From: Ustilago trichophora
Taxonomy: Eukaryota; Basidiomycota; Ustilaginomycetes; Ustilaginales; Ustilaginaceae
Length of the DNA stretch: 64,000 nucleotides
Assembly (NCBI GenBank): GCA_900323505.1
Contig: OOIN01000041.1
Span: 186,001 to 250,000, forward strand
Direction of reading: 5' to 3'
The notes below the pieces were generated by a model. It saw nothing but the letters and a program-made list of their open reading frames with translations. It did not search any database and was not told where the DNA came from. Shown one piece after another: positions 1 to 64,000 of the stretch. Positions within the stretch are counted from its first letter, which is position 1. Each line of letters begins with the position of its first letter. The translations under genes and the position numbers were made by a program.

Positions 1-833
1 CCAACAGCCGCAGGAACCTTCACACCTGTCCACCAACACCCGAGGTTCTCTCCGACGGTTGCGCTCCCTTCCTGTCCGACTCCACGATCAAGCAGATCTC
101 GCAGGGATGGCAAGGTGGCCTCCTCGACCTTCTCAACCACGAGGTCCGTGACACCGAGTTTGCTTCCTCCTCCATCGTAGAGACCGTCATTGGTCTGTCT
201 CAGAACCGCGAAAAGATCCTCGCCTTCAACTACGCCTCGCAGGCACTCAACAACAGCTTCTTCCTCTCCACCTTGGCACCCCAGGACAAGTTGCGCAACC
301 CTACACCGCTTCCCAAGCTCGCCACTGCCATCTCGAAAAGCTTTGGCAGCTTCCCCGAAATGTGCCTCGCCTTCTCCTCTGCAGCCTACGGTATGGCCGG
401 CTCCGGCTGGGTCTGGCTCGTCACCGACCAGCACAGGAACCTCGGTGTCGTCCCCACTTTCGGCTCCGGTACCGTCATCGTCCAGAACCGTCTTCAGCAA
501 GGCAAGCACTTCCTCCTCCCCAGCATCAACGACCAGTCCACCGGCTCCCCACACGGTGCCAACAACAACACCACCAACTCGTCCTCATCTTCGCCATCCG
601 AACGCCCATCTCGCCCCGCTGACTCGCTCTTCGGCGGCCTCGGCATCTCGGATAAGGTCGGCAAGGAGCTCTACCCACTCCTCAACATCAGCGTCCACGA
701 GCACGCCTGGTTGAACGACTACGGCATCATGGGCAAGGAGGAGTATCTCACCCGCTTCTGGAACTGCGTCAACTGGGACAAGGTCGAGGAACGCTTCGAG
801 TCGTACTGCCCTCAGTCGTCGCGATACCTTTGA
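1..833 (+). CDS. Mitochondrial small-subunit ribosomal protein with Fe/Mn superoxide dismutase fold (MRP1/RSM26-like), 5' partial
   Basis: The reading frame is open from the window edge (first full codon at base 3) to a TGA at 831-833, so the N-terminus is missing. The C-terminal half has the Fe/Mn-SOD core: a GSGWVWLV segment like the SOD glycine-tryptophan motif and a VHEHAWLNDYG...RFWNCVNWDKVEERF segment matching the SOD C-terminal helix. The SOD metal-ligand Asp (normally D-V/L-W-E-H-A-Y) is replaced: here the stretch reads I-S-V-H-E-H-A-W. Fungal mitochondrial ribosomes contain two SOD-derived subunits (mS42 and mS43; yeast Rsm26 and Mrp1) that have lost metal binding, which fits. A Ser/Asn-rich low-complexity insert lies at about 545-620. 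It converges on the polyketide synthase. A catalytic SOD is the less likely alternative because of the lost ligand. Confidence 0.82.
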   Translation, partial: NSRRNLHTCPPTPEVLSDGCAPFLSDSTIKQISQGWQGGLLDLLNHEVRDTEFASSSIVETVIGLSQNREKILAFNYASQALNNSFFLSTLAPQDKLRNPTPLPKLATAISKSFGSFPEMCLAFSSAAYGMAGSGWVWLVTDQHRNLGVVPTFGSGTVIVQNRLQQGKHFLLPSINDQSTGSPHGANNNTTNSSSSSPSERPSRPADSLFGGLGISDKVGKELYPLLNISVHEHAWLNDYGIMGKEEYLTRFWNCVNWDKVEERFESYCPQSSRYL

Positions 834-1197
834 ACCAGCTAACACACCCCTATCGACTCGACATCGACAAAAAAACAAAATCACACGCATGACACGCTGA
901 AAACGCCATACTCTTGGAGCATCAGACGCCCATCGCAAGTCAAGTCGATTCGTAGACCCAGCAAGGTCACGAAGCGACGTGGGTCCCGACCATTGTACAC
1001 TACTTACACCATTCAATGCAGCACGGTCTGCTGCCCATTATACGATCATAGAACTTGGCCATATTTCTTCGTTTGTCAGCATCATCAGAAAGGGGAATAC
1101 GAAGTTATGAACAGGCAGGAAGGAAAGAAGCGAGAATCCTACAACAGCACAAGTTCGGCTTGCGCAGAGAAGGCAATCATGACGATGCAGTGTCGCC
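834..1197. other. Convergent intergenic spacer
   Basis: These 364 bases separate the stop codons of two convergent genes. No open frame with family similarity, no inverted repeat and no simple repeat was seen; it presumably holds both 3' untranslated regions. Confidence 0.6.
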
Positions 1198-4100
1198 TCA
1201 TTGGGCGCTGGCGATCACAAGGTCAAGAGCAGGTGCGAGGCAAGTCCAATGATCGCCGCTTACCTCGTGGAAGACGAGGCTGGTCGAGGTGGACCAGAAG
1301 GATTGCCAGTCCTGCTCATTGGCCATGACACCCTTCAGCTTCGAGTGATCCGTCGCATTGACGACCATGACCTTTGCTGGCTTTCGATCGGTCGCCTGGA
1401 ATGCGAGGCAGCGGTACTCTGGCAGACTCAGTGCACATGATCGGAAATGCTCGCGGACCGTGTTGGACGTGATCCTGCTCAGCATCTCGTTCAGAGTATC
1501 CGTCGGAAGCGGCTTGATCTGTCGTGGACTCGGCGTATCGATCAAGCCAAGAAAAGCTACTTCGTGACCAGCCGACAGCAGACGACGAGCGACTTCGAGG
1601 GCAAAGACGCCTCCGATGCTCCAGCCAGCGAGCTTGTAAGGTCCGCACGTCTGAACGTGACACAGCATCTCGATGTAGCGATCGACCAGCTCGGCTATGC
1701 CTCGACTCCACGCTCCAATCTGTCCGAGGTAAGGCGAGTCAAAGCCGTAGACTGAGAGCGAGTTCGCCTCGTGATTGTTCTTCAGGTATACTTGAGCGGT
1801 GCCAGTGCCATCAGGGAAAAGGAAGAGAACGTTGTGGCCCTCGAAATGCCTCAGTTGAGGTCCACTGATGTGAAGCGGCGCTGAGTATGAGAAGCGCCGG
1901 TTGGGATTGGTGAGCACGTCCATGGGCGAGTCGCATCGAGCCTCGTGAGTTGCTCGCACCGGTGCTGCGTGGGATTTGACCTTCTCCGAGATCCCAGTGT
2001 GGCTCTGCACTTGAAGTGGTTGGTTGATCGGCTGAAGCTTGGGTTGCTCTGTAGGGGTGACTTTGCTCTCTCGCTCCTTGGCTGCTTTCGCTGCCTCGCT
2101 GGCAAAGGCCTTGGAGGAGAGCTGAACGAGCCTAGTCAGCATGTCTCGACGGATGCGTTTGAATACAATGTTCTCCATCACGCCCATGAACTGTCCATCG
2201 GGCAAGAAGAAGTAAGCAGAGCCTTTCGAGAGCTCCTTGTCCTGTTGCATCCTGGCGTAGACCTGCACCTTTGTCTCGCTGCCAGGCTGCAGCTTTCTCA
2301 AACCAGGCATCGTGACGATTCTGCCTATGGCCTCTGCCATGTAAACGAAGGGGCCTTCCGCAAAGCCAACGTTGCTGATGAAACCTGTCAGTCCTCCGAG
2401 ACTGTCTAGCAGCATGGGACTGCACAAGAAGCGCCCATTCACGGCACCTGCATTGTAGCTGACTTCGGACACAGCTTCGTCGCCGCTCTCCGTCATCCAG
2501 ATCGTGTTCATGCCTCGGAAGCCATCCAGATAGAGCACGATAGCTTCAAAGGTCTTGTAGATCGTGTCGGTCTTCATGATCGAAGCTGCTTGTGCCTTGA
2601 CGGTCGAGGCTGTCGTCATGATCAGATGTTGCAGCTTGGTCCAGTCACGAGAGACATATTCTTGTGCGATGATGCGTACCCGACACGAGCCGTACTGATG
2701 CTTCTGATGCTGATGCTGGCTGTGGGAGAAAAACTGCACAATGGAGCCATCGATGGAGGTTGGGTTGCCTTGCATCGAGACCTCGATGCTTTGTCTGGGA
2801 TCTTGCTCGTTGAGATACAGCGAAGCTACCATGGACAGGTTCAACACTTCAATGATCACGTCGTCCTCCTCTTGACTTGAGGGTCTAGCTTTGCACGGAT
2901 CCGTACGCCACCAGTACATGCCTGCTTCCTGCGCAAGCTCAACAAAGACGGTAGCTGGTGCCAAAGTTACGCCAAGGATGATGTGGCCTCGAATAAAGTC
3001 GCGGAAGGGTCGCTGATTGACGCGTGCGAGGAACAGGGCCGATGGTGAATCTCCGTCGAGTTTGACGCATTTCCACAGCAAGGCATGCAATGGGTTTGGT
3101 CGTCTCTGGAGGGTTGAGGACGTATCGTTGCGAACACCATTTGATGCGATCGACGTCTCGACGGAAGAGGACCCAGGGTCGCTATGCGTTACCAAGAGAT
3201 GATCTCGCAAGCCTCGATCCTTGAAGGGCACCCAGTATTCCTCCAGATCGAAGGGATACAAAGGGAGACTGGCAGCGAGGCCCTGGTGACCAAAGCGCAG
3301 ACCCAGATCGACAAAGACGCGCTCCCAGTCCAGATCGATCCCACGAGACGCGAGCTCCTTGACCAAGTCGAGCGTAGCAGTCCAAGACGAGCTTCCACGT
3401 CGAAAGGAAGCGAGGAAAGCGGGCGTCTTTCCAGAGTCGGCGTAGCAGCCTTTCAACATCGGAATACAAGTCGGATGAGGACCGATCTCAATCCAGGTGT
3501 TCACCTCGATTTTGACTTGCAGGTCGCTGATGGACTCTGCGAAGCGCACTGGCTGGCGAAGATGGCGTACCAGATACTGCGAATCGAAGTCATCATTGTC
3601 GGGGCCAATCACCTTGCCGAGAACGTTGGACGCAATGCTGATGTTCGGCCTGGAGAAGCGATGGCCGGCAGCAACACTGGCGTATGCCTCGACTAAGGGC
3701 TCCACGGCTCTGGAGTGGAAAGCATAGGGCACTGGAATAGCCATTGCTTTGATCTTTGGCTCATTCTGCTCGCATAGCCTCAACAGTTTCTCGATCTCGG
3801 CATTGCTGCCAGCAACCACAGTGTCAGTGGGACTGTTAAGGCAAGCGATCTCTAGCTTTTCGTACCCAGACTGTTCAAGGAGTTGACGGACCTTGACAGG
3901 ACCTTCTCGAATGGCGAGCATCGAGGACGCGTTGGGTTCGCACAGCTCCATCATGAGCATAGCACGACGGCCAACAAGCTCGAGCATAGCTCGCAGATCG
4001 ATGACGCCAGACATCCAGAGCGCTGCATATTCTCCGAGCGAGTGTCCTACGACGCAATCCGGCTTCACTCCCCAGTCGAGCAACATGGAAGCCAGCCCCA

Positions 4101-7100
4101 CCTCGGCAGCGATCAGCGCCAGCTGATACTGTGCCGGGCTAAAGCTGTCTGCTCTGCGTATCTGTGTAGTGCCTGCTTTCGAAGGATTTTGAGTCTCTCG
4201 GAGGGGGTGGATGACCTCGACCAAGTTGGGAAGCTCCTTTCTCAGGGCAATGCTGTTGCAGTTGTCGATGTGACAGCGGAAGGCGGCGCTGTGCTCGTAG
4301 AGCTCTCTAGCCATGTCGAGGTACTGTGCGCCTTGGCCACTGAATGCAACGCCGACCGTGCGAGCCTTTGATTCGATGTTCTCAGTGTCGGTGCAGACGG
4401 ACTCTTGACTGCTGAGGCACACCTTTGCTTCGACCAGGTTGGAGGGAGTGGCGATCAGACGGAAGGAATACATGGGATCGCTGAGGGATACGGCGCTGCA
4501 GAACTCGGTGAAGCTGACATCCTTGTTCGCTTCCAGGAAGGCGATGAGCCTCCTCCTCTTGGCATCCAGCGAGAACGGAGTAGCCGCGGTCACGAACAGG
4601 AGGTGATGCTTTGCAATGGATGCAATGTCATGAGCAGAGTCGCGCACCCGAGCCGAGTTGCTCATCTTTGACAGCCGGTCCCGATAGGTGCTGCCTCTAT
4701 CCATGACGATCGACGAGTTGCCTCCTGCTGCGGAAAAGTTATCGACAAGCGTGAAAGCCGTCTCCACCCTGTCAAGCTTTGTCTCTTGCAGGGGGACATG
4801 CAATCCGTCGAGCGGTGGAAGCTTGGTGTTGAGCTTGGTGCGAATGCCGACGTGACGCGGGACTTCACCGTGCTCGTAAATCTTGACGGTCTTGATCATG
4901 CTGCTGGCTCCCGAAGCTGCTTCAGAATGACCAATGTTTGCTTTCACCGAGCCGAGGACGAGCGGCGACTCTTCTCCTCTTTTACCTTCACCAAAGGTCT
5001 GAACGATGCCGGTGACCTCCTCGAAATCACCGCTTTGCGTTCCAGTGCCGTGCATCTCGATGTAGGTGTAATCTTGCGGCATTGTCTTGCTCGCAAGCAT
5101 TCCTGCTTGATAAAGCCTCTTCTGAGTCGGGCCGTGTGGATGAGTGATAGAAAAGGATTCGCCGGAATGGTTGGTCGCGGCTGACGAAATGACTGCCAGG
5201 ATCGGATCCCCGTCCCTTACAGCGTCCGGAAGACATTTCAGCAGCATGATGGATACAGCATCGGCTCGCGAGTATCCCGCTCCTGCATCGTCCAGCGTCA
5301 TGCATTGAGATGAAGGCGACAGGAAGAAGCCTCTGTCTAGCCCGATGGTGATCTGCGGCTGTGTGAGGATGTTGACCCCTCCAGTAAGGGCAGCCGACGT
5401 CTCTCCGGACAGCAAGCTGTTACAAGCTGCCTCGACAGCGACAAGAGCAGAGCTGCAAGCTGTGTCGTAAGTACATGCCTCTCCTCGAAAACCGAAAGTC
5501 TCGTTGATTTTAGCCACGAGATGGGCGCGATGGGTGTTGGAGACCAGATCAGAATCGATATTGTGGCTCAGATGTTCGCGGTAGTCGTCGCTGCAGTAGG
5601 CGAGATGCGTACTCCATCTCTCTGGATGCTTCGGATGACGATGCGGAGAGAAACCATAGCCGGCTCTCTGTAGCGTCTCATGTGCAGTTAGAATGGCCAC
5701 TCGCTGCTGTGGATCGATCTTGGTGCAGTCGTCGCTGGTGAAGGTGTCACCAAGGATGCTCTTGTCGAACAAGCTGGAAGTGGCCACAAAGTTCCCCGTC
5801 TTGACGCGCATCACGTTGCGATCCCTATACGAGGCTGAATGGTAGTCTTGATACCGATACAGTCTAGAGGGAATCTGTGGACCAGATGAGTGGGAAGCGT
5901 AAGTCAGTCTGTGTCGCAAGGAAATCATCCATTCGATCGGTGAGCTTGACTTACCTCTTCGCACATATCCTTGCCCTCTTTCAGAAGTTGCCATAGCTGC
6001 TCCGCATCGTTGGCACCGGGCACACGGCAGGACAATCCGATGACGGCGATCTGCTGGCAGGGATTGCCCTGCACCTTGGACAGCTTGACGGGTTCATCTC
6101 CGAATCGATAAGAGTCCTTGGGATACAGCAAATGAAGCAGCTTGACGGCGATGTAAGGCAGTTGGAGGGAGTCAAAGGATCGTGTCGCGGCCATGGCACA
6201 TGCGTCGTTAATCGCTCCTCCTAGAAGCAGTAGCTCGAAGCGTGGAGCGTAGACACGAGAGCCAGCAAGATGCTCTCGGCAAAGCTTCAAAGCGTCTTCG
6301 AAATGCTTCTGTGATCTCCCCATGTCGGGAGACAGGATGAGCTTGCTGAGATCGATGTGGAAGTGAGCGTCGAGAGAAGATCCGAGCTGAGACTTGGGGT
6401 CCTTTATGAGCTTGACGGTGATCTGGCGGTCTTGCAAGCACTGTTCTAGCTTGACCAGAAGCTCGCTCCATTCGCTTGCGCTCAAGACTGGAACGATGGA
6501 ACGTTCGATCGCCAAAAATCTTCTCTTTTGGTCTCCATCGCCCGCAAGTAACACATCTTCGACACTGTCCCCACCCGAAAAGACAGTAGCGAATCCACAC
6601 ATGGTCTCCTCGAATGGTATGCCATCTTTTCGGCACGTTTCTGCCACGGAATAAATTGCATCATCATCTGCACGGAACGTGGTCCTTTGCTTTCCAATGT
6701 TGGAGCCGCGCAAGTTGCCCGAATCTAGATAGAAGTCAAGCCAGCTCGCCAGCCTGATCGTCTGGACGGCTTTGGCAATCAGCTCGAGAGTAGAGGTGAC
6801 GTCGTTCGCCCGTAGAAGCTCGATGGTCAAGAAGGACTCGGGATCCCAGACAGCGGCAAAGTCGCCTCGCATCGCATCCTTGAAGTCTTGTCGGGAGGAG
6901 AGCACGATGCCAGTCTGCACCAAGGTGGTGAGCGAGATGGCGTAAGGCCACAGCTTCTTGATAGAGTCGATCTGTGCTAGCTCTTGAAAGGTGTTTGGTA
7001 GAGGAGACTCCTTGCGTGGGCCATCTTCAGCGATACGTGCGGCTGCGTTGACTTCGTGTCGCAATGCTTGATACGCAGAATCCAGAAAGGCCTTGAGGAT

Positions 7101-7235
7101 GACGTCGTAGGCGGATCGGTGATGCAGTAGGCGAAACGTCGACGTGAGTAGGGCTTGTCTATAGGAAGCGTACACAAATGCGACCTTGTGGTTGTGGCCC
7201 TTGCTAGGATTTGTGGAGACGGTTGAAGGCATCAT
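1198..7235 (-). CDS. Non-reducing polyketide synthase, SAT-KS-AT-PT-TE, no visible acyl carrier domain
   Basis: Two exons (7235-5955 and 5874-1198) joined in phase 0 across an 80-base intron with a GTAAGT donor and CACAG acceptor give 1985 residues; the join restores the ketosynthase N-terminus (MCEE|IPSRLY). Domains: SAT-like 1-380, without the GXCXG active-site motif; ketosynthase from 396 with Cys567 (DTACSS), His702 (HGTGT) and His743 (NIGHSE); malonyl acyltransferase with Ser1039 (GHSLGEY); product template with His1391 and Asp1584 (DSLGGLTGF); thioesterase with Ser1846 (GWSIGG), Asp1873 and His1969. Between product template and thioesterase, about 1677-1767, there is only a Lys/Gln/Pro-rich linker and no carrier domain with a G-x-DSL phosphopantetheine site. 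Family knowledge: such enzymes make aromatic polyketides on a tethered carrier. Without one, this protein must use a carrier in trans or be inactive. All other catalytic residues are kept. Confidence 0.9.
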
Positions 7236-8688
7236 GCTGGAGAAGTTGACTTTGAGTTCTTTTCGATCCTCTTGGGAGGCTGACTTTCGGCGTGGCCTTA
7301 TGTACTTTGGAATCCTTCAACGCCTCTTCAGAGGCAGATGCCTTGACTGAGGAAACACTGGGTTCAATCCCACCGAGTCTTCCGTTTGGTAGGCCCAGAG
7401 CATTCGCTACGAGAATGTTGAATCCAGTGAGCACATCCAGCCTTTCGCTGGAGGAGGAGCATTCCCTTGGAAGACCGCCAGAAGGCGAATAAGCAGTCAG
7501 TACCATATGAAGAGGTCGTTCCATATTGGACCAGCTCAAACAAGAGTAGCGGCATGTCCGATCGTGCTGGTATGGGCTCTATCGCTACTCAGCGGTAGCG
7601 AGTGTGCTTCGTCCCGGATCAGTGCAGGGATAGAGATATGGATGCCGGATTGCAAGTCAAAGTGGCGCAAGCATGAGAACCCGACGGAAGGGTTGACCGG
7701 CACATCCGATGAAGGGATAAACTGGAAGAGCGGACGCTTCCGACGGGGTTGATCATCGGTTCGGAGCCCTTCCGAAAGAGAGTGTCAAAGTGTCCGAGGC
7801 TGTCGTCTGGCTACGCCGTTGGCGGTGTGACGTGAAGAAGTGCCACAGCATTTCAATCTGCCAAGAGGGTGTAGCAGATAAGCTCGGTCTGTCATAAGTG
7901 TGGCATTGTGACCGATAAAGAGGAGCTTTGTCAACAGCCATACGTGACTAGGCAGGTGGTGGTGCATCCTTCAAGACACGGAGTCGTCACGTATCAAAGT
8001 ATCACCGCTGCGCCATCAGGAAGGTCACGAAACAAAAACATGAAAGGATTGAGAGACTTCATCGTGAAGGCGATGGACGCCCTACGTGATGGGTACTGGC
8101 CGAAGAGCTCAGTGATAGTGAATCGTGTAGCAGAGGAAGATTGCTGTGACCTTACAGACTTGCGGCTATTCCGAGTGACGAAAGGCGCATGTGACTTCTC
8201 GTCTTTCGCTGGCATCCTCCTTCATCGTCGCTCTCAGAAGCAGGCGGGGATTCGCGTGGGACCGAAACAGAACAGCGTACTTTGTACTCTTTCTCCTCCT
8301 CTGGCTTGGCTTACATGCCGTGCCCTGAAGAACACTCAGCATGACTCTGTGTGATGTCGCCACTGACTCACACCACGCCCATTCTTTCCAGAGTGATGAC
8401 CACTTTCTCCGGATTCGGATCTTTCTCTATAACATCCCCCTCAGCACCAAAACCTCTTTGTGAGCTCCTTGAGAAGAGAAGGAGCTGAGCTAGCATTGGG
8501 GGTCGCGGAAGGGGGTGAAGGCGGAAGAGCCGTTAGCATGTTGGAAGTAGGATCGCGTCGTTGCAACGGAAGCACGGTATTTAAGGACAGAAGATCTGGG
8601 GGCAGACTCGTAACAGACCTCGTCAGTAGCAATCGTAGCGCGACCCCGCCGCTCCTTCGTTCGCCGTGATCCCCGCCGGCTGGATAGG
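7236..8688. promoter_or_regulatory. Shared upstream region of the PKS and the divergent FSH hydrolase
   Basis: The PKS (minus) and the hydrolase (plus) start 1.45 kb apart and point away from each other, so their promoters must both lie here. Open frames in this stretch lack ATG starts or family similarity. No pathway-specific binding site was recognised. Confidence 0.4.
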
Positions 8689-9724
8689 ATGGTGCCACCG
8701 CGCAAATTTAAGCTGTTGGCATTGCACGGCAAGGGCACGTCAGCCAGGATCATGAAGGCGCAGATCAAGCCTATCATCGATGTGCTGAGCGACATCTTAG
8801 AGGTGCACTATATGGATGGTGGCGTGGTATCTGCTCCTTATCAAGGTAAGCGGTGGTATTGACTGTCAAGATCGAGATAGGCAAGACGAACTGAAACAGT
8901 CGCCCTTTGTTCTGACAGGCATCGAAAGCATGTTCCCGAAAGAGTCCTACTACGCTTGGTACGAGCAGCCCACTAGCGCCGCGCTACGTGCCGCGCACAG
9001 TCGAGTTGGGCAACGTCTGGCCATGCCGATGGACTCCGTTTGCAAGCAGCCTCGAAAGGATGCGGTCACTATCACAACCAGCCTCGAACGCGATGACCTC
9101 GGTGTTTTCACTCCTCCCGAGACCCCAACCTCGACTACACCGGCTTTTCCGACGACAATCGTACCTATGTACAGATCGTCAAGCTTGCGGTCTCAGCGCA
9201 GCGAGAGCTTCGAGCCAGACGTTACAGGAACTGGCCGAGGACCACTTCGCCGAAGGTTTGCACACCTGACCACTGGACTGGATACGCCAGAGTCATACCC
9301 GAGCACCGCTGGACCGAGGACGCCGCTGGACGCAGAACCTGGCTCGTACGATGGGTTGATCTGTTTCTCACAAGGATGTGCCGTAACGACGGGCTTGCTG
9401 TTGGAGGCAGGCGCCAAGTTGGGGTGCGGAAAAGCAAGTCCGGTGCGCTTTGTTGTTCTCATCTGCGGTGGAAGGCCGTTCGATCGGGAGGGAACGATGG
9501 AACGGGTCGACACTAGGAATGTGGCGCCTATCGAGCTCTCGAGCCTTCACATCCATGGTCGTCAGGATCCAGGTGTGGAAGAATCGAGAAAGCTGGCTTC
9601 GCTCTACAGCGATACAAACAAACAGATCATCGAACTCGATATTGGACACTGTCCACCGAGACGCACCTCGGACGTGAAGCTTGTAGCGGCTGCTATTCGA
9701 CGACTGATATTGGACTCGAGCTAG
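8689..9724 (+). CDS. FSH-family (DUF341) serine hydrolase
   Basis: The ATG at 8689 opens a 157-base exon beginning MVPPRKFKLLALHGKGTSA, the typical FSH1 N-terminal strand and HG turn. A 73-base intron (8846-8918, GTAAGC donor, GACAG acceptor) splits a Gly codon; the second exon runs to 9724, giving 320 residues. The alpha/beta-hydrolase triad is visible: Ser203 in CFSQGC (the usual first Gly is Cys), Asp in HGRQDPGV, and His in the GHCPPR segment near the C-terminus. A low-complexity insert of about 100 residues rich in Thr, Pro, Ser and Arg sits before the nucleophile. Family members hydrolyse small esters and thioesters, and some, such as LovG of the lovastatin cluster, release polyketides. 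Its divergent position next to a carrier-less PKS makes a role in that pathway possible, but this is inference. Confidence 0.83.
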
Positions 9725-12063
9725 TTGACGTTTCGCTTGCTCCCAATTTTGAAAAGGTGCCAGACCGGTCAAGGCAGACGACTGTATTGAGCACCAACTC
9801 TGAGACCGTGAAAGGGGGTTGTTGCAAGACTGTGCGGGTGAAAGAGTTGCAACGTTGTGCTCGCTTGATGGAGTGAGCGGACCACGTGGCACGAAGGGTG
9901 GTTGCATCTAGAAGGCAAATGAGTTGCCGGCACGGTCTAGAAGAAGAAGAAAGAAAAAATAAAAAAAAAAAAAAAAAAAAAATGGGACAAGCCGGCGGAT
10001 TTGAGATTTAGGCTCGCTTCTTGGCTATTCAATATTACGAGCTGTGTGCTGCGACCAAAGGCTGAACTGAGCGAGTGGATGCACGGCGCTTGCAAGGAGA
10101 GAGGAGAACGAGAGAAGAGGAGGTGCTGATGGTGCAGCGAGTGGTAGGGCGGTGAATTGGAGATGAAGTGATGAAACAAAATGGTGCCGAGCTTGACACA
10201 GCCACATGGAGGGAGGAGAGGTGTGATTGGATTCGGGTCAACGTGGCGAAATTGTCTCAGAGCTGCAAAAGGCAGAGAGAGCTGTGCAGCCAATGGTGAG
10301 GAAGAAAATGGGAAATGGGAAGAGACAGAGAGATAAAATGGACCCTGAGAGTGGTGGGAAGCCAATCAAAGGATCGGAGCTTGGTGTACTGTAGCGGGGA
10401 AGCGGATGCATTTTATTCAAAAACAATTTTCGGAGGTGCAAGAGGTTGCTACAGTACAGTCTGCAGTACATCGGGACAAAGTGCGCCGGTCAACTATCGA
10501 GTGTTGACGGGGGGCCTCTTTTGGGTACGCAAGACCGAAGTTGACCCAAAATTGAAGTGCGAGAGGACACACAGCAGATGAGGTTTTGTGGTGCGTGAGA
10601 GGAGGAGAAATCCCCGCATCATCAAACCGCTTTATTTGAAGAGGATGCAGCATCAGTGTCAAGGAGTAGAGTCAGACTACCAAGAAGAGGGAGGGAGCCA
10701 ACAAGAGCCTCTATATCAGCTCTCGTATCGTAGCTGCGGAACGGCTTCAAGATGTTCGGAGTCTTGACATTTTGGCAAAGGGGGTCTCGATAGGGTCGCC
10801 AACTCTGATAGCTTTGGTTCTCTCCAGTTGGCCTGACATCATCATTAAGGAGAAAGACTTGTAACCTTGACAAGATGGCAGGGCGCTCGACACTCTTTTT
10901 GGTTGGCCCAATCGTCTTGTCGGACATGGCTCCGATGATGATAGCACCCACGACGGCAATGCCGATGAGCAAGATAGCTTGACATGCTTTACTATACTTC
11001 GGGTAGGGGATTCGGACAAAGCTCCGAGGCCCGCACTCGTTTTACTGTAAGAGCATTCGGTTCCCTTTGTCACGGTCACGGAGCGGGCTATCCGAAATGA
11101 TGTGAATCGAGCATCATGCTGGTCAACACCACCACTGCCACCACCACCACCATTCATCGACGCAATCACAGCGGCTAGGTGAGAATCGAGATGAAACGTG
11201 GGTCCTTTAGCTTGCAGAGAGAGAGTGTCTGTGTGTGTAAATTTTATTTTTGGGCTAGGCCACGGCGTTCTCTCTGCTTTTGAGCTGTGGGATTGGATTT
11301 CCCCTCCTTTTTCTGTCTTTATTTTTGCCATTTTCAGGAGTCGGTCGCAGGCTTTTGAGGGGCTAGCTGAATTTGGCAAAAGAAATACAGTGGAAATGGA
11401 AGATCCCCTCTCTCTTCTCTCTTTTGAGTGTGCACGCTAGTTCTCCTCCTCCTCTTTCTCAAAGACTGTCTCTTCTTTTTGTTTTTGCCGTTAGCCGCTT
11501 TCTTAGCTCCCATCATCGACATCATTCGCCGTCATCATCATCATCATCACCAACACTTGGCTTTCTCACTCTCTATCACTCGGATTCATCAAATCGGTTT
11601 ACACTCTCCTTCACATCTTCGACACTTCAAACGGGCACGTCAGCTTCATTTCCATTCGACACGCCGAATCGCAATCCCTTTCTCGCCACAAGGCACCTGG
11701 ACAGACACCACAGCTCGCTTGAGCTTTCTTCCTGAACAAAGCAGGCTCACTTGTCTCGCAACTCGTTCAACCCACGGCGCCAAGCTCGTAATCATATGTG
11801 CGCCACTCGCTAGATTCACTTACATCTAGAGCATCTTCACACCCTCTGCCTCCCCACCAACCGCAACCTCTATCTCATCAGCATCTCCCTTGCACATCCC
11901 GTCTCTCGAGTCACAGCAGAACCTCTGCCGAGTTGCACTTTCTAGTGCTACTGCTGCTGCTGCTGCTGCTGCTGTTGCCGCTGCTGTTGCCGCTGTTGCC
12001 GCTGTTGCTGCCGCCGCTTCTACCCCTGCCAGTGTCGACGTCTGCGTCCGTCTTATCACCATC
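9725..12063. other. Intergenic region with poly(A) tract and long CT-rich leader of the TVP38 gene
   Basis: A run of A covers 9961-9983. From about 11400 to 12060 the plus strand is strongly CT-rich and carries a CTG/CTGTTGCCG repeat at 11950-12013, as expected of the 5' untranslated leader of the next gene. A minus-strand frame from an ATG at 11157, and another with a hydrophobic stretch near 10970 that lacks an ATG, were considered; neither shows a family signature. TACAGTACAG-type palindromes lie at 10446-10471. Confidence 0.5.
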
Positions 12064-14817
12064 ATGACAGGTACTGAGCGACGCAACCATCCGGGCCATC
12101 TCGGTGCCATGCCGCCCCGTGCGCCTCTTTCACGCAGCCCCTCTCCCCCCAAGAAAGGTCTCGCATCGTCCTCCAACACTCACCAGCTCAGCAACAGGTC
12201 GACCCTCGCCCAAAGATCCAACCAGCATCCTCACTTTGACACTCCACAATTCTCCGCCAACCCAGACTTCACCTCTGCATTTGGTGCCACTCCCAACTAT
12301 GAGCTTCCTCCAGATGGCCTCTTCAACGGCGCTTCCGTCGACCCTTCCTCCTCCGCATCTGGCTCTTCCTACTGGTTGGCTGAGAATCGATCTCAATCGG
12401 TCCCGCCAAGGATAGCCTTGGACAGCAGCAACACTCGCATCACCAATCCTAGACGTGCCGTCCCCACCATTGACACCAGCGCTCGTCCCCACTCACGACG
12501 AGAAAGTCTCATGGAGGAAGCAGAGAAGCGTCCGACAAGTCCTCACATCACTTCGGCCACCCCTACTAGCGCTCGTCACCACCATCCCTTCTCTTCGCAG
12601 CATCAGTCCAACTCACGCTCCGGCTCATTCCATGAGCATGACGCTCAGCGAGTACGCCAGAACAAGAGCCCAGCAGTACATCGAGTCGCCTCTCCCTCGT
12701 TGCTCAACTCGGGCATCGGAAGAGCCGCCGTCTCGGCCGCCCAGTCTATCATGGATGCCGTCGCTGGTCGTGCTTCACCTATCAATGTTCGTGCCAAACT
12801 TCCATCGCACGACGACCGAGATAGCCTCAGCGATGACGAAGCCGGCAAAGGTCACGGACGCAAAGCTGCTGCCTCGGTCGCTGCCCGCTTCACTCCTTCC
12901 ATCTACCATCCTCGTCATAGCCAGCATCACCACCACGCTCACTTCACTGAGAAGCTAGCAGGCTCTACCTCACCCTACCATCACGCAGAACCATCGCACG
13001 GCGTCAGTGGCGACGTCGCATGGCGTGCCAGCCTCTCCGAATCTCGCAGAGCTACTCCTGCAGCGTACCGACCTCGTCCAGGCTCCCCCACCAGGCGGCG
13101 TGGCAGTGGTCACATTGATCAGCAGCCCACCGGTGATGACAGCACCGATATGCATCTTCCAGACGCTCACAAGTCGACACACTCGTCCATCCTGATCGGT
13201 TCGCCCATCGTCATCCCACAAGCACGTAGAGGCGCCATCCGCTTACGGCCAAGACGCAAACGCAAAGTCTCACGCCAGATCAAGCCTCAACGCACTCTGC
13301 GCCAAAACATGCTCGTCTCCATCGCCACCATTGCTCACTTTATCCGCCTCCTCGCTTCACCAGCTGAAGCATTCCGTCGCTTTAGAGAGTACTGCATCGA
13401 CACTCGCATCTCCATCGACGATGCATTCAGAGATCCACAGACCGGCATGCGCAGCTACTATCCTCCTTGGCTGCAGGCCTATGTGCCGCTCCTCATCTGG
13501 CTCGGTATCAGCTTGAGCAGCACTGCACTCGTCATCACCTTCCACACAGAGGTGTTTGTGGGTCTGGATCACATGGCCACCTACTTGCAAGGCTTGGGTC
13601 TGTGGGGTAAAGTCATGCTCGGCTCGCTCATCTTTCTCACCACCTTCCCGCCGCTACCGCTCTACTCGACGCTCATCATGCTCTGCGGCTTCACCTTTGG
13701 GCTATGGCAAGGGTTCATCATCAGCTACATCGCTGCGCTGTCAGGAGCTATCGTCGTGTTTACGCTCAGCCGATCGCTGCTCAGGGAATGGATGGTGGGG
13801 CTGCTCAACAAGAGCGGTGGTCTCAAGAAGGTCGTTCGTGCCATCGAGAAGCAGCCCAAGTTGCTCTTCTTGGTTCGACTCGCGCCCTACCCGTACAACT
13901 TGATGAACACGCTCCTCGCCAGCTCGCCTACATTGACGCTACGCACCTATGTGACGTGTACCGCTCTTGCACTGCCCAAGTTGCTCATCCACACCGGATT
14001 GGGTACGTCGATCAAGAACTTTGCCGCCTACAACGGCGCCGCTCCAGGAGAGAGCAAGGAGGATGCCGAGGCGTCAAAGACAGCCGAGAATGTCAAAAAG
14101 TGGGCTGGATTGGTCGGTATTGGTCTTTGCGTCGGGATCATGATCTACCTCCTCTCTGTAGCTCGAAAGGCCGTCGATGAGCTGGACGACGAGGGAGAGG
14201 ATGGATACGATGACGTACTCTACGATGACGAAGGCAACGAGTTGCTCTCGTCCGACTTTGACGAGGACGACGAAGGGGAAGCTGAACACGATGGCGTTGA
14301 CAGCCGCGATCACGGCTCCGGAGTAGATATGCGCGAACGAGCCGGTCCTTCAACCCTCGGCTTCCGCAACGGCTATGCTCCCATCACATCTTCACCCGAA
14401 GAACGTTTCCGTCAGAGCATGCGTCAACCGCAACCAGTGCCCGGCCCGCTCGTCTTGCCCGGATCGAGCTACGAGCGCGCCTCTGGATCTGGATCGTTTG
14501 ACGGGCGGATCTCGCTCAGTGGGAGTGGAAGTGTAGGGAATCAGTCGATGGATCTGGCGGACAAGATTGCCGAGATGGAAGCACATGCGGAAAGTATGAC
14601 TTTTGAATCGCCTCTGCATAACGGCGAGCAAGAAGAGGGGGAGACAGGAGGGATGGGGTTGGTGGTAGCTAGCCCGAAATGGAGTCCGATGGTGGCGAGT
14701 TTGGAGGAGAGCGTGGATACAAGTGATACAGTGACCAAAGCGAAGCCGTTCTTTTTGGATTCTGACGAGCGCGATGTGCATCCATCTTTGTCGCGGCCTG
14801 GTGCGAACGGTCATTAG
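12064..14817 (+). CDS. TVP38: TVP38/TMEM64 (VTT/DedA-like) Golgi membrane protein
   Basis: The first in-frame ATG is at 12064; upstream in-frame codons start only with non-ATG triplets. The product is 917 residues. The first 420 residues are disordered, rich in Ser, Pro, His and Arg. A VTT/SNARE-associated domain spans about 470-655: several hydrophobic helices, the FPPLPLYSTLIMLCG re-entrant segment, GFTFGLWQGF, and the conserved VRLAPYPYNLMNTLLASSP motif. A further transmembrane helix lies near 685-705, followed by an acidic tail rich in Asp and Glu. Yeast Tvp38 is a Tlg2-vesicle/Golgi protein; the wider DedA/VTT family includes lipid scramblases. Family assignment rests on the VTT motifs. 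The very long N- and C-terminal extensions are much bigger than in the roughly 340-residue yeast protein. Confidence 0.87.
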   Translation: MTGTERRNHPGHLGAMPPRAPLSRSPSPPKKGLASSSNTHQLSNRSTLAQRSNQHPHFDTPQFSANPDFTSAFGATPNYELPPDGLFNGASVDPSSSASGSSYWLAENRSQSVPPRIALDSSNTRITNPRRAVPTIDTSARPHSRRESLMEEAEKRPTSPHITSATPTSARHHHPFSSQHQSNSRSGSFHEHDAQRVRQNKSPAVHRVASPSLLNSGIGRAAVSAAQSIMDAVAGRASPINVRAKLPSHDDRDSLSDDEAGKGHGRKAAASVAARFTPSIYHPRHSQHHHHAHFTEKLAGSTSPYHHAEPSHGVSGDVAWRASLSESRRATPAAYRPRPGSPTRRRGSGHIDQQPTGDDSTDMHLPDAHKSTHSSILIGSPIVIPQARRGAIRLRPRRKRKVSRQIKPQRTLRQNMLVSIATIAHFIRLLASPAEAFRRFREYCIDTRISIDDAFRDPQTGMRSYYPPWLQAYVPLLIWLGISLSSTALVITFHTEVFVGLDHMATYLQGLGLWGKVMLGSLIFLTTFPPLPLYSTLIMLCGFTFGLWQGFIISYIAALSGAIVVFTLSRSLLREWMVGLLNKSGGLKKVVRAIEKQPKLLFLVRLAPYPYNLMNTLLASSPTLTLRTYVTCTALALPKLLIHTGLGTSIKNFAAYNGAAPGESKEDAEASKTAENVKKWAGLVGIGLCVGIMIYLLSVARKAVDELDDEGEDGYDDVLYDDEGNELLSSDFDEDDEGEAEHDGVDSRDHGSGVDMRERAGPSTLGFRNGYAPITSSPEERFRQSMRQPQPVPGPLVLPGSSYERASGSGSFDGRISLSGSGSVGNQSMDLADKIAEMEAHAESMTFESPLHNGEQEEGETGGMGLVVASPKWSPMVASLEESVDTSDTVTKAKPFFLDSDERDVHPSLSRPGANGH

Positions 14818-15142
14818 ACTGACGTACTTTGCTCCTAAACATATCTCTGTAGCAGATATGTGTTGTCGAAAAGAATCACTGCCATACATCCGATCGTTGC
14901 ACAATGTATACTCTGAACATTGTTAGTGAGGTTGGTGTGAGAGTGAATCCTTGGGACTGCATGTAAAGATTTGGTGTTGTGAGAACAGAACATCGACTTG
15001 CCGAGAAATCCGAACCAACGCTGTCGGCACAAAAATACTGTACTTCTCTCGTCGCAGCCTGGGCTTTTTTTTTAGACCACCACCACCATCATCATCATCG
15101 TCGTCCCTTGTCTCTCATCTCAGCACCATCGGAAGCAAGTGC
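14818..15142. other. Intergenic spacer upstream of MYG1-UreG
   Basis: These 325 bases between two genes on the same strand hold the terminator of the TVP38 gene and the promoter of the fusion gene. A short CAC/CAT-rich stretch at 15078-15107 is the only structure noticed. Confidence 0.4.
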
Positions 15143-15532
15143 ATGCTATCTTTTCTTCGCACGACTTTGATCTCCACACGAACGGTTTCTTTCGCCACAG
15201 TCTCTCCCTTTGTCGGTGTTGGTCACAGACGGTGTATTCTTCACCCTCGAGTAATTGCGCGCAAGATGAGCTCGATCAGTGAATCTGCAGCTAAGCGGGT
15301 TAAGGCTGATGGTCAGGGTGAGTTTCAACACGCATTTCACGATAAGGAGAAGATGTATTGGGTAGAGGCAGGATATAAGGAGTCTTTGAGGAGGTAGAGC
15401 GAGAGAGTGTGTGATTGGATTGGATTGGGTTGGAATGGAGGAGATGGCTCGTGCGATCGGATGCGCCAAAAAGAAGCGCAAATTTCTGCGCTGCGCAGAA
15501 GAAAATGAAGAACAAGTAGAAGAAAAAAAAAG

Positions 15533-15567
<35 letters not shown>

Positions 15568-17460
15568 CGGGCGCACGGGGCGAGGGATGAAAAAGGACCT
15601 TGTCATTTTCGCTCTTCTTTCCCTTCTTCTCATCACCACCATTCGATACTAACAACATCTTAATCTGGTTTAATATTTTCGCCGAACATGACTTCGACAA
15701 CAGAGCACATCATCACTCACAGCGGCACCTTTCACGCTGACGAAGCTCTTGCTGTGAACCTTCTCCGTTCGCTCCCCCGTTTCGCCTCTGCCCGTCTCAC
15801 CCGCACTCGCGATCTCGCCACCATCGAATCCGGTACCATCGTCGTCGATGTCGGAGCCACCTACGACGCCGCTACGCATCGGTACGATCACCATCAGCGC
15901 GGATTCGACGAGGTGTTTGATGCGACCCATTCTACCAAGCTGTCCTCGGCCGGACTTGTGTGGAAGCATTTCGGGCAGGAGATCGTTTCCACCCATCTGA
16001 AGCTCTCTTCCCCCGACCAACAGGACATCATCGATCTTCTTTGGATCAAGCTCTACGACGACTTCATCGAAGCTATCGACGGTATCGATAACGGAATCTC
16101 GCAGTATCCGTCGGATTTGAAGCCAATGTACAAATCCAGAACCGACCTCAGCGCCCGTGTAGGCTACCTCAATCCGAGCTGGAACGAGCCTAGCAGTGCG
16201 GAGGAGCTGGATGGTAGGTTTGAATCCGCAAGTGCCATGGCTGGGAACGAGTTTTTCGAGCGTCTTGACTACGCGTTCCGCTCGTGGTTGCCTGCAAGGC
16301 AGAAAGTGGTGGATGCGTTGGAGAGGAGGTCTCACAAGCAGATTCTCGTGTTTGACGAATTCGCCAGTTGGAAAGATCACCTCTTCGCTCTCGAGAAGGA
16401 CCTCAACATTGCACCTACCGAACGGCCCATCTATGTGGTCTATCCGGATGAAAGTGGGAAGTGGAGGGTGCAGGCTGTGCCGGTTTCTGCCGAGAGCTTT
16501 GTCTCCAGGAAGGCTCTGCCGGAACCGTGGAGGGGGGTGAGGGATGAAAAGCTGAGCGAGGTTACTGGGATTCAGGGCTGTATCTTTGTCCATCAGTCTG
16601 GATTCATCGGTGGGAATGCGACCAAGGAGGGAGCGTTGAAGATGGCGATGGATGGATTGGCGCACACGGGGGTAGCGTTTATCCACTCTGCGCCTGTGAC
16701 GTCTTCTGCTGGTGAGCATTCTCACAGTCACGGTGGGCAAGAGCATGGCCATACGCACGATATCATGGATCATCCTGGCAAATTCAACGATCGGGAGATG
16801 ACCAACTACGAGAGCCGGAACTGGACTGAACGAGCCTTTACCGTTGGTATCGGTGGACCTGTAGGATCGGGCAAAACGGCACTGCTTCTTTCGCTCTGTC
16901 GGAAGCTTAGGGAGAAGTATAACATTGCGGTTGTTACGAACGACATTTTCACAAGGGAAGATCAAGAATTCCTTCGAAAGCACTCTGCCCTGTCACCCGA
17001 AACCAAGATCCGGGCGATTGAGACGGGGGGTTGTCCGCACGCCGCGATCCGAGAGGACATCTCGGCGAATCTGGAGGCGCTCGAACAGCTGCAGGCGGAA
17101 TTCGAGACTCAGTTGCTCTTCGTAGAGAGTGGTGGAGATAATCTTGCCGCGGCTTACAGTGTCGAATTGGCCGACTTCCACGTGTACGTCATCGACGTGG
17201 CTGGGGGTGACAAGGTGCCCAGGAAGGGCGGTCCGAGCATCACGCAGAGCGACGTGCTCGTGATCAACAAGATCGATCTGGCGGATATGGTAGGTGCAGA
17301 TCTGGGTGTGATGAAGAGGGATGCCGAGAGGGTGAGGGATGGTGGTCCGACGGTGTTCACCAGTGTAAAGTTGGATCAGGGGGTGGATGCTGTGGTAGAG
17401 ATGGTGTTGGCAGCGAGGAGGGTGGCGGGTGCTGATAGGGCTGGAAAGGGACCTCAGTAA
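15143..17460 (+). CDS. MYG1 nuclease - UreG urease-accessory GTPase fusion with dual start codons
   Basis: Exon 1 ends at 15317 before GTGAGT; the intron carries a perfect TACTAAC (15647-15653) and its acceptor is the first AG after it, CAG at 15701-15703. Splicing (G|AG) joins the frames in phase. Translation from ATG 15266 gives 602 residues starting [15 protein letters not shown], like other MYG1 N-termini with a basic nuclear-type signal; the in-frame ATG at 15143 gives 643 residues with an Arg/Ser/Thr-rich leader without acidic residues, typical of mitochondrial import. Residues 18-335 are a whole MYG1 domain ([19 protein letters not shown] at 79-81, GFIGGN near its end). A His-rich linker follows (352-372). 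Residues 375-602 are a whole UreG: P-loop GGPVGSGKT 401-409, Ni-binding Cys-Pro-His 461-463, VESGGDN, NKID 539-542. MYG1 is a 3'-5' RNA exonuclease of nucleus and mitochondria; UreG delivers nickel to urease. No stop or intron separates the halves. Confidence 0.92.
15318..15703 (+). other. Phase-1 intron of the MYG1-UreG gene with A-rich tract
   Basis: The intron is bounded by GTGAGT and GACAACAG. It contains a 42-base, almost pure A stretch at 15521-15562 and a TACTAAC branch site 50 bases before the acceptor. The ATG at 15688, which would otherwise look like the start of the gene, lies inside it and is an artefact of the intron reading through in frame. Confidence 0.8.
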
Positions 17461-17616
17461 AACGCACGGAAAGAGAGGTTGTCAACGATTGAATGAATGA
17501 AAAGTTGTCCTGTTGCTTTGGTTGTGTCTCTTCTGCTCACACACCGATGCGAGCAACGAGAGGAAGAATCGAAATTGAGACAAAAATAAAAAAATAAAAA
17601 TAAAAAAAAGGAAAAG

Positions 17617-18819
17617 CTACAACTTTGCCTTATCCTCTTGATCACCTTCGATGACGACCCAACAATTCTGTGCACACATTGGGAATTTGCTACCGTACAC
17701 TTTGGCCTGTGCACTGCTTGCCTGACCTTGAGCGTTTCTAGCTGCGATACCTTGGGAGATGACAGCGAGTCTGAACCAAGCCCAAGCCTTTGCTGCTGTC
17801 CAATTTTGGATAGGGTATTGTCTGTTGCTTGCTTTGCAGTACTGTTTGATGAGATCGGATTCTACTGGAACGGGTGAGATTTGTGGGGCAAGGTTTCCTA
17901 GGGAGAGGAGGAGGGAGCCTTTTTTTCTGCTTTCTTCCCAGATGGAAGGTTCGTTGATGAGGTCAGGGTTTGTGCAGGGGATCGAGTAGGGTTGGAGGAG
18001 GTTTGCTAGGTCAGAAAGGGGATGTCCTAGGGTGGATAGTTCCCAATCTAGAATTCCGATTACGCGTGGTTCGGTTGGATGGAAGATGAGATTGTCAATC
18101 TTATAGTCTCCATGAACGATCGTGTTCTCATCGCTTGGCATGTTGGATGAGAACCAGGTTAGGAATCTTTCAATTCCAGGTAGAGGTCCGACGGGTTGGG
18201 ATGTGTCTTTGTCTTGAACTTTGGCTTGGATCGAAGAGACTTTTCCCAAACTCTTCATCTGACGGGTATAGAATCCACTCGTTTTGCCATAGTCTCCGAG
18301 ACCGATCGAGGCAGGATTGATGCGGTGTAGAGCGGCCAAGGTGTCGATGGCGGAGAACCAACATGCGGCACGTTCGGCTTTGGAAGCAAGTTGAAGAAAA
18401 CGATAGTCTTCGAAGATTCTTCCGGTGATAAACTGCATAATGTAGAAAGGGGTTCCTACGATATCGTTGTCTTCGCAGAGACAGAATACTTCGGGGACGG
18501 GGACTCGATCTGGCGAGTTGGGCGGGAGAGAAGCGGTGTAGGTGTGAACAGCTTTGAGGATTCGATATTCCCGTTCGACGGCATGGGCGGTGGAAGAGAG
18601 AAGAGAACCGGGAGGTTTCTTGCGAAGAACATAGCGTGTTTGATTGGTATCAAACAGGATGTAGGTGGGGTTGGATTGACCGAATGAGAACTGTTTCACC
18701 GTTACGGGAGATGCGATGGAAGCGACGTTGGCTTTAAGATACAAGTTGAGTGCATCAACGTTGAAGGCGTGTCGAACTTCGCCATACTGTTGACCGACTT
18801 TAGGAGTATTGTCGGACAT
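17617..18819 (-). CDS. ACAD10/11-like aminoglycoside-phosphotransferase-fold kinase with PTS1 signal
   Basis: The 400-residue product starting MSDNTPKVGQQYGEV has the APH kinase fold of the ACAD10/ACAD11 N-terminal domain: FSFGQSNPTYIL glycine-rich segment, YVLRKKPPG lysine, VEREYRIL, catalytic loop IVHGDYKIDNLIFH at about residue 233, and the metal-binding ILDWELSTLGHPLSDLA. In animals this domain phosphorylates 4-hydroxyacyl-CoAs for beta-oxidation; stand-alone fungal homologues are common. The C-terminus is ...DKAKL, a tripeptide that fits the peroxisomal PTS1 consensus, which suits a fatty-acid catabolic role. A second in-frame ATG at 19065 would add 82 residues starting MLSFSLLRGGRLGLL; this could be a mitochondrial leader or merely untranslated sequence. 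It converges on the MYG1-UreG gene, stops 156 bases apart, with an A/T-rich AAATAAAA stretch between. Confidence 0.86.
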   Translation of the reverse strand: MSDNTPKVGQQYGEVRHAFNVDALNLYLKANVASIASPVTVKQFSFGQSNPTYILFDTNQTRYVLRKKPPGSLLSSTAHAVEREYRILKAVHTYTASLPPNSPDRVPVPEVFCLCEDNDIVGTPFYIMQFITGRIFEDYRFLQLASKAERAACWFSAIDTLAALHRINPASIGLGDYGKTSGFYTRQMKSLGKVSSIQAKVQDKDTSQPVGPLPGIERFLTWFSSNMPSDENTIVHGDYKIDNLIFHPTEPRVIGILDWELSTLGHPLSDLANLLQPYSIPCTNPDLINEPSIWEESRKKGSLLLSLGNLAPQISPVPVESDLIKQYCKASNRQYPIQNWTAAKAWAWFRLAVISQGIAARNAQGQASSAQAKVYGSKFPMCAQNCWVVIEGDQEDKAKL

Positions 18820-20489
18820 AATGTACCGAACGAAGCTCTTGGCGATTCTTATGGGGAAAAAAGGGGGAGGAGGGATGAAGAAATATGATGAACTGGAGAA
18901 GATGATGGTGTGGGCTAAGTTAAAAAGGAGAAGAGTTGAGATGCTCAAAAGTGCGGGGCAAAGAAAAGTGGTTGGTCTGTGTGTTACAACGCGTGCCCGG
19001 TCCAGCCGGCTCTGGCAAGACAGCAATCCCAAGCGGCCGCCTCTCAAAAGAGAGAAAGACAACATGCCTTCGTTATCCCCGGCCCAAATTTAACCGGTCC
19101 CTTCTTCTCCCTCGGATACCTTCCGGTCTTAACCTACTCTCTCTCACTCGAAAATCTAAGCTCAATTCCGCGGCGTCTCCCCCGCGCCACACATTCTTGA
19201 CACGAAACAAAGCTCAATGTCCCCCAAGTTGAACCGAACTATTTCCTGCCACCATGATCCACAAGTGAGAGACAAAGCGGGGTAAAAGCAGAAACTGAGA
19301 TTCAATTTAGCTAGCATCGTAAACAAGACAAGATTAATCGGTATACAAAGGGTTGGTCTGGGGAGATCAAACAAGTCAGGCAAAACTGGAGGGTGGGGGG
19401 AGAGAATCGAGATCGAAATACAGCTGTTTCGCAAAGAGAGAGAAAACAAAGCGTATAGTGTGGTATCATCAAGAATCAAGTGCCCAAGTTTCGGGGCAGG
19501 GAGAGCTTTCCAAAGTATCATCATATCGGGTGAGGAAGGTCTACCTTTGCTTCGTTGCCGCTGGTCCCAGGAGATGGTTCGATCACGATCAACACGCACC
19601 TACGCATCCTCCTTTCCTTTCCTTTCCAGCCCTTCTCGAGTCGACAGATCCCCGCCAGCTTTGCCTCCTTCTCCAACGCCCAACCCTCACCGGGTGTGAA
19701 CAGCGGGAAAAAACGAAAAGAAGCGAAAACCAGAAGAATCTATCTATCATAACTGAAACGTGGGGGAGAAAAGGTGCCACAGCGATAGATCAGATCCATC
19801 CGATCAACCCTTTAGATCGGGCGCCCAGAACCACCGAAATGAGCAAAAGCAACACCATCAATCGCTTGCCTACAAAGCTGCCTTGTCCGGCCTCTTATTG
19901 CGAACGGTCAACCCCACATTTTTTTTATCGACAAAAAAAATGTTAGAAGAAGGCCCAAACGCAAAAGTAAGGGAAAAGCGAGGTAGAAAAACAGCGCGTG
20001 AAATACGGGACCGCCAAGAAATATTTCGATTCCGCAACCAAGGAGCGGTAACCATAAACCGCACGGGGCGCCGAAAAGAGGAGAGACAATCGAGACGATG
20101 GCAGAGAATGAAGAAGGGTGGGCGGTTAGCAAAATCAGGTCACGTGATCCAAAGAGCCCGCCATTATCCCAACAACACACATAGCAAGGAGATATGAATA
20201 AATAAAGGGGATGGTATATCCGCAAAAGAATGAAAAAAGGGAAGGAGAAGAAGACAAAGGTGGTTGCGAATCCGCTGCTCAGTTTGCTGTCCTCTTTTTC
20301 AACTGTTTCCAAGCGTATTGTGTGAGGAGCAGAGGGGATACAGACAGAGCTGTGGGAGCATAAAAGATGCAACAACGGCACCTAGCAACGTAGAATTGCC
20401 AGGTCGCACAGTGTTGCGCAACTCAACCAGCAGCATTGTTGTGTAGCGAGAACAGATAGGGGGAAAGGGGAAGGAAACGGGTCTCGAAC
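18820..20489. other. Intergenic region between kinase and aldehyde dehydrogenase genes
   Basis: The stretch of 1.67 kb contains only short frames without family similarity. Its right part, next to 20490, may hold the 3' end of the aldehyde dehydrogenase transcript: a possible acceptor (CCCACAG) lies at 20350-20356 on the minus strand. Confidence 0.45.
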
Positions 20490-22037
20490 TCAGAAAGAAA
20501 AGGAAAAGGAAACACTTACCGATGAGTATGTGACGCTCTTGTGCGGGTTCGAGGGACGCGAGAACGAGACCGAGTAGGCAGCAAGCGCCTTCATCTTCTT
20601 GAGGTTGGCCTCGGTGTAAGGAGGGTATCGCGACGACATGACCACTTCGATGATCTTGCCGAGGATGCCGGTGGAAGGAGCGTCCAGACTGGCACGCTGG
20701 TGGCTGAACTGATCGAACGACGCCTTTCCGTGGTAGTTGCCGTAGCCCGAGGGACCCGTACCACCAAAGGGAAGAGCATCGACGGCAAAGTGGAGCAAGG
20801 TGTCGCCCTGAACGCAGGCACCGGAGCGAGTGTTGTCAAAGAAGTAGTCCTTGACCTTCTTGTCACCGGCGAACAGGTAAAGGGCAAGAGGCTGGTCGCG
20901 CGAGTTGATAAACTCGACAGCAGACTTGACGTCCCTGATGGGGACAATGGGAAGCAGAGGACCAAAGATCTCGCCGGCCATGACGGGGTCGTCGACCTTG
21001 ACGTCCGAGATGACGGTGGGAGGAAGGAACTTGGAGTTCTCGTCGCCCTCACCACCGAGAACGACCTTGCCCTTGGTACCGGTCAACATGGCGGTGAGGC
21101 GCTTCCAATGACCAGTGTTGATGATGCGGGCGTAGCTCTCCGAGTTGTTGACACCACCGTGCATCTCGGGGTAGAAGCGCTCGTAGGCCTTTTTGAGCTC
21201 GGCGACAAACTTGTCCTGAAGCTCGTGGGGGATAAGGACGTAGTCGGGGGCGATGCAAGTCTGACCGCAGTTGAAGGCCTTGCCCCAGAGGATTCGGTGG
21301 GCGGCGATGCTGAGGTCGGCGCTCTTGTCGACGTAGACGGGCGACTTGCCACCGAGCTCGAGGGTGGTGGGGCAGAGCCACTTTGCGGCCTTTTCGGCAA
21401 TGATGCGACCAACGGTACCGTTACCAGTGTAGAAGATGTGCTCGAATCGCTGGTCGAGAACGGCGGTGGTCTCGGGGATACCACCGTTGACGATGCGGTA
21501 GCACTCGGGGTCGAGGTACTTGTTCCAAAGGTCGGCGAGCAATTTGGCGGTGTGGCTAGCGACTTCGGAGGGCTTGAGGATGACGGTGTTACCGGCAGCG
21601 ATGGCACCGATGACAGGGCCGACCTGGACGGTGACGGGATAGTTCCAAGCACCGAGGACGAGGACGGTTCCCTTGGGCTCGGAACGGATCTTGGCACCGT
21701 GCATAGCCCAGGCGGCACCTGCCCAAGGCTTGGAGGGTTTGGCCCACTTGTCGAGCTTGTTGAGGGTCTCTACGATCTCGTTTGTGGTGCCCATGAGCTC
21801 GGCAAAGATGGTCTCGAAGCGGGAACGACCAAGATCCTTCTGGAGCGACTTGATAAAGTCATCCTGGTGGTCCTTGAACATGTAGGCGAGCTGCTTGAGC
21901 TGATTCTTTCGGTATTCGATGGAGCGAGTCTTGCCTGTCAAGAAGGCGCCACGAAGGTCGGAGACGATCTTGGGGATATCATCGATAGGGGTGTACTGAA
22001 GGCCGGCTTCGGTTGCGGCGGTGACAGCGGCAGCCAT
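20490..22037 (-). CDS. Class 3-type (fatty) aldehyde dehydrogenase, HFD1-like
   Basis: NAD(P)-dependent oxidation of medium- or long-chain aldehydes to acids. The frame starts at an ATG at 22037 (MAAAVTAATEAG) and has the ALDH3 signature: LGAWNYP near 129, KPSEVA, FYTGNGTVG cofactor loop, catalytic Glu227 in LELGG, catalytic Cys261 in FNCGQTCIAPDY, and EIFGPLLP and PFGGTGPSGYG further on. Lack of an N-terminal leader argues for the cytosolic or ER-type class 3 group. The last nine residues (VSVSFSFSF) are probably intron translated through: a perfect GTAAGT donor begins at 20519 exactly in phase after residue 506. Splicing to the CCCACAG acceptor at 20350-20356 would add about 16 residues, ending near 20301. 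The body of the gene is certain; the last few codons are not. Confidence 0.88.
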   Translation of the reverse strand: MAAAVTAATEAGLQYTPIDDIPKIVSDLRGAFLTGKTRSIEYRKNQLKQLAYMFKDHQDDFIKSLQKDLGRSRFETIFAELMGTTNEIVETLNKLDKWAKPSKPWAGAAWAMHGAKIRSEPKGTVLVLGAWNYPVTVQVGPVIGAIAAGNTVILKPSEVASHTAKLLADLWNKYLDPECYRIVNGGIPETTAVLDQRFEHIFYTGNGTVGRIIAEKAAKWLCPTTLELGGKSPVYVDKSADLSIAAHRILWGKAFNCGQTCIAPDYVLIPHELQDKFVAELKKAYERFYPEMHGGVNNSESYARIINTGHWKRLTAMLTGTKGKVVLGGEGDENSKFLPPTVISDVKVDDPVMAGEIFGPLLPIVPIRDVKSAVEFINSRDQPLALYLFAGDKKVKDYFFDNTRSGACVQGDTLLHFAVDALPFGGTGPSGYGNYHGKASFDQFSHQRASLDAPSTGILGKIIEVVMSSRYPPYTEANLKKMKALAAYSVSFSRPSNPHKSVTYSSVSVSFSFSF

Positions 22038-23896
22038 TTTGAATTAGAGTTTAGAGCGAGAAAGAGAAGGAGGTGGTAAAAAGACGAAGCGATGCGAAAT
22101 TGGAATGTGTTGTCGAGTATATAGCAAGACGAATCGGTTGGCTATGTTGGGAGGATAAGTGTGAGTGTAGATGGCGATGGCGATGGCGATGGAGATGGAG
22201 GTGATGAGAGATGATGGGAGTGGTAAAAAGGTGAGTCGGGGCAATGATTTGGGGAGAGAAGGTCCAAGCGGAGGCTTAGCAGCGGCGGGCGGAGGAAGAG
22301 GCGGCGGGGCGGCGGTTTTGGATTTGGATTTGGATTTGCTGAGGACTCTCTGAACGCATAAGTTGGCGGCAAATGTGCTTTCCGAAGGCAGGTTTTGACA
22401 GGAATTTCAACGAAATCAAACAAAAGTGGATCGCTGCCCCGCAACAGAAAAAAGGCACACCAGGCAAGCGGAGAGTCTAAGTCTGAGTCTCTCTCTGACT
22501 GTCAAAAAGCGGAGCTCCGGTCTAGGTTGCTGAGAAAAGAGGTTAAGGATTGTGTGGCTTGACTCGCGGTGATTGCGCTGTTGCTTCGTAAGTGTGTCAC
22601 TGTTGATCCCCACACTCTTGAATCACATCCCTAGGTGACACGCCACACTAATCTCGTCACACTCTGATCAAGCAGAGCGTGACAGCCGAGAGTCTATAAC
22701 CGAGTTTCGAGTTGGACACACCATCAATTCAATACATGCTGTACTGTACAGTACTGTACTGTAGTGTGCCATATGTTGTTGATGTTGGCCCGCTTACAGA
22801 GATCGCACAGAGGATGTATGTATGTCAGAGTGTATCATGGTACGAGCCACGCCTACTGTATGCAAGGGTGGTCATACCATACCAACATATCTAAGCTGGA
22901 TAGCTTAGTGTGAGAGAGAGTGTGTGAGAGAGTGTGGTTACCACCGTCTGACTGTCAAAAATTCAAGAAGATCTCGCAGTACTGTACTGTACAGTACAGC
23001 AAAATATTAAAAAATGCAGGAATGAGTTTTGCGATGTGTTGCTGTTTCACAGGCCAGATTCTGATTGCATTCCAGCGTGTCGCCCTTTTCTTTTTCCCCG
23101 CTATCGGTGTGTCAGAGCCTCGTGTCTGCCTAACACGCATTTGCCGCCAAGTTCAACCTTGGGCACGTCGGATGGAGAGAGCCTCCCTTTTCGACGTTGA
23201 TCACGAGAATACAGCTAAAGGGTTTGACAGGTCTGTCATCTGCCAACCTCGATGCTTGGCGTGTTTTGTGTGTACATTGAGCGTGTGACAGCTAAACCGA
23301 GCACTTGGTGGTGTGCATGCTTTTGCTACTGCATCTTACATGATTTGCACCTTGCACCTCGTCTGCAGTATTAGTGACCGAAATGCGATGTTCAGCTCAG
23401 ACGACAATGGCGGCGAGGTTGACCCGTCTCTCTCTCGCGCGCGCTCTCTCTCTCTCTTTCTCTAAACGACGCCACATTACAAGCCGAAAAAGTCTCGGAG
23501 CGGTGTTGCCGAATGCAAAACGTCTGATCCCACTCTTGCTTCAAGGTACTGTATTTACACTCTACAAAGCTGCATTCGGAAGAGCCGCGGATCCTGATCT
23601 GACGATACTGTATGCGTCGTCCTAAGCGAGGCAAGGTTGGTTCCCACAGAGCGCGAGGCGAGAATTTAGATCAAAGATGTTAGGCCTTCTTGATGAACAT
23701 TCTAGCAAAAAAAAGAATTGCCAATGTGGAGGAAAATTGCACCTTTTCTTTTCGAAGTGAGTGACGTGCGTGTGCAGGTGAGAAAAGGAGAGAGAGACAC
23801 ATGATTCAGGGTCCATCTGCAGCTTGTTACTGTCTGCTGCTGTCTGCTGCTGTTGCTGCAACTGCGCCCGTTGCCCGCCCAGAAAAGGGGTCCAGC

Positions 23897-23900
<4 letters not shown>
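22038..23900. other. Intergenic region with TACTGTA palindromes, left flank of the transposon
   Basis: There is no credible gene in 1.86 kb. Features seen are a GAT/GGC-rich ATGGCGATGGCG stretch at 22171-22206, two dense TACTGTA/TACAGTA palindromic clusters (22740-22763 and 22976-23000), single copies near 23546 and 23606, and CTG/TCT repeats near 23430-23460 and 23825-23860. It runs into the (CA)n microsatellite that borders the transposon. Confidence 0.5.
22740..22763. repeat. TACTGTACAGTA palindrome cluster
   Basis: Overlapping copies of TACTGTA and its complement TACAGTA form a nearly perfect palindrome. A second cluster is at 22976-23000. Confidence 0.6.

Positions 23901-23958
<58 letters not shown>
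23901..23958. repeat. (CA)29 microsatellite, left flank of the transposon
   Basis: Twenty-nine uninterrupted CA units directly abut the left end of the mobile element. The right end abuts a (CA)n tract on the same strand, so the element appears to have inserted into one microsatellite. Confidence 0.95.
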
Positions 23959-23959
<1 letters not shown>

Positions 23960-24023
23960 GGGGGTTTCAAATTTTTCGAGTTTTTGAAAACTCGAGTTTT
24001 TTTCGAGTTTTCAAAAACTCGAG
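23959..24023 (+). repeat. Left terminal inverted repeat
   Basis: It starts AGGGGGTTTCAAATTTTT and holds two copies of a CGAGTTTT(T/C)...AAAACTCG palindrome separated by a T-rich 11-base spacer that the right end lacks. Confidence 0.88.
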
Positions 24024-24260
24024 TCTGCAATTGCTTATGTAAGCTCAGCCAAACTCAAAAAAAATTGGGTTTTCAAACATTCGCCTATTTTGAGTGTGGT
24101 GCGACCATTGAGTCTGGGTCTGGGTCGGGTCTACAAAGCCACGTGACATATCCCGACTTCCGCGCCTTCTAACTGCGCACTCCGCAAAGACCTGCTCAAC
24201 TTGTACCTTTTCGCTCTCTTCTGTCAACCATCGTCTCCAACATTTCCGCGCCTTGTCGGA

Positions 24261-25912
24261 ATGGAGAACTATCTTCATTCCCACGATGGCGAGAGCCAGA
24301 GCTTATCTCTTGGCTGCGAAAACACTTCTTTGACAACAATCTCTGCCAGCAAAAACATGGACAATTCAGCGCTTCCTGCGCTCAGGCTTCCTCTGCCCAG
24401 CGCGGGAGGCGAGTCCACAGGCTCCTCATCCGATGTTTCTCGCCAGCCATCATCTTCTCATCCTACAACCGCCGCTTCCAATTCTCGCACGCAGCAACAA
24501 GCATCTTCGTATCGCCGTACACTTCCTGCCCGCGCTACTCGCTCAGTCTCATCGGTCCCAAGCGCCTCATCGTCCCGGTTTACCAGAGGTGGAACGTACT
24601 TCAACTGGACGGACGAGGAAACCGAGCGTCTCGTGGACGTTATATACAACTCACCAAGATTCCAGATCGCTTTACTACGAGGTCGAGTCAGCAACGCCCA
24701 AGAAAAGGGACATAAAACGAACAAAGTCGTCACTTGTCAAGAAGTATTCAAGCTGGTGTTCCCCAACGAAGACGTCGCAAACTGTGGCGATCGTATTAAA
24801 GCCAAGCTTCGCGGGTTAGAAGAAAAGTACAAGAAGATCAGAGCTTCGTTGTCGCAAACAGGATCTGGTCTTCTTTTTTGCAACATGCAATCCAACCACT
24901 CGGTGAGTACGCCGACACTTTGTCTTGGTATGGTATGATTACATTGGGTTACATGGAACTGACGAACTACCTTTCCTTCCTTGACCTCTCTGCTTTAGGA
25001 CTTTACCAACCGTGCCGCAATCACTAAGACCTACCCTTGGTTTGAGCGGTGGCACGAGATGGCAATCAATCGCCCCGAGACCGGTCCTGTGGTCTTGCTC
25101 ACCAGCACGCCTTACGACTCTACGCCTGCCCCCGCCACTACGCCTGCCCCCGCCACTACGCCTGCCCCCGCCACTACGCCTGCCCCCAGCACTTCTGAAT
25201 CCAATGTACATGACATGGACGAGGACGATGACGACATCTTTCCTGGAGACCGTCGCATTCCTTCATTGGATGCAATTGCCGAATCTTCTTCCGAGGACCC
25301 ATTCTCAGGTCGGGTCCTTGCTTCCTCTTTGTCGCACCCGAACACGCATGCATCCCCTCTTCGCAACAATGCCTTGTCCAGCCACGCTTCTACCACCTCC
25401 ATCAGCACCCCTTTACCCGTCAACGACACCGTCCGCCGTAATGCCAGCTCTGCATTTGGTGCTGACGGTGAAGAAGATCTCAACAACAGATCGGCTCGTG
25501 ACTCGGTAACCTCGGATGCGATTCCCAGGTTTCGATCGACTTCTCAAGCAAGGGGGGGAAGCGCGACGATATCTCTGACCTCATGCGCATCTTCATCGAA
25601 GGCCAATCAGAGACACAAGTCAAGGTGGAGGAAGAGCGCACAAAGCGCGAGGAAGAGCTCACAAAGCGAGAGGAACAGCTCACAAAGCGAGAGGAAATGC
25701 GACTCAAGTACCAGGAAAAGGAGCATGAAAGGATGGAGCGGATGAGAGTTAGGGATCATCACTTCATGCTCAGTGTCCTTGGATACGCTCGTCCTTCTGC
25801 AGCCACCGATCACAACAACATGAACAACATGAGCCTCAACAGCATGATTGGTGGCTTGGATGAATCACTCCATGAACAGGGCGCCGAGACCTTCAACGAG
25901 CGCGTTCCTTAG
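24261..25912 (+). CDS. Myb/SANT-like DNA-binding protein of the Harbinger element, frame-disrupted
   Basis: The ATG at 24261 opens MENYLHSHDGES. Exon 1 ends at 24902 (GTGAGT) and exon 2 starts at 24999 (CTTTAG), phase 0, intron 96 bases. After a Ser/Thr/Pro-rich leader comes a Myb/SANT-like trihelix: FNWTDEETERLVDVIY, then KLRGLEEKYKKIRASL, then AAITKTYPWFERWHEM, with conserved Trp/Phe positions. Four TPAPAT repeats and an acidic patch follow. The frame in use until 25505 then runs into unrelated sequence, while a second frame from 25529 gives a clear charged coiled coil (repeated E-E-L-T-K-R-E-E) ending at 25912. The two frames join in phase if 25506-25528 is removed; it has GT and AG ends but at 23 bases is too short for a normal intron. 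A G7 run at 25552-25558 is another possible slip site. In this class the Myb-like protein binds the element ends and recruits the nuclease. Confidence 0.78.
25122..25193 (+). repeat. Four tandem 18-base repeats in the Myb-like gene
   Basis: Units of ACGCCTGCCCCCGCCACT, the last one diverged by two bases, encode Thr-Pro-Ala-Pro-Ala-Thr. They lie in the linker between DNA-binding domain and coiled coil. Confidence 0.9.
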
Positions 25913-26255
25913 TCTTGTGGCTTGGCCCAGCCACTCACAAACGAGCGACGTCTCTTCAATCGGTGTGGCTTGGTACTTCCTTCCTCGCTCTCCTGTACCA
26001 TTGTAACTTGTAGTGATCGTCGCATCATCATTCAATTCAACCGTCTGTCATCGTCTGTACATGATTGCGATCAACCTTGTCTCCAAATGGTTGGGTGTGT
26101 GCGCATATCCGAATTCCGAGAACGCGTGAGCTGCGCACTTTTGGTCTTTACTGCGCAGTTTTTGACTTGCTTTCTCACAACTCTTTCCTCCTTCCTTCCG
26201 TCAAACACCAACACCAACACCAACACCACCACCTTCGACGACATCACATACAGCC

Positions 26256-27803
26256 ATGGTTCGGGTCTCCTCCAAGCAGGAACTCCTCAATCAACTACAA
26301 ACAGCGATTCAGCATTCGATCCTTTTCGAAACCTTGTTGAATTCAGAATTGGCTATAGACAACAACTGCAGTGACAGCTACGACGACGACTACAAGTATG
26401 CTTTTGCACGTGCACTTGCCGTTATGTACTTAGCTGTCTTAAGCGACCGATACTCTGTGGAACGTCACCTCTTGTCTCGCCGCAAGGACACTATTCTGGA
26501 TCGACTTGACCACTACTCCGAATACAACCATAAGCTCTACCGCGGCCTAGTTCGCATGACACCGCAGGCATTCGAGGACCTCACACTACGACTCAGCTCA
26601 ACGGATGTCTTCAAGAACACCAGGAATTACAGGAGGGTTCAAATGCAGATTGCGGTCGGGTTGTACTGCCTAGGTCGATCGGGAAATGGCGGAGGCGTTC
26701 GTGATGCTGCCTTTGCTTGCGGGTGCTCATGGGGTTCCGTCCATCTTTGGACTGAGAAGACAATCAAGGCACTTTACGAGATCAACACCGAGGTAGTCAC
26801 CTTTGCTACCGAAGATGAACGCGCCAAGGCCTCCGCCTGGGTTAAGGAAAAATCTGGCGTGGAAGAATGGGGTCGCGGATGGCTTGTTGCAGACGGCACA
26901 CACATCAACCTCGCGTGGAAACCTGCAATGAATGCTCGAGAGCACTACTCGTACAAAGGTGACTACACTTTCAACGTCGCTCTTGTCTTTCTTCCTCATT
27001 CTCTTCGCATTGTGGAGTCAGTCGTTGGCCATCCTGGTTCTTCTCATGACTCGCGTGTCTGGGCGTCTGGCCAGGGCATCGTAGCCAAACCTCGTCTGCA
27101 TCTGGACGAAGGCGAGTTTGTCTGGGTGGATTCCGGATTCGGGTACTCAAGCTATTCTGTCAGTCCATATGGAAATACTTTCGCTGACCAGAGCCGCGAC
27201 ATCAGGTTCTTCAACTTCAGCATGTCTCGCATCCGCGTTCGAGCAGAGCATGGAATCGCCTACCTCAAGAATTGCTTTCAGTGCCTAATGGGTTATCGAG
27301 GAAACCTATATCGAGAGGAGGACCACCAAAAGGCGGCGTACGCCATTCAAGCATGCATCATTGCCCACACATTTGCCAGCCGTTACGACAGACCCGACGA
27401 TGTAGCCGAACATCTGTTGGAAATGTATTCCCCTGAAGTTGTCCAAGATGTCACAGCCGAACTCAGCTCTTACCAGCAAGCTACGGAAGGTGCAAGGGTA
27501 CACCGTCGAGAGAACCAAGTTCGTTATGAACAGGAACTGGCACGTGCGACGGAAGGCATGTCTCAACGGCAGCTTGCCACCTTTAGGGCTGATGCCGCTC
27601 ACGCTCTTCGAGAGGAAATGGTTACCGCTTTGTTCACATCTTATTCTCGCCGATTCGAAGATACAACCGCGGCCTCTAGGCGAAGAGGCAGGACAGAGGC
27701 TGGACTTGAATCGGAACAGGGACGTGTCGCTCGACGCAACGAGGCACGAAGAGCTCAAAGGTCACAGCAGGCTCAACAGTCACAGTCTCAGGACGCGCAA
27801 TAG
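26256..27803 (+). CDS. PIF/Harbinger-type DDE transposase (DDE_Tnp_4, HARBI1-like nuclease)
   Basis: The single uninterrupted frame of 515 residues starts with ATG 26256. Residues 95-175 show the helical N-terminal part with a helix-turn-helix-like segment (VRDAAFACGCSWGSVHLW) typical of these nucleases. The RNase H-like core keeps every acid: Asp213 in VADGTHINLAW, Asp265 in GHPGSSHDSRVWA, Asp292 in FVWVDSGFGYSSY followed by PYG, and Glu331 in RVRAEHGIAYLKNCFQ. The family cuts and rejoins transposon ends together with a Myb-like partner, which is encoded just upstream. The last 90 residues are charged and Gln-rich. No stop or frameshift is seen, so the enzyme could be functional. It carries no intron. 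Confidence 0.93.
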   Translation: MVRVSSKQELLNQLQTAIQHSILFETLLNSELAIDNNCSDSYDDDYKYAFARALAVMYLAVLSDRYSVERHLLSRRKDTILDRLDHYSEYNHKLYRGLVRMTPQAFEDLTLRLSSTDVFKNTRNYRRVQMQIAVGLYCLGRSGNGGGVRDAAFACGCSWGSVHLWTEKTIKALYEINTEVVTFATEDERAKASAWVKEKSGVEEWGRGWLVADGTHINLAWKPAMNAREHYSYKGDYTFNVALVFLPHSLRIVESVVGHPGSSHDSRVWASGQGIVAKPRLHLDEGEFVWVDSGFGYSSYSVSPYGNTFADQSRDIRFFNFSMSRIRVRAEHGIAYLKNCFQCLMGYRGNLYREEDHQKAAYAIQACIIAHTFASRYDRPDDVAEHLLEMYSPEVVQDVTAELSSYQQATEGARVHRRENQVRYEQELARATEGMSQRQLATFRADAAHALREEMVTALFTSYSRRFEDTTAASRRRGRTEAGLESEQGRVARRNEARRAQRSQQAQQSQSQDAQ

Positions 27804-28136
27804 GATGCAGTGGCGACGAGAAGCGCCTTGCCCAACAGCGCACTCCTCTCGCCCCAGCATCCCTTTCGAATCGAAACGCAGCAGGAGCCTCGTCGCCACT
27901 CGCCTAACCCTCAAGCAGTCCCCTCAAGAGCCAGGCCTCTAGCTTGAGGGAACCACACAGTTCACTTAAAGGTAAGTTTTATTCCGGCTCAAGAATGTTT
28001 TGCTACCTTCGAAGTTTCTGACAATTTCTATCTTTCATCCATCTCGCAGCTTCATCACCACTTCACTTTCCTACATCGTCACCGTCGGCACTCCTCGGTT
28101 GCCCTCTCCTCGCCATCATTGCTGAGGAGGACTCCC

Positions 28137-29348
28137 ATGTCGCTCATCCACAACCGATGCGAGTTCTCGGATCGCCAGGTCGTTCGCATTCAGGAGACTC
28201 CCGACGTCGTTCCTGATGGTCAGACCCCTCACACCGTAAGCATGTGCGCCTACGACGAATTGGTCGACGTCAGCAAGCCTGGTGACCGCGTCGAGATCAC
28301 CGGTATCTTCCGAAGCACACCTGTCCGCGTCAACCCTCGACAGCGTAGTCTCAAGAGTCTCTACAAGACATTCGTTGACATCCTTCACATCAAGCGCACC
28401 AACGCCAAGAGGCTCGGCGTTGATCTCTCTACTCGAGACGCTTCCGAGCAAGCTGCCGGCCCTGGCGCGCAAGCTGTCGGTGTCGGCGGTGAGGAGGACA
28501 ACGAGGATGTCGATGTGCAGAGCGGCTTTGGTGGAGATGCAACTCACAGTGTCTTGCACGAAGTGAAGGAGCAGCAGACGCTCAGCATCGCCAAGGCCGG
28601 TATCATTACCACCCTCAATGCACGTGCCTCGATCCTCACGGCTGCCAACCCAACAGGCTCGCGCTACAACGTCAACCTGCCCATCACCAAGAACATCGAT
28701 CTTCCTCCTACCCTCATCAGTCGATTCGATCTGGTCTACCTGGTGCTCGACAAGATCGACGAGGCCAACGATCGCCGTCTGGCTTGCCACCTGGTCAGCC
28801 TCTACTTGGAAGACAAGCCCGACACTAGTGGCAAAGACATTCTGCCCATCGAGACACTCACCGCCTATATCTCTTACGCACGCAACCGCATCTCGCCGGT
28901 CCTCACCAAGGAAGCCGGTGACGCTCTCGCTGCTCGCTACATCGAGCTGCGTAAAGTCGGTGAGGACCCACGCAGCGCCGAGGGCCGAATCACTGCTACG
29001 ACAAGACAGCTCGAATCGATGATCCGTCTGTCCGAGGCACACGCTCGCATGCGTTTCGCCGACGAGGTTGTAGTGGACGATGTTGAGGAGGCAGCCCGTC
29101 TGATCCGCAAAGCAGCCAAGTCTTCAGCTACCGACCCGCGCACTGGCCTTGTTGACCTGGACCTCATCAACACAGGCCAATTGTACCACCAGCGCAAACT
29201 TGCTGGCGATCTGCGACGCGAGCTCCTCCAACTGCTCGACGAGATGGGCAGCGGCTTTGGCAGGGCTACCTCTCCTTCGGGCCCTTCGTCGACTGCCCCG
29301 ACCAAAGCTGTTCGATACGTCGATTTCGCCAAAACGCTCAATGACTAG
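28137..29348 (+). CDS. Captured MCM4 (CDC54) helicase fragment lacking the ATPase centre
   Basis: The ORF (403 residues from ATG 28137) is unmistakably MCM4: MSLIHNRCEFSDRQVV, DGQTPHTV, PGDRVEITGIFR and VDILHIKRTNAKRL match the end of the MCM N-terminal domain; VLHEVKEQQTLSIAKAG, LPPTLISRFDLVYLVLD and TTRQLESMIRLSEAHARMRF match the part after Walker B through the sensor helices. Between them the protein jumps in frame from an acidic linker (GGEEDNEDVDVQSGFGG) to DATHSVLHEV, so about 130 residues with Walker A (GDPGTSKS) and Walker B (DEFDK) are absent. It also lacks the zinc-binding N-terminus and the C-terminal winged helix. Full-length MCM4 is about 850-1000 residues. It lies inside the transposon, 333 bases after the transposase stop, in the same orientation. 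The frame stays open over 1.2 kb. It could encode an ATP-binding-dead MCM4 fragment, or be recently trapped cargo. Confidence 0.88.
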   Translation: MSLIHNRCEFSDRQVVRIQETPDVVPDGQTPHTVSMCAYDELVDVSKPGDRVEITGIFRSTPVRVNPRQRSLKSLYKTFVDILHIKRTNAKRLGVDLSTRDASEQAAGPGAQAVGVGGEEDNEDVDVQSGFGGDATHSVLHEVKEQQTLSIAKAGIITTLNARASILTAANPTGSRYNVNLPITKNIDLPPTLISRFDLVYLVLDKIDEANDRRLACHLVSLYLEDKPDTSGKDILPIETLTAYISYARNRISPVLTKEAGDALAARYIELRKVGEDPRSAEGRITATTRQLESMIRLSEAHARMRFADEVVVDDVEEAARLIRKAAKSSATDPRTGLVDLDLINTGQLYHQRKLAGDLRRELLQLLDEMGSGFGRATSPSGPSSTAPTKAVRYVDFAKTLND

Positions 29349-29602
29349 TCGACGGTGACGGTTTCTGTGTCATTGTTCCTGATAACTCAAGCTACCTCAG
29401 CGTTGCCATCTTTGTATATACAGATGTTTGTGTTGTGGCCACCACCGTCTTCAATTGAGTCTTTGTGACATGCTTTCACGTCTGATATGTGCGGGATTTC
29501 GGAATTCGGATCACGACTAGTCGGCCGTGTGAAGACCAGACTCGAGTCTCCTAGACCCAAACTTGTTGCACAAAAATGGGGGCGTCAAAAGTTGAGTAAA
29601 CG

Positions 29603-29653
29603 CGAGTTTTTGAAAACTCGAGTTTTCAAAAACTCGAAAAAATTTGAAACCCC

Positions 29654-29655
<2 letters not shown>
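29603..29655 (-). repeat. Right terminal inverted repeat
   Basis: On the minus strand it reads inward from 29655 as AGGGGGTTTCAAATTTTTT and then the same CGAGTTTTTGAAAACTCGAG palindrome as the left end, minus the left end's 11-base spacer. Confidence 0.88.

Positions 29656-29691
<36 letters not shown>
29656..29691. repeat. (CA)n microsatellite, right flank of the transposon
   Basis: This 36-base AC tract continues the repeat found at the left boundary. Confidence 0.92.
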
Positions 29692-29693
<2 letters not shown>

Positions 29694-30067
29694 AAACACA
29701 GCCTTGACCTTTGCAGCTCAACCAATCTGCCGCATTGTTTGCATCGAATTGACAGCAATTACAGTACATCTCGAGGCTGTCGCGGATATGGGCGTATAGA
29801 GTTCTACTCTGTGTGTGTGAGATTCGGGAGCAAAGTGTGGGAATCGCTTGTCACTTTGCTCTACGCCCACTTTTTGTTTGCCATCCTTATCACTTCCATC
29901 TTTGTCCAAAAAGGTAACTCGTCCAAAAAGGTAACTCTGTTTGATCGATCGGCTCAGTTCCGTCTCTTCACCATCGCCGCATAAAGTCACAAGCCAAACC
30001 TGCAAACAAGCTCAGCCTTTGCTTTGTGACGATTTGATTGGTAAGAGCAGTGTCACAATAACACAAA
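29692..30067. other. Promoter region of the MATH/BTB gene
   Basis: No gene is seen. It includes a direct repeat of GTCCAAAAAGGTAACTC at 29905-29937 and a TACAGTACAT motif at 29761. The ACACAAAATGACC context at the end of the stretch is a good start-codon surround. Confidence 0.4.
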
Positions 30068-33000
30068 ATGACCACAGGCTCAGCCAACGACGGCACTTCC
30101 GAGGCCATAAACTCAGCTATTCAAGCTTCAACTGCTGCTACTACTACTGCTGCTGCTGCCGCTGCTGCTGTGCCTTCTCCATCTTCAACTAGCACGCCAA
30201 GTGATCAGGCGGCGACGGTGTCTGCTAACACATCGATGGCTCAGCCTCCTTCGATCTCAGCTACCTCTACTGCTACTGCCGCCATTCAATCCCAAGCCGC
30301 AGTCTCTCCAGCTCAGACCGCTGGGTCGTTGTCGTCTTCCTCGTCATCATCATCATCATCGGTCCCCAACACCCAACCTGCCTCCATGCTACCTCGCAGC
30401 ACTGCCTCCTCATCCACTCCAGCCTCATCCTCCAGCTCCAGCTCAGGTACTGCAACTCCCACCACCAGGCAACATGCCACCGCCAACTCGTCTCATTCAG
30501 CCTCCCCAGCTAGAGCTTCATCAAGTCTGGCTCAATACCATACTCAGCTTGCTGCTAGAGGCCGCCGCATCACCCAGCACAACCCCATCTCGAGATCTCG
30601 CTTCACCTCCGCCGCCACAGCTATGGCTTCCACCGACAATTCCAATACCCTCCCATCCATCTTTGGCTACTACTCTCACGATGCCAGTGCCGTCAATTCA
30701 GCCAACCCTGCCAATGCCTCCACTCAGCGCGACTATGGCCCTGGATGGCGAGTAGTACAACAAAGCAACCAAGCTCCAGCCTCTCGCTCCACCGGTCCCG
30801 TTCGAATCGATCGCTCTTTCCTCGCCTCTCCCAATTCCAGCCCCCGCGTTGGTTTCCTGAGCTTCTATCCGCATGGCGCTCATCCACGCCCCTCTTGGGA
30901 CAGCTCCACTACCCTCGGCACCGCATATCGCCCCACACAGTCGCAGCAAGACCACACAGCAGCCACTTACTCCACTTCCACGAGTAACAGCACCGACTCG
31001 AGCTTTTTGCCTTCTTCCCTTCCCGCTCCCCAGCCCACCTTCGAAGAGACTACCACCATCTCTTTCACTTGGACCATTCGCGATCTGCATCTACTCCGCG
31101 AAGAGGTCGAACTCACTCCTCCACCCTCGGAAGGTGGTCGTTCCGTCAGTGCCGGCGCGGGCAAAAGCGACGTTTGGACCAGTCAGCCTGTTTTCGGTGA
31201 CAACAAGTGGAAGCTCGAGCTGGTCCGTACAACTCGTCCTCTCTCGCACCAAGAACAAGACACCCCTTCCGATAGTCACAATAACATGCAAGACGAAGCC
31301 CTGTCTGAATCCGTCTCCAGTATCGAGCCCATAGCTGTGCAAAGCAGCACTAGTCACACCGATGCCACCAGCAGCCCACGCAACACCATCACCATCCTTT
31401 CCGTCTATTTGACTGCGCTTGTGCTCGACTACACCCACGCCAATGTCGAGATCCCCGCTTCCATCATGATTGGTCTGCGACCACTCCGTGCTGCTGTGGG
31501 GAGACGAGGCGCTGAAAACGCAGGCTACTTGTGGCGACGCTTCTACGATTACACTTTTCAAAAGGAGGCCGATCTCTTTACCTGCCACGACCTCCCTAGC
31601 GTATCCGAGATGTTGCAGGATGTCAATGTCGCACGTGATGATGCCATTGCACTCACGATCCAGCTTGGGCTCGGTCCCGGACATACACGTGGTCGATCTG
31701 GACAGTTCGACGATAACGCCGTCACTCGCACCCCCGTGGAAGTCGACGGACATCATCTCGTTCCAAGGGCGGTCATCAACTCACTCGGCGGTCTCCTCGA
31801 CGATGCCAACACCGGCGATGTCCGCATCATAGTACGCGAAAGGGGCTTCATGCTGCCATCCGACGCCACTTCCATCTCCGACGACGGTCATCTCGACACT
31901 ACACTCGCCGAGAGTCAGGGTGGACGCGTCGTGCCGTACCCTATTGGATCTAGTTGTCCCACTGCATCTGGTGAGGCTGCTGATGCTGGACCTGACGCGC
32001 TCAACTCGATCGAGGAAGATCCAGACCGTATCTTTGTGCGCGATCGCGTTCTGTGGGCACACGCCAGCGTACTCAAGAGCCGTAGCGACTACTTCCACAC
32101 CATGCTCGCCTCCGACTTTAGCGAGGGCATCGGTCGCAGCTTTGGAACTGGCGGTATTGGCTCTGCTGCCGGTCGCAATGTCCGCACCCTTCGAATCCCG
32201 GATGCCGACTTTGTGACTGCATACTGGTTCTTGCGCTATCTCTACACCGACGACATTCACTTTGCTGACAAGGAAGACGTCCGCAGTGCTGTTCTCGACG
32301 AAGAGTGGGCCAAAGGTGCCGACCTTGGCTATCTCACAGCTGGATCGTCGGGGGGCGAGACGGGCTCTGGAGGATTCCAAGCCAATATGCTGATCGACTG
32401 GACGCCCATCTCGCAGCTTAAGGACTACGATGACCTGGAGATGGAGGAAGCTGAAGAGAGTCACGCCAATTTGGGCTATTCGATGTCGCGCGGTCAGCCT
32501 TCGTCTTCGTCGGTCGATCGACGCGATGTCTCTGGCTCTTTTGTTCTGCAGGGATCTTCGATGCGCACCGCTGTACCGACATCCAGTGCCACCACCTCGG
32601 GCTCTCTTCGACAGAGAACCAGTCTAGGTGGACTCGGTGGTGCCAGCAGCAGTGTCAATCCCAGCAGCAGCGCAAGTACTGCCATTTCGGCACCCACCTC
32701 TCCCTCCATCCCAACCGCCCCTCCCACCTCTACCACCGCCGCCGCCACCTCCAACAAGCATCACACAACCGACGAATCCTGGTCCACAACTGGAGTCTCT
32801 GCACGTCAACCCGCATCCCAATCCCAATCCCAATCCACACACGATCCCCACCTCCACCCCACTTCGCACCCTGGTCCCGCCTCTGCCCTTTCCATCTTCA
32901 AGCTGTCGCACCGCTACCACATGCAGGATCTGTCGAGACTCGCGTCGCTACACATTACAGCCACGTTGACGCCGCAATCGGCGTTTGCGATGCTGCTGGC

Positions 33001-33190
33001 CACGTCGATGTATACCGAACTGCATGCGAGGATCAAGACGTACGTGTATCAGCACTGGCATCTGGTGTCGCACACGAGCGAGTTCGAGCGATGCTGCGAC
33101 GAGGTGAGCGTGGGTATGTGGGGCAGCGATGCGGGAAAGACGATGAGGGCGTTTGTTAGGAGTTTGGTTTCGCCGTTGAGGGCTGGTTAG
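30068..33190 (+). CDS. MATH/BTB-domain protein
   Basis: The product is 1040 residues from ATG 30068, without introns. Residues 1-310 are low-complexity Ser/Thr/Ala/Gln. Roughly 330-540 resemble a MATH-type beta domain (TISFTWTIRDLHLL, NKWKLELVRTT, then LSVYLTALVLDY) with a disordered insert. A BTB/POZ domain follows at about 654-750: RIFVRDRVLWAHASVLKSRSDYFHTMLASDFSEG (written here as two motifs, RVLWAHASVLKSRSDYF and HTMLASDF) and FLRYLYTDDI. After another Ser-rich insert, residues 945-1040 form the helical BACK-like end (IFKLSHRYHMQDLSRLA). Such proteins are usually substrate adaptors of Cullin-3 ubiquitin ligases; the substrate is unknown. The assignment of the BTB part is firm, the MATH part is weaker. 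Confidence 0.82.
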   Translation: MTTGSANDGTSEAINSAIQASTAATTTAAAAAAAVPSPSSTSTPSDQAATVSANTSMAQPPSISATSTATAAIQSQAAVSPAQTAGSLSSSSSSSSSSVPNTQPASMLPRSTASSSTPASSSSSSSGTATPTTRQHATANSSHSASPARASSSLAQYHTQLAARGRRITQHNPISRSRFTSAATAMASTDNSNTLPSIFGYYSHDASAVNSANPANASTQRDYGPGWRVVQQSNQAPASRSTGPVRIDRSFLASPNSSPRVGFLSFYPHGAHPRPSWDSSTTLGTAYRPTQSQQDHTAATYSTSTSNSTDSSFLPSSLPAPQPTFEETTTISFTWTIRDLHLLREEVELTPPPSEGGRSVSAGAGKSDVWTSQPVFGDNKWKLELVRTTRPLSHQEQDTPSDSHNNMQDEALSESVSSIEPIAVQSSTSHTDATSSPRNTITILSVYLTALVLDYTHANVEIPASIMIGLRPLRAAVGRRGAENAGYLWRRFYDYTFQKEADLFTCHDLPSVSEMLQDVNVARDDAIALTIQLGLGPGHTRGRSGQFDDNAVTRTPVEVDGHHLVPRAVINSLGGLLDDANTGDVRIIVRERGFMLPSDATSISDDGHLDTTLAESQGGRVVPYPIGSSCPTASGEAADAGPDALNSIEEDPDRIFVRDRVLWAHASVLKSRSDYFHTMLASDFSEGIGRSFGTGGIGSAAGRNVRTLRIPDADFVTAYWFLRYLYTDDIHFADKEDVRSAVLDEEWAKGADLGYLTAGSSGGETGSGGFQANMLIDWTPISQLKDYDDLEMEEAEESHANLGYSMSRGQPSSSSVDRRDVSGSFVLQGSSMRTAVPTSSATTSGSLRQRTSLGGLGGASSSVNPSSSASTAISAPTSPSIPTAPPTSTTAAATSNKHHTTDESWSTTGVSARQPASQSQSQSTHDPHLHPTSHPGPASALSIFKLSHRYHMQDLSRLASLHITATLTPQSAFAMLLATSMYTELHARIKTYVYQHWHLVSHTSEFERCCDEVSVGMWGSDAGKTMRAFVRSLVSPLRAG

Positions 33191-33479
33191 GGTTGCAACG
33201 ACTTGCAACATGTACATATGCGCCTGTGAGAATGGGGTGTTGTTCAAAGTGTGTGTGCAAGTCAAGAGGTTAGGGACGGTTGAAGAGTGGTCGAGGTTGT
33301 AGCTCTGTGGGTAAGGAGGCTTAGCAGCTGCATCGAGCGATCTCACCTGTTCACGTCCGATCTCTCTCTCTCTCTCACACGCTGCATTGCACGGGTAAAC
33401 GAGACATGTCAAGACCACAATCGGGGGTTGTGTGTGTTGGGGGAGGTATTTACAATGTTGAGTCAAGACATTGTTACAA

Positions 33480-34595
33480 TCAAATGTTTTTCTTCTGAGC
33501 CTCGCTTAGGAGGCCGTAATCTTTCGGATCTTGACCGGAGGTGCCTTTCTTCCTGAGGGATTTTTCGTGTCTGTCTACGGAGGTGTTTGTGCTTGTGAGG
33601 GAATTTGCGGAGCCTACGAAGTTTGCGAAGAATCCTGCGATGCCTGACATTTTGGATTCGTCCGGGTTTGGTGGTTGGGTGTCTGCGAGTTGGCGGAGAT
33701 GGTCCATGTTGCGGAGTTCGGTGAGCATTTGGGTTCGGACGGATTCGGTGAGATGGGCGGCGTCTTGGGCGGTTAGGTGGGATGCTGGGATGGGGGGTAG
33801 GACTTTGATTCTGATGGTGCCGGATTCGAATCTGGATTTGGAGTCGAATAAGCGGTTGTAGTTTTCGCATACGACGGGGATTACGGGGACGCCGGCTTGG
33901 ATGGCTAGATGGAAAGCGCCTTTTTTGAAGGGGAGGAGGTCGGGAGTGGCGAGACCGGATCGGGTGCCTTCGGGGAATATCCACAGGGAGAGCTTCTTGC
34001 GGTTCATGGTTTCACCGACTTGTTGGAACGCTTTGATGCTGTCCTTTAGATTTTTACGGTTGATAAAGACTGCACCGGAGAGGGACATGAATTGGCCTAG
34101 GAGGGGTACGTATTGGAGTTCCTTTTTGGCCATAATGGATGCGTGACCGGGGAAGATTCTACCGAGGTAGAGGATGTCCATTGCGGTTTGGTGATTTCCA
34201 ACGACGACGGCGGGGGAAGTGGAGGAGAAATGTTCTTCGCCTTCTACGATGAATCGAATTCCAACGAGAGGAGAGGTGAGACGCCAGAAGGATCGAGCGA
34301 CGACTTTGTTGATGTTCAATCGTTGACCTGGGATCAACGTGAGCAGGAGGGAGACAAAGATACCCCAAACAGAACAGATTCCCATCCCGGCAATGTAGAT
34401 GATCGAGTTGAGATAGAATCGAAGCTTCTGCGATCGAGGACTGACGAGGGCAAGCAGGAGAAATGCACCGGCCGTAAAGGTCGAGAGGGACTTGGAGAGG
34501 ATCGCCATGATGATTGCGAATGTGGTGGTGATCAGGTGGATGATGGATTGAAAAGGGTGGAAGATGCGATGATGGTGAGGAGGAGGAGTGGACAT
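33480..34595 (-). CDS. 1-acyl-sn-glycerol-3-phosphate acyltransferase (SLC1/PlsC family)
   Basis: Transfers an acyl group to lysophosphatidic acid to make phosphatidic acid at the ER. The 371-residue product starts at ATG 34595 (MSTPPPHHHRIF); an upstream in-frame extension would translate a GA microsatellite into Leu-Ser repeats and is rejected. Two or three hydrophobic helices occupy 20-90. The PlsC motifs are complete: NHQTAMD at 134-140 (His and Asp catalytic dyad), GAVFINRKN near 174, FPEGTRS at 207-213, and GVPVIPVVCENY. A polar C-terminal tail of about 75 residues is disordered. It is convergent with the MATH/BTB gene, stops 289 bases apart. Confidence 0.93.
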   Translation of the reverse strand: MSTPPPHHHRIFHPFQSIIHLITTTFAIIMAILSKSLSTFTAGAFLLLALVSPRSQKLRFYLNSIIYIAGMGICSVWGIFVSLLLTLIPGQRLNINKVVARSFWRLTSPLVGIRFIVEGEEHFSSTSPAVVVGNHQTAMDILYLGRIFPGHASIMAKKELQYVPLLGQFMSLSGAVFINRKNLKDSIKAFQQVGETMNRKKLSLWIFPEGTRSGLATPDLLPFKKGAFHLAIQAGVPVIPVVCENYNRLFDSKSRFESGTIRIKVLPPIPASHLTAQDAAHLTESVRTQMLTELRNMDHLRQLADTQPPNPDESKMSGIAGFFANFVGSANSLTSTNTSVDRHEKSLRKKGTSGQDPKDYGLLSEAQKKNI

Positions 34596-34632
34596 ACGTG
34601 CCCTCTCAAACCGTTCAAAAGGTGATGGAGGT

Positions 34633-34680
<48 letters not shown>

Positions 34681-35104
34681 TGCGATGATGGTGAATTCAG
34701 TCGTGAAACGCACGGTTGGTGGGTGAAATTCCAGACCCCAAAAAAAGAGTTGCCCGATTGGTCCAGGGATTTCCGATAAACGCATCGCACAACGCGCTTG
34801 CGTTACGCCCTCCGGTTAGATGGCGGGCCGTTTATCCATTCGACAGCAGCCCTTTTTCACACTCAACACTTGAGACCTTGTGTAAGACGTAGAGGTCTAA
34901 CAGTTCCATGTTTGCCTTTGACTCTCGAGCAGCGTTACAACTACAACTCCCTTGCCAACCTCATACTCACATGTCACAATTACAATATGAAAAGACACTT
35001 TCTTTTGGTCTCGTTCTCTCACTTTTCCGGATGTAGATCCTTTGATTTCAAAAATATTGCATTTCCCTAAGCCTATACCATAAATTCAGCCTCTAAAAAA
35101 AAAA
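34596..35104. other. Spacer with (AG)20 microsatellite
   Basis: The (AG)n tract is at 34637-34676, just upstream of the acyltransferase start. The rest is AT-richer spacer with no gene seen; it holds the 3' end of the kinesin transcript. Confidence 0.6.
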
Positions 35105-36568
35105 TCAGACAGCAGTGGTCTTTGACGGAGCCTTTGCGATCGCTGGCAACCGTAACAACTTCTGTACCTCTTGATCTTGTCTCAATTCCTGATCTTCTTG
35201 TTCGACTTTGAGTGCCTGTCTCTTGTTCCACTCGTCTTGCAGCGCTTTTTGACTGAGGGTTCGACTTGCTATGACGAGTTTCCACCATTTGAGGTACAAG
35301 TCTTTGACTTTTGCTTCCATTTTTGAGTTCCACTTTTCCGCTTCTACGACTTGTTGGAATCTTGTGTAGAATTGACCTTCGGGGAGTTTTGCAAATCTCG
35401 AACCATCCTCTCCCTGTAACACGCGTGATACGTTGTCGTGGGTGATGAGGGGTTGTCCGTATTTGATCAACCATTCAGAAAGCCTTGTAGGAGTCCAGAA
35501 GAATACATTGCGTCCCAAAGGGTCCGCTCGTAGTTCAATCCTCTCGTGCGGTACAGCCACCAAAGCCGATGCATACCGGAATGTGTTGAGCGTTGCTGGT
35601 ACATCGACGGGATCGGGAGAGGCGGTGGCGATGAATAAAGTGTGAGTCGGTTGACGTGAGTACAGATCGAATGCTTCTTTAAGTGCGAGGGTGAGTTTGC
35701 TACTTCGGAAAGGAATGTGCGGAACGCCAGCTTTGTCGGTGGGACAAGACGGCGATGTACGCGCCCGAATGCACGACTTCAGCGTCATCAACGAGGTATT
35801 GATCGAAACGGTTTCAGCCATTCTCTGAGCGTTGTTGATCCCAGTTGTAGAGGCGGGAGAATGGTCGGCTGCTCGTTCGGATCCAGCCAGATCGACCAGT
35901 TGCAGAACACCGGCGGTGGCATTCGGATCGGTTTTGGGTTGACAAGTGATGCGAATGAGGGCGTGGGATCGAGAGGATTGCGGGTTTTTTTCGGTGCCTC
36001 GGGTGATACGTTGGGTCCAGGCGTGTTCTACCTGGGTGAGCATTTCTTCGGGGGAATCGATGGTCTTGGAGGTAGCCTTGGAAAAGGTGCTGCTACCGGC
36101 GATGTTCTCGGCAATCAAGACGCGTGTGTTGGAGGGATCAAACAGATCGTTGACCTTGTTCTTGCCGTATACTTCGATGGCTTGGACGCTGATGATGCAC
36201 GACGAGGCGTTCGAGGCGTAGAGCGAGACGATGGAGAGACGGGAACATTCCGAGAGCGTATAGGTCTTGCCGGACCCGGTTTGACCGTACGCGAGGACGG
36301 TGGCGTAGCCTCCGGAGAGGATGAAGGGGATGAGGGGTTCGACGTGCGAGGTGAAGAGGGTCGAGGTAGGGGTGGAGGAGAGGAAGCAGGCATCGGAGGA
36401 AAAAGTATGGGGTGTGTGGGTTACGGTGCTGGTAAGAGTGTTTTTGCGGGGTTCGTGGAGGATTACTTGGGAAGGGTCGGTGGAAGAGGTGGTGATGAGA
36501 GGGGTGGTTGGGGCAGTGGGGAGGAACGAGGGTCGGACGCGGAAGAGGACTGTGAAATCACGTTCCAT
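35105..36568 (-). CDS. Small kinesin-like motor protein with SAM-like tail
   Basis: The 487-residue product starts at ATG 36568 (MERDFTVLFRVRPS). It contains a full kinesin motor: P-loop AYGQTGSGKTYT at 95-102, switch I NPQSSRSHALIRI, switch II LVDLAGSERAA, and the IPFRSSKLTLALKEAF helix, ending near residue 370 with FIATASP...TLNTFRYAS. The tail of about 110 residues begins WTPTRLSEWLIKYG and contains LQGEDGSRFAKLPEGQFYTRF, a pattern like a SAM domain, followed by a short charged helix. There is no long coiled-coil stalk. At under 500 residues it is short for a kinesin; kinesin-13 and KIF24-type motors also combine motor and SAM-like domains, so it may be a non-processive microtubule-end kinesin. 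It shares a divergent promoter region with the acid phosphatase. Confidence 0.83.
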   Translation of the reverse strand: MERDFTVLFRVRPSFLPTAPTTPLITTSSTDPSQVILHEPRKNTLTSTVTHTPHTFSSDACFLSSTPTSTLFTSHVEPLIPFILSGGYATVLAYGQTGSGKTYTLSECSRLSIVSLYASNASSCIISVQAIEVYGKNKVNDLFDPSNTRVLIAENIAGSSTFSKATSKTIDSPEEMLTQVEHAWTQRITRGTEKNPQSSRSHALIRITCQPKTDPNATAGVLQLVDLAGSERAADHSPASTTGINNAQRMAETVSINTSLMTLKSCIRARTSPSCPTDKAGVPHIPFRSSKLTLALKEAFDLYSRQPTHTLFIATASPDPVDVPATLNTFRYASALVAVPHERIELRADPLGRNVFFWTPTRLSEWLIKYGQPLITHDNVSRVLQGEDGSRFAKLPEGQFYTRFQQVVEAEKWNSKMEAKVKDLYLKWWKLVIASRTLSQKALQDEWNKRQALKVEQEDQELRQDQEVQKLLRLPAIAKAPSKTTAV

Positions 36569-37337
36569 GGTGAAGGTGAAGGGAAGGTGAAGGAATTGGT
36601 CAATTAGATGAGGGTGATTGGTAGTGATGACGAGGAGAGGACAATGAGATATGGTGGTAGTGGTATGAGGAAAAGTGTTGTTCTTTGGCTTCAAGAGACC
36701 AACACTTTTTCCCCGTGCACACGCACACGCACGCACACACACCTGCCACTTTACGCATTTTCCATGGGGGTTGAACGACATTCCTTTTTTTTTTTTTGGA
36801 CAAGTTTTTCCACGTGTAGAGAGTACAATTAGTTATACGTACCTGTGTGTCCGAGACGAACGCGTGTTTGGCTGATGAAATTGGACGGCGTCCATGCATG
36901 TCCATCTCGGACAAGGCCGACGGCGGTTGAGAGGGCGCCGGATTGAAATATTGCGCGTCTGCTGTCAAACAAGGGCTATTCCCCACCCACAAATAATCCA
37001 AAGAGCTCGCTTAAAAACACCACCCACCCCTCTTGCATCGGCGCAGAGTTGTCCGTTGAACTCTGGGGTCACGTTCTTTTCTTCTTCTTCGTGTTCTTCT
37101 CAAGGAGCATTCCGAGTAGCCGTCACTGATACCAACTGCAGTAAGAAAGATAAGCGCGTGGATGCAGGTACATTTACGATAGGCTGCACGGCTTCAGGTT
37201 AAGCGTGGTGAGAGAGTTGGGGTTTTGGGAAGCATGTGGCAAAGGATATAAAGTCTCGTCGTTTCTCTTCGCATCTTTTCTTCTTGGTATCATATCCATC
37301 ACCCATCTTCCCCCCCTGCTCTCTCTCTGTGCAAAAG
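36569..37337. promoter_or_regulatory. Divergent promoter region with a CACGTG box
   Basis: It lies between the kinesin gene (minus) and the acid phosphatase gene (plus). A palindromic CACGTG stands at 36811-36816, 522 bases before the phosphatase ATG. CACGTG is the site of Pho4/Nuc-1-type bHLH regulators of phosphatase genes in other fungi, so phosphate control is plausible but not shown. A poly(T) run precedes it. Confidence 0.35.
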
Positions 37338-38717
37338 ATGCTTTCCGGCCTTCCAAAAAGCGCAGCTTTGCTGCTGCTGCTTCAATTCGTCACGCTCTCC
37401 CTGTGCACTCCTCTCACCTCTCGCGCTTCTTCTTCGTCGTCCAAGTTTGTCCTCGAGCAACATCTTGGCAATCTTTCGCCTTACTTTGACGCTCCGGTAC
37501 CCGCTCATCTCTCTCTTGGTGTTCCATCGGGTTGCCATGTCTCCCAAGTCTCGCTGATCCATCGACATGGATCTCGCGGACCCATCTCGCAGGAAATTGG
37601 GACCATTCGAAACCTTTCCTACTATCTCAACAACAATACAGCGCTCCTCACCTCTCCCAAGGCTCCTCCTCCGCCACAGTTTGCGTTCTTGGCTGAAAAT
37701 GGAGGTGGATGGTCGGCTGCCGATCTCAAGCAGGACGATTTGACTGCTGTTGGACGTCGAGAACTCTTCGATCACGGTGTACGATTCCGACTCGATTATC
37801 CGCACCATAACACATCGACCCTGCTTGCCGGTCAACAGGATCGAGTGGTTGAATCGGCCCAATGGTTCGCCGCCGGGTATTTCGGTAAGGACTACAACGC
37901 GACCGCAACTCTCAATGTGATTTCCGAATCTCTCGGCGTAAAGAGTTACATCACTCCCATGGAAACGTGCAAAAACTGGACCTACTCGAGCGGTGGAAAA
38001 CCTGTAAGCGATTGGGGGCAAGTCTACCTTCCCCCCATTGCCAAACAGTTCAACAGGCAGCTTCAGGGTGTTTGGCCAGGACTCAACTTTACCGAGGACA
38101 ATGTTCATGGGATGCTGTGGGCGTGTGCGTACGAACTGGCGCAGTTGGGGAGTGTCGAGAAGAGTAGATGGTGTCGAGTGTTTGGAGAGGATGAGGTGAA
38201 GCAGTTTGAGTATGAGTTGGATTTGTTGATGAGAGGTGCGTTTGGGTATGGATTGCCGAATGGTTCGGGTCAGGTTATGGGAAGCTTGTTTGTCTCGAAT
38301 CTGACAGAGAGACTGACGAAAGCGGAGAATTTCAAGGAGCCAGATGGAAAGCAGAAGACAGTCTGGTTGGACTTTGCTCATGATACAACCATCGATCTTA
38401 TCCTCACCACTTTGGGTCTCGCTGCGGATAGGAGTTTCCCTGTCCAAGGACCGGTCAACCCGAACAGGAACTGGAGGACTAGCTACCAGGTCCCTTTTGC
38501 AGCTCAGATGGAGTGGAGAAAGGTCACCTGTGATGCGGGAAAGAACGAGATGATCCAGTTGCATCTCAACAAGGCTCCTGTTGATCTCAGCCCCGTTTGC
38601 AAGGTCGATGGATTCGGTGGATGCTTGTTGAAAGACTTTTTGGCCAACGAAAAAGTGCACAAGGCAAATGCTGTCCAGGTTGGAGATGCGGCTTGGACTG
38701 CTGCTTGCGGCAGGTAA
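37338..38717 (+). CDS. Secreted histidine acid phosphatase / phytase-like
   Basis: The 459-residue product begins with a signal peptide (MLSGLPKSAALLLLLQFVTL, cleavage probably after LSLC-T or close by). The active-site motif RHGSRGP has the phosphohistidine at His77; the C-terminal catalytic pair is FAHDTT with His near 348. Several N-glycosylation sequons are visible (for example NLS, NNT, NAT, NLT) and Cys pairs occur as in fungal phytases. It hydrolyses phosphomonoesters outside the cell or in the wall to supply phosphate. A CACGTG box lies in its promoter. A longer in-frame start upstream has no ATG with a better context and would bury the signal peptide. Confidence 0.92.
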   Translation: MLSGLPKSAALLLLLQFVTLSLCTPLTSRASSSSSKFVLEQHLGNLSPYFDAPVPAHLSLGVPSGCHVSQVSLIHRHGSRGPISQEIGTIRNLSYYLNNNTALLTSPKAPPPPQFAFLAENGGGWSAADLKQDDLTAVGRRELFDHGVRFRLDYPHHNTSTLLAGQQDRVVESAQWFAAGYFGKDYNATATLNVISESLGVKSYITPMETCKNWTYSSGGKPVSDWGQVYLPPIAKQFNRQLQGVWPGLNFTEDNVHGMLWACAYELAQLGSVEKSRWCRVFGEDEVKQFEYELDLLMRGAFGYGLPNGSGQVMGSLFVSNLTERLTKAENFKEPDGKQKTVWLDFAHDTTIDLILTTLGLAADRSFPVQGPVNPNRNWRTSYQVPFAAQMEWRKVTCDAGKNEMIQLHLNKAPVDLSPVCKVDGFGGCLLKDFLANEKVHKANAVQVGDAAWTAACGR

Positions 38718-39050
38718 ACACCCCCCACTGACGCCACGATATTAGACTAGCATCCTTAATCGAGGTTCTCTGAAGAAATGCAATGGCTATAACATGTTTG
38801 GATTCTCGATATCAGAAAGAGCGCAGACAAGGAGACAGAATGTGTGTGAGAAAGAGGTAAAAACACGTGCCAAAGTGGAGGGAGGAAATCGCGGCGCATT
38901 CGTCTTACGCAAAGACGCATCGGACTTGGTCCGAGCTCACGCTTGCCAATTTCAACGTCAGCCTCTTGCTGCTGCTTCGTTTCATCCCTCTTTGCTTGCC
39001 TCCCTGCATCCTCACACAAGACCAATATCGGCTTGCCTACACCCACGTTA
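38718..39050. other. Intergenic spacer
   Basis: These 333 bases lie between two plus-strand genes, with no gene or repeat recognised. Confidence 0.4.
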
Positions 39051-40106
39051 ATGTTGGTTCGACCTTTCACCACCAACAGTCTTGGTCTTTCTCGGACGCT
39101 TTCTCGTCTTCAATTCGTTAATTTCGCAACCTTTTCCCCCTCAACCCCTCGGCTAGCTATCGCATCCTTTGGTGGCAAGATGACTTCGACGGTGGCGGCT
39201 AATCCTGTGCCTGAGATGCCAAGTTTTACGCCTAGTCCCTTGCCTGATTTTTCGGTTTGCAATCCGCTCGGTGCGCCCGATCGATACGTCTCCACTGCGG
39301 CTTGTCTCATCATTGGCGACGAGGTGCTGAATGGCAAGACTAAGGATTCCAACTCGAACTATTTTGCCAAGTTCTGCTTTGATCTGGGTATAGATCTCAA
39401 GCGAATCGAAGTGATCCCCGATGATGAGGATGTGATTGTGGAAGCGGCTAGACGTCTAACTGGTCAATTCGACTTTGTCGTTAGTAGTGGTGGGATCGGT
39501 CCAACTCCGGATGACATTACCTATCAATCCATGGCCAAGGCTTTTTCAGACGGACAGCTCGTCTACGATCAAGAGGTCCTCCGTAGAATGGCCCAAAATC
39601 TCAAAGCAAGACAAGTCAATACGGAAGGAATATCACAAGACATGATCACGGCAAGAAAAAGAATGGCCCTATTCCCAAAAGAAAACGCAGAGGTCATCTT
39701 CCCAACCCAAAATCTCTGGGTTCCAGTAGTAAGAATGATCGGAAAACTTTGCATCCTCCCAGATGTACCAAGACTCTTCGAAGCACTCATCGATGGAATG
39801 GAATCTTACATTCCGCTGGATCCAAACAGACAAAGACCCTACAGAGTCCTCATCCATACCAGATTGCCAGAAAGCAACATAAGCCCCTTCCTGGTCAAAC
39901 TCACAGACAAGTGCAAGCAAATCGGCATCAAGGTCGGCTCCTACCCGAAATGGAACAACGGCGTAGATGTTAGTTTGATCGGAAACGATTGGGACGAGTT
40001 GGAAAAGCTCATTCCAGAGGTCGAGAAGGAGGTCAATGGAACCTTGATCGAGAGTGGTCAGCTCGGAAAGAGTCGAGAAGCCCCTCAACAGCAGCACAAG
40101 ATTTAG
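39051..40106 (+). CDS. Molybdopterin-binding (MoaB/Mog-fold) domain protein, FLAD1 N-terminal/CinA-like
   Basis: From ATG 39051 the product is 351 residues and begins MLVRPFTTNSLGLSRTLSRL, an Arg-rich leader without acidic residues that looks like a mitochondrial targeting signal; a second in-frame ATG at 39180 (MTSTVAANPVP) gives a 308-residue form without it. The domain shows the family signature AACLIIGDEVLNGKTKDSNS, FDFVVSSGGIGPTPDDITYQSMAKAF and LPDVPRLFEALID. In eukaryotes the domain occurs as the N-terminal part of FLAD1, where it hydrolyses FAD, and as free proteins of uncertain role. It is not the PAPS-reductase-like FAD synthetase part, which is absent. The tail-to-tail gap to Hsp104 is 203 bases. 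Confidence 0.82.
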   Translation: MLVRPFTTNSLGLSRTLSRLQFVNFATFSPSTPRLAIASFGGKMTSTVAANPVPEMPSFTPSPLPDFSVCNPLGAPDRYVSTAACLIIGDEVLNGKTKDSNSNYFAKFCFDLGIDLKRIEVIPDDEDVIVEAARRLTGQFDFVVSSGGIGPTPDDITYQSMAKAFSDGQLVYDQEVLRRMAQNLKARQVNTEGISQDMITARKRMALFPKENAEVIFPTQNLWVPVVRMIGKLCILPDVPRLFEALIDGMESYIPLDPNRQRPYRVLIHTRLPESNISPFLVKLTDKCKQIGIKVGSYPKWNNGVDVSLIGNDWDELEKLIPEVEKEVNGTLIESGQLGKSREAPQQQHKI

Positions 40107-40309
40107 AACGTGCAGTCAAAACACAGACAAATTGTTCGAGACAGGATGGCTTTGCGAATGCTACATTTCAAAACAACTGACAAAAGTGGTGACAAAATGA
40201 AAAGATCAAGATGCCAAGACAGTAACAACGGCGGCAAAAGTTTGTTTGTGGGTTGTAATGTGATATCGCGATGCAATGCGGAAAGGCTTTGGAGAGAAAA
40301 CATGAGCCC

Positions 40310-43060
40310 TTAGTCAAGAGGGTCCTCCTCAATCCTGGCATAGTCATCGTCCTCATCTTCATCCGACATGGGCTCGTCTTCGGTTCCATTCGTCGCCACA
40401 CCCTCGTGGTTGGCCATGACCACCAGACCGTTCCTGTGTGGGTCAAACTCGACCCTGATCTCGGGATCCTCCTTGATGTTGACCCTACCTGAAAGAATGA
40501 GGATCGACAGGGGCGAGAGCAGTTCTTGCTGGATCGAGCGGTTGAGTGGACGAGCACCCATCGTTGGAGAGAATCCGATCGAAACCAAAAAGTCTTTGGC
40601 CGCATCGTCGAGCACCAACTTTGACTTGCCTCCGTTGGCCTGGATGCGCTGCTCGATCTCGCGTAGACGAACATCCACAATCGACTTGACGTTGCGGCGC
40701 GAGAGCTTGCTAAACACCACGATGCTGTCGATACGGTTGACAAATTCGGGCGGCATGGCGGCCTTGATGCTGCCCAAGACGAGTTGGCGTGTAGCCTCAG
40801 TCATCTCTTCGTCCTCCGATTCGTTGATGTAGGCAGAGCCCAGATTCGAAGTCATGATGATGATCGTGTTGCGGAACGAGACCTGACGACCCTGGCTGTC
40901 CTGCAGACGACCTTCATCAAGTACGCCGAGGAAGAGCTGGATGAACTCGCGCGATGCCTTCTCAATCTCATCGAGCAGAACGATGCTGAAGGGCTTGCGT
41001 CGCACCGCTTCGGTCAACACGCCACCCTCCTCGTGACCGACGTAGCCGGGCGGTGCACCAATGAGACGCGAGATCGAGTGCTTCTCCGAGAACTCGCTGC
41101 AGTCGATGCGGACCATGGCGTCGGCCGAGTCAAACATGCACTTGGCCAACGTTCGGCTGAGCAAGGTCTTACCGGAACCGGATGAACCAGCAAAGAGGAA
41201 CGATGCGATGGGTCGATTGGCGTCGGCGAGACCAGAGCGCGAAAGTCGGATGGCTTGGGCGACGCTCTTGACCGCCTCGTCCTGACCGATGACTTCCTTT
41301 GCGAGGGTGCGCTCGAGTCGAAGCAGCTTGTTCTTCTCAGACTCGAGCATGCGCGAGACGGGAATACCGGTCCAGCGAGAGACGATGGCGGCGATCGAGT
41401 CGGCAGTGACGGCGTTGTTGTCCGAGTTCTTGCCTTCCTCCTCTCGCTTGCGTTCGGCGGCCTGCAGCTGCTGTAGCTTGGTCTCGAGATCAGGGAGCGC
41501 GTAGAACTTGAGGTCCGAGGCGGTGGCGAGATCGTATCGACGCTCGGCCTCGGCAATCTTGGCGCGAACCTCCTCCATCTTGCGTCGGACGTTGTTGATC
41601 TCTTCGCCCTTTGCCTTTTGTGCCTCATAGGCAGCCTTGATGGGGGCAAGCTCGTCGTCGATGGCCTGAATCTGCTTCTTGGTCTCCTCGAGCGACTCCT
41701 TGGACTGGGCATCTTTCTCTCGCGAAAGGGCATGGACGGCAATTTCGAGCTGGAGGCGCTTTCGCTCGAGCTTGTCGACCTCTTCGGGAACCGTCTCTCG
41801 CGAGACCCTGACGTCGGCACAGGCCTCGTCCACCAGGTCGATGGCCGAGTCGGGCAGACGTCGATCGGTGAGGTAGCGCTTGGCGAGTTGAGCTGCTGAG
41901 ACAATGGCCGAGTCGAGGATTCGGACACCGTGGTGGACCTCGTACTTGTCGCGGATACCTCGGAGGATGGCGATGCAGTCCTCGACGGTGGGCTCGTTGA
42001 CGAGGATGGACTGGAATCGACGTTCGAGCGCTGCGTCCTTCTCGATGTACTGTCGGTATTCGTTGGCGGTGGTGCAGCCAATGACGCGGAGCTTGCCTCG
42101 GGCGAGCATGGGCTTGAGCAGATTGGCAGCGTCCATGCCGCCACCGGAGCTGCCCTGGCCGGCCATGAGGAGATGCATTTCGTCGATGAAGAGAATGCAG
42201 GGAGTTCCGTCGGCGGTCATCTTTTCGATGTCAGAGAGCACCGACTTGACACGCTCCTCGTATTCACCTCGGTACTTGGCACCGGCCATGAGACCACCGA
42301 CGTCGAGACTGAGAATCTTGCCGAGAAGGTTGGGAGGGACGTCGCGATCGACGACACGCTGAGCAAGACCTTCGACGATGGCGGTCTTGCCTACACCTGG
42401 ACTACCGATGAGGACGGCGTTGTTCTTGGTCCTTCGAGAGAGGACGCGGACGGCGCGGCGGATCTCCTGGTCACGGCCGATGACAGGGTCGAGGGAGCCC
42501 TCGGCTGCGAGTTGAGTGAGGTCGGTACAGTACTTTGCGAGGGCGTCGTATCCTGCCTCTGCGCTTTTGCTGTCGATGTGGCGTCCGCCTCTTGCTTGTG
42601 TGATGGCGGTCCTGATGAGCTGTTCGTTGGCGAGACCGGCCTCTTTGAGGAGCTGCTTGATGGTGTTGTCCTGAATGAGACCGAGAAGGATGTGATCCTG
42701 GGCGATGTATGCGTCTCGCTGAGTGCTCTTTTGATTTTCGGCTTCCTTGAGCACCTTGAGGGCAGGGCTCGAGAGGCTGATATCGTCGGGCGGAGGGGAC
42801 TGTGATGGAATCTTGCGGAGTGCGGTGCGGAGCTTGTCTTCAAAGATCTTGATGTCGACGCCAGCCTTGTTGCAGATGCTCTTGAAGAGCGACTGGCTGG
42901 ACTCGTTGGTGGACTGAACGCCTTGGGAGTTGGAAGTGTCGTCGGTCAAGAGCGCCAGAGCAATGTGTGCTGGGCTGACCTGTGGATGAGAGTGATCCTT
43001 GGCGAGCTGCAGTGCTGCCGAGACCGAGGTCTGAGCCCTATCTGTGAATTCGAACGACAT
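40310..43060 (-). CDS. HSP104: Hsp104/ClpB disaggregase
   Basis: The 916-residue product starts at ATG 43060 ([10 protein letters not shown]), matching the Clp N-domain start. Order: Clp N-domain 1-150; first AAA+ module with Walker A GSPGVGKT at 219-226 and Walker B ILFIDEMH; coiled-coil middle domain of charged helices (about 415-540); second AAA+ module with GSSGSGKT near 620-630, VLLDEIEKA, and the C-terminal ClpB domain. The acidic tail ends ...EEDPLD, similar to the DDLD tail by which yeast Hsp104 binds TPR co-chaperones. It extracts polypeptides from aggregates with Hsp70 and Hsp40. A cytosolic/nuclear place is likely because no mitochondrial leader precedes the N-domain, which separates it from Hsp78. 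A heat-shock element lies upstream. Confidence 0.96.
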
Positions 43061-43948
43061 GCTGGGTATGTGAAGTGGATACGAGAGATACAAATGCGGT
43101 TTGTCAAAGAAGAGTGGGAGGCAGACCAGTGCGGATGATGGAAGCTAAGAAAGAGGGTGCGTGTTTTATGCGAAAGTCGAGAGAGGTAGAGATGCGAGTG
43201 GTGCGCTATCGTTGCTCGATGTGAATGTGTAGCTGAGTGTAGCTGCTGATGGTTGTGGGAAGAAAGCTGTATGGTTGAGAGAAGGTGTGTATATATTCGT
43301 TCGGCTGGACGGGTCGAAGCCGACCAAGCCACTGTTGCGGTATGAAATCACATGTCGAGGTTGGCTCGTGGCTGAAACTGATGACACTCTGAACTGTAAT
43401 ATGAAAAGTGCTCTCCACAAGATGCCGACAACTGGAGAGTGTGAGAGTGAGAGTGAGAATTCACTCGAAATCGCGCGACACCTCCACACTCATCCAGCGC
43501 GTTCCAGCCGCTTCTCGAACCAAAATTGCCGCCCACACAATGTGCTCGAAATTTTCCCGAAAATTCGGCTAAAAATTGGCCTATGCGCTTCGAGCCTTAT
43601 CTCCCGATTCCACAAACATCACAATGCCGATTCTAACAGATTCTGCTCGAGCCTTGACAGGCTGCTTCTTTCCGCTCCTGCATCGGTCATCGCTCATCAT
43701 CAGCATTTTCTTGGACACATCTCTCTTCCAGGTGCAGAGACGAAGCTATCAAGCACTGACGCGGTCTATCCACATATTGATGGGTCATGCAAAGAAACCA
43801 TCTAAATGGCATTGTCACGACATTAACAGAAGGTTCACAGACCCTTGCAATCAGTTGCGATTCGGTATGATATCAAACGTTGAGTGGGATCAATGACAAT
43901 ATGAACAAAAAGCATGCTGAACGAAGACCGAGCTACAGACCTCCCCGC
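43061..43948. other. Upstream region of HSP104
   Basis: No gene is seen in 888 bases. It includes the HSP104 leader and promoter and, at the right, the 3' end of the DOMON/b561 gene. The heat-shock sites are listed separately. Confidence 0.5.
43512..43566 (-). promoter_or_regulatory. Heat-shock element cluster upstream of HSP104
   Basis: TTCTCGAA occurs at 43512-43519 and a perfect three-unit element, TTCCCGAAAATTC, at 43554-43566, with another GAA three bases before it (43548-43550). The spacing of alternating TTC and GAA units by two bases is the Hsf1 consensus. The distance to the HSP104 start codon is 450-505 bases. The site is on both strands by symmetry; HSP104 is the only sensible target. 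Confidence 0.72.
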
Positions 43949-45562
43949 TTAGATGCGGTTGCCAGGCGCTTGCGGTGTATGCTGCGAGTAGCTCTGGTAA
44001 GCACGCGAAGGCGCCGTCTGCAGAGGAGGTGCGCCCCATCCGGGATGCGACTGCTCTCCGGGAGAGTGCTGCTGCGTAGAGGTACCCGGCGACGACTTGT
44101 GCTGCAATCCGAGATACTCATGCTTCTCTTCGGAAGAGCTGTTCGACGCTCGCCACTGCTTGAGGTCGCGTGGAAGCAGCGCCAGGCCGGCCACGTATGC
44201 GACAGCAAGCAGCGCAGCCCAGATCCACAAGATCCAGCTGGCCCATCGAGGAGGTCCCCAAGACCAAATGTGAAGTCCCTCGGTCGAGTTCCAAATGGCC
44301 GCGGCGGTGATGCCCAATCCAATGACGACGTGGACAATCCTCGAAGGGTTGAAGCGCTTGGTGGTGTGACCAAAAGCACCGAGGACGATCTGGAGGATCA
44401 TGACGATAAAGATGGCAAGACCGGCCTTTGCGTGCGTGTTGTCAAAGTGTTCGCCTCCCGACTGCGACGTCTCGGCGACAATCACGATAAAGCCAATGAG
44501 AACAAAGATGAAGGCGGGGATCATGATGGCACGGTGGACAGGGAACCATTTGAAGAAGGTCCTTCCGTAGCGTCCAATCAGGATAGCGGCAGGTACGAGG
44601 AGGAACCAAGCGATGATCATGAAGACCATGTGAACGATGATGAGCTGGTTGCGCCTGTTTAGGACACGAGTCGAGTTCTGTTGACCGGTTGCTGGCGTCA
44701 CGGGAGCAGAGTTGCTGCCGCTGTTTGAGCCAGAGGACGAGGGAGAAGTCGAGTATGGCTTGGTGAGGTCGAGGTTGAGCGTACCGTAGGCAGTGTGACG
44801 CCTGATGCTCGAGCTGGGGCTCGATCCAGGATTGTTGTTCTTGTTGGAAGCCCAGATGAATGGCGTCACCTTTGAGGGAGTCTTGTCAGAGCTGGACATG
44901 GGGAAAGACCAGGCCCAGACGGTGCCGGTGCTATTGGAGAAGGAACGCTTGGGCTCCATCGTGGCAGCCAAAGCCTTGATGCTGGTGGTCGGGTCTTCGT
45001 GACCGGAAGCAGTGCGTTGCGACATGACGACGTTGCCGGAAGTGTCGACCCATCCGATCTGCGAAGACGTCGAGGAAGAAAAGAAACAAGGGGAAGGGAG
45101 TTAAGCGGTGAGTTTACTGCAGCTGATGGTATAGAGAGCAGAGCACCTCGAGATAGCGAGCAGTTGTTTCATGACTCATGCATTGCAGAGTGGAGGGAGC
45201 GGTGATGACTTACCATCATGTTGGAGCCAGCCATCTGCTCGCCAGTGCCGACGGCATACCATCCCAATGGAGCACCACCGCCGTTGGTGGACATGGTCAT
45301 GTTAATCCTCTTTTCAGAGGGGCTGTATACGGCGCGAAGGCATAGGTTCTGTAGCAGCGCAGAGATATCAGTTGCAGAAAAGTGGTGAGCTTGAATGGAA
45401 CGTTGTCGAGAAGAGAGACACAGCGTCGTGACAGAGAGGTGAACCTACCGAGTTGCAAACGGTGTCGGCAAAGAGTGAAGCGTCGGTGGTGGACTGCGCA
45501 CGTGCGAATGTCGACAGCAACAGCAAACAGCATGCTGCGAGAATAGTGGACAGCCTCAACAT
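43949..45562 (-). CDS. DOMON plus cytochrome b561-type transmembrane protein
   Basis: Three exons, 45562-45449, 45348-45214 and 45058-43949, each join in phase 0 across introns of 100 and 155 bases (GTAGGT...CTACAG and GTAAGT...TCGCAG); the product has 452 residues. Exon 1 is a signal peptide (MLRLSTILAACCLLLLSTF, then ARAQ) and the start of the mature chain. Exons 2 and 3 make a DOMON haem/sugar-binding domain (MTMSTNGGGAPLGWYAVGTG and IGWVDTSGNVVMSQRTA). Then come five or six hydrophobic helices of cytochrome b561 type with four His in the expected places: IIVHMVFM, FPVHRAIM, DNTHAKAG and RIVHVVIG. Such proteins carry electrons across the plasma membrane, for example to extracellular oxidoreductases or for ferric reduction. 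The Gln/Pro/Ser-rich C-terminal tail is cytosolic. Confidence 0.9.
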
Positions 45563-45799
45563 GTTGACGGATCAATGCGGCTGTACGCAAAGATGGTGTG
45601 GAGGATGTGGGTGGTCGAAGGGGTTGAACTAAGGTCGAGCAGGTACGAAGGGGGGGACAACTGTACCTGCGGAGCGAGTGGAATTTGGCCGTAGATATAT
45701 ACGAGCAGAGGTCGAGAGGTGGCTTTTTGGGGGGGAGAAGGCCGGTGGGATCAAGATTTGGCGCTATCGTTTGCTGACACAGCCCAACGCTATCGTGTG

Positions 45800-45800
<1 letters not shown>

Positions 45801-45854
<54 letters not shown>
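45801..45854. repeat. (TG)27 microsatellite
   Basis: An uninterrupted TG tract; unlike the CA tracts at 23.9 and 29.7 kb it has no transposon end next to it. Confidence 0.95.
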
Positions 45855-45855
<1 letters not shown>

Positions 45856-48290
45856 TATGGTAGAGAGGAAAGAAGGAGGGCAACGGAACCAAACCGAAAC
45901 GGAGCTTGAGGTTGCCACGAAGATGAGTGTGGCTTAAAGGAAAGCACGGCAAAAGAATGCTGAGTAGACTCTTCTGTTTTCCCGTAGATGAGGAACAGCG
46001 GCAGGAACGACGATGAGAGAAGCGGAAGAGCCGACCAAAGGCGTGCGTGTGTAAGGAAGCGAGGGAATCAGCGTCACTCTAGACGGATGTGGTGATCAAG
46101 ATGGAAGCGCAAATGCAAACGTCTAGACAGAGATGGAGTGAAGGTGGGTGCGAGACAAGAGCAGAGGCAAACGCAAAGGAAGAGAGGAAGAGGGACAGCA
46201 CACACACCCACACCCTCTCAATTCGGATAGATTCCGGTGCACAGAATCAGAATCTGGGTGTTGATGCGACGAACGGCGTCGTTCCAACGTGTGGCTGTGA
46301 GAAGAGAGAGGAACTGCCGGCGGGACCGTGAGTTTGATAACAACCCAAAGGCGGATCTCACGGGTCGGGCACTCTTGGTCAGAACGTTGAAGCTTGAGCC
46401 TAAGCCTGATTTTCTTTCCAAAGTGGCTTGTGAGAACAAAATTGAAGAGCAGACTTGATCCTGAGTATGCTAGAATAGTAGTTATGCTCAAGCTATCGAA
46501 GGCTCCCGGTCTACAGCGGAAGCTTCCGAGTAGAGTGGGAGAGAGAGAGAGGGATGTACTGTATTGTATTGTGGCATCTGACACGCTGCGGAGCTCTTCC
46601 GATTGTTCTCCTCAGAAGCACGTCACGTCACGGACGCAAGCTTGGGGAGGGCAAAAGGAATGAAATTGGCCAAGCAAAGCAAAGTCGACGTGAAACCAGC
46701 GTTTTGGTGATGACAAACACGATGAACTTTGCTGGATGCTGTGCTGTCGCTTGCTGCTGCTCTTGTTGATCCAGGTGTTGATGGCTCGGAGATACACCTA
46801 TGAAATGGGTTCCACACTCTGGATCGCCCACTTGGCAAGCAGGCAGGCAGGAGCGAAATCACGCTAGAAGATGCAAGTGAGGGCGCATTTTCGGTCGCAA
46901 AAGAAAAAAAAAGGGAGAGAGAGCGCGTCGGGGCATGAAAGGGAGAGGGGTGCAGCAGACAGCGGGACAGGAGATGCACTGTCGGTTGGCCGGCGTTGAC
47001 AAGGCCTCGTGCGCATCGACGAGGCGAGACAGGCAAAGGGGGTGCCAGAAGGCGCACGTCGTGCATCATCTCACTTTCTGTGTTGCAATTGCTGCCTGCA
47101 TCGCATCGCTCCCTGTCGCTCCGGTGCATATCGCCTGGAAATCCACATAACTATGAGACGACCAAACGCTACATGCGCAGCACCGGCAGCAACAACAGCA
47201 TCTCTCCCACGCCTCTTCACACGGTGGGGTCTGCAACCGTGAGAGAAGGGGAAAGAGAGAGAGAGAGAGAGAGAGAGAAATGAGGCCTTGAGCTCATATT
47301 TATTTTACGCTTGTTCCGAAATCGTTGCTACAGCACAGCACAGCATTTCAGAGACAGCAACGAAGATTTCAAATGGGCAGCTCCGATTCCAACGTTGCCT
47401 CGCTCGGTCAAAAGGAAGAGAAACGCGTGGCACCACGGCATGAGAGCTGAGATGCACAAAGAAGAAAGGGGGGTTTGGAGCGCTTTGAAATGCAAGCCCC
47501 AGTCTTCTGCCTCGTTTGAATTTGATTTCGCAATCCAAGGTTGAGCCAAAAGTGCATCAATTCTCTTGGTCTCTTGGTTGCAGCAGCTCATGCAGCGCTT
47601 GCTCCGATCGGAGAATGGCACGGCCACACCTTTTTTTGGCTCCTGTCTCTTGCTTTGGCACGATGTCTTTGCTTGGGCTGGTCTCACTTTGCAACTGATG
47701 TACAGTACATTGGTTTTGGAGCTTGAGCCTATGTTGCGCTTGCGTTGCTGTCGTTGGCGGTCTCCTACGATCGCGAATCAAACTGCTGCTGCTTAGTTTA
47801 AAGTCACTTCGCTCCGTGCGTATGACATGGTTGATTGCAAGCGAGCAAGGTTGCTGACCACGAAAGAGGTGGGCTCGCAAATCAACGAGCGATGTCCTCA
47901 TGAATGTGAACGGTCACAAGCAGAGGTATGAAATGAGTACGCTTCGAAAAGGCGAGGAACGGCGCACAAATTAAGAGGGGCACGCGAGCACAAGCGAGGC
48001 CTCCCCCTTGAGGCGCATGCACTCTGCAGCGAGCGAACAGAGCGGGTTCCAGGAGCCAGGCTCACGCGCTAAACTAGTGAGTAGTGATCATCTGCTCGTG
48101 TAGATGCTCGTTTGCGACGCTGATGCTGGCATCGTGCTACAGTAACAGCAAGCGAGTCCAGATTCGGGGGTAGTAGCTGTGACAGCTCCAATAATAATTT
48201 TAGTAGCAAACCGCGAAGAAGAAGCGAAAATCTGCGCGATTTTCGGCGTCACACAGAGTCACGCACACACGCAAAACCGAGAATTTTGTG

Positions 48291-48319
48291 TACAGCTGTA
48301 CAGTACTGTACAGTACAGG
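48291..48319. repeat. TACTGTACAGTA palindrome cluster
   Basis: Overlapping TGTACAG, TACTGTA and TACAGTA units form a self-complementary stretch like those at 22740 and 22976. Confidence 0.6.
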
Positions 48320-49028
48320 TATGTTTGGCAATTTCTCGGGGCGAGATCTCGCAGCCGAGCAGCAACGTGTCATTCCACGGCGTGAACGACGGCGTGCAGA
48401 TATTGTTGTTATCCGCTGTCGACATTCCTTTCGAGAGAGAGAGAGAAAGAGAGCCCCTTGCCTTTGGTCGAGTGGTGAGTGAGTGTGTCAGTTTCATGCT
48501 GTCCGGAGACAAAGACACCGTCATCACCGCATTGCAGCTGATCCAAAAAGCAAGCCACGCGATCCAGTCGTACAGTCCTACCCCCTTTCCCTTTGGTCTC
48601 TCTTTCAAGTCTGCTCTCTATCATCATGATTTGCTCACGTAAACCAATCTAAGAAGACGCACATTCATGCTCATGCTCATCGATACCAAAAGAGCAAGAA
48701 AGTCTGACTGCATCGTGTTAGGCAATCATCTGCTGCCGAATGTTCTCGGAGTGTTGCCCAATTCGGGCCGAAGATGCTGTAGTTACGCTCGCTCTGGGAT
48801 GCAAGATATCTGCAGCTGAGATGAAACCGGGGTCCACATTCAGCAGAAGTCCGACATCGTCCTCGTTTCGGTGATCTTCTTCGAGGTTGCGCAGGCTGTG
48901 CAAAAAGCACCACAACCACAACCGCATTATGATGTTGTTGCGATTCTCAAAACCTGGATCCAAAAGCTTGCAAGCTTCAGGTTAGTTGCTTTACGATACG
49001 AAACCGGATCGCGCCAAGCCGTACGCTA

Positions 49029-49034
<6 letters not shown>

Positions 49035-49071
<37 letters not shown>
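49035..49071. repeat. Poly(A) tract of 37 bases
   Basis: A pure A run inside the gene-free region; no retroposed gene copy is recognisable next to it. Confidence 0.9.
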
Positions 49072-49074
<3 letters not shown>

Positions 49075-49427
49075 TGGTGAGTATCATAGAACATTTGGTC
49101 CAACATCGTCTTAAGCTTGACTTCTAGCTCCGAGAGAAGGCTTGGCCACCGAGCACAATCACGAGCTTGAGTTTATCTTCTTTGCGATCTCAGAAACATC
49201 GGCGACTTCCATTCAGCTCGGCGCAGCAAGCAACAACGGGCGGCAACAGCGGCTTCTTTCTTTGGAGAGTGTGTCGTGGGGCTATTTCTATGGGAGGTCA
49301 AGCTCGGTGCAGAATGCGTGAAAGAAAGAGCCTTTGTGTGGTCTTCGTCGTTGCGCCTATGATGTGAAATGCAATCAATCTGGGGCGGCATTTCTTTTTT
49401 TGGGTCGAAAATGCAGCTGCTTCTGCC

Positions 49428-49430
<3 letters not shown>

Positions 49431-49470
<40 letters not shown>
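49431..49470. repeat. (CTG)13 microsatellite
   Basis: Thirteen CTG units, followed at 49550-49580 by an (AAAAC)n tract. Confidence 0.9.
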
Positions 49471-49472
<2 letters not shown>

Positions 49473-52400
49473 TGCTTCATTTATGCCGCCGGTCGCAAAG
49501 AAGCAAAAAAGGCGCGCAATGCAGCTCGCTTTCCTGCCCAAAACAGAAAACAAAACAAAACAAAACAAAACAAAACAAAAAATTGAAAAAGAAAAAGAAG
49601 AAGAACGCCGACCGAAATGCGCGTGGCTCGATCGGGCTGCAACCCCTTTCGAAATTAAAATGGGAGTGCGCCCGATCTTCAGATTCCTTCGCCTTTCTCC
49701 CCTTCTTTGCCAAGGACGATGCCAAGCTTTTGCGAGGTTTGCTGGTGACCACAAAACCCATATGGTGGTTGCAGATAGACTAGCGGATCTGCGGTTGTAG
49801 GCGTCGAGCTGTTGACCTTCTCGGCGTCTTCTTCCGCGCTTTTTGTAACGTATGTGCGAACGACATGGACCAAAATCAATCTCACCGCGGACGACAGCCG
49901 CTCAAAAGTTGCCTACTGTACTGTACATGTGAAGGATAGTTTTGCAAAAGGGTCCGCAAGTGCGAACGGCTAGTGCGGCTGTCTAGACACCGGTCGGATT
50001 GAGGCTTGCAACTTCATCAAAATGTGGAATGACCTCACACAGCCTCTCTCTCTCGGGGTGTTGTCGTGTTTTGGGTGGGACTGTACATATGTGATAGTAA
50101 GTGACGCGGGTGACCGGGGAGATATGCATCCAGGTTTCTACCATGTCTCGAGTGGGATTCTGGAAAGTGGTCGTGGGAGCCGAAACAGCAATCGAAAGAG
50201 AGACGTTGGAAAGGCTGTACCATGTAACATACCGCAGTATAGGTCTGAGGAAGAGGTGTTGGAATGCCAAGAGACAACGAAAGCTGTATAAGTTTCTGTA
50301 GCCGAGGATACGTAGAAGCATGGATAGGCTTGGCATCGAAAAGCAGGATCAGGGCCGGACTTAAGCAAAGTGGGGCTAGGCAAGACTGGATGTTATCACG
50401 CCATCCGCGGAATTTTGGCCCATCTCATGGAACATAACAGGAACAGTCGTCAGGACGGAAAGAGAAGCATCATGCTTGCTTTCACCTTAGTGACACAGCA
50501 GGTGATACTTGGTGAGGAACATCCTTTTCCTTAGGAATAGAGGGAAGAAAGAAAGGGAATAGAAAGTGGTTCGGAACAATTGCTATAGTGTAGTCTTTGC
50601 AAGCTTTGATGCGGATGCGGATGCGGGGCGGAGCTTGTAGCTACAGCACTGTACAGTATCGGGCCGATGTATGTCGAGTGATTCGCCGCTTTGTGCAGTT
50701 CATTGGATGCGAGTCTGCATGATTGGCACCTTTGGAACCAGAGCAACAGAAGCAAAGAAGGCTGGATCAGCATCATCAGCTGATGCTCGTATTGCTCGTG
50801 GCTTCGCCCTGGCCGGTCAATTCGACTCGCTTCTGCAGATTCCCATCGCTTGCACTTCTAGCGCCAATCTTATCGCGAATTACTTTGGGCACTGTACTGA
50901 TCCAGTCTAAAATAGCTGGCAGATTGGCAATCCGAGGTCTCTCATAGCTGAACAAAGCTCTTCTTGCAGAATCGAAACACGCGGAGTTCTAATATCTGAT
51001 ATCTCTTCTGTCTCTCTCCGCTCGAGCAAGCATTTCGGATGAGAGCACAGCCCCATTCGTTCTCTTCAACTTATTCAAGCTGGATGTTGCAATTCGGCGG
51101 CGGCTACAAGGCGGTGTGTCACAGCGCGGGTCTCCGAATCAAAGCCGTATCGGAGCGCTGTGAGATAATAAGCGCAAAGGGCAGGTGAGCAGGGGATCGG
51201 TAGTTAGTTCTCAAAAATAGCCTTTCGAGACTGCAGACAAGTGTGTGAGCGACACGTGCTTGACAGGGAGGCTAGCAATTTTGAGGATGATTTTCAGCTG
51301 TTAGAACCTACCTTTTATCACACCACTTTTTTTTTTTGGAAATTGGAGATCAGAATCGGGCCAGTGGCTGTCCGCAATCTGACCGATCGACCAACCCTAA
51401 ACCCTTAAGATATTCACCCTTTGTCCAGCCTACTCTCGGCAGACTGTTTTGCGGCATCGATTAACAAGCGTTTTGCAACTATGCCCACCGCGACACACAA
51501 GCAGGCCATGTAAGAGGGCCGAGGGTATCGCCCTATCCACCTTCGCTTGAACCGCCTCTTTCACCGATTTCGACGTCGATAATCAACACGCTTTCCCCAC
51601 CACCAACTGCTGTCCAACCCTAATCCCCTCAACCCTCTCTCGTCTCTGCTGCTCAAGACGCATTCATATTCTTCTTCTCTGCTCCTTGTTGTCGTAGCTC
51701 ACACCCTTACGGCCACAAAACCCATTGGTTCGCTTGACTCTTCGCCGAAGCATGATCGTCCTGCCCCTTCCCTTTGCCCTCGCGCAGCCTCGTTTGCACC
51801 AGATACTCGGCCAATCTCCTCTTTTTTTTTTGACTTTTTTTTTTCCTTTTTTTGCTTCTCTTCGCCTGTGTGGTGTTTGTGTCTCAAATGGCAGCTGTCA
51901 AGCTCTGCGCCCGCCGCTTCCATTTGCGAGATCTCTCGTTCTGTCGCGTCTGCGCATCGCCATTCGTCCCTCCCACCCGCGATACTCTCTTGCCCTACAC
52001 CCTTTACCCTTGCCCTTACCCTCCTCTCTCTCTCTTTCTCTCCGCAAGCCACTCCTCCTGCGTTCATTTCTTTGCATTGACCGTAACATCCCCTCAACCC
52101 TGGACTCTGTACAGTATGATGCTCGTCAGTCCCCCCCTTCCGTTCCGCAAAACTTATCCGCCTTGAGCCTGCTCTCCTTCCCCTTCTTTTCACGGCTCCG
52201 CCGGTCATGGCGGCTCATTGTCATCGCAATATGAGACACTTTGTCCCACCCTCTTGCCACTGCGTTGCTTACTACACCTGTCATCGTTTGGGCCAGAGCT
52301 TCTGGGCGTATCCCTAGCCCAATTGCTTCCTCCCGCATCGCCACCTTCCTCGCTGCAACAGCTCAGCGTCCATTGCCTATGGTATAGTGTTGTTAGGTGC

Positions 52401-53063
52401 GAGGGCGGCGTTCACCGACGTTCCTGATCCTAGAATCGCTCATCTTTCAGACATGCCCTCTCCCCTCCCTGCATGACCATGTTGCCCTTTCACCCTCGTG
52501 CTCCCTCCCTCGGTCCCAGTTTCGGTGCGCCAGTGCACATTGCCAGCCCACTTACTCATTCAGTCAATCATATTGTCTCATCTCGAAAAAATTGACGCTC
52601 TCTGCCTCACTTTGTTTTCATATCCCCTCAATCCCGCCACTCATCGTCAACGTGGCCACCGGCAGCCAAATCCCCTCAACCCTCACACCCTCCTCGGCTC
52701 GCTGTCTCACAAAGCTCTCTTTTTCGCCCTTCCTGCTCGTACCTTGAGGTTGAGCTTGCGGCCTTTGCAGATTAGGGTCAGTGCAGATCCGCCCTAACTG
52801 CCTTTTTTGGTGCTCCGCTCTCCGATGTCCTCGACCTTTCGTATCCCTCGCCCCCTCAGCCCACACTCATCTCCAAGAGCGATGAGTACATCTGACCCTG
52901 AAGACCGGCTCTAGATTATAAAGACCCACGAGCTTTCTGTGTTACCGTCCGTCTTGATCTTTGTACCTTTACCCTCCCGTCTCTCACGCCTCATTCCTCC
53001 TCCTTTGGCCTTGGCTTGACATCGTCTCTTTGCTCGATCGATACCAGCCTCTTTATCATCGTC

Positions 53064-56000
53064 ATGTCTGACTCAAAGTCCGTTTCCGACTTTGACATCG
53101 AGAAGGACCAGATCCGCCACACTCCTTCCGATCAGAGCCATGTCGAACCCGTCGTCGGCCCCTCGGTCGGCTTTCGCGATGACAACATCAACAAGGTGCC
53201 TCGTACCCAGACCACCCGATCTCATATTCCTATCGGTTTCCGTACGCTAAGCATCCAGGTCTACGAGTCCCAGGGTGTCGAAGCCGGCAAAAAGGGAAAA
53301 TCTGAGCTCTCCGATGCCGACTTTTTCGGATCGCTCGACTTCCACACCGTCGAGCCTGATGCGCTCGCCCAGAGGTTCAACGTCCACCCATCCTCCGGTC
53401 TCGACAGCCCCGCCGCCACTCGTCGTCTCGAGCGTAACGGCAAGAACGTCTTGACGCAAAAGAAGAACAGGTACTGGCTCAAGCTCTTCAACTACACTTT
53501 TGGTGGATTCTGCTCCATTCTCTGGATCGGTGTCATCATCTTCTTCATCTCGTGGAAGCCGCTCGGAAACCCTCCCCAGGCGTACAACCTTGCGCTTGCC
53601 ATCGTCGTCTTGATCGTCATCTTCTTCCAGGCCCTCTTCAACGCTTTCCAGGATTGGTCTACACAAAAGGTTATGAACTCGATTCTTCACCTTCTCCCCG
53701 AGAACGCCGTCGTCATCCGTGACGGTGAGCACAGGACCATCTCTGCCGCCGATCTCGTCGTCGGTGATGTCTGTGTTCTCTCTACCGGTAACAAGGTGCC
53801 CGCCGACATGCGAATCATCAAGGCTTCCGCCGATCTCAAGTTTGACCGATCCGTTCTCACGGGTGAATCTAAAGAGATCCCCGGTACCGTCGAGCCCACC
53901 GAGCCCAACTTCCTCGAGACCAAGAACATTGCCCTCCTCGGTACCCACGTCTGCAACGGTAACGCCACCGGTATCGTCATCCTCACCGGCCAGCGCACCG
54001 TCATGGGTCGCATCAACAAGCTCACCAACGAGGACAAGGACAAGCCTACCCAGCTCCAGAAGGAAATCTCGCGTTTCGTCAAGATCATCATCGGTCTCAC
54101 CGTCACGCTCGTGCTTATCATGCTCATCACCTGGCTCGCTTGGCTTCGACGTGACCACCCTGGTTTCCTCAGCACCGTTGGTATCCTCACCAACCTCATG
54201 AGTCTCGTCGTCGCCTTTATCCCCGAAGGTATGCCCGTTGCCGTCGCCCTCACCCTTTCACTGGTCGCCCGACGAATGCGCGATGTCAAGGTTCTCCCCA
54301 AGTCCCTCTCCACCGTCGAGACGCTCGGATGTGTCAATGTCATCTGCTCCGATAAGACCGGTACCCTTACCGAGAACAAGATGTCGGTCGCCTCGATCGG
54401 CTTTGTCGACAAGGAGTGCGCCAGGAACGACATCGCCACCCTCGAGGACTCCTTCGCCTTTGAACAGCTCAAGAAGGGTATGGCTCTTTGCAACGATGCT
54501 TTCTTCGACCCCGCCAGTGACGCTGTCTTGCCTTCCGAGCGCAGCGTCAACGGTAACGCCACCGACGCTGCTGTTCTTCGTCTGTCTGCTTCGCTCCCCG
54601 GCGCCGACGAGATCAAGGCTGCCTACCGACGTGTCTACGATATCCCCTTCAACTCTAAGAACAAATTCATGCTCACCGTTATGCGATCCAACGACGACAG
54701 CGCCGCCGCCACCATCGCCGACGAGATGTACGTCAAGGGCGCTCCCGACGTCCTCATGCCCCGCATCTCGCACTTCTACTCGGCTGTCGATGGTGAAGTC
54801 AAGGTCTTTGACCACACTGCCCGTACCCAGCTCGTCCACTTGCAGGAGACCTGGTCGCGCCGCGGTGAGCGTGTCATCCTTCTCGCCAAGCGCCAGTTCG
54901 ACGCCTCCTTCAAGCCCGGCACTGGCGATTACGAGGAGGAGGTCGCTACCGCTTGTGAAAGCAACCTCGTCGTCATTGGTCTTCTCGGTATCATGGACCC
55001 TCCTCGCTCCGATATTCCCCACACCGTCTCCGAATGCCGCAGGTCCGGCTCGCGCTTCTTCATGGTTACTGGTGATTTCTCCCTCACTGCTGCTGCCATC
55101 GGCAAGATGGTTGGCATCTTCACCTACAACGGCGAGCCCGACCGTATCCCCGACTTTGAACACAAGGGCCGATTCAACAGCGAGATGCCCCTTCTCAGCG
55201 AGAAGGCCCGCAAGAGGCTAAACGGACCTAAGGATGTCATCGAGGCCAGTCTTCTCGTCGAGGGTAAAGAGATCCCTGCGCTTACCGAGGAGCAGTGGGA
55301 CGTCATCTGCCGCTACGAGGAGATCGTTTTCGCCAGGACTACCCCAGAACAGAAACTCAAGATCGTCTCTGAGCTGCGAGACCGTGGTTGCGTCGTGGCT
55401 GTCACTGGTGATGGTGTCAACGACGCTCCTGCGCTCAAGGCTGCTGATGTTGGCATCGCAATGGTTTCTGGATCCGACGTTGCCATGGAGGCTGCTGATC
55501 TCGTCCTCATGGGTGACTTCAGCTCCATCGTTCAGGGTATCAGACTCGGTCGTCTCGTCTTCCAGAACCTGCAAAAGGTGATTTCGTACCTTCTCCCTGC
55601 CGGTAGTTACTCGGAGGACTGGCCTGTCGTGCTCAACGTCTTCATGGGCGTTCCCCTCCCGCTCAGCTCGTTCTTGATGATCATCATTTGCTGTTTCACC
55701 GACTTGGTCTGCTGTCTTACGCTCATCTTTGAGAAGGAGGAATTCGACCTTCTCTCCCTTCAGCCAAGGAACAACAAGACCGACCACCTCATCAACAAGG
55801 CGATCTACGGTCAGAGCTACCTCTTTATCGGTACCATGGAGACCGTCACTGCGCACTCGATGTTCTTCCTCTACATCTGGAGGTACGCCAAGATTCCCAT
55901 GAGGGACATGTTTTTCGCCTTTGAAAAATTCGGAGACGGCTTCCACGGTTACACTCTCGACGAGCTCAACAAGTTCCTCGCCACCGGTCAGTGCGTCTAT

Positions 56001-56318
56001 TTTGTCACTCTCGTCATCCTGCAGTGGGGTAACTTGCTCTCGGTCCGCAACAAGCGATTGTCCATCTTCCAGGCCGACCCCATTCGCAAGGAACGTCGCA
56101 ACCCTTACCTCATCATCGGCCCCCTTGCTGCCCTCGTCATCGCCATCTTTGTCACCGAGGTCAAGGGCATCCAGAACCTCTTCGGTACCGCTTCGATCCC
56201 CATCGAGTTCTGGTTCATCCCCATCCCCCTCGCCATCGGCATTCTGGCCATGGACGAGCTGCGAAAGCTTCTCGTCAGGACATTCCCCAACAGCGTCATC
56301 GCAAAGATCGCCTGGTAA
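53064..56318 (+). CDS. P-type cation-transporting ATPase, type II (Na,K-ATPase/ACU-like)
   Basis: The start is ATG 53064 (MSDSKSVSDFDIEKDQ); the product is 1084 residues without introns. An N-terminal cation-ATPase domain is followed by helices M1 and M2, the actuator TGES (LTGESKEIPG), M3 and M4 with VAFIPEGMP, the phosphorylated Asp430 in ICSDKTGTLTENK, the nucleotide domain (YVKGAPDVLMPR), the hinge TGDGVNDAPALKAADVG and six C-terminal helices. LETKNIALLGTHV and TGQRTVMGRI resemble the Na,K-ATPase alpha group rather than SERCA or plasma-membrane proton pumps. Ustilago maydis is known to have ACU P-type ATPases for high-affinity K+ or Na+ uptake; this protein is a candidate member, but a tree would be needed to separate ACU from fungal type IIC pumps. 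It sits in the plasma membrane or an internal membrane. Confidence 0.88.
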   Translation: MSDSKSVSDFDIEKDQIRHTPSDQSHVEPVVGPSVGFRDDNINKVPRTQTTRSHIPIGFRTLSIQVYESQGVEAGKKGKSELSDADFFGSLDFHTVEPDALAQRFNVHPSSGLDSPAATRRLERNGKNVLTQKKNRYWLKLFNYTFGGFCSILWIGVIIFFISWKPLGNPPQAYNLALAIVVLIVIFFQALFNAFQDWSTQKVMNSILHLLPENAVVIRDGEHRTISAADLVVGDVCVLSTGNKVPADMRIIKASADLKFDRSVLTGESKEIPGTVEPTEPNFLETKNIALLGTHVCNGNATGIVILTGQRTVMGRINKLTNEDKDKPTQLQKEISRFVKIIIGLTVTLVLIMLITWLAWLRRDHPGFLSTVGILTNLMSLVVAFIPEGMPVAVALTLSLVARRMRDVKVLPKSLSTVETLGCVNVICSDKTGTLTENKMSVASIGFVDKECARNDIATLEDSFAFEQLKKGMALCNDAFFDPASDAVLPSERSVNGNATDAAVLRLSASLPGADEIKAAYRRVYDIPFNSKNKFMLTVMRSNDDSAAATIADEMYVKGAPDVLMPRISHFYSAVDGEVKVFDHTARTQLVHLQETWSRRGERVILLAKRQFDASFKPGTGDYEEEVATACESNLVVIGLLGIMDPPRSDIPHTVSECRRSGSRFFMVTGDFSLTAAAIGKMVGIFTYNGEPDRIPDFEHKGRFNSEMPLLSEKARKRLNGPKDVIEASLLVEGKEIPALTEEQWDVICRYEEIVFARTTPEQKLKIVSELRDRGCVVAVTGDGVNDAPALKAADVGIAMVSGSDVAMEAADLVLMGDFSSIVQGIRLGRLVFQNLQKVISYLLPAGSYSEDWPVVLNVFMGVPLPLSSFLMIIICCFTDLVCCLTLIFEKEEFDLLSLQPRNNKTDHLINKAIYGQSYLFIGTMETVTAHSMFFLYIWRYAKIPMRDMFFAFEKFGDGFHGYTLDELNKFLATGQCVYFVTLVILQWGNLLSVRNKRLSIFQADPIRKERRNPYLIIGPLAALVIAIFVTEVKGIQNLFGTASIPIEFWFIPIPLAIGILAMDELRKLLVRTFPNSVIAKIAW

Positions 56319-57376
56319 GCGCCATTGATGAAGCTGCACAGATTCAAACAAAAGTTGTAATGATTCATGAAGGTAGGACCTTTTCATGATCGATAGTTTC
56401 CCCATAGATGAAGGATTATACCTGTTTCTCTCGTTGCACATCGCAACTTAATATACCTTGCATCATCCCACATTTTCGGGTTGAGAGTCTTTGGTTGATG
56501 AGCTGTACGGTGTGGGCTGAGATCATAACTTTGTTTGTCAAAATGAGTTTGAGATGAGGTCGTTTCATCATGCCCTCGGAACTTCATTCTAGAAAGCCGT
56601 CTCAGACTGCCATCAGGAGAGACTTGCGCATGCGGTGTTCGTGGCTCGAACTCATGTGCTGAAAGGTGGGGAAATCCGTCTCGAAGCCCACCCCGATCAG
56701 CTGGGTGGCTTCACAGAGGTGGCTTCACAGAAAGCCAGCCAATTGGGGGAGGCTTCGAGGACGGCTTCAAGACGGATTTCCCCTCAGCTTCTGGGTCACA
56801 TCGTTGAATCCGGCCGTTGTGGGCTCTTTCATGTGATGGCAAAGGATGCCTTCAAACTCACTCTTGGAGGGACACCAAAAGTCAGCAGGCAAGCGAGTGT
56901 TCTGAATGCATTGATATTGATAGCAAAGTCCAGCCGTCAAAAACGAACGACAAGGTGACGCTTAGGGAAGGCCAATGGAGCAAATGAAGGGAGAAAGGTA
57001 CTCTACAGGAAAGACGATAACAAAGACGAAGAAAGATAAGACGCAAGTAAGACGTGCAAATACATGAGGATGCTGACAGAGCGCGCATGCGCTCATTGCG
57101 CGAGAGGAAAGCAAGACTGACTAAACAGCAACGATGAGGTGCAACTAAAAGAATGTGTATGAGAGATGGTGGCCGTGGTGGTCGTGACGACGAAACCCGA
57201 GACTGACAAGAAGAAAAACAGGGGTATTTGTGTGGTTAATCTAGGAGACAATGCAGCATGAAGGTCCCTGAGCAACGATTCCGAGGTGAGGAGAAAGTGT
57301 CCGTGTGAAAAGAGAGCATTGATCCAGAGAGGTGGAGTGGAGACTAGCCTGTGGCTGTTCCATTCGAGAAGGTGGC
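56319..57376. other. Convergent spacer with a long inverted repeat
   Basis: It lies between the convergent ATPase and GH79 stops. The inverted repeat at 56668-56783 is the only structure seen; the frame that reads through it (56635-56958) has no family similarity and its sequence is largely set by the repeat. Confidence 0.5.
56668..56783. repeat. Long imperfect inverted repeat (hairpin or MITE-like)
   Basis: Arms at 56668-56688 and 56763-56783 pair at 20 of 21 positions (outer ends GGGGAAATCCGTCT and its complement). A second, looser pairing continues inward (CACCCCGATCAGCTGG against CCAGCCAATTGGGGG). The loop holds two exact 14-base copies of GGTGGCTTCACAGA (56704-56717 and 56718-56731). 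No clear target-site duplication was found. Confidence 0.75.
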
Positions 57377-59629
57377 TTAGTATGCGCGACCGTGTCCGTG
57401 TGGGTGGTGACTGTGTCCGTAGTTTTGATATGGGCTTTGCAGGTAGGCGGGGTGCTGCTGGTAATACTGCTGCGTTTGCTGCGGTGTTGGCGAGTGCATC
57501 ACCTGAGGGTGCTGGGGGTGGTACTGGTGGCCTGCTGGCGCATAGTCATATTCAGGTTGGACGCCATGGTAGGAGTGCGAGGGATGCACTTGCTGACCGT
57601 GGCTGACCGAGGTCATGGGGCTTTCCCAACCGCGAAGACCGGGCGAGTTCTGGTAGGCAGGGTACGAGGCGTGGCTGTCATCTGCATCCCTCTCGAGCAG
57701 CGGGTGGTCGTCGTGACGCGGTGGAGCCTTGAGGATGGCAGCAGCACGAGCCTTGCGAGCCTTGCTCTTCTTGCACGAACGGACGCAGCACCAGATGAAG
57801 AGACCAAGCAGAGCAATCAGGAAGACACCACCACCAGCAGCGATAGCAATGATGGCCGTCATGCTGAGAGGCATGTCAGACTTGAAACCAGTGGTCGACT
57901 TGAAAGTGGGGGCGGCCTTGCCGCTACCGCTGGTGCCGGTACCAGATCCGCTGGACGAGCCTGGAGTAGCAAGATTCTGGCAGTTGGCAGCGTTGGCAGC
58001 CTCGCGACCAAGACGGACGGTGCTAGCTACAACAACCTGACTGTCACGGACAGGGACGGTGAGAGTGCCGTCAGCACCAACGGTCATGGTCCACTGAGTA
58101 CCGTTGATAGTACGAGGCTGGCCGGTACCGCTCGACTCGTAGCTGATACCGTTCCACTGCACGTTGGAAGTGGAGTCGATACCATCAGCGTAGAGGGTGG
58201 AGAGGTAGACAGTCTGACCAGCAAGCGAGGGCAAGCTGAGCACAAAGTTCTGGTAGCTAGGGTTGCCGCTGTACGAGTAGTACATCTGGGTGTTGATCAT
58301 GACCACCGAAGTCAAGCTGTTGCCTCGGTAGACAGCGTAGGCGCCGAGACGGTTGTTGTACGAGCCGGGCGCATTACTGAGAGAGATGGGAGCAATCTTG
58401 GTGTTGCACGTGGGACCAATGATCTGGGCCCATGCAGCCCATGCGTAGTAGGTGGGGCGGACGTGGGGGCCCTTGCCGCCCATGTAGTTGGTCTGCCATG
58501 GTGCGGCCTGCGAGTACTGGGTCATGTGCATCTGGACACTGTCGACCTTGATGCTAGCGGCGTAGAAGAAGAAGTTGAAGGTCCAGAGGGCATTACCAAA
58601 GGTTTCGCTGATGCCGGAAATACCGTTGGGACCAACACTGCCCATCTCTCGCAAGTAGTAAGGCTTACCGGTGACGATCGACTGTCCGACTTGACCAGCC
58701 CATTCACGGAACTGAGACACAGTCTGAGAGAGATCGAGAAGGTAAGACATGGTAAGGTTGAAGGGAGAGACGCCGACGTAGTAAAAGTAGTCGTGCTGGT
58801 TCCATCCGGCGACGTAGATACCGTTGTCGGCAGCGACACCGTTGGTGTTGCCGACGAGGTTTGCAATACGGAATGGTTGGCCGTTCTTGGAGGCGGTGGT
58901 GGCGGTGGCAGCGACTTCAAAGAAGTCAGAGTTGATACCCTTTGGCTGGAGCGTCTGATTGTAGATGACCTCGGCACGAGAAGCCCATTCGTTACCGAAA
59001 TCGGTTGGGCTCCAATTTTGGGAGCGGTATCCGAGATCGATGTAGAGATCTGGCTCATTACCGATCTCGAGACTGTAAAGCTTGGGACCATCGTCGCTGG
59101 AGCCGATGTATTGGAAGGCAGCTTCGGCCTGCTGAACGATGCGCTGCAATGCATCGGAGCCTTGATAAGCGAGGTTGAGACCATAAGTGATGGGAGTGCC
59201 TTTGGGGAAGTAGTTGAGGACTCTGAAGTAGTTGGGGCCGAAGAAGTAATAATCAGAGGCCCTTGCGTGGCCGGTGCCGGTGGGGTTAGGGTTTTGCTGA
59301 AGCGAGTAGCCAGAGACGGTTGGGTCGTAGAGCATGGTGTCGCCTGCATTGCCACCCACTCGGATGTGAGGAGGGGCACCGGTGTAGTTTGCGAGGTTGG
59401 AGAGGAGGTTGAAGGTAAGCTGGTTGGGAGAAGACGTTCCGGTATAGACGAAGAGATCTGATGGCTCGATACCGAAGCCGGCATAGGAAGGGTTGATGGT
59501 ATTGGAGATGGTGGATCCTGCGCTTGCGACATTCTGTGCGGGAGAGAGGTTGACATCAGCCAATGTGGTAGACGCTAGCATGAGCGCGGATGCGAGGGTG
59601 GCGACGAGCGCCGATGTGGAGGATCGCAT
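57377..59629 (-). CDS. Membrane-anchored GH79-family glycosidase
   Basis: The start is taken as ATG 59629 (MRSSTSALVATLASALMLA, a signal peptide); an in-frame ATG at 59653 would add eight residues. The product has 750 residues. Residues 25-530 match the fungal GH79 beta-glucuronidase type: IRVGGNAGDT, LEIGNEPDLY with the acid/base Glu192, YYLREMGSVG with the nucleophile Glu328, and MHMTQYSQ. A beta-rich GH79 C-terminal domain follows. A Ser/Gly linker leads to one transmembrane helix at about 595-620 (IIAIAAGGGVFLIALLGLF) and a basic stop-transfer (RSCKKSKARKARAA). The last 130 residues are a cytosolic Tyr/Gln/His/Pro-rich tail. Most fungal GH79 enzymes are secreted and soluble, so the anchor and tail are unusual; together they suggest a wall-associated enzyme or sensor acting on glucuronic-acid polymers. 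Confidence 0.85.
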   Translation of the reverse strand: MRSSTSALVATLASALMLASTTLADVNLSPAQNVASAGSTISNTINPSYAGFGIEPSDLFVYTGTSSPNQLTFNLLSNLANYTGAPPHIRVGGNAGDTMLYDPTVSGYSLQQNPNPTGTGHARASDYYFFGPNYFRVLNYFPKGTPITYGLNLAYQGSDALQRIVQQAEAAFQYIGSSDDGPKLYSLEIGNEPDLYIDLGYRSQNWSPTDFGNEWASRAEVIYNQTLQPKGINSDFFEVAATATTASKNGQPFRIANLVGNTNGVAADNGIYVAGWNQHDYFYYVGVSPFNLTMSYLLDLSQTVSQFREWAGQVGQSIVTGKPYYLREMGSVGPNGISGISETFGNALWTFNFFFYAASIKVDSVQMHMTQYSQAAPWQTNYMGGKGPHVRPTYYAWAAWAQIIGPTCNTKIAPISLSNAPGSYNNRLGAYAVYRGNSLTSVVMINTQMYYSYSGNPSYQNFVLSLPSLAGQTVYLSTLYADGIDSTSNVQWNGISYESSGTGQPRTINGTQWTMTVGADGTLTVPVRDSQVVVASTVRLGREAANAANCQNLATPGSSSGSGTGTSGSGKAAPTFKSTTGFKSDMPLSMTAIIAIAAGGGVFLIALLGLFIWCCVRSCKKSKARKARAAAILKAPPRHDDHPLLERDADDSHASYPAYQNSPGLRGWESPMTSVSHGQQVHPSHSYHGVQPEYDYAPAGHQYHPQHPQVMHSPTPQQTQQYYQQHPAYLQSPYQNYGHSHHPHGHGRAY

Positions 59630-59876
59630 TGTTTGAGGTGGACGGCGGAGCAAACGCTTTGAGGGTCAGGATGATGGCGAGTGGCGAAGGGCCGCTATGT
59701 TGCGGAAGCGAGATGGGATGGAAGTAGGTCAAGATTGATTGTGCCTGTTGCCATACGAGATGAGATAGGTTTTGTGAAGAAGTTGTTGTGCGTGGCGTGA
59801 ATGGTATCCGTGCGATCCTTGAGGGAAGCGGAAGAGAATCGGAAGGGAAGCCTAAGATAAGAGCCTAGGTATAGAT

Positions 59877-59878
59877 GG

Positions 59879-59907
<29 letters not shown>
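59877..59907. repeat. (GAT)10 microsatellite
   Basis: Ten GAT units in the GH79 leader region. Confidence 0.85.
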
Positions 59908-59909
<2 letters not shown>

Positions 59910-61840
59910 GGATCCTGAACGATGAAGGGGAAGGGTGTGGTAGAGACGACAGCAATGACGAAAGGGGGGACCAAGCGGGGCAAGTGTTTTTGCTCAAAAC
60001 AAGAGGTAGGTATTAAGGGCGAAGAGGGCTCGGATGTCGAGGGTGACCGAGAGAGGCAAAGGTGATGACTGCGGATAGGGAGGCAGGGAGGCAAGGAGGC
60101 AAGGGAAAGAGAAACAGAAACAGAAAGGGTCGGGAGTAGAGTTGGAAGTGCAAAGTGTAAGCTGCAGGGCAATGGTAACGGGCCCGAGAGAAGGTTTGGT
60201 CGCTCAAAGTCCGGGGAGGAAGCAGAGGAAAAGGGGAGAGAGACACTTGAACAAGGGCTCAGAGGGGGAAGGTTGACAGGCGGAAAAAAGGGTTTTGGGA
60301 AGTTGGGTAAGGCACGGGACGCAGAGCTGAACGACTGCATGAGAGAGATTGAGGTGCAGTTGGTGACCGAGCACCTGAGCAGGGCTTGCATGAATGGGAT
60401 CGGAGAAGTGGACAGTCAAGATGGACGGACGATTCTGAAACTGTATCCTTGAGCACGAGCACGAGTCTGAGTATGACGGCGGCGGCGGAAACGACGACGA
60501 AGGTAAGAGCGAGACCTCTTTTTTTTGTTTTAAAATTTTTGGAAGTTTGCAAGTTTGGTTTGGCATAGCGGCGACTATGTTTGTGGAATCCAAGCGATTC
60601 AACCGGTTGATTGGAAAGCTGACATGTCATGAAGCGCAGGGTCATCTCGCCAAAGAAGGATAATCAAGGGCCCGAGCCCCTGTTGATTGGAGACAGAGAC
60701 AAGAGAGTGACGATGAACCAAGATGAGGAATTCATGATTGCCATGGTGACCATGACCATCGACAGAGTATGAGAACGAGGAGAGGAGGACAGGGGCCAAG
60801 AAGGCCGAGCAGAATCCAAAAATGGTAAGCAAAAGCAAAAAAAAGGCAAAGCAAAGCGAAGCGAAGAGCACTGTCGTCAGAGGCGCACACTGATGGCCAA
60901 AAAAAAAAAAACAAGGTTATGCGGGCAGCGGGACAAGCAAGTTGGGGCACATGGACAGAGCAAAAGGGAAGGAAAAACAAAGAAGGATGACTGTCTGCCG
61001 CACTGTCAAAAAGAAATGCCAACGGAGTGTGTAGGCCGAATCCACGGCATAAGAGCAGTACTGTGGTTAGAAAGCGGTGGCTGTTGTATGTCAAGATGTG
61101 CGTCGGCAGTGCTGTACTGTAGTGCGCACCGGCAGTGGAGCAGTGGAGGATCGAGAAAAAAAATATTTTTAGGGGATGGATATTCAATAGACTGCAGAGG
61201 TGCGCTTAAGCTGCGTCGAATGTTTGACGGGCTGAACTGCACTTTTTTTACCCTTTTGTCTTTTTTTTGGCTGCGATTCGGTCGTGTAACTAATTGTTCG
61301 TGCATCGCACACCTCCACACACACACACACTCTCTCTCTCTCTCTTCTCTCTGCCAAAAGCGTACCGACGCTGGAACTCCGGCCCCTTGGTTCAAGCAAT
61401 TTCTTCCCTCTTTCTTTCTTAGAGGAGACAAAAATTTCGAATTTTTTTTTTGGGCTCCTCGCTCTGCCAGACAGAGACACAAACCACGGCCGCGGCCACA
61501 GCCAAAGTCACACCGGAAGAGAGTCTAGAGTGGATACTGTTGCGCTCAGTTTGTCATGCCTTGTCAGTGATCTCGCTCATCTCCGAATGTTGACAAGAGC
61601 AGACAGAGTTTAAAGGACTTGGTCGGACCACGTTGCGGCAAGCTAGAGTTGAGCAGTCCGTAACTGCACCAAAAAGATCTGCAGTTGATCGCTGAATGGC
61701 TCGCATGTGGCCCAGCACATCTGATTGCTGGCTGGCTCCAATTCCTATTCTTGTCACAGTCCACGCGAGTGTCAAAACAAGAACCAAAGAGACGCCAGAG
61801 TGGCGAGTGGCGGCAATCCATCGACGCGCGCCCAACCTCC

Positions 61841-61883
61841 ATAAAATAAAATAAAATAAAATAAAATAAATAAATAAAATAAA
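61841..61883. repeat. (AAAAT)n microsatellite
   Basis: Repeats of ATAAA with one four-base interruption. Confidence 0.85.
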
Positions 61884-62809
61884 GGCTCGCTACCCTATCT
61901 CGTCGTTGCTTGTCAAAGCTTATGCTGCAACCTTGTCAATCTTGGCGGCGAGCCAGCCAGGCAGCGCACGATCCATGCCTTCATGCCTTCACAATGTACC
62001 AAATTGATTGCTGGCATTATACAGAGATGCGAATGCTGCTCTGTTTCCGATGGAAGCCACAGTCAAGCGAATCAAGTCCGGGCCGCAGGCAACTACTGCA
62101 CCGTGGATAGAAAAGTGGCGGCTTGCATCTCAAGGCTCTTCTGACGCCTCTTTGTTTTTTTTTGTTTTTTTTTTCTCTTTTTTTTGCAAGCCTCGGTCAA
62201 GGTTGGTAGAACACATACGCACTTCGGTGTCGCTCACTCAAAAACAATCAAAATTTTAGACTCGATTTAGTCTCATTTTGCACCGCTGACAGCAACGTCT
62301 TGTGCAGCGAGCGCTCTTTTGGATTCCAATTTGGGCCTAGTCTTACACACACTTGACCGGTCGTCTTGATCTGCTTAAGCGCTCTTTGCTAACTTTGGTG
62401 CCTCTTCGTCTGACCGATAGCAATTCTCAATTCTGCTTCCCGAGCCCTCGCTCGTCTGTAAATACACTACACTAAGTACACTCAGATGCATCTCGTCTCC
62501 ATTGTCGCATTCCAAGCACTGGCTTTCTAGAAGCAACCAACGCCGAGCTTAATCCACTTGGACAAGGGCTCAGCTGTTCAAAGGGTCTCTGCAGCACCCC
62601 TTCTGTGCATAATCCCACACTCTGTACAGTACTCTCCTTTTTGCCCCCACAACGATCGTCGCTTTGCAGCATCTCATCCTAAGTGTGAACATTCTCCGAA
62701 CCACACTACATTCACTCAGCTTACCTTCTGCTCGGTCGATCAGCTGCAGCCAAACGCGCTTTTCTCGATTAGACCCAAACACGCAATCATGTTTTAGTCA
62801 ATCTTGTTG

Positions 62810-62812
62810 TGG

Positions 62813-62867
<55 letters not shown>
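62810..62867. repeat. (GTT)19 microsatellite
   Basis: Nineteen GTT units, about 58 bases, uninterrupted. Confidence 0.9.
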
Positions 62868-64000
62868 CTGACCCCTTTGTCCCGATTGGCATCGTGGGAC
62901 TTCGTGATCTAGCCGCTTCTCCACTCAAAAGTCTTGGCTCAAACCTTCCACGCATCACCCGTCTCGACTCTAGCGTGCCAAGCATCCAGTCTGATCAAAC
63001 AATCATCCAGCCAAGAACAACGTCTCGGGATCGAATCAAGTCTTGGCCATCAACCGGTGGCCCCTAAAATTCTCACCTCCAGCTTTCAACACACAGAGTA
63101 GTCTCGCACCCATCTCGGCTGTGCCAAAAAAAAATAAAAAACAAAAAAAGTCAATTTTCTGAAACCTCTCTGACGTCTCTCTGATCAAAATGGGAAGTTT
63201 CTCATCAAACAAGCGTTTCCTCCACCCTGATTGCACACAGTTGACCATTCATTGGCAGGATGCCCCACGTTGAGATTTGCAGAGCCGCTCTAACACTTGA
63301 CTCGCACTTTTCTTCCGTTCTTGCTCTCTCCCACCACGCAACTCTTGACCGCTCGCCGTCTGGCACGTATGCCTGATCAAGGTCTCGATGGAACTTCATG
63401 TCATGACAAGTTTCCAACACAAGTCATTCACCAGCGTTGTCTTTCCGCAAAGCCGACGCCATCCTTGGTCCAGCCCTGAGTGCTTGCGCAAGAGAGAGAC
63501 CATGCACCTCCATCTCGGGCCCTGGCTGGCGATCATGCTTGAACCAATTTTTCGGCACGACTCACTCCGACAACACCACAGTGCCGCTCTCTCAACTCTA
63601 CATGAAACCTCGTCTGCTCTACCTTACTGCAACGCATCCTATTTGCGCAATACCTGAGTCCGGAGCGTAGTTTACCCTCGATGATTGCCATCCTCGTCTA
63701 CGCTTTCGGCTCAGGCACCTCACATTTTTACAGATCACCGCCCTGTCCACGGAAGTCCGCTGCGAAAATCAAAAATCTGACAGATCGCCTCGCGTGGCTC
63801 TCCCGTTCCGTTCCCGCTCCGCCTGCCTCTCACAGCCTCATCGGCTCTCGCCACTATTCGCAGCCCATTGATACGTTTTGCCATACCGCTTCATCGCCTC
63901 TGCTCACAGACACCCGCTCTGCTTCATCGTTTCCGGTGCCACGCAAGACGCCTTCCGGTCTTTGCTTGTGGCTTGGCTTCTTTCCCTGTCCGGGTAGAGT

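Follow-up and report, generated by a model that had tools for sequence, protein, structure and literature searches.

Structure of the element

The window (the whole 64,000-nucleotide stretch of Ustilago trichophora DNA that was analysed) contains a complete element of the PIF/Harbinger type, the features of which are listed in Table 1. It carries a Myb/SANT-like gene, a DDE transposase and, in the stretch from the transposase stop codon to the right end, an internally deleted piece of MCM4, all on the + strand, as a preliminary description of this DNA had stated. The terminal inverted repeats (TIRs) match perfectly over 18 bp and over about 43 bp with one gap, and the latter length falls inside the range of 25-50 bp given for PIF/Harbinger elements in one report (PMC2572040). 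An Rfam search of the window gave no match at gathering scores.

The length of the target site duplication (TSD) of the window element is ambiguous (3, 5, 7 or 9 bp) because of the CA tract, and is exactly 3 bp in the other nine copies with both ends. A 3-bp direct repeat flanks all ten such copies of the window family and of a sister subfamily: ACA, AAT, AGT, ATT, AAT, ACA, AGT and ACT in the former, AGT and ACT in the latter (copies C44 and C16, respectively, C16 with a mismatch at one end). The triplets of the family follow the form A-N-A/T, unlike the TWA target triplet of PIF. Exact coordinates, TIRs, 3-bp TSD and a DDE_Tnp_4 transposase bear out the earlier assignment to the Harbinger class, and the proposed insertion into a (CA)n tract agrees with the CA repeats on both sides and with a homeologous place on C41 that lacks the element.

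Table 1. Features of the element and its insertion site (positions in the window)
Feature	Position	Strand	Evidence or remark
(CA)n tract left of target	23901..23958	.	sequence; no counterpart at homeologous C41 place
TSD ACA, left copy	23956..23958	.	
Complete PIF/Harbinger-type element, 5697 bp	23959..29655	+ (genes on + strand)	TIRs and 3-bp TSD; 7 further full copies
Left TIR, about 43 bp, 18 bp perfect	23959..24001	+	
Myb/SANT-like gene, exon 1	24261..24902	+	domain from about 24603
Myb-like gene, exon 2	24999..25745	+	frameshifted in window copy; in frame in 6 other copies
DDE transposase, 515 aa	26256..27803	+	DDE_Tnp_4 E=1.9e-18
MCM4 block 1	27817..28091	+	begins near MCM4 start codon, crosses first intron, reaches exon 2; 87% to C8 gene
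MCM4 intron remnant, GT..AG kept	27972..28049	+	alignment with both resident genes
MCM4 block 2, 50 bp	28089..28138	+	96% to C8
MCM4 block 3, OB-fold part	28135..28540	+	consensus unchanged where both resident genes agree
MCM4-piece ORF, 403 aa from ATG	28137..29348	+	open in 7/8 full copies
MCM4 block 4	28536..29363	+	begins immediately behind Walker B, ends close to C terminus; 95.9% to C8
Right TIR	29613..29655	-	
TSD ACA, right copy	29656..29658	.	
(CA)n tract right of target	29656..29691	.	sequence

The transposase reaches 67 bits for DDE_Tnp_4, a Pfam family linked to Harbinger with a cut-off of 24.8, and its catalytic triad is presumably D213, D265 and E331, placed by eye from motifs. 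Its frame is free of stops in all eight full copies, in agreement with the complete transposase first described; a PDB search with it gave no match up to E=1. Between the window family and the sister subfamily its dN/dS is 0.15 at a dS of 0.51. Polymorphisms within the family (11 silent, 20 replacing) give no sign of stronger constraint than in the MCM4 piece.

The second gene of PIF/Harbinger elements is reported to carry a SANT/myb/trihelix domain (PMC8616336). The Myb-like gene proposed earlier is present, with exon limits inferred from GT..AG signals and open frames, but its likeness to Myb is weak and its exon 2 is frameshifted in the window copy. The match to Myb_DNA-bind_4 (E=0.00092, 20 bits) lies below the Pfam cut-off of 27, that of the sister copy C16 (E=7.2e-5, 23.6 bits) is likewise under the gathering score, and the spliced 536-aa product of copy C1b has no Myb match. 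Among eight other copies, six (C1a, C1b, C14, C17b, C37b and C42) give readings of 518-560 aa, C17a gives 159 aa and C37a none. An AlphaFold model of the domain (107 aa, 5-row alignment) has a pLDDT of 45.7, too poor to use.

The MCM4 piece has three internal deletions. Its open frame spans 28119-29348, with the ATG at 28137, and is split by a retrotransposon in the eighth full copy. It matches the MCM (E=3e-33), MCM_lid and MCM_OB domains, and an MCM4 chain is its best PDB match. The piece retains the OB fold in part, together with the arginine-finger region and the lid; the zinc finger, Walker A and Walker B are absent, both Walker motifs lying in the deleted part. Two resident MCM4 genes, on C5 and C8, stay open over 965 and 963 codons (dS 0.31 between them), which makes the element's piece cargo. 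What the reading frames indicate to be an intron is retained in the piece, which was therefore copied from DNA.

Copies in the genome

A genome-wide count gave 21 occurrences of the 18-bp end, against none for its backward control. The genome contains eight full-length copies, that of the window included, together with one old remnant (C38) and the two sister-subfamily copies (C16 and C44). The seven further full copies are 98.6-99.4% alike over the aligned length and, judging from this near-identity only, the family appears to have been active recently. All eight carry the MCM4 piece. The element is absent from all three homeologous places examined (one on C41, two on C2), and that on C41 lacks the MCM4 piece as well, in agreement with the original view of an internally deleted MCM4 ORF carried as cargo.

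More distant transposases (46-55% identity) are found at at least ten places, and no MCM match lies, by coordinates, within 70 kb of the ten. In one of these elements, on C30, an apparent end, CCCCCT, stands about 240 bp after the transposase stop; the C30 sequence was read behind the transposase only, and this part has no MCM4 match.

Age of the MCM4 blocks and origin of the cargo

We found that the MCM4 blocks look different in age. In the family consensus, 26 of 233 sites are changed in block 1, 27 of 773 in block 4 and none of 377 in block 3, the latter counted where both resident genes agree (Fisher P=2.9e-5 for block 4 against block 3, 3.0e-5 against block 1). Block 3 thus looks freshly copied from a resident gene. 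In block 4, ten derived changes of the C38 remnant recur in the family consensus; in block 3 the two have none in common, and the remnant has 34 changes of its own there. Constraint was rejected as the cause of the unchanged block 3: its silent sites are unchanged too, and its polymorphism (23 changes, 9 silent and 14 replacing, 11 of the 23 in copy C14) is as high as that of block 4 (20 changes). At five polymorphic sites of block 3, one or two copies have the state of C38; we read these as repeated hits because each is a C>T or G>A change, although they might instead be left over from an older block 3.

In the sister subfamily, MCM4 sequence lies behind the same transposase stop codon, consists of an N-terminal piece only, and resembles the C5 gene, that of the other subgenome. 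About 5-13 bp separate the stop from the start of the MCM4 match in the window copy, and 19 bp in C16; weak backbone similarity resumes 79 and 31 bp, respectively, past the piece (score 25, against 24 for the best of 500 shuffles). C38 retains MCM4 sequence lost from the window family, so the near-identical right deletion edge of both subfamilies must be convergent or copied.

Taken as a whole, we consider it likely that this is a recently active two-gene PIF/Harbinger family with a DNA-copied, internally deleted and apparently unselected MCM4 passenger, most plausibly shaped by gap repair. The element would be excised and the gap repaired by copying; the growing strand would jump to a resident MCM4, owing to sequence that the element already has in common with it, and a patch would be copied from it before rejoining at short matches. 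The outcome would be internal deletions, blocks of unequal age and a piece resembling the MCM4 of its own subgenome. In our reading, the passenger was overwritten with sequence of the resident genes or captured from them again, probably during such repair, and parts of it seem to have been taken from the host gene more than once. The patches and joins suggest gap repair as the cause; against it weighs that the joins have only a few bases in common, some imperfectly.

We infer one founding capture of MCM4 rather than two. It is nevertheless quite possible, though we lean against it, that each subfamily captured MCM4 independently from its own host's gene, with no shared older capture to overwrite. 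At 37 sites C40w pairs with C8 and C16 with C5, and none shows the opposite (one copy per subfamily); only two sites are shared by the elements, one of them in just one of the two sister copies, and so few shared changes may weaken the case for a single capture. The C16 and C44 pieces have only six common changes at 587 sites, so the sister piece is young. Repeated capture of one type of gene also has a precedent in ULP, reported as repeatedly transduplicated in plant MULEs (PMC2528002). However, two captures would both have to end up in one slot, directly following the same stop codon in the same orientation, with weak backbone similarity beyond the piece, and taking one gene among thousands twice would need a reason. 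Moreover, that block 3 was replaced in the window lineage suggests that resident MCM4 sequence is indeed copied into the element. The dS of element block 4 against C8 is about 0.06, compared with 0.31 for the resident pair and 0.51 for the transposases.

A more speculative proposal, which we regard as improbable, is that the MCM4 piece provides homology to an essential, ever-present gene, so that gap repair failing after excision would be rescued on the resident MCM4. If true, the cargo would be renewed in every host species, and the same gene, the same slot and a host-own version in two subfamilies would be explained.

Selection on the MCM4 piece

The preliminary description proposed that a defective MCM4 could act on replication licensing. 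A working truncated protein that joins or blocks the MCM2-7 ring, altering licensing or the timing of transposition, seems to us very unlikely, even if the 403-aa frame is open in seven of eight copies and retains the OB-fold part, the arginine-finger region and the lid. Among the polarised consensus changes of block 4, 8 are silent and 16 replacing, where 8.4 and 15.2 would be expected; this pattern is neutral, and on these grounds we rejected functional cargo as the leading view. Of the 43 polymorphic changes, 17 are silent (15.8 expected) and 26 replacing (25.9 expected), and none creates a stop, against 1.26 expected; the open frames are not telling, because the consensus changes would leave the frame without a stop with a probability of 0.67 and the polymorphic changes with one of 0.26. 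A pairwise dN/dS of 0.42 between block 4 and C8 (dN 0.0265, dS 0.0625) could favour a working protein, but this value includes the constrained C8 branch, ignores mutation bias and is explicable without selection on the element. The loss of zinc finger and both Walker motifs, the stops in the MCM4 sequence of C38 and the retention of an N-terminal piece only in the sister subfamily also speak against function and do not sustain the licensing proposal. The piece looks like a passenger, its changes fitting neutral drift with no sign of protein-level selection.

That the MCM4 piece is a host pseudogene between two separate elements has virtually no chance of being correct: we found no evidence supporting it, and it is refuted by the eight full copies, which occupy different places and have the piece within the same ends, each with its own 3-bp duplication.

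Comparison with known systems and implications

Capture of host genes by PIF/Harbinger elements is already known (PMC2528002; PMC2572040), and the MCM4 piece is not, as first thought, a new cargo in kind. Pifvine-3, a grapevine PIF, has the same 3-bp TSD and, next to ORF1 and the transposase, exons and introns captured from the host and shared by some copies; it differs in its plant host and in the position of the captured DNA in a long 5' region, and the accessible part of that report describes no overwriting by the source gene such as we propose here (PMC2528002). Turmoil-1 of C. elegans is similarly a Harbinger that contains parts of two host genes, one of them including an intron, reportedly without purifying selection, and a capture hotspot was suggested; its fragments are, unlike here, from other genes and inside the inverted repeats, in one complete copy (PMC2572040). 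Pack-TYPE elements, DNA transposons that include Harbinger-PIF members with captured coding DNA, are non-autonomous by definition (PMC8903248), whereas the present element, in which captured coding DNA likewise lies between TIRs, has its own 515-aa transposase. Gene capture by DNA transposons in a basidiomycete is reported for the Helitrons of Pleurotus ostreatus, which are rolling-circle elements with other genes (PMC4289320). In a literature search of partial coverage, which is no proof of absence, we found no PIF/Harbinger element in fungi that has captured MCM4 or any other host gene, and no paper joining MCM4, transposon and gene capture.

An open frame in transposon cargo is, as this case cautions, no evidence of function. 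Captured fragments in DNA transposons are usually viewed as single snapshots that then decay. Here, the passenger appears to have been partly replaced by fresh resident sequence, in a genome that has the source gene in two resident versions, and the MCM4 pieces of the two subfamilies match different resident genes. This provides a natural test of capture and gap repair in cut-and-paste elements.

Element structure and copies

The preliminary description had proposed, from the sequence alone, a transposon with matching inverted ends inserted in a (CA)n tract, and closer analysis bears this out: the region is a single transposable element whose inverted-repeat ends are about 43 bp long and perfect over their first 18 bp. 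It lies within the tract and is flanked by a 3-bp duplication (ACA). The 38.8-Mb genome contains 21 occurrences of the 18-bp end and none of a backward control. Both ends are present in ten copies, of which eight belong to the window family and the other two (on contigs C16 and C44) to a sister subfamily; a 3-bp direct repeat flanks all ten. A further copy, C17a, is interrupted by the contig end, and an old remnant on C38 has one end only within the stretch read. The three bases ahead of the left duplication are CAC in six of the ten copies (in contig orientation, noticed post hoc), so CA-rich targets may be favoured by the element.

The first gene of the element is weakly Myb/SANT-like, and we infer that it has one intron. 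Its exon 2 is frameshifted in the window copy and intact in other copies; the window copy may therefore rely on others for its movement. The gene also contains a tandem repeat encoding six-residue PAPATT units, whose number differs among copies, the lengths of six open copies being multiples of six apart.

The transposase (515 aa) matches DDE_Tnp_4, and its frame is stop-free in the eight window-family copies as well as in C16 and C44. Between the two subfamilies, whose transposases are 86% identical, dS is 0.51 and dN 0.077, and this ratio of 0.15 argues that the transposase has been maintained by selection since they diverged. Among the eight window-family copies, its polymorphisms comprise 11 silent and 20 replacing changes.

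Structure of the MCM4 piece

The host possesses two resident MCM4 genes, on C5 and C8, with a dS of 0.31 between them. The internally deleted MCM4 ORF noticed earlier is confirmed. The MCM4 piece as a whole consists of four blocks colinear with the gene, separated by three deletions whose joins show short matches, some imperfect. Retention of an intron inside block 1 points to DNA, not mRNA, as the source. The zinc finger, Walker A and Walker B motifs fall in the deleted stretches; the lid, sensor 1 and the SRF arginine-finger region are retained. The 403-codon frame is open in seven of the eight full copies, the exception being C37b, which is split by a retrotransposon. This insert is about 7.4 kb long, has 255-bp LTRs and lies in block 3; the matches on either side overlap by 4 bp, a likely target duplication. 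The C44 copy (L021) carries a 947-bp solo-LTR-like insert in the 5' part of MCM4, with flanking matches overlapping by 5 bp.

Coordinates of the element and of its MCM4 blocks
Feature	Reference	Position
Element, window copy	Window	23959-29655
PAPATT tandem repeat, in Myb-like gene	Window	~25121-25190
C37b copy with retrotransposon	C37	399219-412287
MCM4 block 1	C8 gene, fetched stretch	2489-2765
MCM4 block 2	C8 gene, fetched stretch	2930-2979
MCM4 block 3	C8 gene, fetched stretch	3807-4212
MCM4 block 4	C8 gene, fetched stretch	4661-5488

Evolution of the MCM4 piece

Observed changes were compared with the same changes dropped randomly on the resident gene. Scored where the two resident genes are identical, the eight-copy consensus of block 4 shows 24 coding changes, 8 silent, 16 replacing and no stops, for 8.4, 15.2 and 0.4 expected. 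Polymorphic changes among copies number 43, 17 silent and 26 replacing (expected 15.8 and 25.9), with no stops versus 1.26 expected (P=0.26). As these counts are near random expectation, we conclude that the MCM4 piece drifts. For block 4 versus C8, the plain pairwise dN/dS is 0.42, but we prefer the polarised count because this value also includes the resident gene's constrained branch and disregards a strong C>T / G>A bias. The C38 remnant has stops within MCM4. Among the 43 polymorphic changes of the MCM4 frame, 38 are of the C>T or G>A type relative to the consensus, as if cytosine deamination or a RIP-like process had acted on the copies.

Again at positions identical in the two resident genes, consensus changes affect 1 of the 42 positions of block 2, 0 of the 377 of block 3 and 27 of the 773 of block 4; the rate of block 1 (26 of 233) is the least certain, since part of this block lies outside coding sequence and the alignment of its first 40 bases is poor. 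In block 4, the C38 remnant, which retains the sequence between blocks 3 and 4, has ten derived changes in common with the consensus; block 3 contains no such common changes, but 34 that are private to C38. Given the unchanged block 3 of the family and its lack of derived changes in common with C38, this block was most likely overwritten by a fresh C8-like gene copy after the C38 split. Counting against such replacement, five block-3 sites show the C38 state in one or two copies; every one of them is a C>T or G>A change, which we take as a repeated hit. The block 3 of the C14 copy (L011) has 11 changes of its own relative to the consensus, many of them C to T and four next to one another; two of the 11 are also present in C38 and one in C5.

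In C16 and C44, the MCM4 piece lies behind the same stop codon, is longer on its 5' side and ends early. Its main block has 96.5-96.7% identity with the C5 gene and 83-85% with the C8 gene. In the aligned 5' part, comparing one copy per subfamily (C40w, the window copy, and C16) with both resident genes, 37 sites group C40w with C8 and C16 with C5, and none the opposite way; two are common to the elements alone, C40w has 26 private sites and C16 three, and seven have no simple pattern. The transposases, with a dS of 0.51 against 0.31 for the resident genes, either diverged earlier than these or changed at a higher rate, while element block 4 is at a dS of only 0.06 from C8. This leaves two independent captures of MCM4 into one slot, or a single ancestral passenger overwritten in each subfamily by a different resident gene; we lean towards overwriting, since the replaced block 3 suggests that such events occur.

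Homeologous sites

The assembly appears to contain two diverged subgenomes (MCM4 dS 0.31), several contig pairs, such as C5/C8, C1/C2 and C40/C41, having this aspect, which suggests that it represents a hybrid or two mixed species. The element is absent at the three homeologous places covered, for three of the ten sites: the C41 counterpart of the window site, also devoid of the CA tract, and the C2 counterparts of the two C1 sites. These are diverged homeologs, not clean pre-insertion alleles.

Comparison with known systems

Grapevine PIF elements have captured host exons and introns (PMC2528002), and Turmoil-1, a Harbinger element of C. elegans, carries a captured fragment described as free of purifying selection (PMC2572040), as we conclude for the MCM4 piece. 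The present family differs from both in its host, in the gene captured and in showing signs that a resident gene was copied repeatedly, a combination for which our literature search, within its limits, found no comparable report.
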